Shown piece by piece: positions 1 to 64,000 of a stretch of DNA of 64,000 bases (its first letter is position 1; each line of letters begins with the position of its first letter). The notes under the pieces are model-generated. The model saw nothing but the letters and a program-made list of their open reading frames with translations. It ran no database searches and was not told the DNA's origin. Source of the stretch: an uncultured Saprospiraceae bacterium (GTDB lineage Bacteria; Bacteroidota; Bacteroidia; Chitinophagales; Saprospiraceae); assembly GCA_937921595.1 (NCBI GenBank), contig CAKZTD010000091.1:38682-102681 (forward strand), given 5' to 3'. The position numbers and the translations under genes were made by a program.

Positions 1-1059
1 TAGTGCAGCGATCTTGAGGGCAAACATAATTTTTTCTCCTGGTACGAAATACGGTGTCCATATATAAACATATTTTTCAGCATTTGAAATCAAGGAAAAA
101 TACTCCTGCTGAATACTCGAATAATCAGAGTCCGGTCCACTGGTTACAATCTGAACGGGAACCCCTTCTTCTTTTTCAATATGTTCAAAATTTTCCTTCT
201 CAAAAAGATATTCTCCACTAACAAAATACCAATCGGTTAAAAAAACCATACACAAATTATATACAGCGTTTCCTACAATACGAAGGTGAGTATCTCTCCA
301 ATAATTTTCGCTATTTTCTTTTTCGAGGTAATTATCCGTCACATTAAGTCCTCCAGTAAAAGCAATTTTCCCATCGACAATAATAATTTTTCGATGGTTT
401 CTAAAATTCACTTTATTGGCATACTTACCTAAATGAACAGGCATAAAAGGAACAATCTGAATACCCATCATTTTGACTTCCTCAACAAAACCTTTACTCA
501 ATTTCCAACTCCCAACCGCATCATAAATAATCCGAATCTTCAATCCTGCTTTAGCTTTTTCACTCAATACCTTAATAAATTTATTTAGCAAAACCCCTTC
601 TTCGATTTTATAATACTGAATATGAATATAATCTTGTGCAGTTTCCAATGCAGCAAAAATAGAATCAAATGTAGCTGATCCATCATTCAAAACTTCTACT
701 TGATTACCTCCGCTTAGATTAGCCTTACTATTATTTAAAAGTAACTTTATCAGTCGTTCTTTTTTTTGAACAGGAGCCAACTCGAAAAGCTTAAGCTTAT
801 CTAAATTATGAAAAATATGATTCGCATGCTTTTCATAAATATCATGATCTTTACTCTTTTTGATTTTAAACATCTTATTCTTCCTATAATTTTTTCCAAA
901 AAAAAAATAAAAGACTAAGCCAATCAATGGAACGAATAAAATAAACATAAGCCAAGTCAATGTAGTAGAAGGTGCTTTATTTTCTAAAATCATTGTAATG
1001 GTCACTGATATTAAAAAAATCAGGTACGCAATAGTTATGGTAATTACTATCCACATCAT
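1..1059 (-). CDS. cls: Cardiolipin synthase / phospholipase D family protein (C-terminus outside window)
   Basis: Partial gene: 353 codons are read from the ATG at 1059 to the window edge and the frame is still open. Two hydrophobic N-terminal segments (about residues 3-23 and 35-54) match the membrane anchor of ClsA-type enzymes. A long soluble part follows with one HKD motif, NHRKIIIVDGKIAFTGG, giving the catalytic H-x-K-x4-D. The second HKD motif expected in the family would lie beyond base 1. Family members condense two phosphatidylglycerols into cardiolipin at the inner membrane. The start is chosen because a stop lies upstream in frame and the first ATG is doubled (Met-Met) after an A-rich stretch. 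Family assignment is firm; the exact substrate is inferred. Confidence 0.88.
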   Translation of the reverse strand, partial: MMWIVITITIAYLIFLISVTITMILENKAPSTTLTWLMFILFVPLIGLVFYFFFGKNYRKNKMFKIKKSKDHDIYEKHANHIFHNLDKLKLFELAPVQKKERLIKLLLNNSKANLSGGNQVEVLNDGSATFDSIFAALETAQDYIHIQYYKIEEGVLLNKFIKVLSEKAKAGLKIRIIYDAVGSWKLSKGFVEEVKMMGIQIVPFMPVHLGKYANKVNFRNHRKIIIVDGKIAFTGGLNVTDNYLEKENSENYWRDTHLRIVGNAVYNLCMVFLTDWYFVSGEYLFEKENFEHIEKEEGVPVQIVTSGPDSDYSSIQQEYFSLISNAEKYVYIWTPYFVPGEKIMFALKIAAL

Positions 1060-1312
1060 CTCTAATTTTTCAAAAAAACTGAATGTTTTCTGCTGACGAT
1101 GGTCAGCTTCAAAATTGATTAAAATCAATACTCTACTTAACAAAAATTAACAATACAACTGAAAGAGTCATGTCGCTCTATACAGGCAGAAACCATTCGC
1201 TTAAAACATTTTTAGGAACACCTTATCCCAACTGTTCCCAAAACATTATATTGATCATTGGAGTCGTGATATTAGCCCTAGAAATACTAATTATATTTAA
1301 TATAATATCGTG

Positions 1313-1600
1313 ATTGAAATACTTGAAGAGAACACTCAAATTGTGTTTAAATCCCGTCAAAAACAGAAACGAGAATCCCCTCGAAAGAAGATTCCCGTTT
1401 CATTTTACAACATCCGAAAATACTGTAAAATCTCAAATCAAGAATAACAAACCTTCATCATCTTAAGAATTGTAAACAACCAAAAGAATAAGAATCTGAC
1501 TTCACCAACTTTTACTTTTTTCCGACCCTGATTCCGAAGAACTAGCATCTTCCAAAAGACACATCAATGATGCCTGACAGCAATCCTGTCTGATTTTTTC
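1313..1600 (+). ncRNA. Candidate structured RNA, copy 1
   Basis: Conserved core of unit 1. A 12-bp hairpin (arms 1366-1377 and 1390-1401, one mismatch) is followed by about 170 nt of highly conserved sequence. It ends in a hairpin GACAG/CTGTC (1576-1580, 1586-1590) with a T-run after it. In the second copy the end hairpin has GCCG/CGGC arms, so both sides changed together. No clear promoter was recognised. The 12-bp hairpin could also act as a terminator on the minus strand, so orientation is uncertain. This is an inference from two copies only. Confidence 0.4.
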
Positions 1601-1714
1601 TTGATTTAATTTTTTCAAAGGAATTGATATTTAATTTACTGAAGGAAAACACTTTGGAGAGGTCAGATTTACACTAAAAAACTATTAAAAAAAATGTCAA
1701 TCCCTTTGATTTTT

Positions 1715-1742
1715 TAGGCTAACTTTTTAGCTATTTTTTTTT
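1715..1742 (+). terminator. Terminator-like hairpin at end of unit 1
   Basis: Arms GCTAA/TTAGC with a short loop and a following run of T. It is the weaker counterpart of the perfect hairpin at 2394-2413 in unit 2. Confidence 0.4.
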
Positions 1743-1984
1743 AGTTCTAGCTTTATATATTGTTTCAAAGATAAGCAATATCAAAGCTCTTTACATTGAC
1801 CACCATCAATTGGTCTATTAATCCTTATCAATTGCCTTGTTTTATTAATTTACAAAAACTTGACATAGAAAATATTCCTAGGGAACACTTTCTCCCAAGT
1901 GTTATCGAACGTCTCATATACAATCATTGAAATCGTAATACTAGCCTTAAGAGTAAGAATTGTCTTTAATGTGCTTCGCCTTGA

Positions 1985-2275
1985 TTGAAATACTTGAAGA
2001 GAATATTCAAGCAGTATTTAAACCCCTTCAAAAACAGAAACGAGAATCCCCTTGAAAGAAGATTCCCGTTTCATTTTACAACATCCGAAAATACTGTAAA
2101 ATCTCAAATCAAGAATAACAAACCTTCATCATCATCTTAAGAGTTGTGAACAACCAAAAGAATAAGAATTTGACTTCACCAACATTTACTTTTTTCCGAT
2201 CCTGATTCCGAAGAACTAATATCTTCCAAAAGACACATTAACTACTGCCTAGCCGAAAACCGGCCTGATTTATTT
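1985..2275 (+). ncRNA. Candidate structured RNA, copy 2
   Basis: Counterpart of the candidate at 1313-1600. The first hairpin is kept (2037-2048 with 2061-2072). The end hairpin is GCCG/CGGC (2252-2255, 2261-2264), followed by a T-rich tail. Substitutions relative to copy 1 preserve the pairing. On the minus strand both copies could encode an 18-residue peptide starting MKRESSF, with conservative differences only. That is noted as an alternative reason for conservation. Confidence 0.4.
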
Positions 2276-2393
2276 TTCATGATTCGATATTTTTCAAAGG
2301 AATTGACTTTTTCTATATTGAAGAGAGAACGCTTGAGAGAGATTGGGAGTACGTCTGAGGAACGCTTGAAAATCTCAACTCCTTTGATTTCTT

Positions 2394-2423
2394 TAGACTA
2401 ACTTTTTAGTCTATTTTTTTTTT
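2394..2423 (+). terminator. Rho-independent terminator-like hairpin at end of unit 2
   Basis: A perfect 8-bp stem TAGACTAA/TTAGTCTA with a 4-nt loop is followed by ten T. A longer-range pairing CAAAGGA...TCCTTTG encloses the region just before it in both units. Confidence 0.5.
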
Positions 2424-2594
2424 GATAATTCAAAGATAAAACGATTCAACACTCTATCCATTGATCGCCATCATTTCGTCTATTGATCCTTATCAATTGC
2501 CTTCTTTTTTTTGACTTGCAAAAACTCAATGCAGGAATTGATACACATCATTGAATACAAAGTAGTATTTTTTGCATATTTAAATCAAAAAGAC

Positions 2595-3239
2595 ATGCAT
2601 AATACTACTGACTCCAAAGAGATAATAATTAAAACAGATTCAGTTAATTTATCAGGAATTCTTGTTGTTCCAGAATACGCAAAAGGCATTATCATTTTTG
2701 TCCACGGAAGTGGCAGCAGCCGTTATAGTCCAAGAAACCAGCAGGTCGCAAAGATCCTTCAAGAGAAAGGTTTTGCAACGCTCCTATTCGATCTACTAAG
2801 TCCGGAAGAAGATAAAATATACGGAAATCGATTTGACATCAATCTATTAACCGGTCGATTGATAGAAGTAAGTAGCTGGATCATGCAATCTCCACAAACT
2901 ACAGGATTAGCCATTGGTTTTTTTGGTGCAAGTACTGGAGCTGCTTCCGCCTTAAAAGCTGCTGCTCTTCTAGGGCCAGTCATCAAAGCGGTTGTATCAA
3001 GAGGTGGAAGACCTGATCTTGCTATGCCTTTTTTAGAAAAAGTAAACGCAGCAACTCTTCTAGTCATTGGAGAGCGAGACAAATTAGTTCTCCAATTGAA
3101 TGATCAGGCTTATCAAAACTTATTTGGAATTAAAAAAATGGAATTGATTCCTAATGCGACTCATCTATTTCCAGAAGAGGGAAAATTAGAAGAAGTAGCA
3201 GAACTAGCAGCGGAGTGGTTTCAAAAATATTTAAAATAA
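2595..3239 (+). CDS. Dienelactone hydrolase-like alpha/beta hydrolase
   Basis: Small cytoplasmic serine hydrolase of 214 residues from the ATG at 2595. The frame is open further upstream to a TTG at 2511 and an ATG at 2529, but that extension lies in the tandem repeat. The family-typical N-terminus (short lead, then a beta strand ending in LSGILVVP) fits the later start. Visible elements are the oxyanion strand FVHGSGSSR, nucleophile elbow GFFGASTGAA (Ser in G-A-S-T-G), acid in VIGERDK and histidine in NATHLF. Relatives often sit beside phosphoribosyltransferase genes; here there is none. The substrate is unknown. No signal peptide. Confidence 0.8.
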   Translation: MHNTTDSKEIIIKTDSVNLSGILVVPEYAKGIIIFVHGSGSSRYSPRNQQVAKILQEKGFATLLFDLLSPEEDKIYGNRFDINLLTGRLIEVSSWIMQSPQTTGLAIGFFGASTGAASALKAAALLGPVIKAVVSRGGRPDLAMPFLEKVNAATLLVIGERDKLVLQLNDQAYQNLFGIKKMELIPNATHLFPEEGKLEEVAELAAEWFQKYLK

Positions 3240-3276
3240 TAGGATCGATAATTATACTTTAGAGAATCAACGATAA

Positions 3277-3570
3277 TTATCCCTTCGCCTTCCAGCGTTT
3301 CAAATTTGGAATACCTCTAGTCATAAAACCAGCCAAAAAACTAGGAAACCCCATCTCCTTAAATTTCCTTTTCGCTCTTTCTTTCATCCCATCGACAGTC
3401 AAAGATTCTTCTCTAAATCGTCCACCTTCGAAACAATAACTACAGTACATTTCATTTTTTGAACCGTCTATATTGGTACCACCTTTTTTCGGGTCTTTAC
3501 TCATTTGCATTCCACAACTTTGACAATATTTGTGTTGTTGATCTCCTGTATTTATAACTATATTCGACAT
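3277..3570 (-). CDS. Putative zinc-ribbon domain protein
   Basis: A 97-residue protein from the ATG at 3570. A TTG at 3600 would add ten residues and overlap the upstream gene's stop, but the ATG follows an A-rich ribosome-binding region. The sequence has CQSCGMQM and, about 30 residues later, YCSYCFEGGRF. This is the four-cysteine pattern of the 'putative zinc ribbon' family (PF12674-like), with the usual downstream helical segment. Function is unknown; such proteins are often stand-alone zinc binders. It sits directly after the formate/nitrite-type transporter gene and is probably co-transcribed with it and the 2TM gene. Confidence 0.7.
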   Translation of the reverse strand: MSNIVINTGDQQHKYCQSCGMQMSKDPKKGGTNIDGSKNEMYCSYCFEGGRFREESLTVDGMKERAKRKFKEMGFPSFLAGFMTRGIPNLKRWKAKG

Positions 3571-3596
3571 AAGGATTTTCTTTTTTAAAAAATCAT

Positions 3597-4466
3597 TCAA
3601 CTTATATTTCTCCTCTGTTTTAGAAAAATAAACCAGTAAACCATTCCAACCATTAAAGCACCTCCAATAATATTCCCTATCGTCACTGGCAATAAATTGT
3701 CTGTTAAAAAACTACTCCAGGTCAATTGAATATAGTCTGAAGGAAGGCGGTCGACAGAAGACCAAAAAGCATCATTCGCAAATGTTTTTATCATTAAACC
3801 TTTAGGAACAAAATACATATTGGCAATACTGTGCTCGAAACCAGCAGCAACAAATGCAGTGATTGGAAATATGATCGCCAATATTTTATCAGTCGTTGAT
3901 CGAGCACTGAAACACAACCAAACCGCTAAGCAAACTAAGATATTACAGAGCGCCCCTAAAGCAATGGCTTGTGTAAAACCCAGACTACATTTTGCAGCAG
4001 CAATATTCAAAGCATTTAATCCAACAGCTCCATTTGAAAACATATATTGCTGAGCAATGATCATCAGAACCGCTAAAGAAATAGCACCGACTAGGTTTCC
4101 TAGATAAACGATTCCCCAGTTCCGGAGCAGTTGACTAGTCTTAATTTTTCCACTAGCCCAAGCCATACTGATCAAATTATTTCCAGTAAACAATTCTGCT
4201 CCCGCAACAATCACCAAGATCAAACCTAAACTAAAAGCTAATCCACCAACGAGCTTTGTCATTCCCCAATACATCGTTGAACCAGTCGTAACGGTAGTCG
4301 CGAAGATAGCTCCTAAACCAATAAAAGCTCCTGCGAGAATAGCAAGCATAAAAGTTTTAGTAAAACCCATTTTTGCTTTTGACACACCGACCGATTCTGC
4401 CTTTTCGGCCATAGCCTCAGGAAGAAGAGCGTCGACCTTTATTTCGTTTTTTGAAAAGTCTGACAT
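3597..4466 (-). CDS. Formate/nitrite transporter family channel
   Basis: A 289-residue inner-membrane protein. After a hydrophilic N-terminus of about 35 residues there are six hydrophobic segments. The family signature AGAELFTGNNL follows the second or third helix, and a second half repeats the fold (LGNLVGA, then GNIIGGALMVG near the end). FNT proteins are pentameric channels for formate, nitrite, hydrosulfide or related small anions; the substrate cannot be told from sequence. The 2TM gene lies 4 bp upstream and the zinc-ribbon gene follows closely, which suggests one operon. Confidence 0.85.
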   Translation of the reverse strand: MSDFSKNEIKVDALLPEAMAEKAESVGVSKAKMGFTKTFMLAILAGAFIGLGAIFATTVTTGSTMYWGMTKLVGGLAFSLGLILVIVAGAELFTGNNLISMAWASGKIKTSQLLRNWGIVYLGNLVGAISLAVLMIIAQQYMFSNGAVGLNALNIAAAKCSLGFTQAIALGALCNILVCLAVWLCFSARSTTDKILAIIFPITAFVAAGFEHSIANMYFVPKGLMIKTFANDAFWSSVDRLPSDYIQLTWSSFLTDNLLPVTIGNIIGGALMVGMVYWFIFLKQRRNIS

Positions 4467-4470
4467 GAAT

Positions 4471-4701
4471 TTAATCTATATTCATTCTTTTTGAAAAAAC
4501 AAAAACTTTCAATGCATGAACAACTACACCAATTCCCCAGCCCATTATTGGCCATTGAAACCATAAACTTTCAGGGGTAGAACTCAAGTTGAAAACAATA
4601 AAAACGATGCTCATTGCTATGTAAATAAAAAGATGGATATAAAATTTAAATTTTTCATCCGATTCTTCAAACCTGTTTTTATAATATTCTTTGTTTTTCA
4701 T
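4471..4701 (-). CDS. 2TM domain protein
   Basis: A 76-residue protein with a charged N-terminus and two membrane helices (about residues 20-38 and 50-68). The characteristic Trp-rich turn FQWPIMGWGIGVVVHALKVF fits the Bacteroidota '2TM domain' family. Relatives are found alone or fused to histidine kinases or LytTR regulators; this one is stand-alone. Role unknown. It appears to be the first gene of the transporter operon. Confidence 0.7.
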   Translation of the reverse strand: MKNKEYYKNRFEESDEKFKFYIHLFIYIAMSIVFIVFNLSSTPESLWFQWPIMGWGIGVVVHALKVFVFSKRMNID

Positions 4702-4929
4702 AATGGATAATTTTCACAATACCAAAATTAGTATCTCTTCAAAAATCAATATTAATTTCAAACTAAGTAATGAGAATAATCAATTCAATAAGTGATTAAT
4801 GACAGGCCTCGATAAACCTAATTGATCAGTATCAAAAGCCAAACTGATTCAGATCATTTCGAATACCTTTTCTTCCTCTTAAATTTGTAATAGAAAATAA
4901 AATTTTATCAAACCATTAAATTTCCTATT

Positions 4930-5373
4930 ATGTCTCTTATCAAAAGAAAAAAAAGAAATGGTATGTTTCCAGTAATTAATTCTGTCTTCGATAATTTTTT
5001 TGAAGATGATAATGCTTTATTAAAAAAATGGCGCAACGGCACTGCCTTCCCTTCAGTGAATGTCAAAGACGAAGATAAAAGTTACTGCTTGGAAGTTGCT
5101 GCACCAGGATTGAGCAAGAAAGACTTTGAAATAGAAGTCGATAAAGGTGTATTAACGATTAGCGCTAAAACTAAAAAAGAAGATAAAGAAGAAACTGAAA
5201 ATTATACTCGTCAGGAATTCAGTTACAGTTCTTTTTCCAGGTCTTTTTGGTTACCAGAAGCAATAAAAGAATCTGAAATCAAGGCTAGCTATAAGGATGG
5301 TATTCTTACTGTCAATGTTCCAAAAGCAAAAATAGTTAAGAAAAAGACAGCTAAAAAAATTGCGATCAAGTAA
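4930..5373 (+). CDS. Small heat-shock protein (Hsp20/alpha-crystallin family)
   Basis: A 147-residue ATP-independent holdase. After an N-terminal arm with FDNFFEDD, an alpha-crystallin domain spans about residues 38-135, opening with PSVNVKDEDKSYCLEVAAPG. The conserved C-terminal part reads ASYKDGILTVNVPK, which is the A-x-x-x-G-x-L-x-v-x-v-P signature. The lysine-rich tail AKIVKKKTAKKIAIK ends with an I-x-I type anchor used in oligomer assembly. It is monocistronic, with a strong terminator downstream. No heat-shock operator was recognised upstream. Confidence 0.92.
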   Translation: MSLIKRKKRNGMFPVINSVFDNFFEDDNALLKKWRNGTAFPSVNVKDEDKSYCLEVAAPGLSKKDFEIEVDKGVLTISAKTKKEDKEETENYTRQEFSYSSFSRSFWLPEAIKESEIKASYKDGILTVNVPKAKIVKKKTAKKIAIK

Positions 5374-5401
5374 GCTTTTTAAAAGCTTTTTAAAAGCTTT
5401 T
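5372..5401. repeat. Triplicated AAGCTTTTTA motif
   Basis: Three near-perfect tandem copies of a 10-bp motif containing the palindrome AAAAGCTTTT lie right at the stop codon of the Hsp20 gene. It may be simple slippage; the palindromes could fold in the mRNA 3' end. Confidence 0.6.
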
Positions 5402-5441
5402 ACTTTGATCATAAAAATTGGTTTTTCGTTTTGTTTGTTGC

Positions 5442-5473
5442 CCCGAAGGATGTAAAATCCTTCGGGATTTTTT
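5442..5473 (+). terminator. Rho-independent terminator after the Hsp20 gene
   Basis: Stem CCCGAAGGAT/ATCCTTCGGG with a short loop, followed by a run of T. It lies about 70 bp past the Hsp20 stop and also separates it from the convergent gene at 5569. Confidence 0.85.
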
Positions 5474-5568
5474 AATTGAAAATATTCAAAAAGAATCGAC
5501 GAAACATAAACAACTAGCAATCAGTACTCTGCAAACAATATCAGATCATATTCTTGAAAAAGTTCATT

Positions 5569-8500
5569 TTATCGAAATGCTCGACCAATACTTATCGCAG
5601 GATAAAAACGCTCCTCATCCGAGAAACTTGCAGAAAGAGAAACCGTCAAACCTTCATCAAGTGGTACAATGTAAAAACCAAAACCATAACCGTATCGCCA
5701 CTCATTCGTTTCATCCGAACCATCAAGATAAATCCGGCCACGGTCATAAAAAACCTTGACCCCAACCTTGACAGGAACAACAGAAGTATGTTTTTCAAAT
5801 AACTGATACCGCAATTCAACATTAAAAAAAGCACTGGCAGTTCCTGTAAAACGATTTTCAAAATACCCTCGTAATCCATTCCGATCGCCAAGTGTTGGCA
5901 AATCATACCAAGGGATTTCATCACCATGACTTATCGCTCCTCCTCCTCGAAGCCCTAAGGTTAAAGGGTTTTTAGTTCGGCTCGATACATAATAATCTAC
6001 CGCTCCTTTTGCCACTCCGTAGTTCTGATTATCTCCAGTCAGTATCGTATTATTTTGATATTCTAAAAGTGCACGTATCCCTCGATATGGCAGTCCTTTG
6101 GAATCTCGAAAATCAATATCCAATTTCGCTTGTGCAGGGACAGAACTAAGCTTGAGCCCCGAACCAAAAACGTCCCCATTCTGAACACTCAAAAAAGTGT
6201 TTTCCAAAATCTCTGATTCATTTCTCTCTACTCCTACCGAAAAGCTAAAAGCACTTTCGTTCCAAAAATCTTTAATAGCACCAACAGTAAATTGGAAAGT
6301 TCTCATCTTTGCTTTATAAAAATCTTCATCGAATAAAGAATCTTTTTTGACAGAACTATTTCCAAGTCCATAGAAATAATTATAAAAATCAGCATCGGCA
6401 AATGATCCATTAAATTGAAAATCCCAATCTCTAAATACCTGATGGAATCGACCAGAATAACTAGCGGTTAAATTCTTTTCTGTGGTGTATCCAAAATTAA
6501 ATCTATGTTTACTTTTGTACTCATCTTTTTCAAATGATTTAAAATTGAGCAAGGCCCCTAAATTAATTCCAAATCCACTAAATCTATTGTACCCAAGATA
6601 AACCAAAGGGATATGCCGATCATATTCAAAACGATTGAAATCGTATTCATAGAGTTCTTTATTCCAATGATCCGCTACCTTCCCTCCTCCTTTCAATTCG
6701 TATTTTGTTCCTTTTCCTTTATCGTAGACCAAGGTCTTCGGTGTTCCTGCCACGTCTTTAAAATGATCATCACCAGGGCCTCCAAAAGTTCGAACTTTAA
6801 TCTTCGATCTTTTAGCATTTCCCTTTATATCAAACACATCGTCACCTCCTAATCCAAATAATCGAATCTCTTCGGTTTCTTTTGGATAAAAAATTCGGTC
6901 GTACAAAAGGTCATTCGTCTTTGTCCCACCGTCACTGATAAAAATTTTTACGTTCACTTTATCTTTTTCATAAATGACTACAAAATATTCATCCTTGGTA
7001 GATCCTAAAACTTCTACCTCTTTGGCAAGCAAGGCATAATATTTTAAGGCCGCGTCATCCAACTCCTTGATTCTGTTTTTTAATTTTTCTTCGATCTCCT
7101 TTCCTGATTTTTCATAAACCTCTGGAGGCATCTTTCGAATTGCATTTTCAATATCTTCGCTTGAAATATTATCTTGAATATATTTCGCTTCTTTGACAAA
7201 TTGCTCTTTCGAAATCTCTGAAGCTAAAAAGCGATCCAAGTGTCTCGCTTGCCAGGTAAGACTTTGAATATCTCCTATCTTTTTCCCAAAATTTTCAATA
7301 GCAGCAATCCCAAACCTTCGATCTGCCAACCAGGGAATCACTCCGTCCTGGCGAGAAAATACATGATCTCGATCTCTTGGAATCGGTCTAAAAATCCGCC
7401 AGCCATCTTCCTGATCAAAGGCAGCCCATTTCCAATTGTCCTCATGCTTACTCCAGTCACCAACCCAAATATCAAAAAGCCTTGCACGAATAAATTCCGA
7501 TGGATCAACTTTCTTTTTTTGATTTTTATAAAAATACCTAAAGAGCTTTGTGCTCTTAACGACTTCGTCTGCATTGGCAAAATAGTTCCCATAATAATTC
7601 CGTTTCCCTGGATTCTCTTCCAGCATCCCAAATAGATTTCCGTATTTTTTTTGAAAAGGTCCCAGCTTTTTATCATCTGGCAAAACATAAAGCTTTGGGC
7701 TTACATGAAGAATATTTAATTCATCTAATAATGGAGCAATTACCATGGCACCGAATGGTTGTTGAGTAGAAGTTTGATCTCTTAAAAGAGCCGAAATAAA
7801 GGTAGGTCGCAATTTATAATTGAGTGCTTTGGATGGATCTTTATTGACGGACCTAAAAGAATATCGGGTTCCATTTCTGGATTTGAATTTCAGGGAAGTC
7901 GTTTGTCTACCGCCACCTTTATTAAAAGCGGTCAAACCATCAAAGGTATGGTCTAAATCCAGATAAGGCACTTGCACTGGAGTATTCCATGTTGTTCGAT
8001 AATGTTTTCCTAACCAAATCTTTTTCCAGGCATTTGCTTTATATTCTTTTCCTGCTATGACATTCGTCAATCCTTTATAAGTACTTGACATTTCCAGATC
8101 AGCTTCTTGCTTTGGTCGACAAGGAACATACGAATTATTCATTAATTTTCCGCCATCATTAATTTCGCATAAGGAGTGGAATAAAACATGAGATTCATCT
8201 TTCCCAAAAGACTGTTTTTGATTATCTATTTTTAAAAAAGAAGAAACCACTTTCCCTGATTTATAATAATCCAGCAACATTATCCCTGCCGCTTTTTTAC
8301 TCATCAAAGCTCTTTCGTGATCAGCTACATATTTCGATTTAGTTGGAGCACCGCTATTCAGAACGTAGTTATTTCCTCCGCTGATAATCTGCTGATTTTT
8401 TTCATGTCCAGAAGCAAAAATCAAATTGCTATGAAAAAATAACAGATTGTAAATGTCTTCTCTGAATTCTTTTAATTTAGGGTTCGCCAGATCTTTTTTT

Positions 8501-9255
8501 CCTCCGACATTGGCATGGAATGCGGTATTAAAACTTCCCAAAACAGGAAAGGGTTTTAGTTGGTCAAAAAAGGAAAAGTATCCTCCATAATTCCCAAGTG
8601 AAACGATCGGATGGTGTCCAAAGATTAAAACATTTTTATCATGATTATCATCGATGATATCTTCTAACTCTTCTTTTAAATGGGTCGGTGTGATAAATTT
8701 ACAATTACCATCAGCAGGTCGAGGTTTATCGAAAGAATGATTCCACCATTGAGAATTAAGCGTAATTATTGTCAAGCCTTCGTTGACTTCAAACACCGTC
8801 GGCCCAGGGCAGGCTTTTTTTATTGCCCAGCTGGTTTGTGTAAAATCTCGAGCAGCCAGATATTTCTTGATCTTTGATTCTAGGTTTTTGAGACTCTTTT
8901 CTCCTCCTTTTCTCCCTTTGTTCCAATCACGATCTCCGGGAATCAAAATAAGATGTCCATCAGGAAAAGATTCCATCATGGAAATCAAATCGTATATCTT
9001 TTTCAATTGCGCTTCACTAGTAGTCTCTCCAATTTTTTCATCGACTAAATCCCCATTTACGACCAGCGTGAATGGAGTATTGAGTTTAGAGAATTGAGCT
9101 TTTAACCCTTGAGAAAATGAGGTAGTATTTTCAATATCCGTTAGATTTCCAAAAAAAAATACGGAATGTAGTTTTTTAGAATCTTGCGAAAAAATTGATG
9201 AGGAGAAAATAAAAAGTAGACACAAACTGAGGAGTAGAGTTTTTGAAAATCGCAT
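5569..9255 (-). CDS. Metallophosphoesterase fused to BamA/ShlB-like outer-membrane barrel
   Basis: A 1228-residue secreted protein with a clear signal peptide (cleavage near FSQDSKK). The N-terminal third (about 25-330) is a calcineurin-like phosphoesterase: VVNGDLVDE, LIPGDRDWNKG, FGHHPIVS and SGHEKNQQ stand at the metal-binding blocks. The usual GNHD is GDRD and the last GHxH is GHEKN, so metal ligands are partly altered. A long middle region of unknown fold follows. The last 350 residues look like a 16-strand BamA/TamA-type barrel with GDRNGLRGY and a terminal aromatic-rich strand ending in GRAFR. Similar fusions occur in Bacteroidota. Function, and whether the barrel exports the enzyme to the surface, is unknown. 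Confidence 0.8.
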   Translation of the reverse strand: MRFSKTLLLSLCLLFIFSSSIFSQDSKKLHSVFFFGNLTDIENTTSFSQGLKAQFSKLNTPFTLVVNGDLVDEKIGETTSEAQLKKIYDLISMMESFPDGHLILIPGDRDWNKGRKGGEKSLKNLESKIKKYLAARDFTQTSWAIKKACPGPTVFEVNEGLTIITLNSQWWNHSFDKPRPADGNCKFITPTHLKEELEDIIDDNHDKNVLIFGHHPIVSLGNYGGYFSFFDQLKPFPVLGSFNTAFHANVGGKKDLANPKLKEFREDIYNLLFFHSNLIFASGHEKNQQIISGGNNYVLNSGAPTKSKYVADHERALMSKKAAGIMLLDYYKSGKVVSSFLKIDNQKQSFGKDESHVLFHSLCEINDGGKLMNNSYVPCRPKQEADLEMSSTYKGLTNVIAGKEYKANAWKKIWLGKHYRTTWNTPVQVPYLDLDHTFDGLTAFNKGGGRQTTSLKFKSRNGTRYSFRSVNKDPSKALNYKLRPTFISALLRDQTSTQQPFGAMVIAPLLDELNILHVSPKLYVLPDDKKLGPFQKKYGNLFGMLEENPGKRNYYGNYFANADEVVKSTKLFRYFYKNQKKKVDPSEFIRARLFDIWVGDWSKHEDNWKWAAFDQEDGWRIFRPIPRDRDHVFSRQDGVIPWLADRRFGIAAIENFGKKIGDIQSLTWQARHLDRFLASEISKEQFVKEAKYIQDNISSEDIENAIRKMPPEVYEKSGKEIEEKLKNRIKELDDAALKYYALLAKEVEVLGSTKDEYFVVIYEKDKVNVKIFISDGGTKTNDLLYDRIFYPKETEEIRLFGLGGDDVFDIKGNAKRSKIKVRTFGGPGDDHFKDVAGTPKTLVYDKGKGTKYELKGGGKVADHWNKELYEYDFNRFEYDRHIPLVYLGYNRFSGFGINLGALLNFKSFEKDEYKSKHRFNFGYTTEKNLTASYSGRFHQVFRDWDFQFNGSFADADFYNYFYGLGNSSVKKDSLFDEDFYKAKMRTFQFTVGAIKDFWNESAFSFSVGVERNESEILENTFLSVQNGDVFGSGLKLSSVPAQAKLDIDFRDSKGLPYRGIRALLEYQNNTILTGDNQNYGVAKGAVDYYVSSRTKNPLTLGLRGGGAISHGDEIPWYDLPTLGDRNGLRGYFENRFTGTASAFFNVELRYQLFEKHTSVVPVKVGVKVFYDRGRIYLDGSDETNEWRYGYGFGFYIVPLDEGLTVSLSASFSDEERFYPAISIGRAFR

Positions 9256-9416
9256 TTTTATGGCTTTGATTTTGAAATTTAATGGGGTTTTCTAGGATTA
9301 AGTAAGTATCATAAACCACCGAATAGAGTTTCCCTATCAATTTTCATAACACCTTAGCCAAGCATTAAGATTTTAGAAACCTCCTTTTTCTGATTTTATG
9401 ATTGCAATTTGAGTTA

Positions 9417-10172
9417 TTACATGCTGCTCTTTAGCGAGGAGAATACTTTTGGAAAGTTCTTTTTAATCTTAGATCTTTTTAAATATTTTGGGAGCGCAAT
9501 CTTGGTTGTCCTCTTTTCAGAAAACCTAAAATCGCAATGATCATCTCCACTAGCGAGTGACTTTGTTCTTTTAAAGCCCATTTCTTCAAAATCATTATGC
9601 ATACATCCCGCGGCACAAATCACTTCTGTAAAATCTTCTTCTCCTATTTGATCATTCATTTTACAAACCGCACATTCCGTATAGTTCAATCCAAAATCAA
9701 AAGCTTCATCTTTTCCTTTTAAAAAATCAAAAACATAATCATCGGGAAATTCTCTTTCCTGGGATCTCTTAGCCAACTTATGGAAACGAATTTTGTTTAA
9801 TTTCGAAAGCAACCACAGCTTCTTTTTTTTCCCTTTACCACCTTGCATAAATCCTCGAACCAGCATGAATGTAAGCTGCTTCGCTAATATTTTATTTTTT
9901 AAAAACGTTCGTAAAGAAAGGTAAAAAGAAAGACTGATAGCACTTAAAACCACCGTTTGAGTAAACGGGTTTTTCGCACCTCCGATGTAAGGGATATTGG
10001 GAATTATTTTTACAAATTCTTTTTCCGCTTTTGCAAAAACTTTTCTAGCAAAATTACTGGAGAATTCAATTTCAAGTTGCCACGAAACTACCTTAACAAT
10101 TTTTTTGAATTGCTTTAGTAGTTTTTCTTTACGAGAAATATAGTAGTCGGTTGGATGCTTAATACCGTTCAT
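9417..10172 (-). CDS. L-2-amino-thiazoline-4-carboxylic acid hydrolase family protein
   Basis: A 251-residue protein. The C-terminal half carries a Cys/His-rich block FGLNYTECAVCK...CAAGCMHNDFEEMGFKRTKSLASGDDHCDFRF. This closely resembles the conserved core of the ATC-hydrolase-like family (PF14196-like), including the closing G-x-x-x-C-D-F-R. The middle has one hydrophobic stretch (about residues 75-95). Some relatives open a thiazoline ring on the way to cysteine, but most members are uncharacterised, so the reaction should not be assumed. It follows the 10203 gene closely on the same strand. The C-terminal 40 residues are very lysine-rich. Confidence 0.6.
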   Translation of the reverse strand: MNGIKHPTDYYISRKEKLLKQFKKIVKVVSWQLEIEFSSNFARKVFAKAEKEFVKIIPNIPYIGGAKNPFTQTVVLSAISLSFYLSLRTFLKNKILAKQLTFMLVRGFMQGGKGKKKKLWLLSKLNKIRFHKLAKRSQEREFPDDYVFDFLKGKDEAFDFGLNYTECAVCKMNDQIGEEDFTEVICAAGCMHNDFEEMGFKRTKSLASGDDHCDFRFSEKRTTKIALPKYLKRSKIKKNFPKVFSSLKSSM

Positions 10173-10202
10173 AATTTTAGAGCAGGTCGAAAAACAATTG
10201 AA

Positions 10203-10643
10203 TTATTTAGGATGTTTGTTTAGCAAGCTATCAAGATCAAAATGTTCTTTTACTCGGGCAATCTTCTGAGGTTCGGTCATAGAATCGGCACTTTCTACTG
10301 TCACTTTACAACCTCTGAATTGATGGCGATCAGCAATACTTTCGCTCAGTTGATTTTTCGTACTTGCTGGTCCAAAAAGATAAAGCGCTTTCGCTCCTTC
10401 AACTTTTCTCAGTACTTCGTCAAAATATTTTCGTAGTTGATGCTTCTTTCGCTCTTCATATTTCTTCTCTGGATTCGTATCCATTGGGCCCCAAGGAGTT
10501 TTAGATCTTGTTCCTCCGATTGCATGAAAGTCATCAATATTAGAAAGCACTACTTCTGTTTTAGCTTCATCATTTTGAAAAGAAACAATTACAGCCTGCT
10601 TACTGTCTAGCCAAATACCTTTGAGTGATTTTAATTTTTCCAT
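10203..10643 (-). CDS. Hypothetical protein, possibly release-factor-like (baeRF-type) fold
   Basis: A 146-residue soluble protein without signal peptide. The opening strand pair (KGIWLDSKQAVIVSF) and the segment KALYLFGPASTKNQLSESI resemble the last domain of eRF1-related bacterial proteins and of 'host attachment' proteins. In those a strand, a glycine turn and a helix give L-x-G-P-G-x-x-K. The middle is strongly charged (NPEKKYEERKKHQLRKYF). The relation is by pattern only and no catalytic GGQ is present. It is adjacent to the ATC-hydrolase-like gene and likely co-transcribed. Confidence 0.45.
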   Translation of the reverse strand: MEKLKSLKGIWLDSKQAVIVSFQNDEAKTEVVLSNIDDFHAIGGTRSKTPWGPMDTNPEKKYEERKKHQLRKYFDEVLRKVEGAKALYLFGPASTKNQLSESIADRHQFRGCKVTVESADSMTEPQKIARVKEHFDLDSLLNKHPK

Positions 10644-10786
10644 TTTATGTTTTTTTATTCAAAATATTAGAATCAAGACTTATGGGAAATGATTCTCATT
10701 AAACTCTTTTTTTTATTTTCATCATAAAGGTTATTTAAAGAAGAAAGATATCAATTCATTCGGTTTCAATTGCAATGAAACAATTT

Positions 10787-12319
10787 TCACTCTAAACCAA
10801 ATGCATAATAGTGAACTTCATTAAAATCTTCCAGATAAAAACCTTCGAGTAGTACTCCTCCTTTAGTGTTTTCCAATATATCGACAAAGTGATTAACTGA
10901 TTTTATAACTTCATTATTTAATTTTGAAATAACAAACCCTTTTTTAATCTCAGTATACTTTTTTACTAATCCAGGAAAAATATTGGTCACTTTCACTCCT
11001 CCTTCAATTTTTACTTTCACTCGTTCTTTTTCAGAAAGGTTTTCGACAGTTATTCCCAAAGAATTTAAAACTTTTTCTAGCTTTTCTTTTGAAACCACTC
11101 CTTCAAAACTGCTCCCTTTTAAAATTACCTCTATAGTCCTTTCTTCTCCTTTTCTAATCAAACCGATAGTGACTGTATCTCCAGGATGATATCGACCAAT
11201 GACCTCTTGGAGTCTAGGCGAGGATTCTATCTTTTCTTTATCTACTTTTATAATAACATCTTTCTTTCGAACACCAAACTCTTCAGCAGCACTATGCTCA
11301 ACAATACTATCCACGTATACCCCTTGAGTGGATTTTAAATCCAGTTCTTCCATTAAATCACTATTAAGATTTCGCATGTAAACGCCTAAATACGCTCTTT
11401 GAACTTCACCATAATTCAATAAATCATCAATGACCTTTTTTGCGATATTTACGGGTATTGCAAAAGAGTATCCAGCATACGCCCCAGTCGGTGAAGCAAT
11501 TGCAGTATTGATCCCAATAAGTTCACCTTTGAGATTAACCAAAGCTCCTCCACTATTCCCAGGGTTCACGGCTGCATCTGTTTGAATAAATGATTCGATC
11601 GAAGCATGATCTCGAATGATATTTATATTTCGGGCTTTAGCACTTACGATTCCAGCGGTAACGGTAGTAGATAAATTAAAAGGATTCCCAACCGCCAACA
11701 CCCATTCTCCAACTTCCAAAGAATCAGAATCTCCAAGAAGAATGAACTTTAAATTTTCTGCTTCAAATTTCAACAAAGCTAAATCAGTTGCCGAATCAGT
11801 CCCTACTACCTTTCCTTTGAAAGATTGATTGTCATTTAATACAATCTCAATTTCATCCGCATTTTTTATTACATGATTATTAGTAAGTACATAGCCATCA
11901 TCTGTAATGATAATTCCGGATCCACTTCCCATTCTTGATCGAGGATTTGGATTTTGATTTGGGTTATCGAAAAAATGTTCAAAATCATCTCCGAAAAAAT
12001 CTTTAAAAAAATCTGGAATTTCCAACCTATCTACAGAAATACTTTTTCCTTTATAAGTAGAAATGATATGCACAACCCCTGGCATAACTTTTTTTGCAGG
12101 AACACGAAAATCTAATGCGTTCAAACTTGTGCTGTTAAAGTTCTCTTTCAGGTTTGATGAAACACTTACTTGTTGAATATCTTCAATAGAGACTTCAGGT
12201 TTCTCAAGAACAACTGTTTCCTTTTTCTGAGCTTTACAACTTTGAATGAAAAACGAAATGATAAATAGCTTAACAACAACTATTGCCTCTCTCTTATTTT
12301 GTTGTATAAAATTGAACAT
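10787..12319 (-). CDS. HtrA/DegP-family periplasmic serine protease (probable lipoprotein)
   Basis: A 510-residue trypsin-like Do protease. The N-terminus has a hydrophobic segment ending FFIQSCKAQ, a fair lipobox, so membrane anchoring is likely. The catalytic triad is complete: His in LTNNHVIK (about 148), Asp in TDLALLKF (about 176) and Ser in NPGNSGGALV (about 254). A first PDZ domain (about 305-400) contains AYLGVYMRNL and VDSIVEHSAAEEFGVRKKDVI; a shorter second PDZ-like region ends the protein. These enzymes degrade or refold damaged envelope proteins. It is divergent from clpB, so the shared 346-bp region may couple two stress responses. Confidence 0.92.
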   Translation of the reverse strand: MFNFIQQNKREAIVVVKLFIISFFIQSCKAQKKETVVLEKPEVSIEDIQQVSVSSNLKENFNSTSLNALDFRVPAKKVMPGVVHIISTYKGKSISVDRLEIPDFFKDFFGDDFEHFFDNPNQNPNPRSRMGSGSGIIITDDGYVLTNNHVIKNADEIEIVLNDNQSFKGKVVGTDSATDLALLKFEAENLKFILLGDSDSLEVGEWVLAVGNPFNLSTTVTAGIVSAKARNINIIRDHASIESFIQTDAAVNPGNSGGALVNLKGELIGINTAIASPTGAYAGYSFAIPVNIAKKVIDDLLNYGEVQRAYLGVYMRNLNSDLMEELDLKSTQGVYVDSIVEHSAAEEFGVRKKDVIIKVDKEKIESSPRLQEVIGRYHPGDTVTIGLIRKGEERTIEVILKGSSFEGVVSKEKLEKVLNSLGITVENLSEKERVKVKIEGGVKVTNIFPGLVKKYTEIKKGFVISKLNNEVIKSVNHFVDILENTKGGVLLEGFYLEDFNEVHYYAFGLE

Positions 12320-12339
12320 GCCTGTTAAAGTATTTTATT

Positions 12340-12347
12340 CAAAAATA
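12340..12347 (-). promoter_or_regulatory. -7 box of the HtrA gene
   Basis: On the minus strand the sequence reads TATTTTTG, matching the Bacteroidota TAnnTTTG element, about 20 bp before the start codon. The -33 element is not convincing. Confidence 0.4.
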
Positions 12348-12665
12348 GTAAAACAAACACTTCACTTTCTATGACAATAATCAACCTGAATTTTGATTTT
12401 CATCATTAAGATCTAGGGTCTCAATATTTTTACAATATGCATTTTGATCAAAATCAATGATCCTCTTGAGGCCAATCAAACCTAACAACATACTTTTCAT
12501 ATACCTTGAAAAAATAAACCAGACAAACTTTCAGGCTAAAACATAACAACATGGACACTTTGTCAGCAAGTTTTATTTTTATCAGCCAAAATGACTCTAT
12601 TTTTATACTTGAACAGTTTTTGATCTAGCAATAATTAGAGTTTTAAAAAATATAAATCATAAAAC
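12348..12665. other. Divergent intergenic region htrA-clpB
   Basis: No gene is seen. It holds a perfect 14-bp palindrome ATTTTGATCAAAAT at 12441-12454, which could be an operator. A weak -7 like TATACTTG at 12604-12611 lies 55 bp before clpB. No CIRCE element was found. Confidence 0.4.
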
Positions 12666-15287
12666 ATGAACCTAAATAATTTCACCATCAAGTCTCAAGA
12701 AGCTGCACAACGAGCACAGCAAATTGCGACAGAAAATCAAAGTCAAGCCATTGAGCTTGGGCACTTGCTCAAAGGCATTTTAGATACTGACGAAAACGTA
12801 ACGCCTTTTATTTTCAAATCATTAGGTGTCAATTTTGATGCAGTAAAAAAAGCAGTAGATGCGATTGTTATTTCTTATCCTAAGGTAAGTGGCGGCAATC
12901 AATATCTATCTCGAACTTCTTCTGATGCTATTCAAAAATCAAATACTTTTCTAAAAGAATTTGGCGATGAATACGTTGCATTAGAACATCTATTACTTGG
13001 TATTTTAAAAACCAAAGATTCTGTTTCGCAATTATTAAAAGACAGCGGCGTCACAGAAAAAGAATTAAAACTAGCTATTAAAAATCTTCGAAAAGGAAGT
13101 AAGGTAACTTCATCTAGTGCCGAAGATACTTATAACGCTTTGAATAAATATGCTACAAATCTCAATGAACGAGCAAGGACTGGGAAACTAGATCCGGTCA
13201 TTGGTAGAGATGAAGAAATCAGAAGAGTCCTACATATTTTGGCTCGGAGAACTAAAAATAATCCAATCCTAATTGGTCAACCTGGTGTTGGTAAAACAGC
13301 GATTATCGAAGGTCTGGCTCATCGGATTGTTAACGGCGATGTGCCAGAAGATTTACAGGATAAAGAAATTTATGCTTTAGATATGGGTGCCTTAATTGCC
13401 GGAGCAAAATACCAGGGAGAATTTGAAGAGCGACTCAAAGCAGTGGTCAACGAGGTCACTAGTGCCGAAGGAAATATCTTTTTATTTGTCGATGAAATTC
13501 ACACCTTGATTGGTGCTGGAAAAACTCAGGGTGCTATGGATGCGGCTAATATTTTAAAACCTGCTCTTGCCCGTGGAGAACTTCGAGCGATTGGTGCTAC
13601 AACTTTGGATGAGTATCAAAAATATTTTGAAAAAGATAAAGCACTAGAACGACGTTTCCAAATGGTGATGGTTGGTGAACCTTCCGAAGAAGATTCTATT
13701 TCAATTTTACGTGGTTTGAAAGAACGATATGAAACCTATCACAAAATCAACATCACAGACAGTGCAATCGTTGCAGCGGTGCAATTATCAACTCGATATA
13801 TCACGGATCGTTTTTTACCGGACAAGGCGATTGACCTAATTGATGAAGCAGCAGCAAGACTTCGTTTGGAAATGAATTCTGTTCCAGAAGAATTAGATGA
13901 AGTGGAAAGAAAAATTCGTCAGTTAGAAATCGAACGAGAAGCAATGAAACGTGAAAAGGATAAAAGCAAAGTTTCTAGCATCAACAAAGACTTGGCAAAT
14001 CTCGAAGAAAACCGCAATAACATCAAAGCAAAATGGGAAGCAGAACGAGAGGTAGTGCTTGGCGTTCAAAAAGCAAAAGAGCAATTAGAGCAGCTTACTC
14101 AAGAAGGTAATCGTGCAGAAAGAGATGGAGATTTCAGTAAGGCTGCAGAAATTCGATACGGTAAAATTCCTGAATTAAAAACATCTCTCGAAAGTTTAAA
14201 TCAGCAATTTGTCGACATGCAACAAGGTGGAAACATGTTGGTCAAAGAAGAGGTCGATGCAGAAGATATTGCAGAGATTGTAAGCAAATGGACCGGCGTA
14301 CCGGTAACCAGAATGCTACAAAGTGAGCGGGAAAAACTAGTCCACCTTGAGAAGGAATTACACAAAAGAGTCATTGGCCAGGACATCGCTGTCGAAGCAA
14401 TCGCCGATGCTATTCGAAGAAGTAGAACCGGACTTTCTAATAAAGATAGACCTATTGGTTCCTTCTTATTTTTAGGAACGACTGGGGTTGGAAAAACAGA
14501 GTTAGCCAAAGCGCTCGCAGAATATCTTTTCAACGATGAAAATCTGATGACTCGGATTGACATGAGTGAATATCAGGAAAGACATGCAGTGAGTCGTTTA
14601 GTTGGAGCGCCTCCAGGCTACGTTGGCTATGATGAAGGTGGACAATTGACTGAAGCTGTTCGAAGAAAACCATACAGTGTTGTCTTGCTCGACGAAATCG
14701 AAAAAGCACACCCTGATGTTTTCAATATTTTACTGCAAGTATTAGAAGATGGTCGATTGACTGATAATAAAGGTCGGGTTGCGAATTTCAAAAATGCGAT
14801 CGTCATTATGACTTCTAATATTGGCTCTGATGTCATTCGGGAAAATTTCGAAAACATGTCAGAGACTAATCAAGAAGAAACGATTGAAAAAACAGAAGCT
14901 TTGGTTTTTGATATTCTCAAACAATCCGTTCGTCCAGAGTTTTTAAATCGAATTGATGAAGTCGTGATGTTCCAACCATTATCGAGAAAAGATATTCGGG
15001 AAATTAGCAAGATTCAACTGGAACAACTCAAGGCTACTTTACTCGAACAAGAAATTGTTTTAGAGTATTCAAAAGAAGTAATGGATTGGTTGGCCGAGGA
15101 AGGCTTTCATCCAGAGTTTGGAGCTAGACCTTTGAAGAGAGTGATTCAGAAAAAAGTAATGAATCAAATTTCTAAAAACATGTTGCTCAACGAAATAAAA
15201 CCTAAGAGCCGTGTGGTGATGGATGTTTTTGATGGAAAGGTAATCTTCAGAGCTCCGACTGCCGCAGAGGTTGCGGTCAATAATTAA
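12666..15287 (+). CDS. clpB: ATP-dependent disaggregase ClpB
   Basis: An 873-residue Hsp100 chaperone that works with DnaK to pull apart aggregates in the cytoplasm. Clp N-domain repeats cover residues 1-145. NBD1 has Walker [11 protein letters not shown] and Walker [11 protein letters not shown] with the pore motif [11 protein letters not shown]. The long coiled-coil middle domain (about 405-530, KRE/EER-rich) distinguishes it from ClpA/ClpC. NBD2 has Walker [11 protein letters not shown], pore motif GYVGYDEGG, Walker [14 protein letters not shown] and sensor GARPLKR. There is no IGF loop for ClpP binding. Length is normal. Expected to be heat-induced, though no known operator is seen. Confidence 0.97.
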
Positions 15288-15307
15288 TTTTTCATAGCTT
15301 GTATATA

Positions 15308-15346
15308 GAAAGCCTTGGCAAATCTTTGTCAAGGCTTTCATTTTTT
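15308..15346 (+). terminator. Rho-independent terminator after clpB
   Basis: A 15-bp stem (10 perfect outer pairs GAAAGCCTTG/CAAGGCTTTC) with a tiny loop is followed by six T, 20 bp after the clpB stop. Confidence 0.88.
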
Positions 15347-15420
15347 AATATTCATTGTCTTTTGCTTCTTTAAATGATCATTCCAATTGAGATTTTATCT
15401 CAATTATTTTCAATACTTAT

Positions 15421-16197
15421 TTAAGTATGAATACTAAATTTCATCTGTGTTCTTACTTTCTTTCCGTTTTTCATTGCTGCCTTCCAAGGTATTAATCTAG
15501 CAAACTCATTCAACCCAACAGAACAATTCGTTTTCCCCATTGCATTCAAACATTCTACATTAGAAATCGTTCCATCTTTTTCTACAATAAAAATGATCTC
15601 TACAACACCATCACAACCGAATTTATTATTCACCAATTTTTCGTAAATCCGCTGTTCTCCTACAAACTTTGCTTTAGCATCTGGATTCAAGACAAGCGCT
15701 TCTGTTGCTTGATCAAAATATTCTTTATGGTAATAAAAATGAACAATTGCTGTGGCCTCTCGATTTACATAATCACCTTGATTTAACGTAGGTGACCATT
15801 TCCCTGAAGACATCAGTAGACGAAGCGATTCTTTTTGAAAATCAGGGTCAGTGATCAATGTTCCGCTCCATTTTCTCCGAGGAGCTTCATTGATCGCAAT
15901 ATCATAAATCGTACTATCTGGCTTTACTCTAAAAAGCAATGGAACATATCCGATTGTATAATCTATATTTGAGGTTTCTGGAAAAACGATGTTTTCTCTA
16001 ACATGATTTTCCCATCCTTTTGTACACTTTGGATATTTATTATGCGTGAGATTTTTATTATCAGATGGTAGGCGTTTTACAATAATGACATCTAGGTCCG
16101 TTGTTGAGCCTTTTCCTGAAAGTCTTTTCTTAGTGCATCCAAAAGAACAAAAGAAAAACAAACCTAAGATAAAAAAGGTAGAAGGATAATTTTTCAT
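15421..16197 (-). CDS. TonB C-terminal-domain-like lipoprotein
   Basis: A 258-residue protein from the ATG at 16197 (a TTG three codons upstream is ignored). The signal peptide ends in CSFGCTKK, a good lipobox. The final 85 residues, beginning near FGCDGVVEIIFIVEKDGTISNVE and ending RTQMKFSI, show the beta-alpha-beta layout and the D-G-x-I-x-x-v pattern of TonB/TolA C-terminal domains. A related, weaker repeat (YTIGYVPLLFRVKPDSTIYDIAI) lies in the first half. Bacteroidota have many such proteins that are not energy transducers; here the TonB transmembrane anchor and proline linker are missing. Role unknown. Confidence 0.65.
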   Translation of the reverse strand: MKNYPSTFFILGLFFFCSFGCTKKRLSGKGSTTDLDVIIVKRLPSDNKNLTHNKYPKCTKGWENHVRENIVFPETSNIDYTIGYVPLLFRVKPDSTIYDIAINEAPRRKWSGTLITDPDFQKESLRLLMSSGKWSPTLNQGDYVNREATAIVHFYYHKEYFDQATEALVLNPDAKAKFVGEQRIYEKLVNNKFGCDGVVEIIFIVEKDGTISNVECLNAMGKTNCSVGLNEFARLIPWKAAMKNGKKVRTQMKFSIHT

Positions 16198-16271
16198 AAG
16201 CAACAAGATAAGCCTCTTCTGCTAAAGTTAAAATCTACTTGATCATGATTTTTTTCTATGCCCAATAAGGC

Positions 16272-16385
16272 TTACACATTATTTAGCGCTCCACCTAAAT
16301 TCACATCTGAGTTAAAAGCATACCCAATATCTGCTTCCAAGTAGTTAGCATTTATTTTGGTCTCTGCGATATCAGAATTCGTACC
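16272..16385 (-). pseudogene. Fragment of an outer-membrane-like protein gene
   Basis: A 37-codon open stretch ending in TAA reads YLEADIGYAFNSDVNLGG near its end, like the alternating pattern of a barrel or porin C-terminus. It has no start codon. Just upstream (16386 to about 16445) another frame reads GTRIENQISANAVP, so the fragment seems frameshifted. It looks like the decayed 3' end of a lost gene. Source unknown. Confidence 0.4.
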
Positions 16386-16560
16386 TCATGGTAGCATGGT
16401 ACTGCGTTAGCAGAAATTTGGTTTTCTATTCTTGTTCCATTTAATTAAAACAAGAATACGGAGATGTCTTTACTCTAACCATGACAAAAACTACACTGGG
16501 GATTAACATTTGTCCCTTGATAGATGAAAAAATGAATTACAGGAAACAGCCAAAACTATA

Positions 16561-16597
16561 AACGCCTCGATAATCGTATGATTATCGAGGCGTTTTC
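16561..16597. terminator. Strong hairpin with T-tail
   Basis: A 15-bp perfect stem (arms 16561-16575 and 16580-16594, loop GTAT) is followed by T-rich sequence on the plus strand; on the minus strand it is preceded by A. Probably a bidirectional terminator or a remnant of one. No plus-strand gene ends here. Confidence 0.6.
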
Positions 16598-16600
16598 TAT

Positions 16601-16617
16601 TTGACCTAAAAGGACTC
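16601..16617 (-). repeat. Fragment of tRNA-Gln 3' end
   Basis: TTGACCTAAAAGGACTC matches the acceptor/T-arm end of the intact tRNA gene (16697-16713) with one mismatch in 17. It lies 96 bp downstream of the tRNA in its own direction. It may be a remnant of a tandem tRNA copy or an attachment-site scar. Confidence 0.55.
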
Positions 16618-16663
16618 CTACGATATAAAATCAGGATAGGCTTATCACCCTCATCCCCCAATA

Positions 16664-16694
16664 AAAAAAGCCCTTCTTTCGAAGAGCTTTTTTA
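16664..16694 (-). terminator. Terminator of the tRNA-Gln gene
   Basis: Hairpin with GAAG and AGC-poly(T) arms and a TTTC/GAAA loop directly after the tRNA, with T-run on the minus strand. Confidence 0.65.
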
Positions 16695-16697
16695 AGT

Positions 16698-16768
16698 TGA
16701 CCTACAAGGACTCGAACCTTGAATGCCAGAACCAAAAACTGGTGTGTTACCAATTACACCATAGGTCA
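16698..16768 (-). tRNA. tRNA-Gln (UUG)
   Basis: A 71-nt cloverleaf. The acceptor TGACCTA pairs with TAGGTCA, the T-arm is CAAGG-TTCGAGT-CCTTG and the D-loop contains TTGG. The anticodon loop TTTTGGT carries UUG and reads CAA. The T-T pair closing the anticodon stem is also seen in other bacterial tRNA-Gln. CCA is not encoded. Confidence 0.95.
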
Positions 16769-16879
16769 ATACCTGCTTTTTTGGAAGCGACTGCAAATTT
16801 ATAACATTTTAACTATTATGTAAAGTTCCCGAGCTCTTTTTTTTATCTTATTTTCATAATAATTTGAAATAGTGCTTAA

Positions 16880-17722
16880 TTATGCTCGAACGATGCCCTC
16901 CATGTGGTTGAGGAAGTGATCATAGAGCTGATCATCATTGAGGATATCATAGAGGAATTCGTGATATTCGGCAAAACTAGGTAGATTATTGTGTCCGCCA
17001 TCTTTAATTTCGAAAATCTCGATCTTCTTTGGAGCTTTAGCTTTGAGTAATAAAGAATTTTTAAAAGGAATCAATCGGTCCTTACTTCCATGAAGAATAA
17101 AGATCGGGCAAGTGACTTTTTTAATAAAAAGGTCGGTCCTGATCTGGTATTTTAGCAACCACTTGATTGGAAGAAAGAATCCATGACGACGTACCTGATG
17201 TAGAAAACTAAAATACGGAGAATCCAAAATTAACAATCTCGGATCATTCCAGCTAGCGATACGTGTCGCAATACCACTTCCTAATGATCGACCGTAAATG
17301 ATAATTTCCTCTTCTTTATATTGTTTGGCCAACCACTTATAGATGTGTTGAGCATCATTGTATAATATGACTTCCGTTCGCTTTCCTTGACTTTTCCCAA
17401 ATCCGCGATAATCGACCATAAAAAAATCATAGCCTTTACTCACAAAGTCTCGGGAGAATTTTCCCCAACCTTTTATGCTTCTTGAATTACCTTTAAAATA
17501 AAAAACTACGCCTTTCGCATTGGGTACTTTAAAATGAATACCATTGACTACACCTCCATCTTCCATCTCAAAGTTCACTTCATCAAAAGGAAATGGATAT
17601 TTATACTTAAAATAGTGAGGTAATATTTCGGGACGAAAAAAAAATAGATCCTGTGCAAAGTAAAAGAACAATGCCAGTGCTATATATATAATGCCTACAA
17701 TGATGATTATTTTTAGCAACAT
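16880..17722 (-). CDS. Membrane-anchored alpha/beta hydrolase (Bem46/ABHD13-like)
   Basis: A 280-residue protein. A single N-terminal helix (residues 3-25) anchors it and the rest is a typical hydrolase. It shows VVFYFKGNSRSIKGWG (oxyanion region), DYRGFGKSQG, nucleophile elbow IYGRSLGSG, acid in LHGSKDRLIPF and the final His in DGGHNN. This order matches the Bem46/ABHD13/ABHD17 group of serine hydrolases, whose bacterial substrates are unknown. It lies 62 bp downstream of hpt on the same strand. No sign of damage. Confidence 0.78.
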   Translation of the reverse strand: MLLKIIIIVGIIYIALALFFYFAQDLFFFRPEILPHYFKYKYPFPFDEVNFEMEDGGVVNGIHFKVPNAKGVVFYFKGNSRSIKGWGKFSRDFVSKGYDFFMVDYRGFGKSQGKRTEVILYNDAQHIYKWLAKQYKEEEIIIYGRSLGSGIATRIASWNDPRLLILDSPYFSFLHQVRRHGFFLPIKWLLKYQIRTDLFIKKVTCPIFILHGSKDRLIPFKNSLLLKAKAPKKIEIFEIKDGGHNNLPSFAEYHEFLYDILNDDQLYDHFLNHMEGIVRA

Positions 17723-17782
17723 AAGAAATAACTGTTACTGTAAAATAGCTTTTTTTAAGCAAATCGCACCCTGTCTCTCATT

Positions 17783-17798
17783 CCTCACTCCTCACTAC
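17783..17798. repeat. GTGAGGAGTGAGG-type repeat at the hpt 3' end
   Basis: CCTCACTCCTCACTAC is the inverted partner of GTGAGGAGTGAGGAG at 18363. The repeat supplies the last codons (Ser-Glu-Glu) and the TGA stop of hpt. Confidence 0.6.
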
Positions 17799-18351
17799 TA
17801 TTGACTAACTGATAAATCGCCGGTAGATTCCTTCCTTCTTCATCATAATCCAATCCATACCCAACAACAAATTTATTTGGAATTTCAAAACCTGTGTAAT
17901 CTATGTTCAGTGGATATTTTAATGCGTCAGGCTTAACCAACAGTACCGCCATTTTTACTGAGGCTGGTTCTTGCTTTACAACTTCTTTCAAAAAATAGTG
18001 CACAGTTCCTCCTGTATCGATGATGTCTTCTAAAATTACAATATGCCTATCTTTCAAATCATGGGTCAATCCAATCTTGGTTGAAATATCCCCACTACTT
18101 TCCAAACCATCATAAGAAGAAAGTTTTACAAAGGTCAACTCGCAATCTATTTTACATTCCCGAAGCAGATCAGCTACAAAAACATACGAGCCATTAAGAA
18201 TCGCTATAAAAAGCGGTTTCTTCCCTTGATACTCTAAAGTAATTTGCTCTCCAATTTCTTCAATCGTTGTTTGTATTTGTTCCTTGGTAAGAAACATTTC
18301 AAACTCCAGATCTCGTACTTTTACTTTTTCTAATTTTGAAACTTCTGACAT
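17785..18351 (-). CDS. hpt: Hypoxanthine phosphoribosyltransferase
   Basis: A purine-salvage enzyme converting hypoxanthine (and often guanine) plus PRPP into IMP/GMP. It has 188 residues from the ATG at 18351. The longer frame to 18402 runs through a simple repeat and is unlikely. The PRPP-binding loop is VILEDIIDTGGTV and the substrate loop region is LSSYDGLESSGD. The later FVVGYGLDYDEEGRNLPAIYQL is diagnostic for Hpt rather than Apt. The last residues and stop come from a repeated element. M28 peptidase lies upstream on the same strand; no functional link is obvious. Confidence 0.94.
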   Translation of the reverse strand: MSEVSKLEKVKVRDLEFEMFLTKEQIQTTIEEIGEQITLEYQGKKPLFIAILNGSYVFVADLLRECKIDCELTFVKLSSYDGLESSGDISTKIGLTHDLKDRHIVILEDIIDTGGTVHYFLKEVVKQEPASVKMAVLLVKPDALKYPLNIDYTGFEIPNKFVVGYGLDYDEEGRNLPAIYQLVNSSEE

Positions 18352-18362
18352 ATTTTTCAATT

Positions 18363-18415
18363 GTGAGGAGTGAGGAGTGAGGGCAAATAATTCACCCTTC
18401 ACTTCTCACTCTTGT
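18363..18415. repeat. GTGAGGAGTGAGG-type repeat upstream of hpt
   Basis: GTGAGGAGTGAGGAGTGAGG at 18363-18382, followed by a partly complementary TTCACTTCTCACTC segment (18396-18410). The pair can fold locally or pair with the copy at 17783. The short gap between the peptidase and hpt genes consists almost only of this. Confidence 0.6.
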
Positions 18416-18416
18416 T

Positions 18417-19808
18417 TTACAATCCGTATTTATCTATTAGGTATACTAAGCTCGTAATCGATGCTGCTCCTAATTCCAGTTCTCGTTTATTCACTGCATC
18501 CATATTATCTGCTGCAGTATGGTGATAATCAAAATACCTTTGTGAATCTGGTCGAAAACCAAAAAGCAATCCTTTCTGACTTTTCAATGGAGAAATATCT
18601 GCTCCACTTCCTCCTTTACTAAAAGTCAAATCATAAGCTTCTAATAATGGGAACCACTCAATTACGTTTTTAAATTTTTCAGTAAAGATACTCGCATCTC
18701 CATCTGCACTAAATCCTCTTGGTGTAAAACCTCCTGCATCAGATTCAATTGCAGCCAAATGATATTCTCCTTTTTTATTGGAAGCTTCCGCATAAGACAA
18801 ACCTCCTGCCAATCCATTCTCTTCATTCATAAACAAAACGCATCGGATTGTTCGCTTAGGTTTATAGTTCATTCTTTTTAAAATCTGTAAAACATCCATC
18901 GCATGTACACATCCTGCTCCATCATCATGCGCACCACTTCCTACGTCCCAAGAATCCAAATGTCCGCCGACCAAAATGATCTCTTCTGGGTGCTCGCTAC
19001 CTCGGATTTCTCCAATAACACTATAAGAAAGCTTGTCTTTTAGCTTTTTACAGCTCGCTTCAATAAAAATTTTCACTTTTTCTTTCGCTAATAATCCACT
19101 CAATAATTCTGCATCATTGGTACTAATTGCCAAGGCGGGAATCACCGGATCATCATTGAAAACTGTGACACCAGTATGAGGCACATTGTCTAATTTTGTG
19201 GTCATTGAGCGAACTAAAGTTGCCACTGCGCCATACCTTGAAGCTCTTGCAGGGCCATTTACACGTTGATCAACAGCACCTCCATAGGCATTAAAAGTCC
19301 TCAATTGAGTCGGATCCATTGGTCGATTATAGAAAACAATTTTACCTGCAATTCCTGCTTTCCCTAATTTATCTACTTCATCCAGGCTCTTCACTTCTAC
19401 AACTTCTGCAAGCAATCCTCCTGCCTTAGTACCGATCGAATTCCCTAAAGCCAGTGCATTTAAATCTATAGATCCAAGTGTGGTAGAGTTTACGATCCGG
19501 ACTTGTTCTTTTTCTCCTCTTACCCAATGCGGTACCATACAAGGCTCCAACCAAACAGAATCCAATCCTAAAGTATCTAGCACTTGCCGAGTATATTCAA
19601 CAGCAGCAGCAGCTTGAGGTGATCCGGCCAAACGCCCTCCTATCTTTGTTGTCAAATGTTCTAACCATGGATAACATTGCCCTTCAGTCAGGGCTACATC
19701 ATATATAGTCCGGATAAAAAAAGCATCATCTTCAGTATTGTTATCCTGTGCAAAAGCGCTAGAAATAGCTAGAAAGGAGATAAACGTAGCCTTTAGTAGT
19801 TTTTTCAT
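18417..19808 (-). CDS. Secreted M28-family zinc aminopeptidase
   Basis: A 463-residue exported protein with a signal peptide (cleavage near AFAQDN). A protease-associated-like region (about 110-250) precedes the M28 catalytic domain. Zinc ligands and catalytic residues are all visible: GGHLDSWDVGSGAHDDGAG (His, bridging Asp), MNEENGL (catalytic Glu plus ligand), ESDAGG and the closing HHTAADNMD (His). Members cleave N-terminal residues or dipeptides in the periplasm, consistent with peptide scavenging. The gene seems to have its own promoter. Confidence 0.92.
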   Translation of the reverse strand: MKKLLKATFISFLAISSAFAQDNNTEDDAFFIRTIYDVALTEGQCYPWLEHLTTKIGGRLAGSPQAAAAVEYTRQVLDTLGLDSVWLEPCMVPHWVRGEKEQVRIVNSTTLGSIDLNALALGNSIGTKAGGLLAEVVEVKSLDEVDKLGKAGIAGKIVFYNRPMDPTQLRTFNAYGGAVDQRVNGPARASRYGAVATLVRSMTTKLDNVPHTGVTVFNDDPVIPALAISTNDAELLSGLLAKEKVKIFIEASCKKLKDKLSYSVIGEIRGSEHPEEIILVGGHLDSWDVGSGAHDDGAGCVHAMDVLQILKRMNYKPKRTIRCVLFMNEENGLAGGLSYAEASNKKGEYHLAAIESDAGGFTPRGFSADGDASIFTEKFKNVIEWFPLLEAYDLTFSKGGSGADISPLKSQKGLLFGFRPDSQRYFDYHHTAADNMDAVNKRELELGAASITSLVYLIDKYGL

Positions 19809-19851
19809 TGGTTTTAGATTCTATTATTGTCTGCTCTCATTATGAATCCTA

Positions 19852-19859
19852 CAAAGGTA
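19852..19859 (-). promoter_or_regulatory. -7 box of the M28 peptidase gene
   Basis: On the minus strand TACCTTTG, an exact TAnnTTTG match, about 45 bp before the ATG. A TTT lies 17-18 bp further upstream. Confidence 0.5.
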
Positions 19860-20043
19860 ATTTTTTGAGATCAGAAACTGGATTATCATATCGCATTTTA
19901 GTAAAAACAGAGATATTTAAGTCATTTCAATATTCTCAATATTTTATTCTGTGAAGGGCGAATCTTTTTTAATAAAATTTCCTCTAATGTTTTTTAAATC
20001 TAAATAGAACAGAACTTTAACAGACTTAGCTTGAAAAATCCTT

Positions 20044-20071
20044 TTGTTTTTAAATAAAACCATTATATTTG
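20044..20071 (+). promoter_or_regulatory. Strong Bacteroidota-type promoter
   Basis: TTG at 20044-20046, a 17-bp spacer, then TATATTTG at 20064-20071. Both elements match the -33/-7 consensus of the Bacteroidota housekeeping sigma factor. Transcription would start near 20078. Confidence 0.7.
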
Positions 20072-20077
20072 TAGTGT

Positions 20078-20197
20078 TAGTGTACAATACACAATAACAT
20101 ATCGCTATGAAATACGAGGCTCAATGCCTCAACAAGAAAATTTGGTTTTATTTGGTTAGGGCAGGGGTAGTACAATTAGTACTACCTCTATTTTTTT
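20078..20197 (+). ncRNA. Candidate ~120-nt small RNA
   Basis: A compact unit from the promoter at 20044-20071 to a strong terminator at 20163-20197. An internal hairpin GAGGC/GCCTC sits at 20116-20130. An open frame of 43 codons (20107-20238, starting MKYEAQCLNKK, then a hydrophobic run IWFYLVRAGVVQLVLPLFF) overlaps it. However, the terminator lies inside that frame, so a full-length peptide would need read-through. The frame resembles the signal-peptide start of an exported protein, so an alternative is the leftover 5' end of a lost gene or a leader peptide. No RNA family was recognised. Confidence 0.5.
20163..20197 (+). terminator. Terminator of the candidate small RNA
   Basis: An 11-bp stem AGGGGTAGTAC/GTACTACCTCT (one G-U pair), 5-nt loop, then ATTTTTTT. 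The remaining 270 bp to the sigma-factor gene show nothing except its promoter. Confidence 0.82.
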
Positions 20198-20468
20198 GTC
20201 AAAGATTTAGCCGTTCTAAATATATTTCATATTATTAACATCAATAAACTCACGTTTTCCGACTACTAATTGTTAAATATTTTTTTCCATGTCACATTTT
20301 GTGTCCTGGAAATGTGTCTTTCTGAAAAAATGCACGTCTTAAATTCAAACAAGCAATTTAAAATAGTGTTAAAAACCAAAAGTGGATTTTAATCAGAAGC
20401 ACCCATCTAATCTTGAAAATATACAATTTGTGACTGGCTAAAATGATGTTTTATTGGAAATACTTACG

Positions 20469-20476
20469 TACTTTTG
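20469..20476 (+). promoter_or_regulatory. -7 box of the sigma-factor gene
   Basis: TACTTTTG, an exact TAnnTTTG match, about 20 bp before the ATG at 20497. If used, the leader is very short, or translation starts at the later ATG at 20536. Confidence 0.5.
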
Positions 20477-20496
20477 TGGTCTAAATAAATAATTTG

Positions 20497-21120
20497 ATGA
20501 CCACAGAAATCATTTTTTCAGTGAAAACCCCTTTAATGCAAAACGATCCTAATAGGTATCATTCTAAAAAAAGCGCCACCAGGTCTGACAGTGAAGTAAT
20601 CAAACTTTATCTAAGTACACGGGAAACAGCTTATTTCAGTTTGCTTTATAGCAGATATTCAGGTAAGGTGTTTAGCAAGTGTATTTCTATGCTAAAGGAT
20701 GAAGGCTCTGCTCAAGACGCTACGCAGGATATATTCATAAAGATATATGCGAACCTGGCGAAGTTTAGCGAAAAGTCAAAATTCTCTACTTGGATTTACT
20801 CTATTACTTACAATTATTGTATCGACTATCTCAGAAGAAAGAAAAAGGAAAAAAACCTTTTTACTGGTGAAATGGATACTCCTCCAGATATCATTGAGGA
20901 TGTAGAAGATAGCGAACTTTTAGAAATTGAACTTAGCAAACTCAAAATTATCCTTGAAAAAATTCCTGTTGGAGACAAGGCGATTCTGATGATGAAGTAT
21001 CAAGAAGAAATGAGTATTAAGGAAATTGCTGAAGCACTGGAAAAGACGGAAAGTGCTATCAAAATGAAAATTAAACGTGCTAAAGCAAAAGCACTATCGG
21101 TTTATAGAGATCTTTATTAA
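20497..21120 (+). CDS. ECF-type sigma-70 family RNA polymerase factor
   Basis: About 207 residues from ATG 20497 (a TTG one codon earlier, or ATG 20536, are alternatives). Region 2 contains SAQDATQDIFIKIYANLAKFSEKSKFSTWIYSITYNYCIDYLRRKKK, the classic 2.1-2.4 block with the W-I-Y and C-x-D-x-x-R motifs. Region 4 has MMKYQEEMSIKEIAEALEKTESAIKMKIKRAKAKA as helix-turn-helix. An acidic linker (PPDIIEDVEDSELLEIE) joins them. No FecR-type anti-sigma gene follows; instead a small acidic-ended ORF comes next. The regulon is unknown. Confidence 0.9.
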   Translation: MTTEIIFSVKTPLMQNDPNRYHSKKSATRSDSEVIKLYLSTRETAYFSLLYSRYSGKVFSKCISMLKDEGSAQDATQDIFIKIYANLAKFSEKSKFSTWIYSITYNYCIDYLRRKKKEKNLFTGEMDTPPDIIEDVEDSELLEIELSKLKIILEKIPVGDKAILMMKYQEEMSIKEIAEALEKTESAIKMKIKRAKAKALSVYRDLY

Positions 21121-21177
21121 TTACAAAGGCTGCGATTAAAAATCGCAATTTTAACTTACACTATAAAATCTAGTATT

Positions 21178-21432
21178 ATGGGAGCTAATAATAGTTTCAA
21201 GCAACTGGGTAAAGAAGAAGAAGAAAGATATCCTTCACCACCACCAGAGACAGAACTTGGTGTTATGGGAAATGTAAGAGTCTTCAGTTTTATGTCTAAT
21301 GTTTTAGAGTTGTATTTACCAAAAGTATTTGAGATGTTTGTCTCACTCATTGGTGGCGCACCAGAAACAGATGATCATAAAGCCCCAGAAGGAAATTCTC
21401 GTGTAGATGGCGATGGCCGACGAGATAGTTAG
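21178..21432 (+). CDS. Small hypothetical protein downstream of the sigma factor
   Basis: 84 residues, 57 bp after the sigma-factor stop. The N-terminus is polar with an EEEER run and a PSPPPE stretch. An amphipathic or hydrophobic middle follows (VRVFSFMSNVLELYLPKVFEMFVSLIGG), then a polar tail full of D, G and R. It is not recognised. Position suggests co-transcription with the sigma factor and possibly a partner or anti-sigma-like role, but there is no zinc-binding motif or obvious membrane anchor. Reality as a gene is likely but not certain. Confidence 0.5.
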   Translation: MGANNSFKQLGKEEEERYPSPPPETELGVMGNVRVFSFMSNVLELYLPKVFEMFVSLIGGAPETDDHKAPEGNSRVDGDGRRDS

Positions 21433-21538
21433 AACAATTTTTTTTAAAGTGATTTCTCCTCTCTCCTTACAAGCAAAAACTTACTACAAACAACAACAGA
21501 CCCTATAGCGTGAAAAATCGCGGAAACCACAACCAATT

Positions 21539-22348
21539 ATGGACAAAATACTCGAAATATTAAACGCTCTTTATATAGATTTCATATCTGTGTGTCCACG
21601 GATATTGGGTGCTATTGTTATTTTTATTCTAGGCTATATAATTGCAAAGGCTGTAGCATTTGTTATCAAAAAAGTGCTTAGCTCTATTGGAATTGATAAA
21701 CTCGCTGAAAAGCTAAACGAAATTGATTTTATTGAGAAATCGAGCTTCAATGTTGTCCCGAGTGTGGTCTTATCAAAGATCGCATATTATATCCTGCTTC
21801 TTTTGTTTACTATCGTAGCTTCTGAGTATCTCGCGATTCCTTCTATTACAGGTCTTGTTAGCGATATCCTAAAATTTATCCCACAACTGATTACCGCATT
21901 ATTATTAATCGTTTTGGGTTTACTCCTTGCACAATTTATTCAAGGCATTCTAGTGACTACTTTAAAATCACTGGGTGTACCTTCCGCCAAAATTATAGGT
22001 ATTTTTATTTTTTACTTCATTTTCCTAATGTCTATTATCACTGCTTTAACTCAAGTAGGTATAGACACGGATTTCATCTCTAGCAATCTATCTATTATCA
22101 TAGGTGGGTGTGTTTTTGCTTTTGCTCTAGGCTATGGTTTAGCTTCAAAAAGTATGATGGCTAATTTCTTAGCTTCATTTTATAGCAAAGAAAAAGTCAA
22201 AATAGGTGACATTCTGACTATTAGTAACGTCAAAGGAGAGGTAATTAAAATAGACAGCGCTTCTATAACTCTACTTACCAATGATAGCAATGTAATAGTC
22301 CCGTTAAGTAAATTAACGTCAGAAACATTTGAGATCCACGAGTCTTAA
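21539..22348 (+). CDS. Mechanosensitive-channel (MscS/CmpX-like) membrane protein
   Basis: A 269-residue inner-membrane protein. The N-terminal helix ILGAIVIFILGYIIAKAVAFVIKKVL and the later FIPQLITALLLIVLGLLLAQFIQG are the conserved 'TM_helix' repeats found before some MscS domains. Two more helices follow, then a glycine-alanine-rich pore-like helix (FAFALGYGLASKSMMANFLASF). A short MscS beta domain closes it (KEKVKIGDILTISNVKGEVIKIDSASITLLTNDSNVIVPLSKL). Such proteins relieve osmotic stress or modulate envelope signalling. It follows the sigma-factor pair on the same strand and may belong to its regulon. Confidence 0.82.
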   Translation: MDKILEILNALYIDFISVCPRILGAIVIFILGYIIAKAVAFVIKKVLSSIGIDKLAEKLNEIDFIEKSSFNVVPSVVLSKIAYYILLLLFTIVASEYLAIPSITGLVSDILKFIPQLITALLLIVLGLLLAQFIQGILVTTLKSLGVPSAKIIGIFIFYFIFLMSIITALTQVGIDTDFISSNLSIIIGGCVFAFALGYGLASKSMMANFLASFYSKEKVKIGDILTISNVKGEVIKIDSASITLLTNDSNVIVPLSKLTSETFEIHES

Positions 22349-22360
22349 TTTTTTGACAAT

Positions 22361-22420
22361 GAAATATTTAAAAATTATTCAATACATTATTTTTACTCGT
22401 CATTGATTTTTAAATATTTC
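22361..22420 (+). terminator. Long inverted repeat after the MscS-like gene
   Basis: Perfect 15-bp arms (22361-22375 and 22406-22420) are separated by 30 nt. AT-rich; probably a 3' end structure. Confidence 0.5.
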
Positions 22421-22423
22421 AAA

Positions 22424-22452
22424 TTTAACTCTACAGGATATTTTTACTTTTG
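22424..22452 (+). promoter_or_regulatory. Promoter of the DUF3078-like gene
   Basis: TTT at 22424-22426, an 18-bp spacer, then TACTTTTG at 22445-22452, an exact -7 match. The gene start 77 bp downstream is preceded by AAAAGGA, an unusually good Shine-Dalgarno for this phylum. Confidence 0.5.
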
Positions 22453-22528
22453 TCTCCGATTTTATTGTTACGCAATAAATCGCAGATAGATCTACTATTT
22501 TTTTATACACTATTAAAAGGAAATTACA

Positions 22529-23494
22529 ATGAAAAACGTATTACTACTATTTGTTTTCGCAATGGGAATTTTTACGATTACGAATGCACAAACAATTGAA
22601 GAATTAACAGCTCAAAAAGCAGACAAAGACGCTCTAATCGGTACCTTAAAAGGAGAATCAGATGCACTTGCTGCACAGATCGACGCTTTAGCACCTTTTG
22701 GTTGGAAAACTGGAGCAGCAGGAACAATTGGATTTAACCTTAATGGTTTCAATAACTGGTTACAAAAAGGAGATCCTAACACTAGTGCTACAACACTTGG
22801 CGTTTCAGGAAATCTATTTGCTCACCTTCTTGAAGATAAATACTTCTGGAGAAACGGTTTAAACTTAAACCTTGGTTGGTTGAAATTTACCAATGATGAT
22901 GATCCAGCTTTATCAAACGATGAGTTCCAAAATACTGCTGATGTATTAGGCATCTCTTCTCTTTTTGGATATAAATTAAATGACAAATGGGCTGCTTCTG
23001 CTTTAGGAGAATACCGTTCTTCTATCATCAACAACTTTAACAACCCTGCTTATTTAGATATCGGAGTTGGAGCAACATGGACTCCTTACGAAAGTTTAGT
23101 GGTTGTTTTTCACCCACTTAACTATAACTTCGTTATTGCAGATGATGACGTTGCTTTTGAATCTTCTTTAGGTTGTAAAATCGTTGCAGATTATAATCAA
23201 TCTTTACCAATGGGAGTTTCTTGGAAATCTAACCTTTCTGCATTCTTAAGTTACTCTAGTGTTCCAGATTTTTCTAACTGGACTTGGGTAAATGGACTTA
23301 ACTTTACTGCATGGAAAGGTATTGGTGTAGGATTTGAATTAGGTCTTCGTGGTAACAAGCAAGAATCTTTCAACTCAGTTCTTAATGATCCAACAATCTT
23401 AACTAAACCAGCAGAGATTGGTGATCTTGAAGAAAACGATAATAAGCTTCAAACATACTGGTTATTAGGTTTGACTTATAGCATCGCTAGATAA
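22529..23494 (+). CDS. DUF3078-like secreted outer-membrane protein
   Basis: 321 residues with a signal peptide (cleavage near TNAQTIE). A short coiled stretch (EELTAQKADKDALIGTLKGESDALAAQ) is followed by a beta-rich domain full of aromatic alternating strands. It contains GWKTGAAGTIGFNLNGFNNWLQKGDPN, the conserved opening of DUF3078 proteins, and a last strand ending YSIAR. Probably an outer-membrane barrel of unknown function. The gene has its own promoter, an SD-like site and a strong terminator, and uses common codons throughout, so high expression is plausible. Confidence 0.68.
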   Translation: MKNVLLLFVFAMGIFTITNAQTIEELTAQKADKDALIGTLKGESDALAAQIDALAPFGWKTGAAGTIGFNLNGFNNWLQKGDPNTSATTLGVSGNLFAHLLEDKYFWRNGLNLNLGWLKFTNDDDPALSNDEFQNTADVLGISSLFGYKLNDKWAASALGEYRSSIINNFNNPAYLDIGVGATWTPYESLVVVFHPLNYNFVIADDDVAFESSLGCKIVADYNQSLPMGVSWKSNLSAFLSYSSVPDFSNWTWVNGLNFTAWKGIGVGFELGLRGNKQESFNSVLNDPTILTKPAEIGDLEENDNKLQTYWLLGLTYSIAR

Positions 23495-23552
23495 AATACA
23501 AAATACTTGTAGGCTTTAGTCTACACTAACCCTAACAATTCTAACACACCCT

Positions 23553-23583
23553 AGCCTGTCCACACCCTGGACAGGCTTTTTTT
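23553..23583 (+). terminator. Rho-independent terminator
   Basis: A 10-bp perfect stem AGCCTGTCCA/TGGACAGGCT with loop CACCC and seven T follows the DUF3078-like gene. Confidence 0.92.
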
Positions 23584-23652
23584 ATTTCCCTACCCTTTGC
23601 CTCTGCTTTTCTTCTAAAAAATGATAAATTCGCAGTACAATAATCATTGAAA

Positions 23653-26478
23653 ATGTCTGAAAAAAAACTCTTTCTCCTCGACGGTCACGCACTGGTATAT
23701 CGTGCTCATTATGCATTTATCTCTAGACCTCTGATCAACTCTAAGGGAATGGACGTATCTGCAGTAACTGGTTTTACCCGTTATCTTTGGGATATCCTTT
23801 CTAATCAAAAACCTTCTCATATTGCGGTTTCTTTCGACCTTAAAGGTCCTACATTTCGACATGAGATGTTTAAAGAATATAAAGCGAATAGAGAAGCTCA
23901 ACCTGAAGCTATTACTGCCGCTTTTCCTTATATCAAAAACATTATCAGAGCTTTCAATATTCCGATTGCTACTCAAGAAGGATACGAAGCAGATGATGTT
24001 ATCGGTACTTTAGCCAAACAAGCAGAGAAAGAAGGCTTCGATGTTTACATGGTGACACCAGATAAGGATTATGCGCAATTGGTTTCGGATAAGATCTTTA
24101 TGTATAAACCGGGTCGTAAAGGTGGGGATGTTGAAATTCTAGGAGAGAAAGAGGTTTTAGAAAAATGGGATATCAGTCGGGTCGATCAGGTGATTGATAT
24201 TTTAGGGCTTCAGGGAGATGCAGTAGATAACATCCCAGGAATTCCCGGGATTGGTGCAAAAACAGCTGTCAAATTATTGAAGCAATTTGATAGCATGGAA
24301 GGTCTATTTGAAAACGTAGATAAACTCAAAGGTAAACAAAAAGAAAAAGTCATCGAATTTGAAGAACAAGGTCGACTGTCAAAAGTACTCGCAACGATTG
24401 ACCTCAATGTTCCTGTTCAATTCGATGCAAAAATGTACGAAGTAGAAGAAATCAATAAACCTGAACTTTCGGAAATTTTCAAAGATTTAGAGTTCCGAAG
24501 ATTAGCTGCTCAAATTATTGGTGAAACTCAATCCAATTCTTCAGAGTCTGCTCCTGTTGCTCCGGGCAGTGTGGTTCAAGGAAATTTATTTGGCGAAGCT
24601 GCTCCTCCAACAGCTATGAGAAAATCTGCAGCACCTCCACTTCCTTCACATTCCGTAGCGGAACATTCCATCGAAAATACAGATCACAAATATGAGCTAG
24701 TCGACTCTAAAGAAGGACGCGCAAAACTTATAAAATTACTGCACAGCCAAAAGAGTTTTTGCTTTGATACCGAAACAACAGGTATTGATGCTAACACTGC
24801 CGAGTTAGTAGGTATTGCTTTTTCTACAAAGCCACATGAAGGTTTTTATGTTCCAATTCCCGCTGACCAAAAAGAAGCGCAAAGTATTGTCGATGAATTT
24901 AAACCAGTTTTAGAAAATGAAAATATTTCCAAAATCGGTCAGAATATAAAATACGATGCACTGATTTTAAAATGGTACAATATCGAAGTAAAAGGAAAGT
25001 ATTTTGATACTATGTTGGCTCATTATTTATTGGAGCCAGAGCTTCGTCACAACATGGATTATCTGGCTGAAACTTATTTAAAATATCAACCCGTTTCTAT
25101 CACAACGCTTATCGGTAAAAAAGGAAAGAATCAATTATCGATGCGAGATATTCCTGTTGAAAAAGTAGTAGACTATGCAAGTGAAGATGCGGACATTACT
25201 TTCCAGTTAAAAAACTATTTGGCACCAAAGCTAAAAGAAGAAGGTCTCCAAAAATTATACGACACCATCGAAGAGCCTTTAGTAAATGTCTTAGTAGAAA
25301 TGGAATACAATGGAATCAATCTCAATGTTGATTTCTTAGAAAAATATGGAAAAGAATTAGGTGAAAAAATTGTTGCAGCTGAAAAAGCAATCTACGAAGA
25401 AGCTGGAACACCATTTAATATTTCGTCTCCAAAACAAGTAGGAGAAGTTCTTTTTGGAAAAATGGAAATTCCTTATCGTTGGAGAAAAACAAAAACAGGA
25501 CAATACTCTACCGATGAAACTAAACTTTCTGAATTAGCAGAAACATATCCTTTTGTTGGCAGTATTTTGAAATACCGAGGACTAACAAAATTGAAATCAA
25601 CTTATGTTGATTCACTTCCTCGATTAGTCAATCCGAAAACAGGAAGAATTCATAGTTCTTTTAATCAGGCATTGGCTGCCACTGGACGTTTGAGTTCTAA
25701 TAATCCAAACATGCAAAACATTCCGATCCGTACTCCGGAAGGAGCAAAGGTTCGGGAAGCTTTTATTCCAAAAGATGATGATCATATTTTGCTTGCCGCG
25801 GATTACTCTCAGATTGAGCTTCGGGTAATTGCAGAAATCAGTGGTGACGAAGCGATGTTGGAAGCTTTCCAAAAAGGCCAAGATATCCATGCCGCTACCG
25901 CAGCTAGAGTATTCGGTGTTCCGATTGAAGAAGTAACGAAAGAGCAAAGATATCGAGCAAAGACAGTCAACTTTAGTGTAATCTATGGCGCCGGTGCGAC
26001 GAACCTTTCTAGACAATTGGACATCAAAAGAAAAGAAGCAACAGAGCTAATCAATAATTATTTTGCTCAGTATAGCGGTTTAAAAACTTATATGGATACC
26101 ATCGTTGAAGATGCTCGACAGAATGGCTATGTCATGACCCTAATGGGCCGACGTAGATACCTTAGAGATATTGATTCGAAGAATGGATTGATACGAAGTA
26201 ATGCAGAACGAATCGCTGTCAACACTCCTATTCAAGGATCCGCTGCAGATATGATTAAGATTGCGATGATCAATATCCACAGGGTTTTAAAAGAAGGAAA
26301 TTTTAAATCTAAAATGATTCTACAAGTGCATGATGAATTGGTATTCGATGCACACAAAGATGAGATTGATCGATTAAAACCAATCATCGAAGAAGAAATG
26401 AGAAATGCCATGCCGGATCTTAAGGTTCCAATAAAAGTAGGTATTGATCAAGGACAGAATTGGTTGGAAGCGCATTAA
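23653..26478 (+). CDS. polA: DNA polymerase I
   Basis: 941 residues from ATG 23653 (a TTG two codons upstream is ignored). The 5' nuclease domain (1-290) has FLLDGHALVYRAHYAF, EADDVIGTLA and the helix-hairpin IPGIPGIGAKTA. The 3'-5' exonuclease (about 350-530) keeps the catalytic carboxylates: FDTETTG (Asp, Glu), NIKYDALIL (Asp) and YASEDADITFQ (Tyr, Asp). Proofreading is therefore probably active, unlike in Taq-type enzymes. The polymerase domain has DYSQIELRV, the O-helix KTVNFSVIYG and VHDELVFDA. It fills gaps in repair and Okazaki processing. lpxD follows after 28 bp. Confidence 0.97.
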   Translation: MSEKKLFLLDGHALVYRAHYAFISRPLINSKGMDVSAVTGFTRYLWDILSNQKPSHIAVSFDLKGPTFRHEMFKEYKANREAQPEAITAAFPYIKNIIRAFNIPIATQEGYEADDVIGTLAKQAEKEGFDVYMVTPDKDYAQLVSDKIFMYKPGRKGGDVEILGEKEVLEKWDISRVDQVIDILGLQGDAVDNIPGIPGIGAKTAVKLLKQFDSMEGLFENVDKLKGKQKEKVIEFEEQGRLSKVLATIDLNVPVQFDAKMYEVEEINKPELSEIFKDLEFRRLAAQIIGETQSNSSESAPVAPGSVVQGNLFGEAAPPTAMRKSAAPPLPSHSVAEHSIENTDHKYELVDSKEGRAKLIKLLHSQKSFCFDTETTGIDANTAELVGIAFSTKPHEGFYVPIPADQKEAQSIVDEFKPVLENENISKIGQNIKYDALILKWYNIEVKGKYFDTMLAHYLLEPELRHNMDYLAETYLKYQPVSITTLIGKKGKNQLSMRDIPVEKVVDYASEDADITFQLKNYLAPKLKEEGLQKLYDTIEEPLVNVLVEMEYNGINLNVDFLEKYGKELGEKIVAAEKAIYEEAGTPFNISSPKQVGEVLFGKMEIPYRWRKTKTGQYSTDETKLSELAETYPFVGSILKYRGLTKLKSTYVDSLPRLVNPKTGRIHSSFNQALAATGRLSSNNPNMQNIPIRTPEGAKVREAFIPKDDDHILLAADYSQIELRVIAEISGDEAMLEAFQKGQDIHAATAARVFGVPIEEVTKEQRYRAKTVNFSVIYGAGATNLSRQLDIKRKEATELINNYFAQYSGLKTYMDTIVEDARQNGYVMTLMGRRRYLRDIDSKNGLIRSNAERIAVNTPIQGSAADMIKIAMINIHRVLKEGNFKSKMILQVHDELVFDAHKDEIDRLKPIIEEEMRNAMPDLKVPIKVGIDQGQNWLEAH

Positions 26479-26506
26479 TCATATGGTCATATAACTACAT
26501 TATTAG

Positions 26507-27466
26507 ATGAGGTTTTCGAGTCCTATATCAGTTTCCAAAATTGCGGAAAAATACAAATGTGAAATTATCGGTGACGATACTTTCTTGGCGACAGGTATTA
26601 ATGAAATCCATAAAGTCGGAGTAGGAGATATCACCTTTGTAGATAATGAAAAGTACTTTAAAAAATCTCTGGCTTCTGCGGCAAGTGTCGTGATTCTCAA
26701 TAAACGAACAGAATGCCCAGAAGGTAAAGTCCTTTTACTTTGCGAAAATCCTTTCCATGTTTATAATTCTATAGTCAAAGCACAACGACCTTTCAAAGCT
26801 TTGAACGCGGTGATTAGTGAATCCGCTGTCATTCATGAGTCTGCGATCATTGAACCGAATGTCATCATCGGCAATCATGTACGCATTGGAAAGTATACTT
26901 ACATCCATGCGAATGTGACGATCCAGGATTATACCATCATCGGTGATCATGTCGAGATTGACTCTGGTACAGTTATCGGATCGGATGCTTTTTATTTTAA
27001 AAAAAATGAAACCGATTACAAGAAATGGCGATCGGGAGGAAGAGTGGTCATCGAAGATCATGTCCTAATTTCTGCTAACTGCACCGTCAACAAAGGTGTT
27101 TCTGGTGATACCTTTATTGGTGAAGGAACAAAGATTGACTGCCTCGTTCATATTGGACATGGAGTAGAAATTGGAAAGCGTTGTTTGATCGCTGCTCAGG
27201 TTGGAATATCTGGAAAAGCGATTATCGAAGATGAAGTAACGATCTATGGACAGGTTGGTGTAGCTCAGGGTGTGCGGATTGGAAAGAAAGCAATTATCGG
27301 TGGACAATGTGGCGTGACGAAAAGTGTAGAAGGTGGGAAGTTTTACCTTGGAAAACCAGTGGCGGAGTTTCGACAAAATTATAAAGAACTGGCGGCTTTG
27401 CGAGCGTTACCGGATTTCATGAAAGAGGTGAATCAGAAATTGAATAATGATACAACGCAAGAATAA
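26507..27466 (+). CDS. lpxD: LpxD-type UDP-3-O-acyl-glucosamine N-acyltransferase
   Basis: 319 residues, slightly shorter than usual LpxD (about 340). The N-terminal uridine-binding domain (1-100) has GINEIHKVGVGDITFVDN. A left-handed beta-helix of hexapeptide repeats follows (about 105-290: VIIGNHVRIGKYTYIHANV and so on), with the catalytic-region histidine in LVHIGHGVEIG. The C-terminal helix ends ALPDFMKEVNQKL. LpxD adds the second hydroxyacyl chain in lipid A synthesis. Bacteroidota often carry two LpxD-like proteins, so a variant acyl acceptor cannot be excluded. Probably co-transcribed with polA. Confidence 0.82.
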   Translation: MRFSSPISVSKIAEKYKCEIIGDDTFLATGINEIHKVGVGDITFVDNEKYFKKSLASAASVVILNKRTECPEGKVLLLCENPFHVYNSIVKAQRPFKALNAVISESAVIHESAIIEPNVIIGNHVRIGKYTYIHANVTIQDYTIIGDHVEIDSGTVIGSDAFYFKKNETDYKKWRSGGRVVIEDHVLISANCTVNKGVSGDTFIGEGTKIDCLVHIGHGVEIGKRCLIAAQVGISGKAIIEDEVTIYGQVGVAQGVRIGKKAIIGGQCGVTKSVEGGKFYLGKPVAEFRQNYKELAALRALPDFMKEVNQKLNNDTTQE

Positions 27467-27491
27467 GCACTGATGGAAAATTTTCTATATC

Positions 27492-27530
27492 CTCTGTAAT
27501 TTTTATTTTTAACCACAGAGGACACAGAGA
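27492..27530. terminator. Hairpin between convergent genes with 'CACAGAGGACACAGAG' repeat
   Basis: TCCTCTGT and ACAGAGGA arms with a T-rich loop. The motif ACCACAGAGGACACAGAG is a dispersed sequence seen in many bacterial intergenic regions. Here it lies between lpxD and the convergent thioredoxin-like gene. Confidence 0.5.
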
Positions 27531-27544
27531 TTCACGAAGGTGAT

Positions 27545-28096
27545 TTACTTCCATTTGATTCCGCAGCCCATACTTGGAATTTGGTTTTCAATCCTTTCTC
27601 CTTTAAGTGTTGCGTCAAGTCCCGCTCGCAAATCTTGACCTGTTAGACCGACATCATTTCCTGGTCGTGAATCATCTAATCTCCCTCGGTAAGCCAAGTT
27701 CATTTCTCCATCAAAAATATAAAAATCAGGTGTACATGCTGCATCATAAGCCTTGGCAACTTCCTGTCTTTTGTCATAGAGATAAGGGAAAGGAAATTTT
27801 AAAACCATAGCAACAATCCGCATTTTGTCGGGGGCATCATCAGGATATTTTTCCACATCATTAGAACTTATCGCTACAAAAGAAACACCTTTGCTTCTAT
27901 ACTCATTTGCTATCCTAACAACCTCTGGATTTACATGAATCACATATGGACAGTGATTGCAAATAAACATCACGACGGTGGCTTTATTAGATTTTAAATC
28001 ATCGAGGCTATAGTAGTTTCCAGTGACGGTATCCATCAGGTGGAAATTTGGTGCTTTGGTTCCCAAAGGAAGCATAGTTGACTCTGTTAATGCCAT
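27545..28096 (-). CDS. Thioredoxin-fold (AhpC/TSA-like) redoxin
   Basis: 183 residues from ATG 28096; the open frame extends to 28159 but without family similarity. The core opens with LPLGTKAPNFHLMDTVTG. The active-site strand is FICNHCPYVIHVNP (a C-x-x-C after a beta strand), followed by FVAISSNDVEKYPDD, TPDFYIF and the closing GCGIKWK. This is the pattern of a widespread cytoplasmic thioredoxin family with CNHCPY. It may act as a thiol peroxidase or reductase; substrate unknown. Confidence 0.82.
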   Translation of the reverse strand: MALTESTMLPLGTKAPNFHLMDTVTGNYYSLDDLKSNKATVVMFICNHCPYVIHVNPEVVRIANEYRSKGVSFVAISSNDVEKYPDDAPDKMRIVAMVLKFPFPYLYDKRQEVAKAYDAACTPDFYIFDGEMNLAYRGRLDDSRPGNDVGLTGQDLRAGLDATLKGERIENQIPSMGCGIKWK

Positions 28097-28213
28097 GTTT
28101 TGTAGATTAGTGGATTCTTTAATTTTTGCGAAAATACTTGGTCTTGAGATGAAATGCAAATTAATTTAGAGGGGAGAATGTGTGAAGTGAGGTGTAAGGG
28201 GGTGAGATGGGTT

Positions 28214-29512
28214 TTAGTTTACTCTTATTTTCTGAATCATTCGATTCTGAGCCCCTTTATAATCATTGCGATGCAAAAAATAAAGCACACCATCTCGGAT
28301 GGAAACTTTTTCTATAAAGTCAAGATCAAGGGGAATAGCCTCTGAAAGTGTTCCGGTTTCCAGATCGATTTCACAAATATATTCCCCCCATTTGGTATGA
28401 AAAGCAGTGTATACTTCCTGTGTAATTTCATCATAGAGGATATACTTTTTCCAACGTTTTATCTTGTGGTAGTTGATTGGTATTGATCGGAGTTGATTGC
28501 CTTTGACATCAAAATACTGGAGCTGAGACTCAAGGTGATTAAACAAATAGATTAGCGAATCCTTTTCTATAATAGGTGCATATAACTTTGGGTGAAACAT
28601 CCGATTCGCTCCTTTTAAAAAATAAGGCTCTTCACGAATAAGTCTCAATTTATTGGAAATATTTTCATCCCAAAAATCGCCAGACCAAGGTAGGCTAGCT
28701 CCCAGGTCTTCTAATAAACGGACAATATTTTCCTCATACTCCAACTGAGGCAACACCGTGATACTATCTTCTCTCGCTGCATTTATTTTAAACGCATAGT
28801 ATCTCAAAACTTGTCCTTGATATAAATGCCGTCGATAGAAAAGTAAACTATCTACTGTCAAAATACAAGGCTCAATCACATAGTCATATTCTCTTTGATT
28901 TACCCAATCCCCTAAACCAATCGAATGCTCATCAAATTTAATATGATACACTCCATTCGTCGTCGTTAAATACACATCTTTCAAACAAGACTTAAAAAGA
29001 GAGACGGGTAGATAATCGGTCAATGGAAATTTTGCTACAAAGTTTTCTTCTTGATCAAGTAATACTAGTTCGTATTTTTCTCGAAAGTTTCGATACACCA
29101 ACAGGATTAAAAAATCATCTTTAAAAACATAATCGACGACATTGTAAGGTTCGTGATAAACCGTGTCTACTTTTCGTGCAGCACTTACTACAATTTGTGG
29201 TAATTCTGTTGACATTGGAAACAGAGAAATCAATAATTCTTCTTTTTTTTCAACAACGATTTTTTTCGTTTCGAATCCGATGCTGGAAATAATAAGAACA
29301 GTAGGTAAACTGTCTACTTGAAGTGTAAATTCTCCTAGCGCATTCGTAACCCCTCCTCTATCTAAAACGCTTTCGATAGAAACGTTTACATTTTCTAGTC
29401 GCTGATCGTTTGTTGCATTGACCACTAGTCCAATTAGTTCAATGGATTTGTCTTGAGCAAATCCTTTGAAGGCAAAAAGAGATAAAATTAAGAAGAGATA
29501 GGATCGTTGCAT
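28214..29512 (-). CDS. Secreted protein with carboxypeptidase-like regulatory domain
   Basis: 432 residues with a signal peptide (FAQDKSIELIG). Residues 24-105 form a carboxypeptidase D regulatory-like (Ig-fold) domain: LIGLVVNATNDQRLENVNVSIE, GGVTNALGEFTLQVDSLPTVLIISSIGFE. In this phylum that module usually begins TonB-dependent receptors. Here no plug or barrel follows; instead about 320 residues look like a beta-propeller of repeated strands (YVFKDDFLILLVYRNFREKYELVLLDQEEN, DVKGNQLRSIPIN, EIDLETGTLSEAI). Function unknown, perhaps surface binding or sensing. Confidence 0.6.
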   Translation of the reverse strand: MQRSYLFLILSLFAFKGFAQDKSIELIGLVVNATNDQRLENVNVSIESVLDRGGVTNALGEFTLQVDSLPTVLIISSIGFETKKIVVEKKEELLISLFPMSTELPQIVVSAARKVDTVYHEPYNVVDYVFKDDFLILLVYRNFREKYELVLLDQEENFVAKFPLTDYLPVSLFKSCLKDVYLTTTNGVYHIKFDEHSIGLGDWVNQREYDYVIEPCILTVDSLLFYRRHLYQGQVLRYYAFKINAAREDSITVLPQLEYEENIVRLLEDLGASLPWSGDFWDENISNKLRLIREEPYFLKGANRMFHPKLYAPIIEKDSLIYLFNHLESQLQYFDVKGNQLRSIPINYHKIKRWKKYILYDEITQEVYTAFHTKWGEYICEIDLETGTLSEAIPLDLDFIEKVSIRDGVLYFLHRNDYKGAQNRMIQKIRVN

Positions 29513-29590
29513 TCGTTTTATTTAAGCAAGCAGGACTACAGCAATTTTTATTAAATGGCGCCCTAAACATTTAATTTTATACTAGAAAGA

Positions 29591-29640
29591 AACGGCAATA
29601 CGTTTTCGGTATGTAGGAGAGTCCGAATACCGAATGCCGC
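29591..29640 (+). repeat. Dispersed palindromic repeat, copy 1
   Basis: A ~50-bp element with CGGCA/TGCCG ends and an inner CGGTAT/ATACCG pair around the core GTAGGAGAGTCCGAA. It is related in inverted orientation to 34931-34984. The surrounding gap 29513-29773 shows nothing else. Confidence 0.65.
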
Positions 29641-29773
29641 TTTTATAAGTCTGAAACTAATTCAATAATTCGAATTCTTTTAGTCCATTGACTTAACACC
29701 AATAAGGTAAGTGCATTCTATTAGAAAAGGAAAAGATGTTTCTGGAAAAATCAGTTTTCTGAAAGGGATTCTT

Positions 29774-30745
29774 TTAATTCTTTTGATAATCAAAACGGTG
29801 AATCTTTGGCTCGCCACCTTTAGCTTCATTGGAAATATACAAGGTACCATCAAGATCAAAAGCCATTCCTTCAGGTTGGGCATGAATCTTCTTTTTGAGC
29901 TTTTCAATATGGACAACTTTACCTTTATCATCTAAGACGACCATTACTTTTCCACTGGAAGAAATTACATAGATATTTCCGCTTATAGGATGAATCGAAA
30001 TCGCTGAAGGGTTAAAAGTCAGGTTTTCTTTTTCTGCGGAAAAGAAAGCCATCAACTTATCATGCCCTTTCATTCCTCTATGAGCTTCCAAATATTCACG
30101 AATATTTTTTAACTGAATGGTAAATACAGGATCAGGGTTCATAGAATTTGTCGCAACATCAAATTCATAAATTACTTTTTTATAACGAATGACTTCAAAG
30201 GATTCTCCAGTTGCTGGAACACCTTTGCATGCAACTAACAAGCGGTGATTTTTTTTATCATAAGCTAAACCTTCGACATCATTTTCACGATTCAAGAAAG
30301 AATTGAACTTGGTCATCTGTTGGCTTTTCTCTCCAAGATTTTTCAGTTGGTAGATTGTGCCGGTACTTTTTACAACATAAACATCATCGCCTACTACTTC
30401 AATACCTTCGTAATCTCCGTCTTTATGAAATTTTATTTTATCAACAAGTTTACCTGTCTTTTTTGATAATTTAAAAATATAGCCATTCTCATCTTGCACG
30501 GCATAAAGGAATTCTCCAGAATCACTAATTCCTAGGCCTGAAATCTCTTCTAGTTCCGCAAGTAAAGTGAAGGTTTCATTAGGAGCGTCAATTTGATATT
30601 TAAAGGTGTGATCTAGAGAAACAAGTTTTGCTTTAGCTTCTGGTTCTACTTCAGAAACCCGAACGGTATCTGATTTGAGTGCTTTAGCATTACAGCCAAT
30701 ATAGCCGGAGAAGATCGCAAAGACAAAACAGATTACCTTAATCAT
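29774..30745 (-). CDS. SdiA-regulated-like secreted propeller protein
   Basis: 323 residues. The N-terminus is a signal peptide with a possible lipobox (GYIGCNAK). The rest reads as a six-bladed propeller: LEEISGLGISDSGEFLYAVQDENGYIFKLSKKTG, DGDYEGIEVVGDDVYVVKSTGTIYQL, NDVEGLAYDKKNHRLLVACKG, NPSAISIHPISGNIYVISSSG, QPEGMAFDLDGTLYISNEA. This is the pattern of the SdiA-regulated family (esterase/phytase-like propellers). The name comes from the founding gene's regulation and says nothing about enzyme activity here. It follows the cyclase-like gene on the same strand with a 56-bp gap. Confidence 0.72.
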   Translation of the reverse strand: MIKVICFVFAIFSGYIGCNAKALKSDTVRVSEVEPEAKAKLVSLDHTFKYQIDAPNETFTLLAELEEISGLGISDSGEFLYAVQDENGYIFKLSKKTGKLVDKIKFHKDGDYEGIEVVGDDVYVVKSTGTIYQLKNLGEKSQQMTKFNSFLNRENDVEGLAYDKKNHRLLVACKGVPATGESFEVIRYKKVIYEFDVATNSMNPDPVFTIQLKNIREYLEAHRGMKGHDKLMAFFSAEKENLTFNPSAISIHPISGNIYVISSSGKVMVVLDDKGKVVHIEKLKKKIHAQPEGMAFDLDGTLYISNEAKGGEPKIHRFDYQKN

Positions 30746-30801
30746 ATCAAATGTTTTTTTGATTAATCAATTAAGCGCTTCAACAATTCCGATCCTCTAT
30801 A

Positions 30802-33800
30802 TCAAGATGATAACTCATTTATCCGTGACTCAAATCGCACTTGCGGGATAGACGCAAAAAGCGCAGTGTATGAATCAAACGCTTTTTGTTTAAAACTAGT
30901 CTCTTCAGGAGAGATTTTATATAATTCGTAATAGATCGCAGCTTGTTCTTCCATGCCTGACTCTGTTTTTAATAAATCCATAAACCCTATTCGGCTTGCG
31001 TTTTTATCACCAGTATGATGCTCCACAATTAGTGAAAACAACCTAGCATCAAACAATAACTCAGGGTTCCCCAATTCCGCTGCCATCGGCATACTTTCTT
31101 GATTTATCTCTGCAGCATCTTCATATTTTTGCTGACCAATTAGTACTTCCCCTTTTTCAATCAAACTAGAACATAATACCAAGCGATTATTAATCTCTCT
31201 CGATATTGAAATGGCACGATCATAATATTCGATTGCCGTCTCATGGATATTCTGCAATCTATAAATATCAGCTAATGTATTTACGGCTTTAGCTATTCCT
31301 TTTTTATAATTCAATTCTTCACTCAATGCCAGTGATCGATTAAGGTACTGAATCGCAATTTCATATTCTCCTTCGACACTTCGCAATTCTCCGATCATTC
31401 CGATTACAATAGAAAGACCTTGTTTATCTCCAAGATCTTCTACCAATTCAAGATCACGAACAAAATGCTCCATGGCTGTTTCGAAATCACCTTTCTTTTG
31501 ATAAACCGTTCCGATACTTCCAATCGCAATTGAGGTCAAAAATTTATTTCCTAATTCTTCGCTCAATGCCAAGCCTTTTTCATAATGTTCTAAGGCCGAA
31601 TCATAGTCCCCTTTTTCGTAATATACAATTCCGACATTAGTATGTAAGGTTGCCATGCCCTGTTTGTCATTCGATTCCAAACAAGCAGCAAGCCCGTCTA
31701 GCTGACATTGAATACCATCATCATACTCTCCAAGATTCATATGAGTCAAACCAAGATTTGAAATCACTTGAGAAATATTCGTTTGGTTCAGGTTATTACT
31801 TAAGGCAATACTTTTTCTAAAATAATCTTTTGCTTTATTATACTGACCTTGTCTCAAATTTAGATTCCCGAGATTCCCATAGACATTTAAAATACCTTGT
31901 TGATCTCCTACTGAATCAAAAAATTGATATGCTGCTTCAAGGGATTTAATCGCTTCTTCGTAAGCACCTTTTAGCATAAGCATCCGACCGAGGTTATTAT
32001 TGGTTCTACCCAATAGTAACTCATTCCCAAATTCTTCCGAAATTTCTAACGCTTTGATACACACTTCCTCGCATTGATCCCATTCACCAATCAACTGAAG
32101 TACCGCTCCTTTTTTCAATAAGGTTCGAATTTCAGTTCTTTGGTCGTCAGTCTTTTCCAAATTCCTCAGCAAAGTATTGTAGAAATCTAAGGCTTGTTGG
32201 TTTTGGAAATTTCGTCGAGCATGATCCGCTGCTTTTTCAAGATAGATATTGGTTTTAACTTCTACCTGAGCTTGGCCATAATGAAAAGCTAAATCCACAT
32301 AACGCTCCTCTATACTATCACTATATAATTTTTCAATTGCGTTAGCAATTAATTTGTGCAACTCTTTTAACTGAGTAGTCAACTGCATTTGATAAACCGC
32401 TTCTCGTAATAGAGAGTGTTTAAAAATATATCGCAAATCATTCATTGCCCTCCAAATCTGTCCTTGCTCTGCAGTCTGTATTTGTTTTTTCAAAACTTGT
32501 CCAGCATTCCCATTTCGTTCCGTGAAAGCATGATTATTTTTCATCACTTCTGATAAAATCGGAACTTCAAATTCTCTTCCAATCACTGCTGCTGCTTTTA
32601 CTGTTTCTTTCGCCAAATTTGACAAGCGATCAATTCGAGCCATCAAAATTGAATTAATGGAATTGGTGACTTTTACACTTTTATCTTTGATATTCCATGC
32701 TCCGTCAGTAAGGTGGAGCAAATTACTTTCAGTAAGATATTCTAAAATCTGTTCTGCATAAAACGGATTTCCATTTGTCACTTTAAAAAGCATCTCGATC
32801 ACTTCTTCATTCACTTCTCCTTTCATCCAAACCTCAGCAAATCGCTTGAGTGCTCCTTTCGAAAGGATGTTCAAATCTTCTTCGCTTGTTGCTACTTGAT
32901 AACGTGTCAGCGTCGACTCGTCTAGTAACTTCGGTTTACTTCCATCATCATTATACCTTGAAGTGACCAATAGAAAAATCGGATAATCACCAATAGATCG
33001 GGCAAAGCTTTTTAGAAAAACTTTAGAATCGTCATCAAACCAATGTCCATCTTCTAATTCGATCACCAATGGACGAATCAAAGATTCTGCTTTGAATACA
33101 TTTTCAAAAGTAGCTAAGGTATTTTCGTATCTACCTTTTGCATCGAGTTGTTCCCAAAGTGAATTTGGATAAAAAATTCCGATCTGTGCAGCAATGATAG
33201 ACTTCGTTCGAAGTAGTTCTTTTTTAATATTATCGACTAGAGGATGAGTCAATTTTCCGATATCTCTAATCAACCAATCAAACCGATCTTCAAAATTTCG
33301 GATATTATCCGCAACTGATTTTTCAGAAGATTGTTCGAAATATCCTTTTAAAAAATAGATAAATGGATTGAAAGGTTTTTTTAGAATTTGATCTGCTTGA
33401 CAAGTAAACCAATTGAGTGTTCCGATTTCCCAGAGTCTTCTTTTCAACTCAAAAGAAAGTCGTGTTTTTCCAATACCTGCTTCTCCGTATACATAGTAGA
33501 TTCCTACAAACTCTCCTTGGAAAATTCCTTCCCCAAACTTTACTAATTTATCTAACTCCTCTTCTCGGCCAATCATATCTCCAGTAAAAACTGGTTTGTC
33601 CTCTACATTTCGACCAATCAATTCATAGGTAGGAATTGCTCCATCTATTCCTTTGTATTGACTATCACCAATGTGTTTGAAAAGGTAATTTCGGTTTTTA
33701 TGAATATTTTCATCAACAAGAATAGATCCCCATTTTGCAGAAATCATTAACCTTGCTGCTAGATTAACATAGTTACCAACAGCAGCGTATTGGCATCGTT

Positions 33801-34833
33801 CGTTTCCTCCAACGATTCCAGTAAAGGCAAGGCCAGAAGTAATTCCTGCCCGGTATTTTAATCCCCAATTAGCATCCAGTTCTTGGACACGTTCTCGAAT
33901 AGAGATTACGCATTCTAAAGCACGTTCTATATTATTTTCAAAAGAAACTGGTGCTCCAAAAAAGCCTAACAAAATACCGCCTTTATCTCCGAAATCAATT
34001 TCTTTGAAATATCCAGAAAAACGATCTATTTCTTCTAAAACAATTGTAGCAAACTGGTTTAGTTTTTTATGTGTTCTTACACCTTCAAATTTACAGAAGA
34101 TGGAAATGACATTTCTAAATTCTCCACTTTGATCAAACTCAATAATTGATTCTGGAAGAAAATGTTGAAGTACTATTTTGGCTAGCTTGGGTAGGCGGTA
34201 TTTTTCAGAAGAATCCTGAACACCTTCGATTCTCTTTGTTAATTTAAAAACTCCATCTTCGATTTCAATAGCTGAATGTTCAAACTCATCAGAAGACAAT
34301 CGTTTCTTTATTTTTTTATCAAAAAGGATATCTCCTCCTTCTGCATAATGCTCGCAATCTGCACAAGCATCAATTGCTGGCCCTCTAAAATAATAAGCCT
34401 TATGGTTTCCTCCTACAATTCCCCATTCTACTTTTCCATAAGAAAGACCAACTTTTATTCCTATTTCAAAATCTGCAAGAACCGTTTCTTTGAGTTTCTC
34501 TTTTGAGAATAGATCACCAATTTGTTGAGCAGTAAGCAAAAATTCTTCAGGAGTAATGTTCGACTCATTTTTAGGGAAGATAGCTGTAAATGCATCTCCT
34601 GCAAAATATGGAATAAAGCCTTTGTGTCGGTACACCAGCTCAACCATCGGAGCAAAAATTTGGTTTAAGCTGTTTGATAACTTCTCTGCACCAGACGAGC
34701 CATCCCTCATCAACGTCTGCGTCAATGGAGTAAAACCTGAAATATCAATGAACATCGTATAGGCTTTTAGCTTGCCTTTCTTTTCATTGAGCCGGTATTG
34801 TTCCTGGATAAAATGTGGTATTAAATTACTCAC
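30802..34833 (-). CDS. Soluble-adenylyl-cyclase-like protein: two cyclase domains, AAA ATPase, TPRs
   Basis: 1343 residues starting at GTG 34833, with AAGGA about 10 bp before. C1 (about 20-200) is a class III cyclase domain with both metal aspartates: FIDISGFT (Asp30) and FAGDAFTAIF (Asp80). C2 (about 240-420) is a degenerate partner: the first metal Asp is replaced in IFCKFEG, but YAAVGNYVNLAARL is kept. An AAA/NACHT-like ATPase follows (Walker A YGEAGIGKTRLSF near 450). About ten TPRs fill 870-1300 (for example AIKSLEAAYQFFDSVGDQQG). This is the domain order of mammalian soluble adenylyl cyclase and cyanobacterial relatives. The residue before FAGDA, bicarbonate-binding Lys in the mammalian enzyme, is Tyr. 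No membrane segment. Confidence 0.88.
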   Translation of the reverse strand: MSNLIPHFIQEQYRLNEKKGKLKAYTMFIDISGFTPLTQTLMRDGSSGAEKLSNSLNQIFAPMVELVYRHKGFIPYFAGDAFTAIFPKNESNITPEEFLLTAQQIGDLFSKEKLKETVLADFEIGIKVGLSYGKVEWGIVGGNHKAYYFRGPAIDACADCEHYAEGGDILFDKKIKKRLSSDEFEHSAIEIEDGVFKLTKRIEGVQDSSEKYRLPKLAKIVLQHFLPESIIEFDQSGEFRNVISIFCKFEGVRTHKKLNQFATIVLEEIDRFSGYFKEIDFGDKGGILLGFFGAPVSFENNIERALECVISIRERVQELDANWGLKYRAGITSGLAFTGIVGGNERCQYAAVGNYVNLAARLMISAKWGSILVDENIHKNRNYLFKHIGDSQYKGIDGAIPTYELIGRNVEDKPVFTGDMIGREEELDKLVKFGEGIFQGEFVGIYYVYGEAGIGKTRLSFELKRRLWEIGTLNWFTCQADQILKKPFNPFIYFLKGYFEQSSEKSVADNIRNFEDRFDWLIRDIGKLTHPLVDNIKKELLRTKSIIAAQIGIFYPNSLWEQLDAKGRYENTLATFENVFKAESLIRPLVIELEDGHWFDDDSKVFLKSFARSIGDYPIFLLVTSRYNDDGSKPKLLDESTLTRYQVATSEEDLNILSKGALKRFAEVWMKGEVNEEVIEMLFKVTNGNPFYAEQILEYLTESNLLHLTDGAWNIKDKSVKVTNSINSILMARIDRLSNLAKETVKAAAVIGREFEVPILSEVMKNNHAFTERNGNAGQVLKKQIQTAEQGQIWRAMNDLRYIFKHSLLREAVYQMQLTTQLKELHKLIANAIEKLYSDSIEERYVDLAFHYGQAQVEVKTNIYLEKAADHARRNFQNQQALDFYNTLLRNLEKTDDQRTEIRTLLKKGAVLQLIGEWDQCEEVCIKALEISEEFGNELLLGRTNNNLGRMLMLKGAYEEAIKSLEAAYQFFDSVGDQQGILNVYGNLGNLNLRQGQYNKAKDYFRKSIALSNNLNQTNISQVISNLGLTHMNLGEYDDGIQCQLDGLAACLESNDKQGMATLHTNVGIVYYEKGDYDSALEHYEKGLALSEELGNKFLTSIAIGSIGTVYQKKGDFETAMEHFVRDLELVEDLGDKQGLSIVIGMIGELRSVEGEYEIAIQYLNRSLALSEELNYKKGIAKAVNTLADIYRLQNIHETAIEYYDRAISISREINNRLVLCSSLIEKGEVLIGQQKYEDAAEINQESMPMAAELGNPELLFDARLFSLIVEHHTGDKNASRIGFMDLLKTESGMEEQAAIYYELYKISPEETSFKQKAFDSYTALFASIPQVRFESRINELSS

Positions 34834-35289
34834 CGCAAAAATCCTTCATTCATTTTATGATTAAAAATATTAAACTATGCCTATCAAGGTTTAAAATAAT
34901 ATTAATTTTTAATTTACTCTAAGCTAAAAACGGCATTAGATATTAGGTTTTCGAACTCTCCTAATGCCGAACACCTAATACCGGTTACACTTAGTTTAAA
35001 AATATGCTCTTAGGTTCCGTCATAAATTTAAACCAGATTCGCATAAACTAATATTAAGTAGTTCACTTAAACCGAAAATTACAAATTTATGGCGACCTCA
35101 AGAGTATAATTTGAGGAATTCTTTGAAGGTTACCTATTAAAAATCCAGATAATCTGTTCTGTCTTTGTTATTCCACCTTTCTAGTCTAAAAAGCCAGACC
35201 TTTGGTATATTTTATGCTTTCAGTAAGGAGGAATTAAGCTACTTTTGGCCGTTTTCCATGAACAACTCATTATTTAAACAAATCACCTG
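34834..35289. other. Intergenic region between divergent cyclase-like and DUF5916 genes
   Basis: 456 bp, AT-rich, no gene. It contains the palindromic repeat at 34931-34984. AAGGAGGAATT at 35225 is SD-like but too far from the next start to act on it. No convincing promoter was seen. Confidence 0.5.
34931..34984 (-). repeat. Dispersed palindromic repeat, copy 2 (inverted)
   Basis: On the minus strand it aligns with 29591-29640 through GTTCGG, a T-A-G-rich stretch and the core AGGAGAGTTCGAA. Its own arms CGGCATTAG/CTAATGCCG form a 9-bp stem. The two copies bracket the SdiA-like and cyclase-like genes in opposite orientation. Confidence 0.65.
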
Positions 35290-37833
35290 ATGATACGACT
35301 TGTCATTCTTTGCCTTGCTTTTAGTGCTTCTACATTAGTTATTGGGCAAGAAAGTGTTTCTGATTTTAAACATATTTCCGCTTTCCGAACTAACTCCAAT
35401 ATAGAAGTCGATGCAGTCTTTGATGAAAAGGATTGGCAAAATGCTCCTTCCGCAAGCGATTTTATACAAAACGAACCTAATCCTGGCGTCTCTGCTTCCC
35501 AAAAGACTAGTGTAAAAATTTTATACGATGATAAAGCAATTTATGTTGCTGCTACGCTTTTTGACGAAAGTCCGGATAGCATCTTAAGACAATTGTCAGA
35601 AAGAGACGAAATGGGCGTTACAGATTGGTTTGGAATCGTCCTTGATCCTTACCAAGATGGTCAAAATGGAAGTGGGTTTATTGTTTCTGCAGCTGGTGTC
35701 CAATTTGATACAAAATACTCTTCGACTGGTCGCAGAGGTGGTGGCGGTGGACGTGTATTGTCTGGGGATTCTAATTGGGATGCTGTTTGGGAAAGTAAAA
35801 CTCGTTACACTGATGAGGGCTGGGTTGTAGAAATGAAGATTCCGTATTCTGCGCTTCGTTTCCCGAAAATCGAGGAACAAATGTGGAATATAAATTTTGC
35901 AAGAATGGTTCGCCGAACCAGAGAACAAACTTATTGGAACGAGGTCAAACCTGAAATAAGCGGATTACTTAATCAATCTGGCAAACTTACTTCTATCAAA
36001 AATATAAAATCTCCGGTTCGACTTTCTGCGACACCTTTCTTGGTTACTTACTTCGAAAATTATTTTGATGAAAATGAAGTCCCTAAAAGTGCTTGGGGAA
36101 GATCTTTTAATGGCGGAATGGATATCAAATACGGAATCAATGATGCCTTTACTTTAGACATGACTTTAATACCGGATTTTGGTCAAGCTCAATCGGATAA
36201 TCAAGTGTTAAACCTTTCTCCGTTTGAAGTACGTTTTGATGAAAATCGACAATTCTTTACAGAAGGAACAGAACTTTTTAATAAGGGGGGCTTGTTTTAT
36301 TCTAGAAGAATCGGAGGAACGCCTTTAAGAAGCAGCGAAGTAGAAGATCAACTTGATGACTTAGAAGAGGTGATTGACAATCCTTCGAGCACCCAACTTT
36401 TCAACGCAAGCAAAGTCTCTGGTCGAACAAAAAGCGGTTTAGGAATCGGGGTTTTTAATGCGACTTCTGCTCGAACTTTTGCGACAATTGAAAATATAGA
36501 AACAGGAGAAAAGAGAGAAACCGAAACTGCTCCGCTCACCAATTATAATGTTTTCGTTCTTGATCAAAATCTAAAAAATAATTCTTTCGTTAGTTTGATT
36601 AACACCAATGTTTGGCGTTTTGGAGATGAGTACGAAGCTAATGTAACCGGAACCGCATTTTCATTAAAAAATAAAGAGAACTCTTATGCTATAAATGGCA
36701 ATGGAGCATTGAGTCAAAAATATGTTGATGGCTCAAAAACGTTTAGCGGTGCTGATAGTGTTGCTCTTGGCTATACTTACCAGGTTGAATTCGAAAAAAC
36801 CAAAGGTAATTTTAAATTCGGAACCCAATATCGTGTCGATAGCCGTCATTATGACATCAACGATTTAGGTATTAATTTTCGACCTAATCAAAAAACCTTA
36901 GGTGTCAGAATGAATTACAACATCTACAAACCTTTTGGTCCGTTTAACAGAGCAGGTATGTGGTCATGGTCTGAGTATTCTCGCTTACAAGAACAAAATA
37001 AGTTCACGGAATTCGAATGGAATCTCCGATCTTTTTTAGTCACTAAAAAATTCTTTGCATTCGGTATGTTCGCTTCTGCTCAGCCTTTTAAATCTTTTGA
37101 TTACTACGAACCTCGTACGGATGATTTTACTCGTTATTACAGTCGTCCAAGAAATGGAGAAATTGGTGTTTGGGGCTCATCGGATTTTCGAAAAAGATTT
37201 GCCTACGAATTTAATCTAAGCGCTACAAACTTTGCAGAATCAGGTCGATACATTACTGAAATATCTTTTGAACCAAGATTCCGTATTAATGATAAATTAT
37301 TTTTCTCTTTAGAAGTTGAAAACGAAAACCTTAAAAATGATATCGGTTATGTAAGTCCTGACGAGTCTGCTCAAGGTTATATGAACATGGATGAAGATGA
37401 TATTATTTTTAGTCGTAGAAACCAGATTGTTTTTGACAATACACTTTCTTCAAATTATATTTTCAACAACAATATGTCGCTTACTTTGAGAGCAAGACAC
37501 TATTGGACTCGACTAGAATATCAAGGTTTTAATTTACTAGAAACTAATGGAGGATTGAACACTACTTCCTATAAAGGAATTGATGATCAAGGAAATTCGC
37601 TTCACAATACCAGTTTTAATATTTTCAATATCGATATGGTTTATCGTTGGAGATTTGCTCCAGGTAGTGATATCTTTTTTGTTTGGAAAAATTCTATTTT
37701 CAAAGACAGTGACGAGATTGATAAAAGTTATTTATTCAACTTAGGAAACCTATTGGACTCGCCTCAGCTAAATAGTTTTTCATTTAAAATCGTTTACTAT
37801 TTGGATTACTTAGACGTGACAAAGAAAAGCTAA
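35290..37833 (+). CDS. DUF5916 outer-membrane protein with CBM9-like domain
   Basis: 847 residues with signal peptide (VIGQESV). Residues 25-240 form a carbohydrate-binding family 9-like sandwich: NIEVDAVFDEKDWQNAPSASDFIQNEP, KILYDDKAIYVAATLFDESPDSI, VEMKIPYSALRFP. The rest is the DUF5916 part, beginning near GMDIKYGINDAFTLDMTLIPDFGQ and ending in amphipathic strands (LNSFSFKIVYYLDY), probably an outer-membrane barrel. Such proteins are common in Bacteroidota and may bind or import glycans or oligomers; the ligand is unknown. A glycine run (RRGGGGGR) sits at about residue 150. A hairpin follows the gene. Confidence 0.82.
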   Translation: MIRLVILCLAFSASTLVIGQESVSDFKHISAFRTNSNIEVDAVFDEKDWQNAPSASDFIQNEPNPGVSASQKTSVKILYDDKAIYVAATLFDESPDSILRQLSERDEMGVTDWFGIVLDPYQDGQNGSGFIVSAAGVQFDTKYSSTGRRGGGGGRVLSGDSNWDAVWESKTRYTDEGWVVEMKIPYSALRFPKIEEQMWNINFARMVRRTREQTYWNEVKPEISGLLNQSGKLTSIKNIKSPVRLSATPFLVTYFENYFDENEVPKSAWGRSFNGGMDIKYGINDAFTLDMTLIPDFGQAQSDNQVLNLSPFEVRFDENRQFFTEGTELFNKGGLFYSRRIGGTPLRSSEVEDQLDDLEEVIDNPSSTQLFNASKVSGRTKSGLGIGVFNATSARTFATIENIETGEKRETETAPLTNYNVFVLDQNLKNNSFVSLINTNVWRFGDEYEANVTGTAFSLKNKENSYAINGNGALSQKYVDGSKTFSGADSVALGYTYQVEFEKTKGNFKFGTQYRVDSRHYDINDLGINFRPNQKTLGVRMNYNIYKPFGPFNRAGMWSWSEYSRLQEQNKFTEFEWNLRSFLVTKKFFAFGMFASAQPFKSFDYYEPRTDDFTRYYSRPRNGEIGVWGSSDFRKRFAYEFNLSATNFAESGRYITEISFEPRFRINDKLFFSLEVENENLKNDIGYVSPDESAQGYMNMDEDDIIFSRRNQIVFDNTLSSNYIFNNNMSLTLRARHYWTRLEYQGFNLLETNGGLNTTSYKGIDDQGNSLHNTSFNIFNIDMVYRWRFAPGSDIFFVWKNSIFKDSDEIDKSYLFNLGNLLDSPQLNSFSFKIVYYLDYLDVTKKS

Positions 37834-37850
37834 GATCGTTTTTAATAAAA

Positions 37851-37884
37851 TAAGTGAGCAATAAGGCTAGTCATTGCTCACTTA
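37851..37884 (+). terminator. Hairpin after the DUF5916 gene
   Basis: Perfect 12-bp arms TAAGTGAGCAAT/ATTGCTCACTTA with a 10-nt loop. There is no strong T-run, so termination efficiency is uncertain. Confidence 0.55.
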
Positions 37885-37958
37885 TTAACTTAAGTCTCTG
37901 TTCACTTCTTCAGAATTCTTCATTATATTAGCCATTATTCCACTTTTATATTTACACC

Positions 37959-40424
37959 ATGCTTAAAATCACTTGCCATTATCATTTGCTATTTCGAGCT
38001 TTGGGTCTAATCCTTTTAACCGTTATGACGACACCTGTATTAGCACAAGATAATCTTTCCTATCAAACGCCTCCGAAGGCAATTGCTGATCTTATCGATG
38101 CGGAACCAACACCCGGCGCTAGCCTGAGTCCTGCAGGAAATCAGATGCTTTTGCTTTCTCGACCAAGCTTGCCTTCGATTGAAGAAGTTGCTCAGGAAGA
38201 ATTGAGAATTGCAGGAATCAGGATCAATCCAAAAACCAATAGTTCGAGCCGTTCCAGTTATTATAATGGAATGACTTTGAAATCCATGGCTGATCAAAAG
38301 GAAACCATGATTACTGGTTTGCCAACAGATTCAAAAATAGAAAATGTAAGCTGGTCTCCGGATGGTTCTAAAATTGCATTTACACTTACTAAAGAAAATG
38401 GTCTTGAACTTTGGGTTGCAGATACTAAAACAGCTAAAGCAGATAACATAACCGGAGCCATCATCAACGATGCTATGTCCGGTTTACCTTTTCGATGGTT
38501 TTCTGATAATAACACCATTTTATTTAAATCAATATTACTAGATAGAGGTGGCGTTCCTGTAAAAAAGACCCGCCCATTTGGACCAACTATTCAGGAGAAC
38601 CAAGGAAATGCAGCAGCCGTCCGAACCTATCAGGATTTATTAAAAACGGCACATGATGAAGCCTTATTTAAATATTATACCGGTACTCAATTGCGGTTGG
38701 TCAAATTGGGAATGGGAGAATCCAAACCTTTTGGAGAACCTGGAATTATTCGTGGGGTAAGTGTTTCTCCAGATGGGAATTATGTGATGATCATGACGGT
38801 TCAAAAACCGTTTTCTTATATCGTTCCTTATAGCAGATTTCCTTATAGCATCGACATTTATAATAAAAAAGGCGACAAGGTTACTCAGCTTGCGAACATC
38901 CCTCATGCCGAGAATATTCCTAAGGGATTTGGTGCAGTAAGAACAGGGCCAAGATCTCATGCTTGGCGTTCAGATAAACCATCAACCTTATATTGGGTAG
39001 AAGCTCAGGATGGTGGTGATCCGAAAAAAGAAGCTGCGATTCGCGACAAAATGTTTATGCTTGAATCTCCTTTTAATGGAACGCCAAAAGAGGCGCTTAG
39101 CTTTGACTTAAGGTATGGTGGCATCACTTGGGGGAATGACAATTTAGCGGTGGCTTACGAATGGTGGTGGCAAAATCGTCAGGAGATAACCAGCACTTGG
39201 AATCCTGGAAAATCAAGTAAGAGTAAGCAGATTTTATTCAACCGATCTTGGGAAGATAAATATAATGACCCAGGAGGTTTTTCTACAAAAAGAAATGAAT
39301 ATGGTCGCTTTGTTTTACAAACAGCCGAAGGAGGAAAATCTGTTTATTTGACAGGCCAAGGTGCTTCACCAGAAGGGAATCGTCCATTTGTCGATTTACT
39401 AAATCTTCAAACCAAAAGATCAAAAAGACTTTGGCGATCAGAAGCTCCATATTATGAATACCCAATTACGATTATTGACGAAAGTAAAGGCATCGTTCTG
39501 ACTCGAAGGGAAGCAAAAGAAGAGGTCCCTAATTATTTCCTTAGAAATTTAAATTCTGGGAAACTAGACCAAATTACTTCTTTTAAAAATCCATATGATG
39601 CACTCAAAGGAATTCAAAAAGAATTTATTCAATATAAACGAAAAGATGGCGTTGAACTTTCTGGTACTTTGTATACTCCAGAAGGATATGACAAAGAAAA
39701 AGATGGCCGACTTCCCGTTTTGATGTGGGCTTATCCAAGAGAATTTAAAAGCGCCGATGCTGCTGGACAAGTTTCAGATTCTCCGTATGAGTTCATTAGA
39801 ATTGGCTGGGGATCTCCACTGTTTTGGGTGACTCAAGGTTATGCTGTTTTTGATGACTTCGGAATGCCAATCATTGGTGAAGGCGAAGAAGAACCGAACG
39901 AAACTTTTGTGGAACAGTTGGTCTCAGGTGCTGAAGCCGCAATCAATGCGATTGTAGAAAAAGGAGTAGCGGATCGGGATCGTATTGCCGTTGGTGGACA
40001 TTCTTATGGTGCTTTTATGACCGCAAATCTTTTAGCTCATTCTGATCTTTTTGCAACAGGTATTGCGCGCAGTGGAGCTTATAATCGAACACTGACGCCT
40101 TTTGGTTTCCAATCTGAAGAGCGGACTTTCTGGGAAACACCAGATACTTATTTTAAAATGTCTCCTTTTATGCATGCTGATAAAATCAAGGAACCTATTC
40201 TTTTGATTCACGGTGTTGCTGATAATAATTCTGGGACTTACCCTATGCAAAGCGAGCGCTTTTATGCCGCCTTAAAAGGACATGGTGCTAATGTACGATT
40301 AGTGATGCTTCCGCATGAAAGTCATGGTTATCGAGCTAGAGAATCTGTGATGCACATGTTGTGGGAGATGACGGACTGGATGGATAAGCATTGCAAGAAC
40401 AGGGAAGTAATGAAAAAACCGTAG
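37959..40424 (+). CDS. S9-family (prolyl oligopeptidase-type) secreted peptidase
   Basis: 821 residues with a signal peptide (PVLAQDN). An N-terminal propeller (about 50-540; blades such as ENVSWSPDGSKIAFTLTKENGLELWVADT and GVSVSPDGNYVMIMT) precedes a C-terminal hydrolase domain. The triad is visible: Ser in VGGHSYGAFM (about 682), Asp in IHGVADNNSGT (about 752) and His in PHESHGY (about 788). The sequence IGEGEEEPNETFVEQLVSGAEAAI fits the glutamyl-endopeptidase-like subgroup of S9. It probably cleaves peptides in the periplasm. A terminator follows. Confidence 0.9.
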   Translation: MLKITCHYHLLFRALGLILLTVMTTPVLAQDNLSYQTPPKAIADLIDAEPTPGASLSPAGNQMLLLSRPSLPSIEEVAQEELRIAGIRINPKTNSSSRSSYYNGMTLKSMADQKETMITGLPTDSKIENVSWSPDGSKIAFTLTKENGLELWVADTKTAKADNITGAIINDAMSGLPFRWFSDNNTILFKSILLDRGGVPVKKTRPFGPTIQENQGNAAAVRTYQDLLKTAHDEALFKYYTGTQLRLVKLGMGESKPFGEPGIIRGVSVSPDGNYVMIMTVQKPFSYIVPYSRFPYSIDIYNKKGDKVTQLANIPHAENIPKGFGAVRTGPRSHAWRSDKPSTLYWVEAQDGGDPKKEAAIRDKMFMLESPFNGTPKEALSFDLRYGGITWGNDNLAVAYEWWWQNRQEITSTWNPGKSSKSKQILFNRSWEDKYNDPGGFSTKRNEYGRFVLQTAEGGKSVYLTGQGASPEGNRPFVDLLNLQTKRSKRLWRSEAPYYEYPITIIDESKGIVLTRREAKEEVPNYFLRNLNSGKLDQITSFKNPYDALKGIQKEFIQYKRKDGVELSGTLYTPEGYDKEKDGRLPVLMWAYPREFKSADAAGQVSDSPYEFIRIGWGSPLFWVTQGYAVFDDFGMPIIGEGEEEPNETFVEQLVSGAEAAINAIVEKGVADRDRIAVGGHSYGAFMTANLLAHSDLFATGIARSGAYNRTLTPFGFQSEERTFWETPDTYFKMSPFMHADKIKEPILLIHGVADNNSGTYPMQSERFYAALKGHGANVRLVMLPHESHGYRARESVMHMLWEMTDWMDKHCKNREVMKKP

Positions 40425-40430
40425 TTTTTT

Positions 40431-40470
40431 TGAAGGATAGATTCCGATAAATCGGAATAGGTATAGATTT
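40431..40470 (+). repeat. GGATAGATT repeat family, copy 1
   Basis: TGAAGGATAGATTCCGAT, then ATCGGAATAG, then TATAGAT. A short inverted pair CCGAT/ATCGG is in the middle. It is related to the copies at 46581, 46660 and 46745-46804. Confidence 0.6.
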
Positions 40471-40492
40471 TTCGCTTTTCGAAAAATGGTGG

Positions 40493-40534
40493 AAAATCCT
40501 CGTTGAATAATTTCAGCGAGGATTTTTTTTGTTT
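40493..40534 (+). terminator. Rho-independent terminator after the S9 peptidase gene
   Basis: AAAATCCTCG/CGAGGATTTT arms with a 14-nt loop and eight or more T. Confidence 0.82.
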
Positions 40535-40728
40535 TAAAACAACTTCATCAATTCTTCTTTTTTCCTACGAGATACAGCGACTTTATCGCCATTAGACATA
40601 ACGAGATAACCGCCATCAATTCTAACATATTTAATAATGTGATTAAGATTTACTAGAAAAGATTTGTGCGTCCGAAGAAAATTATGTTCTTCCAATGTTT
40701 CTTCTAACTCGCGAAGAGATTTAGCCAT
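40534..40728 (-). pseudogene. Truncated LytTR DNA-binding domain
   Basis: 64 residues equal to the last two thirds of a LytTR domain: MAKSLRELEETLEEHNFLRTHKSFLVNLNHI, then the GGYLVMSNGDKVAVSRRKKEEL end. A complete domain needs about 30 more residues at the front. In frame, a few compatible codons (reading ETSIS) precede the ATG, then consecutive TAG stops. A different frame just upstream reads ILQISSSKKQ, which fits the missing strand, so a frameshift is likely. Response-regulator and kinase genes are nearby, but none is adjacent on this strand. It could still be a short expressed protein. Confidence 0.55.
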
Positions 40729-40939
40729 CGAAATACTTGTTTCTTGCTACTACTAATTTGCAAAATACTGGGATTGTAATTGAAAAACAAAGAGCGTCAG
40801 AATAGAGCTGCTAAGCCATCCCTCCCCCTGAACGCACGCTTAATAAAACAAATATTATTTAATTCAATGTAAGCTGCAACCCGCCCCACTGACTTATCGT
40901 ATAAAGGATTATACCCTCTCAAATAATAAATAGACCTAT

Positions 40940-42508
40940 ATGACTATTAGTCAAAAAATCATAATTAGTTCTACACTAGTTGCCTGTCTAGCAGCCTTAG
41001 CAGCATTTATGGGGTGGAAAAACACACAACCTATCCAAAAAGAGCTAGTACAAAAACTTACTCATACAACTGAAGAGATTCGTTTTTTAGATGATATCAA
41101 GGTGAATTCTGAAGATATAAAAGCCTCTATTCTTGCCAATGTAGAAGATATCAACAATGGAACAATAGGAGACTTAGAACGATATGCTGAAAGGGTAAGA
41201 ATGCTCGATATTCGAGGTAAATCATTAAAAGTACAAATTCAGGCTTTCGAAGAGTTTAACAAGACACCTGATTCTAATATGCATATCGAAGAGATGCTCA
41301 TGATTAGTGAATTGTTAAGAGAGCAGGCTAGAAGTTTATTTCTACGAAACAATAATTTACCTAGCCCTGTCGCTGCATTAAAAACTGGCGGAAGTGTCCG
41401 GAAATCTACTGATGAATTAAAAACATTGGTCAGCAACATGAATATTCATCGATTTTCACTCATCAAATTAGAAGGTGAAATAGTCAAGACTCAAATTTCT
41501 AAATTGAATTTCTGGATTATCCTTATAGGAGGTTTAACTTTTTTAATGGCTATTGTCTTTGGAAGAGTCATTGCAAGCAACCTGTCTCAGGAAATCAGCA
41601 AACTAAGAACTGCCGCTACTAGACTAAATAAAGGAGATTATTCGGTACGGGTTGGTCTAAAATCCAATGATGAGTTTGGCAAATTAGGAAAGACTTTTGA
41701 CGGCATGGCAGCTAATCTTCAACAATCAAAAACCATTGATGATCAAAAAGAAGAACTAGGGAGATTGAATGTAGAATTAAAAACTAAGAATGATTCCTTG
41801 GACCGTTTTGTATACCGAGTGTCTCATGATTTAAAAGCACCTATTGTAAATATAAAATCTCTACTCAGCCTGATCAAGATAAAAATGTCTGCAATAGAAA
41901 ATTCTGATGTAAAACAGTCTTTTTTCTTTCTTGAAAAATCTGCTGATAAATTAGAGCAAACTATTCTAGATCTTTTGGAAGTTTCTCGTATTGAAAAAAG
42001 CTTGGAGACTACAAAGGAGTGGATTAATCTCGAAAGAATTATTGATAAAATAATAATTGAAAATAGCGAAAAAATCAGTAGCCATAATGTAAATATTACC
42101 TATAATTTCAAAATCCAAGAAATCAATTTTTCCTTAACTAATCTTGATAGTATTTTGACCAACCTTATTACTAATGGAATAAAATATAGCTCACCAAATA
42201 GACAGCCAAGCATCCATTTAGAAAGTAGTTACGAAGACAATATGATCTGTCTAAAAGTTAAAGATAATGGAATCGGAATCGACCTGAAAAAGCATCGTAA
42301 AAAACTCTTTGGAATGTTTAATCGATTCCACAATCACGTGGAAGGATCAGGAGTTGGGCTTTACATTGTCAAAAAATTAATGGAAGATACTAACGGAAAA
42401 ATTGAAGTGGAAAGTCAAGTTGGAGAAGGAACAACTTTTAGTCTTTATTTTCTAAAAAGTGAAGAAACTAGTTTAGTAAATAAAGAGGAATTGGTGGCAA
42501 AAAATTAA
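40940..42508 (+). CDS. Membrane sensor histidine kinase with HAMP domain
   Basis: 522 residues. Transmembrane helix 1 (about 7-24), a helical periplasmic sensor (25-190), helix 2 (about 190-210), then HAMP (about 212-265, RLNKGDYSVRVGLKSNDEFGKLGKTFDGMA). A coiled coil leads to HisKA with the phospho-acceptor in YRVSHDLKAPIVNIKSLL. The ATPase domain has N box NLITNGIKYS, G1 DNGIGID and G2 GSGVGLYIVKKL. The signal is unknown. A single-domain response regulator lies convergent, 82 bp away, and is the obvious candidate partner. Confidence 0.93.
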   Translation: MTISQKIIISSTLVACLAALAAFMGWKNTQPIQKELVQKLTHTTEEIRFLDDIKVNSEDIKASILANVEDINNGTIGDLERYAERVRMLDIRGKSLKVQIQAFEEFNKTPDSNMHIEEMLMISELLREQARSLFLRNNNLPSPVAALKTGGSVRKSTDELKTLVSNMNIHRFSLIKLEGEIVKTQISKLNFWIILIGGLTFLMAIVFGRVIASNLSQEISKLRTAATRLNKGDYSVRVGLKSNDEFGKLGKTFDGMAANLQQSKTIDDQKEELGRLNVELKTKNDSLDRFVYRVSHDLKAPIVNIKSLLSLIKIKMSAIENSDVKQSFFFLEKSADKLEQTILDLLEVSRIEKSLETTKEWINLERIIDKIIIENSEKISSHNVNITYNFKIQEINFSLTNLDSILTNLITNGIKYSSPNRQPSIHLESSYEDNMICLKVKDNGIGIDLKKHRKKLFGMFNRFHNHVEGSGVGLYIVKKLMEDTNGKIEVESQVGEGTTFSLYFLKSEETSLVNKEELVAKN

Positions 42509-42590
42509 TTATTCGATTTTAAGTAGCGGATCGAAAATCATCTACTCCTCCACTTAAAATCGAAAACTATTACGTCTTTTCAAAACTATC

Positions 42591-43010
42591 TTAAGCTGTT
42601 AATTTTTCTTTTTCTAGCTGGTCAATCACTTTTTCTAATTGATCTTTTGTCAAAGGTTTATTGATAAAACTACTAAGATCATCCATATCTCCGGCTTTCT
42701 CTTGATCGCTATGGTGCAAAGACGAAGTCAGCATAACGACTACAATACAAGCTTTCATCGATTCATCAAGATCTGCATAAGCCTCCATAAATTCAAAGCC
42801 ATTCATCACTGGCATATTGATATCCAAAAGAATCAAGGATGGTTTATTGTTTCTGAACTCTAGATTAGATTCCAAAAAATCTAATGCCTCTTGTCCATTC
42901 ATTGCAGTATATATATTTTCTGCAAAATTCCATTCTTTAAGATAGATTTTGTGTAGAAAATTTGTTGCTTCGTCATCATCGACAAGTAATACTGATTTAA
43001 ATTTTTGCAT
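42591..43010 (-). CDS. Single-domain response regulator (CheY-like)
   Basis: 139 residues, one receiver domain: acidic pocket LLVDDDEATN, phospho-acceptor Asp in LILLDINMPVMNG, switch Thr in VMLTSS and Lys in FINKPLT. The whole receiver is present with no output domain. This Bacteroidota subgroup often pairs with PAS or HAMP histidine kinases. It is convergent with the kinase at 40940. How it passes the signal on is unknown. Confidence 0.92.
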   Translation of the reverse strand: MQKFKSVLLVDDDEATNFLHKIYLKEWNFAENIYTAMNGQEALDFLESNLEFRNNKPSLILLDINMPVMNGFEFMEAYADLDESMKACIVVVMLTSSLHHSDQEKAGDMDDLSSFINKPLTKDQLEKVIDQLEKEKLTA

Positions 43011-43099
43011 GTTAAAGGGAAGTTTAAAATGATTTATGAGTTAAAACAGGCTTTACGCCTACATTATCTTTATTAAACCACAAAACTGTGCCAAAACAA

Positions 43100-43129
43100 A
43101 AGCCTTGTCAAATTTCTCTGACAAGGCTT
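43100..43129 (-). terminator. Terminator of aspS
   Basis: An 11-bp perfect stem AAGCCTTGTCA/TGACAAGGCTT with 8-nt loop; T-rich on the minus strand. It separates aspS from the response-regulator gene. Confidence 0.8.
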
Positions 43130-43152
43130 AAAGTTGTAATAGTTTATCTTAT

Positions 43153-44922
43153 TTAGACTTTTTCTTTCTGAAGATCTAATTTTAATTCATCTAACTGAAC
43201 TTGATCAATCGGAGAAGGCGCATCAATCATCATATCTCTTCCCTGATTATTTTTAGGGAAAGCGATGTAATCTCGAATTGAAGACTGGCCATTCATCACT
43301 GCGCAGAGTCGGTCAAACCCAAATGCAATTCCACCGTGAGGAGGTGCTCCATATTCAAAAGCTCCTAGTAGGAAACCAAATTGTGCTTGTGCTTCTTCTT
43401 TTGTAAAACCTAATAAATCAAAATTTCTAGATTGTAAATCTCTATCATGAATCCGAATCGATCCACCTCCAATCTCTGATCCATTAATCACCAAATCATA
43501 GGCATCTGCTTTCAATGATTTCATCGTTTCATGATCACCATTTAGCATTCGATCAACGTCTGCTTTTTTAGGAGAAGTAAACGGATGGTGCATTGCATGG
43601 AAACGTTCAGATTCTTCATCCCATTCTAAAAGCGGAAAGTCAACTACCCAAAGTGGTTTAAAATCTCCCTCTTTCATCAAGCCCATTTTACGCCCCATCT
43701 CTAGACGCAATTCATTGAGTTGCTTTCTGGTTTTCTCAGCTTCTCCCGAAAGAATCAAAAGCATATCTCCTGGCTTAGCGTCAAATTTTTCTGCCCACGT
43801 TTTTAAAGTTTCGTCATCGTAGAATTTTCCAACAGACGATTTAAAAGTTCCATCTGTATTGACTTTTACATAGACCAATCCTTTCGCTCCAATCTGTGGT
43901 CTCTGCATCCACTCAGTCAAGTGCTTGATGTCTTTATTAGAATATGCTTCGGCTTGTCCTTCTGCACAAATACCAACGATCAATTCTGCACTATCGAAAA
44001 CACCAAAACCTTTTCCTTTTGCAAGGTCATTCAATTCAACGAATTGCATTCCAAAACGAAGATCTGGTTTATCTGATCCGTATAATCGAAGTGCTTCATC
44101 ATATTCCATTCTTGGAAAATCAGGCAGGTCAATTCCTTTCATCGCTTTGAAAAGATGCTTAGTTAAATCTTCGAAAGTATTTAAAATTTCTTCTTGAGTT
44201 ACGAAAGCCATTTCGCAATCTATCTGTGTAAACTCTGGTTGTCTGTCTGCTCGAAGATCTTCATCTCTAAAACATTTTACGATCTGGAAATAGCGATCCA
44301 TTCCAGCCACCATCAGGATTTGCTTAAAAGTCTGAGGCGACTGTGGCAAAGCGTAAAACTGTCCAGGATTCATTCGACTAGGAACCACAAAATCTCTTGC
44401 TCCTTCCGGAGTACTTTTGATGAGTACCGGTGTTTCTACTTCAACAAAATTTTGATCAGATAAATGCTTTCTAGTTTCGATCGCTAATTTCGATCTGAAT
44501 ATCAAGCTTTCCTTTACCGGATTTCTTCGGATATCCAAGTATCTATATTTCATTCGTAAGTCATCACCACCATCTGTTTCGTCCTCGATGGTAAATGGAG
44601 GCGTTTTAGATTCATTTAAAATATCCAATGACTTCACTTCAATTTCTATATCTCCAGTAGGTCGATTTGGGTTCTTATTACTTCGTTCTTTGACAACCCC
44701 TTGTACTCTAATAACACTTTCTCTACCTAGTTTTTGAGCTTTTTCCGCAAGTTTATCATTATCATCAGTATTGAAAACCAACTGAGTAATTCCATATCTG
44801 TCCCGAAGGTCAATAAAAGTCATTCCTCCGAAATCACGGCTAGCCTGTAACCAGCCACTTAATGTTACTTCTTTTCCTTCGTCTTCGATGCGGAGGGCTC
44901 CGCAGTTGTGTGTACGATACAT
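43153..44922 (-). CDS. aspS: Aspartyl-tRNA synthetase
   Basis: 589 residues, class II, charging tRNA-Asp. The N-terminal OB-fold anticodon domain (1-110) contains [22 protein letters not shown]. The catalytic domain has motif 2 [18 protein letters not shown] and motif 3 [13 protein letters not shown], and a bacterial-type GAD insertion lies between (about 290-410). Length is as expected for bacterial-type AspRS. The start ATG is preceded by a TACTTTTG -7 box at 44950-44957 on the minus strand. hemA is divergent. Confidence 0.97.
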
Positions 44923-45349
44923 GTGTTAAGATTTAATTTTTTTATTGGACAAAAGTAAATGAATTTAGTCAAAAGGTCTACTGTCAAACAGCTAAAATAA
45001 AAGCGAAAAAGATATCAAATGAACATTCAACAAGAATTTAAATATTATCCCCTTCGTCATTTGGATCCTTTTACTAATTCAATACGTAAGGTATTTTGTC
45101 AAAGTTCCCTTAATTAATCGCTTTGTTGTCAGCTTTATCTTCCTTGTTTACAGAAATATGACAGAGTTCTTAGACTTCAGCCTTACTTTTGTAGTTACTG
45201 TATATAAATACATTATTGGACTAAATTATGTTTAATCCATTTTTTTAAGATATCCCAAAATTTCCATGAGTAATTTCCTTAAAGTCAAAACTCATGAAAA
45301 TTTCAGAATATCAAATAGATAAAACATAATTCTTTACGTCTGTTTACAA
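44923..45349. promoter_or_regulatory. Divergent promoter region aspS-hemA
   Basis: 427 bp without a gene. Exact -7 boxes: TACTTTTG on the minus strand at 44950-44957 (aspS) and TACTTTTG on the plus strand at 45184-45191 (hemA). The latter gives a hemA leader of about 155 nt. The leader holds a hairpin with arms CATGAGT/ACTCATG (around 45265-45297). Leader regulation is possible but no known riboswitch was recognised. Confidence 0.5.
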
Positions 45350-46567
45350 ATGCTTGAAAATTATAAAATATTAACAATTACGCATAGAACAACCAATTTG
45401 AACAAATTGGGGAAGTATGTTATGCAAGAAGCCTCTCAAGAAAAACTCGCTGCGCTAAAGCAACAGTTTGGTTTGGAAGAGCTTTTGTATCTGGCTACTT
45501 GTAATCGTGTTTTATACTTTTTCAAATCTTCGAATACCTTCAGTGTTAACTTTCAAGAAGACTTCTTCAAATTCATCAATCCTGCTTTAGAGAATGGTAG
45601 TTTATCTTGCCTTCCTGAAATTGCGGAATACTTTGATGGCCGAGAGGCATTGAACCATCTTTTTGAAGTTGCTTCTTCTATGAATTCTTTGGTGATTGGA
45701 GAAAGAGAAATTCTCCGACAGCTTAGAGAAGCTTATGAACAAAGCTATGACTGGGGATTGACTGGGGATAGCATTCGACTTGCAATGAAATCAGCGATTG
45801 AAACAGCAAAAGAAGTTTATTCGAATACTCGGATTGGTGAAAAGCCAATTTCAGTGGTTTCTTTAGCCATTCAAAAATTATTGGCTTCCAAGACTTCTAA
45901 GGAAGCTCGAATATTATTGGTTGGCGCAGGACAAACGAACAAGCTGGTGAGCAAGTTTTTAAAAAAGCATAGTTTCACCAATGTTGCCATATTCAATCGA
46001 ACGCTTGCAAAGGCAGAAGGCTTAGCTAATCTTGTCAAAGGAAAAGCTTATTCGTTGGATGAACTCAATAGCTATGAAGGTGGATTTGATTGTATGATCG
46101 TTTGTACTGGTGCAACGAAAGCTATTGTTGATCAAAAACTATACACACAACTTCTTAATGGCGATAGTGATGAAAAGCTTGTCATCGATCTTGCTATTCC
46201 TAACAATGTTGCTAAGGAAGTGATCGATTCTACCAATATTAATTATATCGAAATTGAAGACCTTCGACAATTAGCTTCTGCTAACCTTTCCTTCCGGAAA
46301 AAGGAAGTTGGTCATGGTCAAAAAATCATATCAAAAAATCTGGAGATCTTCCAGACGCTTTACCAAGAACGTCAGATCGAAGTAGCGATGAAAGAGGTTC
46401 CTTCAGAAATCAAAAAGGTCAAGGCTCACGCGATGGATCATGTTTTCAAAAAGGAATTGGAAAATCTCGATGAGGATGCATTGGAGCTGCTTAATCGGAT
46501 GATGACTTATATGGAGAAGCGATGTATCAGTATTCCTATGGTGGCGGCGAAGAGCGTTATAAAATAA
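45350..46567 (+). CDS. hemA: Glutamyl-tRNA reductase
   Basis: 405 residues, first step of tetrapyrrole synthesis by the C5 route (Glu-tRNA to glutamate semialdehyde). The catalytic Cys is in LYLATCNRVLYFF. The conserved segment MNSLVIGEREILRQLREAYEQS follows, then a NADPH-binding fold (ARILLVGAGQTNKLVSKFL) and the C-terminal dimerisation helices. Slightly shorter than the E. coli enzyme. No other heme gene is adjacent. The last codons run towards a repeat-rich intergenic region. Confidence 0.94.
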   Translation: MLENYKILTITHRTTNLNKLGKYVMQEASQEKLAALKQQFGLEELLYLATCNRVLYFFKSSNTFSVNFQEDFFKFINPALENGSLSCLPEIAEYFDGREALNHLFEVASSMNSLVIGEREILRQLREAYEQSYDWGLTGDSIRLAMKSAIETAKEVYSNTRIGEKPISVVSLAIQKLLASKTSKEARILLVGAGQTNKLVSKFLKKHSFTNVAIFNRTLAKAEGLANLVKGKAYSLDELNSYEGGFDCMIVCTGATKAIVDQKLYTQLLNGDSDEKLVIDLAIPNNVAKEVIDSTNINYIEIEDLRQLASANLSFRKKEVGHGQKIISKNLEIFQTLYQERQIEVAMKEVPSEIKKVKAHAMDHVFKKELENLDEDALELLNRMMTYMEKRCISIPMVAAKSVIK

Positions 46568-46580
46568 TTAAAAATTATTT

Positions 46581-46804
46581 TTGAGGGATAGATTCAACGG
46601 AGCTGAATAGAGATAGATCATCTACGATGATAGTGATAGTCAAAATCGCATTGCTCTTTTTGAGGGATATATTGCCTTCGGCAATAGTACGCTTCTGTTT
46701 ATTTTCCTATAACGTTTAAGGCTTATTTTTTTGAATGGCAAAGGCGAGTATACTATTGCCGTAGGCGATCTATCTCTTCCCGATTTTACATCGGAACTAT
46801 TCCT
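46581..46804. repeat. Cluster of GGATAGATT-family repeats
   Basis: Four related units: plus-strand at 46581-46619 and 46660-46691, minus-strand at 46745-46776 and 46767-46804. Consensus GAGGGATAGATT, a short inverted pair, then GGCAATAG or GAATAG and ATAGATC. The cluster can fold into large hairpins between hemA and the SH3 gene. The rightmost unit supplies the last two codons and stop of the SH3 gene. Confidence 0.65.
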
Positions 46805-48095
46805 GCCCTTGTTTAATGCCCGAGTAAGAAGACCGATTGTCTCCAACAACATTTAGAAAATATTTCTTAGTCATCCAGGTTTTCAAATCAGGTTTAGCAG
46901 ATTGATAAAAATAATTGAGTAATTCAGAATGTTCTATATCGATAAACCCAATTTCATCCGCTTTAATATATCCGCTGATTCCGCTTCTTAATTTTACGAA
47001 GAAATAAGGCTCGGTTCTTTGAACGCCATTCTCTATTACTTTTCTCTCATGATGCTTGATGATTTCCATTCGATCAGAACGATTGGCTGTACCTACACTT
47101 TTACCAATAATAGAAGGCGCATCCTTGATGGTTAAAATATCTCTTCGGCTACCAGCAACTAATGGCGTTCGACTTTCTTTATAAAGCATTCTATACTGTT
47201 TGGTTCGTTCGTTCCAACCATAAGTATAAGTAACATATTCCATACAGTGCTCTTTCTTCTTATTAAAATCTCCGTAGTCTATTCCTAGTTTAGAATTTTT
47301 ACAAGACAAATAATCGATGTACGCAATTCGAACAATCTCATGATCTACTTCGACATATTTAAACAGTGCTGGACTGTGTGTATTATTTTTAAATGGAAGA
47401 CTCATCCGTTCTTCAAAAATCCGATTTAGACCTCCGGTCTGGAAACTAAAAATTTCGAAAGTCCGATTTTCAAAAGGATTATCAGCAGCAAAACTACTGG
47501 TCTGAATTAATACTTCATCCACTCCATCTCCTGTTGTATCATGCAATAAAAAATAACGTAGTTTCATATCTCCTCTTGCATTTTCGCTACTGAAATTTAT
47601 GAACATGCAATTCCCTTTTTCATTTGAAACAACAATGTAGTATTCTTTATAAGGTGGATTCAAAAAGTCTTTCTGATGAAAATTATCACGGCCTTCAATT
47701 CCTGCTACCCATAGGATAGATTTTTCAAAACCATTTTTAAAATTCAATTTCTTTTTATGAAATGATTTAAGTTTTTCATCTACTCTTGCTTCAGGAATCA
47801 TCACTGCAATTCCATCTCCATAAACCCAACCTTCTTTACCTTTCAAAGACTTGACTTTATACCATTTAAACTTTTGATTTTGTGAAGCGTCTTCGTATTC
47901 TAATGTTGTTTCGTCAATAACTTCCAGTAATTCTCCAGCCTTAAAAGAGCTGACCGATTGTTTTTCGTAGGTAGAATCTGGATATAAATTGACCCCACTT
48001 AAGGTTGTTGCAACCCGAGCATTCAAAACTAAATCCGTTGAAGCAATGGATAGGTTTGTTATAAAAAAGAGCGTTATGATAATTAAAATTCGCAT
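46797..48095 (-). CDS. Secreted bacterial SH3-domain protein
   Basis: 432 residues with signal peptide (LSIASTD). Residues 25-100 form a bacterial SH3-type domain (TLSGVNLYPDSTYEKQSVSSFKAGELLEVIDE, KWYKVKSLKGKEGWVYGDGI). The middle (about 120-320) has the VGAx pattern of repeated strands ending with a sensor-like HDTTGDGVDEVLIQTSSF, as in calcium or FG-GAP-like repeats. A second SH3-like domain follows (about 325-395, KLRSGISGYIKADEIGF). Possibly binds peptidoglycan or a surface ligand. The C-terminal end GIKQGQE runs into a dispersed repeat that provides the stop. Confidence 0.65.
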   Translation of the reverse strand: MRILIIITLFFITNLSIASTDLVLNARVATTLSGVNLYPDSTYEKQSVSSFKAGELLEVIDETTLEYEDASQNQKFKWYKVKSLKGKEGWVYGDGIAVMIPEARVDEKLKSFHKKKLNFKNGFEKSILWVAGIEGRDNFHQKDFLNPPYKEYYIVVSNEKGNCMFINFSSENARGDMKLRYFLLHDTTGDGVDEVLIQTSSFAADNPFENRTFEIFSFQTGGLNRIFEERMSLPFKNNTHSPALFKYVEVDHEIVRIAYIDYLSCKNSKLGIDYGDFNKKKEHCMEYVTYTYGWNERTKQYRMLYKESRTPLVAGSRRDILTIKDAPSIIGKSVGTANRSDRMEIIKHHERKVIENGVQRTEPYFFVKLRSGISGYIKADEIGFIDIEHSELLNYFYQSAKPDLKTWMTKKYFLNVVGDNRSSYSGIKQGQE

Positions 48096-48342
48096 AGACC
48101 TTTATGATAAATCAATTTTTGCGCCGCTATTTATAATGGGCTAGCGGATTAAGGAATAATTAACCCTAATAGGTGTGCTCTAACAATAAAACAGGTGAGA
48201 TTAACTATTCTCATTTGGTTTCTAATACCCAATTTAAGAAATTGTCGGCCGACTTGTGTGGAAATTCAGGTCTCTTCGGTACATTTAGGAGAAGTTTAAC
48301 AGAAAAAGAGGCTTTTCAACAATTCACATTCAATAAAAAACC

Positions 48343-49239
48343 ATGAAAAAGATTTTACTTTCCTTCATTCTATTCTCTACATTTTCCATCACTCATAATT
48401 TCGCTCAGGATTGGGACAAGATCGAAGTCAAAACAGAGCAGGTCACTGAGAATATTTATATGCTGACTGGCCGAGGTGGAAATATTGGTGTTTGTATTGA
48501 TGAAGATGGTATCTATATGATTGATGATCAATATGCCGAGTTGAGTGAAAAAATTCTAGCGAAGATCAAAGAACTTAGCAAAGGGGAATTAAAATTTTTA
48601 ATCAACACACACTGGCATGGAGACCATAGTGGAGGAAACGCTAATATGACTAAAGCAGGTGCGACGATCATTGCTCATAAAAATGTACGAGACCGGATGA
48701 GCACAAAGCAGGATCGGGGTAATGGCCGAACCGTTGATCCGTCACCCAAAGAAGCGCTCCCTGTGATTACTTTTGAAGAAGATTTGACATTACATATTAA
48801 TGGAGAGGAGCTAATTCTAATTCATGTCCATCATGCGCATACAGATGGTGATGTAATTGTTTATTTTCCAAAAAGCAATGTGGTTCACATGGGAGATACT
48901 TTTTTTAATGGCCGCTTTCCATTTATAGATTTATATTCTGGAGGAAGTATTAATGGAATTATTGAAGCTGCAAATAAGGTTTTATTTCTAGCTGATAATG
49001 ACACTAAAATTATCCCAGGGCATGGCCCCCTTTCCAATAAAAAAGAATTAACAACTTATCGAGACATGTTGATGGATGTGCGTGATCGGGTAAAGCAAGC
49101 GATCTCTGCGGAGATGACTTATGAGGAAATTAAGGCGGCAAACTTGACTAAGGATTTGGATGATGATTGGGGAACAGGCTTTATTAATGGGGAGCGGATT
49201 GTAGATTTTATTTATACGGATTTGACAAGAAAAAAATAA
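48343..49239 (+). CDS. Secreted MBL-fold metallo-hydrolase
   Basis: 298 residues with signal peptide (NFAQDWD). The metallo-beta-lactamase fold has all metal ligands: NTHWHGDHSGG (His-x-His-x-Asp-His, about 91-96), HHAHTDGD, HMGDTFFNGRFPFID and a final His in IPGHGPLSN. The sequence is closer to the generic 'MBL-fold hydrolase' group than to true B1 beta-lactamases; it lacks no ligand, but resistance should not be claimed. Probably periplasmic. It has its own upstream region, with no operon partner. Confidence 0.88.
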   Translation: MKKILLSFILFSTFSITHNFAQDWDKIEVKTEQVTENIYMLTGRGGNIGVCIDEDGIYMIDDQYAELSEKILAKIKELSKGELKFLINTHWHGDHSGGNANMTKAGATIIAHKNVRDRMSTKQDRGNGRTVDPSPKEALPVITFEEDLTLHINGEELILIHVHHAHTDGDVIVYFPKSNVVHMGDTFFNGRFPFIDLYSGGSINGIIEAANKVLFLADNDTKIIPGHGPLSNKKELTTYRDMLMDVRDRVKQAISAEMTYEEIKAANLTKDLDDDWGTGFINGERIVDFIYTDLTRKK

Positions 49240-49269
49240 CTTTTTCCGAAAGAGTATGGAGCATTATTT

Positions 49270-51354
49270 TTAATGTGGCACCAACTCTTCTTGCATATTT
49301 ATAGTTGTATTTATTTTATCTATTTGTTTAGGAAATTGGATATAAAAGTTACTGCCTTTTTCTAATTCGCTTTCCACCCAAATTTCACCATTATATGAAT
49401 CCACTATCTTTTTACAAATAGAAAGTCCCATTCCTGATCCAGAATATTCAGCTCGATTATGCAGACGTTTAAACATTTTAAAAATCTCTTTTGAATATTC
49501 TTCTTTAATACCAATTCCATTGTCTTTTACAGTAAGCAAAAAGCAATCATTTTTTTCTTCACAATCAATAGCGATTTGGGGAGACTCGCTATCATTATAC
49601 TTAAGTCCATTTTCTATTAAATTTTTAAACAACAAAAATAATTGGTTTTCATCGCCAGAGATCGTCGGTAATTTTTCAAAAGTGATTTTCGCATTTTTCT
49701 CATTCAACTGAACGGATAAATGATTTTTAATTTCAGCTATCGTATTATTTAAATCAACGCTGCTTAGCTCTGAATCAGGTTGTTTTTTTATTTCAGAAAA
49801 ACGAAGAATACTTTCAATCAAAGTATACATTTGTTTTGTCCCTTTTACAATAAAACTTGCATATTCTTTAAGTTCCTTATTCCCTGCCAAAGTTGTTTTT
49901 CTGTCGATCAGATTTGCAAAAGAAGAAATATTACGAAGTGGTTCTTTTAGGTCATGAGAAGCAATGTAGGCAAAACGTTCCAATTCTTGATTAGAGACTA
50001 CCAGCTCTTTATTTTTCACTTCTAGTTCTTTTGTCCTTTTTTGAATAGCGGATTCAAGGACTTGATTATTCATTTTTTTTACCCGTAAGGATCTAAAAAG
50101 TACTATAGATAAACCAATAAATAGAATCCCCATAAATAAGGCAAGAATGGTAATGTATTTCTGGAGCGCAATAATTTTTTTATCTTTTCCCTGCTCAATT
50201 CTCAGCTTTTGATTTTCTGTTTCTTTTTCACGAGTAAGATATTGAATATCCATTTGATCTACCAACTTGGATTTTTCGATATTATATAGGCTATCTTTAA
50301 AACTTAGTAATCGGTCCTGATATCGAAGTGCCTTTTGATCATCCCCTAAAGCTATAGTAGAAGAAATAAGTGTTTTAAGCAAGCCTTCTGTATATCGTCG
50401 GGTTTTTGTCTCGTCAGATTTCATCATTGCATTTTCAGCAATTTTAATAGCCTCAACATAATCTTTCAGTCCAGCTCTGATTTTGCTAATGGTATACAAA
50501 ACATGGATTTCGCCATCCATAAACTTTGCCGATTTCGCCAGATTCAGAGATTTCAAAGCACTCTCCAAAGCCTCATCGTATTCCTTTAATCCGTTTTTTG
50601 AAAGTGCTTTTAAATTATACCCAATAGCCATACTTATAGTATCATGAGACTCTTCAAGCTCTCCTAACATTTCATCGACATAAGGCATTGCCTTTTCGTA
50701 TTCCTCTAAGTCCAAATAAACAAACCCGATATTTGCTGTACTAAAACTAAAAAATTTTTGATTATTCAGTTCTTTAGCTAAGGATATTGCCTTTTCAAGA
50801 TAACTTTTAGCCATATCATGGTTTTTTATATCTCTATATACTAATGCAATATTGTTTAATTGTCGAAAAACTTCTTCTTTGATTCCAAGGGTTTGATTGA
50901 TTTTAAGAGCCTTATGATAACAGGTAAGAGACTGCTCATCCATTCCCATCATATAATAATTCAGGCCTCTTATATGATTTGATTTAGCAACTAAATAATC
51001 ATGACCTAAAGATTCAGCCATCTCTGTTGATTGATCTAATATTTTTAGTGACTCTGCTTTCTCACCTAAATACATTTTGCTTGCTCCCATAAACACCAAG
51101 CTTCTTATCTCCTCTTCTATATTTTGTTCTAAAATTGAAATCCCACGTGCCTCTAAAGCGTATTCATATCCTTGTGTAGGGTTGTTTCGCTGGACCATTT
51201 CTGATAGTTCTAAAAGAACACCAATCCGCTCCTTAGGACTTAAATCTTTATCGAGTTGTTGAGAAAGTTCTTCAACTGTCGCACCGGACACTATCTTGAC
51301 AAAACTTAAAAACAGGAGGAGAATGAAATTTCGAAAAGTAAGGATTGAAATCAT
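49270..51354 (-). CDS. TPR-containing sensor histidine kinase
   Basis: 694 residues. Signal peptide, then about eight TPR-like repeats (60-350, for example AKSYLEKAISLAKELNNQKFF and ALESALKSLNLAKSAKFMDGE) in the periplasm. A coiled coil leads to one transmembrane helix (about 395-415), a second coiled coil, HisKA with phospho-acceptor in AYIASHDLKEPLRNISSFANLI and an ATPase domain (DNGIGIKEEY, GSGMGLSICKKI). This is a common Bacteroidota architecture. The signal is unknown. It is divergent from the hybrid regulator at 51536, with 181 bp between starts. Confidence 0.92.
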   Translation of the reverse strand: MISILTFRNFILLLFLSFVKIVSGATVEELSQQLDKDLSPKERIGVLLELSEMVQRNNPTQGYEYALEARGISILEQNIEEEIRSLVFMGASKMYLGEKAESLKILDQSTEMAESLGHDYLVAKSNHIRGLNYYMMGMDEQSLTCYHKALKINQTLGIKEEVFRQLNNIALVYRDIKNHDMAKSYLEKAISLAKELNNQKFFSFSTANIGFVYLDLEEYEKAMPYVDEMLGELEESHDTISMAIGYNLKALSKNGLKEYDEALESALKSLNLAKSAKFMDGEIHVLYTISKIRAGLKDYVEAIKIAENAMMKSDETKTRRYTEGLLKTLISSTIALGDDQKALRYQDRLLSFKDSLYNIEKSKLVDQMDIQYLTREKETENQKLRIEQGKDKKIIALQKYITILALFMGILFIGLSIVLFRSLRVKKMNNQVLESAIQKRTKELEVKNKELVVSNQELERFAYIASHDLKEPLRNISSFANLIDRKTTLAGNKELKEYASFIVKGTKQMYTLIESILRFSEIKKQPDSELSSVDLNNTIAEIKNHLSVQLNEKNAKITFEKLPTISGDENQLFLLFKNLIENGLKYNDSESPQIAIDCEEKNDCFLLTVKDNGIGIKEEYSKEIFKMFKRLHNRAEYSGSGMGLSICKKIVDSYNGEIWVESELEKGSNFYIQFPKQIDKINTTINMQEELVPH

Positions 51355-51535
51355 GTATAAATATTATTATAAACAGTTTACGTGATTTCTACCTAGCAGT
51401 TGCGTCTTCTTTTCGAAAAAATAGCCTTTTTTCATTGACCTATTCCTTAACACGTCCGATAGACATTACTTGTGCAACACTTTTTGCATCAAAACCCCCT
51501 GCTTTCCGTATACGAGTGAAAAGCTGGAAATCAAC

Positions 51536-54500
51536 ATGAATTCTAAAACCCCTTTACCAAAAATATTAAGCTGGTATCCTCTTTTCTTAATCTTTTTTTT
51601 ATGCTCTTCTCCTTCAAGAGCACAGACCCCTCAGTTTGAATTTTATGATAAAATTGGAGATAATCCGAATTTATTTAAATTAAATATTCATCAGGATAAA
51701 CAAGGCTTTTTGTGGTTTTCAAATCTTCAGCAAATTATTCGATATGATGGTTATAATTTTATCACGAGACTTCATCCGAAACCAGACTTAGGAATTTATT
51801 GTAAATCTTTTGAGATCCTTGAGAGAGATAATATTCTATTAAAAAAATATGACGATCATTTTAATTTTTTAAATTTTCAAACAGAACAAAATACATTTGC
51901 TTCATTTAAGGATATACTACCTGAGCACGCTTATTTTGGAAAGTCTTTTGTCCACCAACCAAGAAAAGATCTAATCTTATTTACATTTATTGACACATTA
52001 AAAAATCAAATTGGAATATCTAAATTCGAACAAGGTCAATTTATCAAAACCGACAAATCACTCAAATACGAGTCTGATCAATTCAAAATATTAGCTGATG
52101 GTCAAGGAGCATTTATTTATTACAATTTGGAAAGTGAAACTCTCCTAAGATTTCACTTAAATGATCTACCAACTGACCGTTTAAAACTGCCTTCTTTAGA
52201 ATTTCCTCTTAATCGAATTAAGGCAGGAAATAAAAATCCAATCCTGCTATACGGCGACAAAGAAATATTTTTCTTGGACAACAAAAGAGGTGTTTTAATT
52301 CCACATTCTGCGAATCGTTTTTTAGCCCAAATTCCATATTTAAGAGATTTTGTAGAGACAAAAAATGGAGACCTTTGGTGTGTCTCACATGATAAAAACA
52401 TCTTTTATTATGATCAAGAAAAAGACACTTTAATAAATTATTCTAATCATTTAGAATCGCTTATTCAAAGAAAATTACAATTGCAAGAATTAAGTATTGA
52501 CCATTCAGGTGTAATATGGATAACCAGCTTGATGGGAATTCTGAAGATCGTTCCCGGAGAAAATATTTTTGATACTTATTTTACAAGCCCTAGCCCCGAG
52601 TGTAATGACTACTGTAGTTTTAGAGGAATAACTGAAGATGAGGAAGGAATGATTTATAGTAGTTTTTACAATGGTATTTATAAATTAGATCCCTTAGAAA
52701 AATCTTACAACGTTCCTTTTCCAGACTTCACGAATACCCCCTATAGTTTAAATTACAAAGATCAACATTTAATACTCAATAATGGAAGCCGAATAAATTC
52801 GATTACCGGACAAATCGATACCAGCTTACTTCCCCTCAGAGAGTACGAAATAGATATTGGGGTTTCAATAAAAGATGCTCAGAAAAATATTTATCTGAAC
52901 TACGGCAGGAAAATTTATATTCTAAATGAAAAAAGCTTAAAGCCTTTCTGGGAAGAAATAGTAGAAGTCCCAGACATAAACAACGATATCTATACAATCC
53001 ATTATGGAAAAAATAGTAATTCAATTTGGATTAATAATTACATTCAACTTTTCAATTACGATATTGAGAAAAAGACTCTTATCGCTCATCCAATTTCTGA
53101 TGATGCAAAATTGATCCGTACAATCTATGAGGACAAAGACCAAAATGTTTGGCTAGGAACAGAAAAGGGATTAACCAAATTCAACCCTAAAACACAAGAA
53201 GAGAAACGCTACACCAAAACAGAAGGCTTACCCGATAATTACATTTGCACTATTTTGCCTGAAGGAGATTCTTGTCTTTGGTTAGCGACTAACAGAGGGC
53301 TTTCAAGAATGAAAATCAACCAAAACCGATTTATTAATTTCTTTGCTGAACACGGCTTACCTGATAATGAGTTTAACAGAGCATCGGCTTATGTTTCCAA
53401 GCGTGGACAATTTTTCTTTGGAGGAATCAAGGGTATTACTGCTTTCTACCCTCATGAAGTGATGGATAAATATTTAAGTCGTCAAGACAATAGTAAGCTG
53501 GTTCTTAGCTCATTTAGTTTCGCAGACAAACGTCAGCAAAAAACTATTTTCCAATATGATATTGATAAAGAAGAAACAATAGAACTCTTCCCATGGAATA
53601 ACTCTATCAATATAGAATTTTCACAAACAGATTTCCGAACCTCTGATAAACTTCAATATAGCTATCGTCTCGATGGCTTTAACGATACTTGGTCACAACC
53701 AACTACAACAAATTCCGCATATTTTAATAGCTTACCTTCCGGTAATTATATCTTTCGAGCAAGAGTGGTAGATAAAAATGGTAGGTGGCATCCCAATGAA
53801 TTAAAAATACGCTTAAAAATTCATCCTCCCTGGTGGAAAACAAACTTGGCTTTTGGCGCCTATGGATTATTGGCCATTTTGTTGTTTTATGGTATTTACC
53901 GTATGTTATTATTTCGGACCACAATGAACAGTCAGGTATTGTTTGAGCAAAAAGAAGCACAAAGACTAAAAGAACTTCACACACTCAAGAGTCGTCTTTT
54001 TACAAATCTTACTCATGAGTTTAGAACACCACTTAGTCTTATTCTTGGAATGTCGGAACATTTATCTGAAGAAATAAATGAAATAAAGATTAGTCAAAAA
54101 CATCAAGATCAGCTATTAACAAAAAATAGTCAAATCCAAAAACATGGACAATATTTGCTACAGATCATCAACCAAATGCTTGATCTTTCAAAGATAGAAC
54201 ACAATAGTTTTCAAGTCCAATTTCAGCAAAGCGATATCATTTCGTATTTAGCATATGTTGTCTCCTCTTTTCAAGTCTTTGCTAATCAACAAAACTTATC
54301 GCTTAAATTTTATAGCAACATTGAAAATTTGGAAATGGATTTTGACTCTAATTTATTAGAGCAAATATTGAGTAATCTCCTTTCCAATGCTATTAAATTT
54401 ACGCCGGTAGATGGCAACATAACCGTAAAAGTAGAAGCAATACAAAATGATAAATTACAGATTCAAGTTATAGATTCGGGGATTGGAATTCCTTCTAAAC

Positions 54501-55597
54501 AATTCGCATATATTTTTGATCCTTTTTATCAAGTCGATTCATCTTCTACTCGAAAGAACAGAGGTACAGGAATAGGTTTGGCACATACCAAAGAATTAAC
54601 CAAACTTATGAATGGCCAAATCGATGTAGAAAGTACACTCGGCAAGGGGACTACTTTTAAAATCCTATTTCCAATTCGGCAAGAATATACTAAAACGGTT
54701 ATTACCTCTGAGGTTTTTCCCACAGTGAATTATAGCATCGGTGAATCAACTCTGGTTAATCCAGCAGGTGACTTCAAGTCATCACCTGAAACGATCAGCC
54801 TTGACTCATCTAGTTCTAAAAATAAAAATCTCCCGAAAGTATTAATCATAGAAGACACTCCTGATATTGCAGATTATATTGCGTTGTGTTTGAAAAAAAG
54901 CTTTGAAATAGAAATCGCTTATAATGGTGATATCGGAATTCAAAAAGCATTGGAATCAGTTCCAGATATTATTATCAGTGATGTTATGATGCCTGGCAAA
55001 GATGGTTTTGAGGTTTGCAAAATTTTAAAAGAGGATGAAAAGACCAGCCATATTCCAATCATTTTGTTGACCGCAAAAGTAGATACAAAATCTCGACTAG
55101 AAGGTTTGCAGCAAGGTGCCGACGCTTACTTGACCAAGCCTTTTAATAAAAAAGAATTGCTGACCAGATTAGAGCAAATGATTATTCGTCAGCAAAATAT
55201 TCATAGGTATTATTCAAGCCATTATCAATCTAGTGAAACACAGAAGAGTTCTAAAATAGATAATAGTTTGAGTCTTCCACAAGAAGATGCTTTTCTTAAA
55301 AAATTGAATACCATACTCGAAGCAAATTATAAAGACAAAAATTTCACCTTGCCTCAATTATGCCTTAGTGTCAATATGAGTCGGTCTCAGCTTTTCCGAA
55401 AACTAAAAGCATTAATAGACCAATCTCCTTCTCAATTTATTCGAAAATATCGATTGAATAAAGCCAAAAATCTAATAGAAACAAGCGACCTTAATATTTC
55501 TGAAGTCTCTTGGGAAGTTGGATTCAATAGCCCCGCACACTTTTCCAGGGTATTTCATGAAGAATTTGGCCACTCCCCCAGCAAGACACATAACTGA
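51536..55597 (+). CDS. Hybrid two-component system regulator (propeller, kinase, receiver, AraC)
   Basis: 1353 residues from ATG 51536 (the frame is open to 51470 but the signal peptide begins here; cleavage near SRAQTPQ). Domains in order: two seven-bladed-type Reg_prop sensor propellers (about 35-690), Y_Y_Y domain (about 700-765, LQYSYRLDGFNDTWSQ), membrane helix (about 775-800), HisKA (NLTHEFRTPLSLILG, about 824), ATPase (DSGIGI, GTGIGLAHTKEL), receiver (VLIIEDTPDIADY, Asp in IIISDVMMPGKDG) and AraC HTH (SEVSWEVGFNSPAHFSRVFHEEFGHSPS). Such proteins sense glycans in the periplasm and control nearby use loci, but no SusC/D or glycosidase gene is in this window. Confidence 0.94.
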   Translation: MNSKTPLPKILSWYPLFLIFFLCSSPSRAQTPQFEFYDKIGDNPNLFKLNIHQDKQGFLWFSNLQQIIRYDGYNFITRLHPKPDLGIYCKSFEILERDNILLKKYDDHFNFLNFQTEQNTFASFKDILPEHAYFGKSFVHQPRKDLILFTFIDTLKNQIGISKFEQGQFIKTDKSLKYESDQFKILADGQGAFIYYNLESETLLRFHLNDLPTDRLKLPSLEFPLNRIKAGNKNPILLYGDKEIFFLDNKRGVLIPHSANRFLAQIPYLRDFVETKNGDLWCVSHDKNIFYYDQEKDTLINYSNHLESLIQRKLQLQELSIDHSGVIWITSLMGILKIVPGENIFDTYFTSPSPECNDYCSFRGITEDEEGMIYSSFYNGIYKLDPLEKSYNVPFPDFTNTPYSLNYKDQHLILNNGSRINSITGQIDTSLLPLREYEIDIGVSIKDAQKNIYLNYGRKIYILNEKSLKPFWEEIVEVPDINNDIYTIHYGKNSNSIWINNYIQLFNYDIEKKTLIAHPISDDAKLIRTIYEDKDQNVWLGTEKGLTKFNPKTQEEKRYTKTEGLPDNYICTILPEGDSCLWLATNRGLSRMKINQNRFINFFAEHGLPDNEFNRASAYVSKRGQFFFGGIKGITAFYPHEVMDKYLSRQDNSKLVLSSFSFADKRQQKTIFQYDIDKEETIELFPWNNSINIEFSQTDFRTSDKLQYSYRLDGFNDTWSQPTTTNSAYFNSLPSGNYIFRARVVDKNGRWHPNELKIRLKIHPPWWKTNLAFGAYGLLAILLFYGIYRMLLFRTTMNSQVLFEQKEAQRLKELHTLKSRLFTNLTHEFRTPLSLILGMSEHLSEEINEIKISQKHQDQLLTKNSQIQKHGQYLLQIINQMLDLSKIEHNSFQVQFQQSDIISYLAYVVSSFQVFANQQNLSLKFYSNIENLEMDFDSNLLEQILSNLLSNAIKFTPVDGNITVKVEAIQNDKLQIQVIDSGIGIPSKQFAYIFDPFYQVDSSSTRKNRGTGIGLAHTKELTKLMNGQIDVESTLGKGTTFKILFPIRQEYTKTVITSEVFPTVNYSIGESTLVNPAGDFKSSPETISLDSSSSKNKNLPKVLIIEDTPDIADYIALCLKKSFEIEIAYNGDIGIQKALESVPDIIISDVMMPGKDGFEVCKILKEDEKTSHIPIILLTAKVDTKSRLEGLQQGADAYLTKPFNKKELLTRLEQMIIRQQNIHRYYSSHYQSSETQKSSKIDNSLSLPQEDAFLKKLNTILEANYKDKNFTLPQLCLSVNMSRSQLFRKLKALIDQSPSQFIRKYRLNKAKNLIETSDLNISEVSWEVGFNSPAHFSRVFHEEFGHSPSKTHN

Positions 55598-55811
55598 TTT
55601 ATTTTCAGCAACTTACAACCTATCCATACAACATACAGACAAGTTTTCTTTCCTTTTTGCAACGGATAGGCAAGTATTTGCACCCTGTGATCAATTATTC
55701 CCTCTCCATATTTACGGCTTTTGTATAGGTTTTGCAACAACATTTGAAATAAGGCTCAGTCACTTTCGAGCCTACTCCTTATTTCAATTACAAAACGTAA
55801 AATCACTCCTT

Positions 55812-55961
55812 ATGAAAAAATCAACAATGCTATTTGCTATTCTATTTTTGGTATTTGGAATCTTCATTTTAGTTCATTCTACAGATAATATTGAGTTTAA
55901 AGCAGCCTTTATTCAAGTCAGTATTGTCATCGGACTTTGTATTGTGATTCAGGATAAATAA
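55812..55961 (+). CDS. Small hydrophobic protein
   Basis: 49 residues from ATG 55812, with two hydrophobic segments (TMLFAILFLVFGIFILVH and FIQVSIVIGLCIVI) separated by STDNIEFKAA. The same frame is open upstream into the HTCS gene but only this part looks natural. It ends before the AT-rich leader of the YifB gene. Probably a small membrane protein of unknown role. Length makes it uncertain. Confidence 0.42.
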   Translation: MKKSTMLFAILFLVFGIFILVHSTDNIEFKAAFIQVSIVIGLCIVIQDK

Positions 55962-56109
55962 GGAAGAGTGGTATTCTTTTTTCATTATTTTTAAAAATTT
56001 TCCTTTTTTTTTATGGAATTTGGGTGCCTTTGGAGTCTATACATAATGATGGCCTTCTTGAAAGGTTATTGAGACGCTTTATTTAGATAGATATTTTAAA
56101 CAAAAACAA

Positions 56110-57666
56110 ATGCTCGTTAAAACGTATGCAAGCGCTGTGCAAGGTGTGGACGCCCAGAAGATCACCATTGAAGTAAACGCAGGAGGAACGGTCCCCGCCG
56201 GATTTAAATTTTTTCACTTAGTTGGTTTACCTGATAAAGTAGTAATGGAAAGCTTCCAAAGAATTGAAGCTGCAATTAAAAATATTGACTATCGATTGCC
56301 TCGTCTAAAACTGGTCGTCAATATGGCGCCTGCTGATATTCGAAAAGAAGGTTCCTCTTATGACTTGCCTATTGCGATTGGTGTCCTTGCCAGTACGAAG
56401 CAAATTGATTCGGAAAAATTAAAAGATTATATCATGATGGGAGAGCTCTCTCTTGATGGTGGTTTGCGTCCGATCAAAGGAGCTTTGCCGATTGCGATTC
56501 AAGCTCGAAAAGAAAAATACAAAGGAATTATTCTACCTAAAGAAAATGCGAAAGAAGCAGCTATCGTAAATGACCTCGAAGTTTATGGAATTGAAAACCT
56601 AAGTGAAGCCGTTGATTTTTTTAATGGAACCAAAGAACTTAAAACGGTAGAATTAGATACTCGCGAAAGTTTTTTCGAAAGCCAGAACATTTATGACAAA
56701 GATTTCTCTGATGTCAAAGGACAGGAGAACATTAAACGTGCTTTGGAAATTTCTGCCGCAGGTGGACACAACGTTATTCTTATTGGTCCTCCTGGTGCGG
56801 GTAAGACCATGCTTGCTCGTCGGCTTCCAACGATTCTCCCTCCTTTAACTTTACATGAGTCTTTAGACACTACCAAAATTTACTCGGTAGCAGGAAAGCT
56901 ACCTGCTGATACAGCACTAGTTGGAAGGCGACCTTTCCGAGCTCCGCATCACACGATCAGTGACGTGGCTTTAGTTGGTGGTGGTTCTAATCCACAACCT
57001 GGAGAAATATCTCTTGCACATAATGGTGTCCTATTTCTCGACGAGCTTCCAGAGTTTAAACGCTCTGCCCTCGAGGTACTTCGTCAACCGATGGAAGAGC
57101 GATATGTTACGATCTCCAGAGCAAAAATTGCGGTAGATTATCCAGCGAGTTTTATGTTGATTGCTTCGATGAATCCTTGTCCTTGTGGATATTATAATCA
57201 CCCCGATAAAGATTGCGTTTGTGGCCCTGGAATTGTCAAACGTTATCTCAATAAAATATCCGGCCCATTGATGGATCGAATTGATTTACACGTCGAGGTA
57301 ACACCAGTGAGCATTGATGAGATTACTACTTACGAAAGACCTAAAGAATCGAGTGCTGATATCGCAGCTCGAGTAGTAAAGGCTAGAATTATTCAAGCGG
57401 AACGGTTTAAAGATCTTGAAGGTATTTATGCGAATGCGCAGATGCCGAGTCGGATGGTTCGTGAGGTATGCACCTTGAATCAACCCTGCCTTCTTTTATT
57501 AAAAAAAGCGATGGAACGGTTGCAACTTTCGGCTCGAGCGTATGATCGGATTTTGAAAGTGGCGAGAACGGCGGCAGATCTTTCGGCTAGTCCGGAGATT
57601 AAGATTGAACACCTTGCGGAGGCGATTCAGTATCGGAGTTTGGATCGGGAGAATTGGGCGGAATGA
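56110..57666 (+). CDS. YifB/ComM-family Mg-chelatase-like AAA+ ATPase
   Basis: 518 residues. The N-terminal Lon-protease-like domain (1-165) includes FFHLVGLPDKVVMESFQRIEAAI and SSYDLPIAIGVLAS. The AAA+ domain has Walker A ILIGPPGAGKTML and Walker B VLFLDELPEFKRSALEVLRQPMEER. A cysteine cluster CPCGYYNHPDKDCVCGPG and the C-terminal Mg-chelatase-like helical domain (SARAYDRILKVARTAADL) complete the family pattern. ComM is a hexameric helicase that promotes branch migration during natural transformation. No other competence gene is in the window. Confidence 0.92.
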   Translation: MLVKTYASAVQGVDAQKITIEVNAGGTVPAGFKFFHLVGLPDKVVMESFQRIEAAIKNIDYRLPRLKLVVNMAPADIRKEGSSYDLPIAIGVLASTKQIDSEKLKDYIMMGELSLDGGLRPIKGALPIAIQARKEKYKGIILPKENAKEAAIVNDLEVYGIENLSEAVDFFNGTKELKTVELDTRESFFESQNIYDKDFSDVKGQENIKRALEISAAGGHNVILIGPPGAGKTMLARRLPTILPPLTLHESLDTTKIYSVAGKLPADTALVGRRPFRAPHHTISDVALVGGGSNPQPGEISLAHNGVLFLDELPEFKRSALEVLRQPMEERYVTISRAKIAVDYPASFMLIASMNPCPCGYYNHPDKDCVCGPGIVKRYLNKISGPLMDRIDLHVEVTPVSIDEITTYERPKESSADIAARVVKARIIQAERFKDLEGIYANAQMPSRMVREVCTLNQPCLLLLKKAMERLQLSARAYDRILKVARTAADLSASPEIKIEHLAEAIQYRSLDRENWAE

Positions 57667-57685
57667 AGGATTTGTGGGAGATCCT

Positions 57686-57765
57686 TCATTCAATATTGGT
57701 TATTCAAGATTCATTATTGGATATTCTTTTCACAATCGAAGAAGGAGGAATATTCAATATTGAAT
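57686..57765. repeat. ATTCAATATTG inverted repeats
   Basis: CATTCAATATTGG (about 57688) is the inverted counterpart of GAATATTCAATATTGAATG (57748-57765), with two further ATTATTGG-type segments between. The gap 57667-57846 contains nothing else. Confidence 0.55.
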
Positions 57766-57846
57766 GGAGTGCAGTGTTTCAACTATTGATCAGTTGTGGA
57801 TTTTAGAGCATTTCTAAAAAAAACATGGCAAAATTTAAGCAAGCTC

Positions 57847-58548
57847 TTAAATATACTTCTCCCGATTCTGAAGATTTAATAACGCCCCCAAGGTAAAAAC
57901 CAAAGTTCCTACACTTAAAAATATTCTGTTTTTCCAGACGATTTCCTGGAAAGCCAATTGAGTATATTGTCTTGGGTTACCAAAAGGGTTTAAAAAAATA
58001 TCCCAAAGTGTATCCTCTACTAATTCGCTAAAAATGGTTAAGAAAAACCCAAACAAAACCATGACTACTGCGGTTGCATTTCCGTTTTTTATTCGAGTGG
58101 CAAATAAAAAAGCTAAGCTCCCTAAAAAACATACTGGGAATAATAATTGTGCGGCTAGGGTTACCGGTTCTATGGGATACAACAACCAAGAGCCAACCGC
58201 AGCGAAAAGAATCAGCAGTACAAAAACTAATGAAAAAATTAATATCAAGCGAACCAGCCATACTTTATATCTATAATCCGGAATGCCAAATAGTATCTCC
58301 AGCATTCGTGCATCTTCATCGCGCTGTATTCCAAAAACCATCGGATAAAAAATCAGTAATAGAGCAGGGAAAAAAGTAATTTCATACAAGAAACCAATAT
58401 TAATTTCCACGTTATCAAAAACGCTGACGACCATAAAAAAAACATAAAAAGCTATAGCAGCCAATAGGAAAAGAAAAAACTTCCCTGCAAAAATAATCTT
58501 GAGGTTGTAACGGATAATCTTGCCTATGAGAATAAAGGAACTAATCAT
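57847..58548 (-). CDS. ABC-2 type transporter permease
   Basis: 233 residues, six membrane segments, with HGxx-like cytosolic loop FGIQRDEDARMLEILFGIPDYRYKVWLVRL before the third helix, as in Bacteroidota ABC-2 permeases. It lies downstream of the RND-ABC fusion, whose ATPase domain is the likely energy source. The ancestral start overlapped the fusion's stop; the two are now split by the tandem duplication at 58515-58890, which carries two more copies of the MISSF start region. This copy has an intact frame. The substrate is unknown. Confidence 0.75.
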   Translation of the reverse strand: MISSFILIGKIIRYNLKIIFAGKFFLFLLAAIAFYVFFMVVSVFDNVEINIGFLYEITFFPALLLIFYPMVFGIQRDEDARMLEILFGIPDYRYKVWLVRLILIFSLVFVLLILFAAVGSWLLYPIEPVTLAAQLLFPVCFLGSLAFLFATRIKNGNATAVVMVLFGFFLTIFSELVEDTLWDIFLNPFGNPRQYTQLAFQEIVWKNRIFLSVGTLVFTLGALLNLQNREKYI

Positions 58549-58890
58549 GGATTTTGATTTTATATTTCGCTAATCCAAATTGAGGACTAGCTGATGTGGC
58601 AAGTTACAAACTTGCCATTATACTCGACTTTCAAGTTACAGCCTCCTGCTGTCAGCTTTAAACTTAAAAGAGCAACGAATAATTCTGTCTATGAGAAGGA
58701 ACTAATCATGGATTTCCGTTTTTATATTTTGCTAATCCAAGTTGTGGACTAGCTGATGTGGCAAGTTACAAACTTGCCGTTATTGCTCCTCTTTCAAGTT
58801 ACAGCCTCCTACTGTCAGCTTTAAACTTAAAAGAGTAACGAATAATTCTGCCTATGAGAATAAAGGAACTAATCATGGACTTCCGTTTTT
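58515..58890. repeat. Tandem duplication of the gene junction (unit 161-167 bp)
   Basis: The segment TATGAGAATAAAGGAACTAA plus the start of the permease occurs three times (58521, 58690 and 58853; ATG starts at 58548, 58709 and 58876 on the minus strand). Between the copies sit two copies of a ~115-bp sequence with a perfect 8-bp hairpin GGCAAGTT/AACTTGCC. The two extra starts give dead-end frames: one of 25 codons (MISSFILIGRIIRYSFKFK...) and one of six. The rightmost copy supplies the end of the RND-ABC gene. Confidence 0.85.
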
Positions 58891-61800
58891 ATATTTTTCA
58901 ATAGGCACAAATAAGCATCTTCTAAAACTGGTTCTACCAAATAGGCTGCTTCATTGGGTTTCTTTTGTGCGATACATCGAACCCTTATCTTTTCTCCTTC
59001 TCGGATATGATTGACGATCACATGTTCTTCATCCTCATGTGCAAATTCTTCCGCAGGAATTTGATATTCCCAAATCAATCCGTCTGCTAGACGAACCATC
59101 TCCAATGGAGAACCTTTGTATTTAAGTTCTCCTTTATCGATCACGGCCAATTGGTTACAGGAACTAGCTATGTCTTCAATAATATGAGTGGAAAACAATA
59201 CGATCCGTTCTCTACTTAATTGGACGAGTAAGTTTCTAAACCGTATCCGTTCTCTAGGATCTAATCCTGCCGTAGGTTCATCCACAATTAGGATTCGAGG
59301 TAGGTGCAAAAGAATTTGAGCGATGCCAATTCGTTGTTTCATCCCACCAGAAAAGGAACCGATTTTTTCATCCTTTCGGTCTAACATATTGACCGAACCT
59401 AACACATATTCCAATCGTTCTTTACGGGCTATATTGTTGTTGATTCCTTTTAGTATCGCTTGATAATCGAGATAATTCCAAGCGGACATATTCTCATAAC
59501 TCCCGAATGCTTGAGGCAAATAACCGATTAATCCTTGCAACTCTTCTCGCTTCTCTTGAGTATCAATTCCGTTGATCCAAATCTTCCCATAACTCTGTTC
59601 AAAGATACCACTGATAACTCTCATTAATGTAGATTTTCCGGCTCCATTGGGGCCCAATAATCCAAACATCCCTGTTCCAATTTCCAAGGAAATTCCACTC
59701 AATGCTTTGAACGGTAATTGACGTTTTCCAACTATAGGAATATTGAGGATCATCCGATAAAAAAATCTTCGAAGTCGCCATTTGATTCTTTCAATTTTCA
59801 ATTCCTTTTTATAAAAATAAGATGCTGATTGTTGAATGATTAAAAACGAATACCAAAGTATCCCCAGTACAAATGCAAATCCCCAGCCATCCCATTTGGC
59901 ATTCAACTGAGATAACAAAATCATTGGACTTAACCAAAAAACCACGTTACCAAAAATTGTAAATACACGTTTCCACCATCGTCTTTCTCCCCATTTTAGC
60001 GCTCTTCCAAATGGACGCCAGATCTCTAGTATTTGTAAATATATCCCTACAGCTATTACCATCATCCAGAAGCCACTTTCTAAAAAACCAAAACAAAACC
60101 AAACTAAAAAAACAAGCAATGGTATTTGCCAAATCAAATCTTTTAGGATGGCGCCCCAAGGAATAGCGGTGTTCTTTGCCTCCCGAAATCCAGCCAATGA
60201 TTCGCTTCCAGACCACTCTCTTGAAAATCGTCCGGGACGGTTATATATCTTTACTAGGTTTTGTATTTGGATATAAGGTGCTACATCTTTTGGGATAATT
60301 TCTTCACTGGCTCTCTTTAAACTGGTTTGAATAAAATAGGTAATCCCAGGTAATAAAAAGACCATTAAAAGTACATCAGCCAATTGCCATAACATGGAGT
60401 CGATTCGAAAATAAATCAAGAAGGCTCCCACTGCAAATAATCCAAGATTTAAAAACTTAACCCACCAAGGTAAAGACCGAAACCATTCGATGGAATTTTC
60501 CAGTCCAAGGTAAACGGTCGGTATAAGAATCAAAGTCAAAATAGTCCCCAAGGCCAAACCTCCAATAACGGTAATCGCAAAAGGTGCTCCGATCACACTT
60601 ACATATTCTGCCGTTCCTAAAGCCAATGGAATCATTGCAACAATTGTAGTAATAGCGGTAATCAGAATTGGTCGTAATCGATGAAGACCAGCAGTCATCA
60701 AGGCACGAGTTTTCCTATATCCTTTACGTCGTAGGGCATTGACGTAATCGATCATGATGATCCCATTATTGACGATGACCCCGAGTAAGATTAGAAAGCC
60801 AGTTAGAGTATTTGCATTCAATAAACTATTGCCCGTGATCGCTAAGCCCAACAAAGCTCCGGTTGCTGCCAAAGGAACAGAAAAGCCCAAAACAAAAGGA
60901 GCAGAAAGCGATTCAAAAACCGAAGCCAGTATAATAAAAATAAGCAAGACTGCCGCTCCAACTAATGGTTTAAAATCTTTGAGTTGATCTTGCGCAGAAA
61001 TCATTTCGATCGCCACTCCAGGAGGAATAGGATAGTTACTAATTAAGCTAGTAATGCTTTCCGTGTAAGCATCTAGCAATTCTTTGGATTGCTCTGCCTG
61101 TCTCGATGGAGCATAAATTAATTCAATTTGTTTTTGCTGATTAATCCGTCTGATATCATCATTACCTTGCGCCGTTCGGATCGCAGAGATGTTTTTCATT
61201 TTATGAATTCTACCTTGCTGATCCCTTACTTCTAACTCCTTTAAATCATCCATAGACTTTGTCTGGAATCCGGCTTCCTCCGTTTCACTTTCTCTAATGA
61301 TGATGTTGTAATCTTCATTTCCATATTTAAAATTGGTACCTGAAGGAGACTCTTGTCCAAAATCTCTTAAGGCCATTGCAATATTCTCTGGAGTAATATT
61401 ATTCCTAGCCATTGTCAAAGGATCAAATGCCAATAATGCTTCAGGGCTACTGCCCCTGGTACTCAAATTGGCATTTCGGGTTTCGTTCAGGTTTTCGATA
61501 TGATATAATAAATCTTGTCCTACCCTTTGCAACAAGGAATAATCTTCTCCTTTGATAACAATTCGCTCTTGATTATTTCCAAATCCCATTAAGGCTCCCA
61601 TTGCACCCATCCCTCCGATATCTTGTCCTCCACCTCCGCCGCCACTACTTTCCTGAGACAAACTGATCGTACCTCCACCAATTCGGCGAGTCAGTTGCTC
61701 TATTTGATGTTTGATTTCATTAAAAGATCTGCCATCAATATCTTTAAAGTCTTTTTTCAACTTGATACTTACCACCCCATCTTCCGCTCTGATTCGACTA

Positions 61801-63575
61801 CTAACATCTTCTTTCTCTTTGATGTCTGCAATCTTAGATTCGACCTCTTGCACGATCTTATCTGTTTTCTCCAGCGTACTGCCTTTTGCCATATTGACAA
61901 AAACATCAATCTTATCGGTCTCTACTTCTTCTAAGGTGTTTACACTGATCGCCAACACAACAAAGGTGGTAACAAAAAACAATAACAGTCCTCCAATAAT
62001 GGTTCGGGCAGGATAACGCAAACTACTTTTCAACATTACCATGTAGATCCGTTCCGTCCGAGTTTTTACTTTCGATAAATTAAAAACTGATTTTTTTTGT
62101 TTTGGATTTTTGCCCAAGACCAAAGCAGCAAGTACAGGGATCAATAAAAGCGCTACTAGTAAAGACATCATCAAAGTAGAAATAATAGAAACCCCAATGT
62201 TTTTACCAATGATATTCAATAAGTAGTTTCCAAAAAAGATAAAAGGTAAAAAGACAGTTGCGGTAGTTAAGGTCGCCGCCAAAATTGCTTTGGCTACTCC
62301 GATAACACCTTGGCTCGCAGCTTCCTTCGTAGAGCTTCCTCCTGACACTAAACGATATATATTTTCTAATACCACAATACTATTGTCCAGCAGCATCCCG
62401 ACGGCCAAGGCCATTCCAATTAATGTAAGACTGTTGATGCTAATACCTGCCCAGTAAAAAAAATTAAAGGCAGCCAAAACTGATACTGGGATAGAAACAG
62501 CTATAATGGAAATCAACCGAAGATCTTTTAGAAAAACCCACAATACCAAAACTGCTAGCAAACCTCCGATCAGCGCCAAATTGATGATCTGTCCAATATT
62601 GTCTTCCATATTATCCGCCAAGTTCTGCTGAATAACTATTTGAACATCTTTGGATCGCAGTTGCTCATTCAATTCTTCAATCAATTCCTGACAACGATGT
62701 GAAAGATCAATAATGTTGGCTTGTGAAGATTTGGTCGCGGTCAGAGAAATAGCATCCTTTCCATTTACTCGACTGATGGAGGTACCTTCATCCACTCCAA
62801 AAGAAATTTTAGACACATCTTTCAATGAAATAGGACCGGGTGCCATAACTATATTTTCGATGTCTTTTAGCTCCGTATACTCTGATGCTGTTCGGATAAA
62901 ATATCTTCGTTTGCCCTCATAAAGATAACCTGCCAATGTACGGCTACCCGAATTTTGATTGAGCTTTGAACGTACCGTTTCAGGCGTAATGTTATGCGGT
63001 TCGCAGGCAGATTTGTCTAGTAGAATTTCAAGATTTTTTTGTCGCCCACCGAAGACATTAATCGATGCAATTCCGTTTAGATTTTCAAAAGCTGGACGAA
63101 TTTCTTGCTCCGTAATATTTCGTAAACGATCGGTACCACCGCTACCTCGAATTTGTAAATCCAAAAACTGATTGGTCAATTGTTGCAAATCAATTTTGGA
63201 TACATTTACAAACAAGTCGGTGGGTAAGGTTGTTTTTACCGCATCAATTTTTTGTTGTAATTTTAAAAAGACATACTTAAAACGGACACCCTGCTTGAAG
63301 CTTACTTGAATAAAAGCTTGATTTCCACTAATCCTACTATCAATTTTTTCTACTCCTTCCAAAGTTCCAATTGCACCTTCTACAGGAATGACTCCTTGCT
63401 GCTCTAAATATTGTGGACTGACGGAAGTAGCCGAAGCTATTTGTACAAACAACATTGGCAATTCCGCATTGGGTAACAACTCTACCGGCAAGCGATTGTA
63501 GGAAATATATCCTAACAAACTCAGACCGATGAAGATCATACAAATCGTTACTTTCCTTTGGATCAGCGCCATCAT
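58869..63575 (-). CDS. RND-type efflux permease fused to an ABC transporter ATPase
   Basis: 1568 residues in one uninterrupted frame, starting with ATG 63575, which overlaps the stop of the upstream RND gene by 4 bp (ATGA). Residues 1 to about 1030 are a complete RND permease: LPVELLPNAELPML near the start, TM4 GMALAVGMLLDNSIVVLEN and TM10 LLGVIVNNGIIMIDYVNALRR. Then come two helices (about 1035-1085), a strand IQIQNLVKIYN (about 1100), a membrane insert with four more helices (1145-1260) and an ABC ATPase: Walker A LLGPNGAGKST (about 1307), Q-loop YLPQAF, signature FSGGMKQRIG, Walker B LIVDEPTAGLD and H-loop STHII. All ATPase motifs are intact. Export across the inner membrane is expected; the substrate is unknown. 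Confidence 0.9.
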   Translation of the reverse strand: MMALIQRKVTICMIFIGLSLLGYISYNRLPVELLPNAELPMLFVQIASATSVSPQYLEQQGVIPVEGAIGTLEGVEKIDSRISGNQAFIQVSFKQGVRFKYVFLKLQQKIDAVKTTLPTDLFVNVSKIDLQQLTNQFLDLQIRGSGGTDRLRNITEQEIRPAFENLNGIASINVFGGRQKNLEILLDKSACEPHNITPETVRSKLNQNSGSRTLAGYLYEGKRRYFIRTASEYTELKDIENIVMAPGPISLKDVSKISFGVDEGTSISRVNGKDAISLTATKSSQANIIDLSHRCQELIEELNEQLRSKDVQIVIQQNLADNMEDNIGQIINLALIGGLLAVLVLWVFLKDLRLISIIAVSIPVSVLAAFNFFYWAGISINSLTLIGMALAVGMLLDNSIVVLENIYRLVSGGSSTKEAASQGVIGVAKAILAATLTTATVFLPFIFFGNYLLNIIGKNIGVSIISTLMMSLLVALLLIPVLAALVLGKNPKQKKSVFNLSKVKTRTERIYMVMLKSSLRYPARTIIGGLLLFFVTTFVVLAISVNTLEEVETDKIDVFVNMAKGSTLEKTDKIVQEVESKIADIKEKEDVSSRIRAEDGVVSIKLKKDFKDIDGRSFNEIKHQIEQLTRRIGGGTISLSQESSGGGGGGQDIGGMGAMGALMGFGNNQERIVIKGEDYSLLQRVGQDLLYHIENLNETRNANLSTRGSSPEALLAFDPLTMARNNITPENIAMALRDFGQESPSGTNFKYGNEDYNIIIRESETEEAGFQTKSMDDLKELEVRDQQGRIHKMKNISAIRTAQGNDDIRRINQQKQIELIYAPSRQAEQSKELLDAYTESITSLISNYPIPPGVAIEMISAQDQLKDFKPLVGAAVLLIFIILASVFESLSAPFVLGFSVPLAATGALLGLAITGNSLLNANTLTGFLILLGVIVNNGIIMIDYVNALRRKGYRKTRALMTAGLHRLRPILITAITTIVAMIPLALGTAEYVSVIGAPFAITVIGGLALGTILTLILIPTVYLGLENSIEWFRSLPWWVKFLNLGLFAVGAFLIYFRIDSMLWQLADVLLMVFLLPGITYFIQTSLKRASEEIIPKDVAPYIQIQNLVKIYNRPGRFSREWSGSESLAGFREAKNTAIPWGAILKDLIWQIPLLVFLVWFCFGFLESGFWMMVIAVGIYLQILEIWRPFGRALKWGERRWWKRVFTIFGNVVFWLSPMILLSQLNAKWDGWGFAFVLGILWYSFLIIQQSASYFYKKELKIERIKWRLRRFFYRMILNIPIVGKRQLPFKALSGISLEIGTGMFGLLGPNGAGKSTLMRVISGIFEQSYGKIWINGIDTQEKREELQGLIGYLPQAFGSYENMSAWNYLDYQAILKGINNNIARKERLEYVLGSVNMLDRKDEKIGSFSGGMKQRIGIAQILLHLPRILIVDEPTAGLDPRERIRFRNLLVQLSRERIVLFSTHIIEDIASSCNQLAVIDKGELKYKGSPLEMVRLADGLIWEYQIPAEEFAHEDEEHVIVNHIREGEKIRVRCIAQKKPNEAAYLVEPVLEDAYLCLLKNIKTEVHD

Positions 63576-64000
63576 GGGTTAGCCTTTTTTCCTCCAAAAT
63601 CGAATATGGCATAGACACAAGGAATCACCACTAAAGTTAATAAAGTGGAAGTGACCAAACCTCCAATCACCGCCCATGCCATAGGTGCTCTCAAAGAAGC
63701 ACTTTCACCGAAACCAAATGTCAATGGAAGCAAGGCCAAGACGGTTGTCAAACTTGTCATTAAAATAGGTCGTATCCGTTGTTGCCCTGCTTGGACAATA
63801 GCATCATATTTATCAAGACCACCTCTCTTCAATTGATTGATTCGATCAACGAGAATAATCGCATCATTGACCGCAATACCAACCAGCATGATTATTCCGA
63901 TAATCGCCATAATGTTGAGCGGCGTTTGTAACCAATAAAAAGTGGCAATCGTACCGACAACCGCTAAAGGAATCGTCAACAAAATAGTAAATGGATGTAT
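63572..64000 (-). CDS. RND efflux permease, C-terminal part (5' end outside window)
   Basis: 142 codons remain in frame up to the window edge. They cover the last membrane segments of an RND permease: LTIPLAVVGTIATFYWL, GIAVNDAIILVDRINQLKRGG (TM10 region), RPILMTSLTTVLALLPLTFG and GLVTSTLLTLVVIPCVYAIFD. Its TGA overlaps the start of the fused RND-ABC gene, so the two are translationally coupled. Tandem RND genes suggest a heteromeric MdtBC-like pump; the adaptor and outer-membrane factor would lie upstream of the window. Confidence 0.87.
   Translation of the reverse strand: MHPFTILLTIPLAVVGTIATFYWLQTPLNIMAIIGIIMLVGIAVNDAIILVDRINQLKRGGLDKYDAIVQAGQQRIRPILMTSLTTVLALLPLTFGFGESASLRAPMAWAVIGGLVTSTLLTLVVIPCVYAIFDFGGKKANP

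Follow-up and report, generated by a model that had tools for sequence, protein, structure and literature searches.

Can a single polypeptide combine an RND permease with an ABC ATPase, and if so, how might the two work together? In Gram-negative bacteria, RND pumps are the standard example of export driven by ions and ABC exporters that of export driven by ATP, and a gene joining the two was predicted in the window, the 64,000-nucleotide stretch of DNA from an uncultured Saprospiraceae bacterium analysed here.

A fusion of RND permease and ABC ATPase

The fusion gene (58869..63575, minus strand) is a single frame that runs from ATG to stop over 1568 codons, and the same frame is found in relatives. 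The original prediction named no strand, and translation of the plus strand over these coordinates gives many stops. Pfam identifies ACR_tran at residues 4-1023 (531 bits; positions 5-1018 of the 1021 of the profile), a full-length match that includes the porter loops and the 12-helix core and places the RND permease part, here called RND2, at residues 1-1027 (60495..63575, minus strand). ABC_tran matches residues 1294-1436 (97 bits; positions 3-137 of 137). Translation and Pfam thus confirm the predicted uninterrupted frame, and the suggested domain search finds in it both a full-length ACR_tran and a motif-intact ABC_tran.

An assembly error, or a missed stop linking two adjacent genes, is hardly conceivable as the source of this frame. 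The draft assembly consists of 465 contigs, and we found no support for such an artefact; the same joint recurs at 30 loci of other public records, including those of named strains, and in three further genomes, and purifying selection acts across it. Substitutions over the inserted stretch are mostly synonymous, and dN/dS is 0.06-0.28 in seven of eight pairs, with several dS values near saturation and dS not computable in the eighth. Both the chimeric assembly and the hidden stop or frameshift that the original prediction had named as refuting it are therefore rejected. The sequence comparisons support a fusion that is real, old and constant, with both halves apparently intact.

Distribution of the fusion

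Searching public records with the linker between the two halves identified the 30 loci, at 29 of which it is in frame with an ATPase (partial in L046); the contig of the thirtieth, L074, ends before the ATPase. Twenty-two of the frames are complete (1560-1588 aa), five are cut at the 5′ side and three at the 3′ side. The record titles name Saprospiraceae, Portibacter, Lewinella, Prolixibacteraceae, Bacteroidales, Porphyromonadaceae and other Bacteroidota, and the strains that carry the fusion include Portibacter lacus YM8-076, Portibacter marinus 10MBP4-2-1 and Prolixibacteraceae JC049, so the system can be tested experimentally. The three further genomes have frames of 1561, 1577 and 1640 aa, and two of them are from outside the class to which the window belongs. 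Relatives in which the two halves are always separate genes, which would have spoken against the prediction, were not seen: the RND part is in frame with the linker at all 30 loci and in the 6/6 genomes of a phylum sample that have this RND subfamily.

That sample comprises 395 genomes, in which the linker matches seven (one weakly), the RND part six at E 1e-130 or better, and the 233-aa permease encoded downstream of the fusion (see below) seven (one weakly); the strong matches of all three are in the identical six genomes. The frames holding the six RND matches are 1561-1640 aa long, and no unfused member of this RND subfamily thus occurs in the 395-genome sample. A sample of the order gives a linker match in seven of 396 genomes, one of these weak, and four genomes of the same genus have no match at the level of the fusion, the best (E 1.3e-68) being to separate ATPases. 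Judged by these searches, the distribution of the fusion is patchy. Viral contigs scanned with the linker gave no match, and partial matches near E 1e-3 in three genomes (G007, G717 and G509) were discounted as chance.

In a tree of ATPases the fused ones (31 rows) form one clade with support 100/99, apart from the ATPases encoded by the first gene of the operon described below (8 rows) and from other unfused ATPases (13 rows). We infer that the fusion arose once, within the sampling here. The tree has no outgroup and carries a long-branch warning, and we use the single clade of the fused ATPases and not the joining of the fused and first-gene ATPases. A longer version of the fusion occurs in genome G738 (L092:1665-6584), whose 1640-aa frame is lengthened both within the middle of the RND part and behind the first strand of the ATPase.

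An ATPase divided by predicted membrane helices

Beyond the RND part, the structure model and the hydropathy of the family predict two membrane helices (residues 1037-1090; 60306..60467, minus strand), and these are followed by the segment IQIQNLVKIY (residues 1102-1111; 60243..60272, minus strand), which by profile corresponds to the first strand of an ABC ATPase with its conserved tyrosine. An insertion of ~174 residues (1112-1285; 59721..60242, minus strand), with borders inferred to within a few residues and four membrane helices predicted by the model (about 1140-1256), comes next. The remaining ATPase and a C-terminal tail (residues 1286-1568; 58872..59720, minus strand) contain the ABC_tran match and the Walker A motif GPNGAGKST (residues 1308-1316; 59628..59654, minus strand). 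The motifs Walker A, Q-loop, signature, Walker B/D-loop and H-loop follow one another in order and are nearly invariant in the 32-33 of the 34 fusion sequences (a set that includes the window's own) that extend to them. The original prediction of a complete, motif-intact ABC ATPase therefore holds for the motifs and fails for contiguity, as the domain is split by the membrane insertion.

In 15 unfused ATPases the first strand has the form xIxIxNLSKxY and GPNGAGK follows 22 residues later, whereas in the window the first strand and its invariant tyrosine lie 196 residues before Walker A. A profile of the first strand made from these 15 ATPases ranks IxIQNLVKIY highest among all sites upstream of Walker A for 33 of the 34 fusions (another site scores higher in L061), and where it is the best site the distance to Walker A is 188-229 residues, which is not the arrangement of a contiguous ATPase domain. 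The scores exceed the top of 200 shuffles per linker (14.7) in 20 of the 34 sequences and do not in the other 14. Tyr1111 is invariant in all 34, and we take it to be the residue whose aromatic ring stacks on the ATP adenine in ABC ATPases. A model of the linker and ATPase is of moderate quality (pLDDT 73, pTM 0.50) and has a strand at residues 1102-1107, and Foldseek searches with it return ABC ATPases as the top matches. The simplest reading of the sequences and the model is that the residues bearing the four predicted helices are inserted into the ATPase. The C-terminus of AcrB is cytosolic, and since the model has even numbers of helices before and after the first strand, both pieces of the ATPase would be on the cytosolic side.

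The profiles nearest to the ATPase are those of GldA and DrrA, and its scores are under the curated cut-offs of both (166 of 402.6 and 155 of 312.45 bits, respectively). Pfam has no match for the window's linker. Weak and scattered matches of other members of the family (best DUF5326, E 5.8e-4, in 3/31), and PDB profile matches of the linker to sphingosine-1-phosphate receptor 3 and to an ABCC3 chain (E 0.002-0.09), were judged to reflect membrane-helix composition. Derivation of the linker from a degenerate copy of the downstream permease is not supported by hhalign (probability 0.4%, E 0.14).

The RND part and its relay positions

The solved chain nearest to the RND part is MdtB (9lyq_B), and the fusion scores 450 bits against the multidrug RND subfamily NF033617, below its curated cut-off of 1250. 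The predicted retention of the TM4 carboxylate is borne out, in that D-N-S of the motif LLDNS (residues 395-399; 62379..62393, minus strand) is invariant in the 29 of 29 sequences covering it. Only the first of the two TM4 aspartates of MdtB is present, the position of the second being Asn in the fusion (D-N in 29/29 covering sequences), and the TM10 lysine of MdtB is Asn in 34/34 fusion sequences, so that a relay of two aspartates and a lysine is not found. Three polar residues of TM10/TM11 (D943, R968 and T973) are invariant in the family. The same relay replacements are present in RND1, the permease encoded upstream of the fusion, and in another RND of the same genome that has no ATPase (L002), and they are thus not a sign of decay in RND2; the RND frames L001, L004 and L006 of the genome escaped the motif patterns of this comparison. 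With the relay lysine absent, proton coupling of RND2 is uncertain, and with it the suggestion in the original prediction that both energy systems could be live.

Organization of the operon

Seven genes are present in the same order in all eight genomes read that far upstream (the window's own, G018, G066, G079, G378, G516, G736 and G738): from upstream to downstream, an ABC ATPase, an ABC-2/M1-like permease, TolC, a membrane fusion protein, RND1, the RND2-ABC fusion and a permease. The tripartite partners are an OEP gene (outer-membrane factor) and an HlyD_D23 gene (membrane fusion protein). In the window's genome the operon spans two contigs. The window ends where its contig ends, within the gene for the partner permease RND1 (3′ end at 63572..64000, minus strand), and contig C274 overlaps the end of the window by 141 identical bases and holds the remainder of RND1 and four more genes. 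The downstream half of the operon of G066 is locus L053.

Of the 25 loci whose upstream sequence exceeds 500 bases, 23 have RND1 as the next matched gene upstream of the fusion. At L050 (412-6890) the operon is broken, RND1 and the fusion being separated by ~6.5 kb in which there are at least three long frames unrelated to it, and L046 has no RND1 within its 843 upstream bases; tight co-expression is thus not universal. In L062 (3802-6805), on a metagenome contig, RND1 is in two overlapping frames, possibly through a frameshift or an assembly error.

The head of the operon, which was absent from the original prediction, is a further pair of ABC ATPase and permease (L043:2469-6683, with equivalents in seven other genomes). 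The second gene encodes a permease of ~1090-1130 aa with weak matches to ABC-2 and Peptidase_M1, and in this resembles the ABC-2/M1 peptidase fusions classed as TC 3.A.1.145 (Myxococcus Q1D520) in PMC3924187. Unlike these, it has no HEXXH zinc motif in its M1-like domain in 8/8 genomes, and in the window's genome it ends in a Golvesin_C domain at the C-terminus. From its sequence, the M1-like domain is possibly a dead peptidase that serves as a binding domain.

The downstream permease

Directly downstream of the fusion is a gene for a 233-aa permease with six helices (57847..58548, minus strand), which is tentatively ABC-2/type V-like by fold prediction and homologue matches. The predicted permease gene is thus present, and its likeness to ABC-2 is weak by E-value. 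The window's protein itself has no match in Pfam or NCBIfam, and among 31 homologues ABC2_membrane_3 is matched by four and ABC2_membrane_2 by one, below E 0.05. The model has six helices (pLDDT 82), and the top Foldseek matches are CcmB, PmtCD (PmtD), NosDFY (NosY) and ABCG2; their probabilities are close to 1, but their E-values are 0.05 or worse. The permease is the next gene downstream of the fusion in 27 of the 30 loci, the contigs of the other three ending within the fusion. These neighbourhoods, together with the six genomes shared in the phylum sample, show a permease that is exclusively associated with the fusion and apparently dedicated to it.

Comparison with known transporters

The system resembles MdtABC-TolC, an HAE-1 RND pump, in its full-length ACR_tran and in having two RND genes in one operon with genes for a membrane fusion protein and an outer-membrane factor. 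It differs from MdtB and MdtC in the C-terminal ABC ATPase, six extra predicted helices, and replacement of the relay lysine and one TM4 aspartate. MacAB-TolC likewise combines TolC and a membrane fusion protein with an inner-membrane protein that carries a fused ABC ATPase. In contrast to MacAB-TolC, the ATPase here is joined to an ACR_tran RND permease, at whose C-terminal end it lies in split form, and it probably works in transport with a separate permease. PMC8277102 describes MdtBC as a rare heterotrimer and the NBD of MacB as fused on the N-terminal side of its permease. Comparison with ABC-2 and type V exporters (NosFY, PmtCD and the GldA-DrrA type) puts the ATPase nearest to GldA/DrrA and the permease, in predicted fold and at weak E-values, nearest to CcmB, PmtD, NosY and ABCG. 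Unlike in these exporters, the ATPase is interrupted, lies within an RND protein and scores under the GldA and DrrA cut-offs. Each half thus has near relatives among known proteins (MdtB; GldA/DrrA-type ATPases; type V permeases) yet is far under the nearest NCBIfam cut-offs, and neither the union of the halves nor the split ATPase fits the layout of these families. We found no description of such an RND-ABC fusion in the open-access literature, a scope that makes the absence weak evidence.

Possible functions

We see about an even chance that the locus encodes a composite tripartite exporter in which an ATP-driven inner-membrane step is tethered to an RND pump. RND1 and RND2 would form a mixed RND trimer like that of MdtB/MdtC, which together with the membrane fusion protein and TolC would move substrate from the periplasmic side to the outside. 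The cytosolic C-terminal ATPase of RND2 and the 233-aa permease would provide an ATP-driven step across the inner membrane, or flipping within it, and substrate could be passed directly from this step to the RND pump and out through TolC. With the first strand and tyrosine of the ATPase preceding the four predicted helices and its remainder following them, we propose that the membrane domain is mechanically coupled to ATP binding. The MdtB/MdtC trimer has a ratio of 2:1; with RND2 as the doubled subunit, each trimer would carry two ATPases.

The joining of the ATPase to RND2 at every locus that extends to it, its division around membrane helices, and the absence of the relay lysine and the second TM4 aspartate would also suit an arrangement in which the split ATPase drives or gates the RND2 cycle via the inserted helices, the RND part being not, or not solely, ion-driven and the permease acting as a scaffold or gate. 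This more novel reading is alive, and we consider it unlikely: RND1 and another RND without an ATPase show the same relay replacements, the family retains the first TM4 aspartate, D943, R968 and T973 without variation, and the fusion always has a neighbouring permease of ABC-2-like predicted fold. A plainer arrangement, in which an ordinary RND pump and an ABC exporter are fused for co-assembly or dosage and function independently on the same or different substrates, would account for the intact motifs of each half and for the ABC half having a permease of its own. A split ATPase and a 260-residue membrane linker under purifying selection are not expected of a simple tether, however, and a separated version was not seen; we regard this arrangement as improbable.

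Should ATP coupling to the RND part be demonstrated, there is a fair chance that the composite exporter would represent a new class of transporter. The fullest form of such an ATP-coupled RND, in which the ATPase of RND2 is threaded through the membrane, its nucleotide state moves inserted helices packed on the RND bundle, RND1 supplies the ion-driven steps, and the seven products assemble into a single machine across the envelope that has two ATPases along with two RND subunits, is tentative and falls well short of an even chance. A natural protein with both types of energy source, conserved phylum-wide, lets the powering or gating of an RND cycle by ATP be tested, as well as direct coupling of the cytosol-to-periplasm step to the periplasm-to-outside step, and an ABC ATPase interrupted by membrane helices would, if true, link the binding of nucleotide to a membrane domain in a novel manner.

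Repeats between the fusion and permease genes

The fusion and permease genes abut or overlap in many relatives, and in the window they are separated by 320 bases of duplicated repeat material (58549..58868, minus strand), consisting of two ~162-base units that copy the gene junction. The units carry a hairpin element of ~75 bases (GGCAAGTT...AACTTGCC), and a search of the window's genome with a 143-base query gives 41 matches, the majority over the hairpin element alone.
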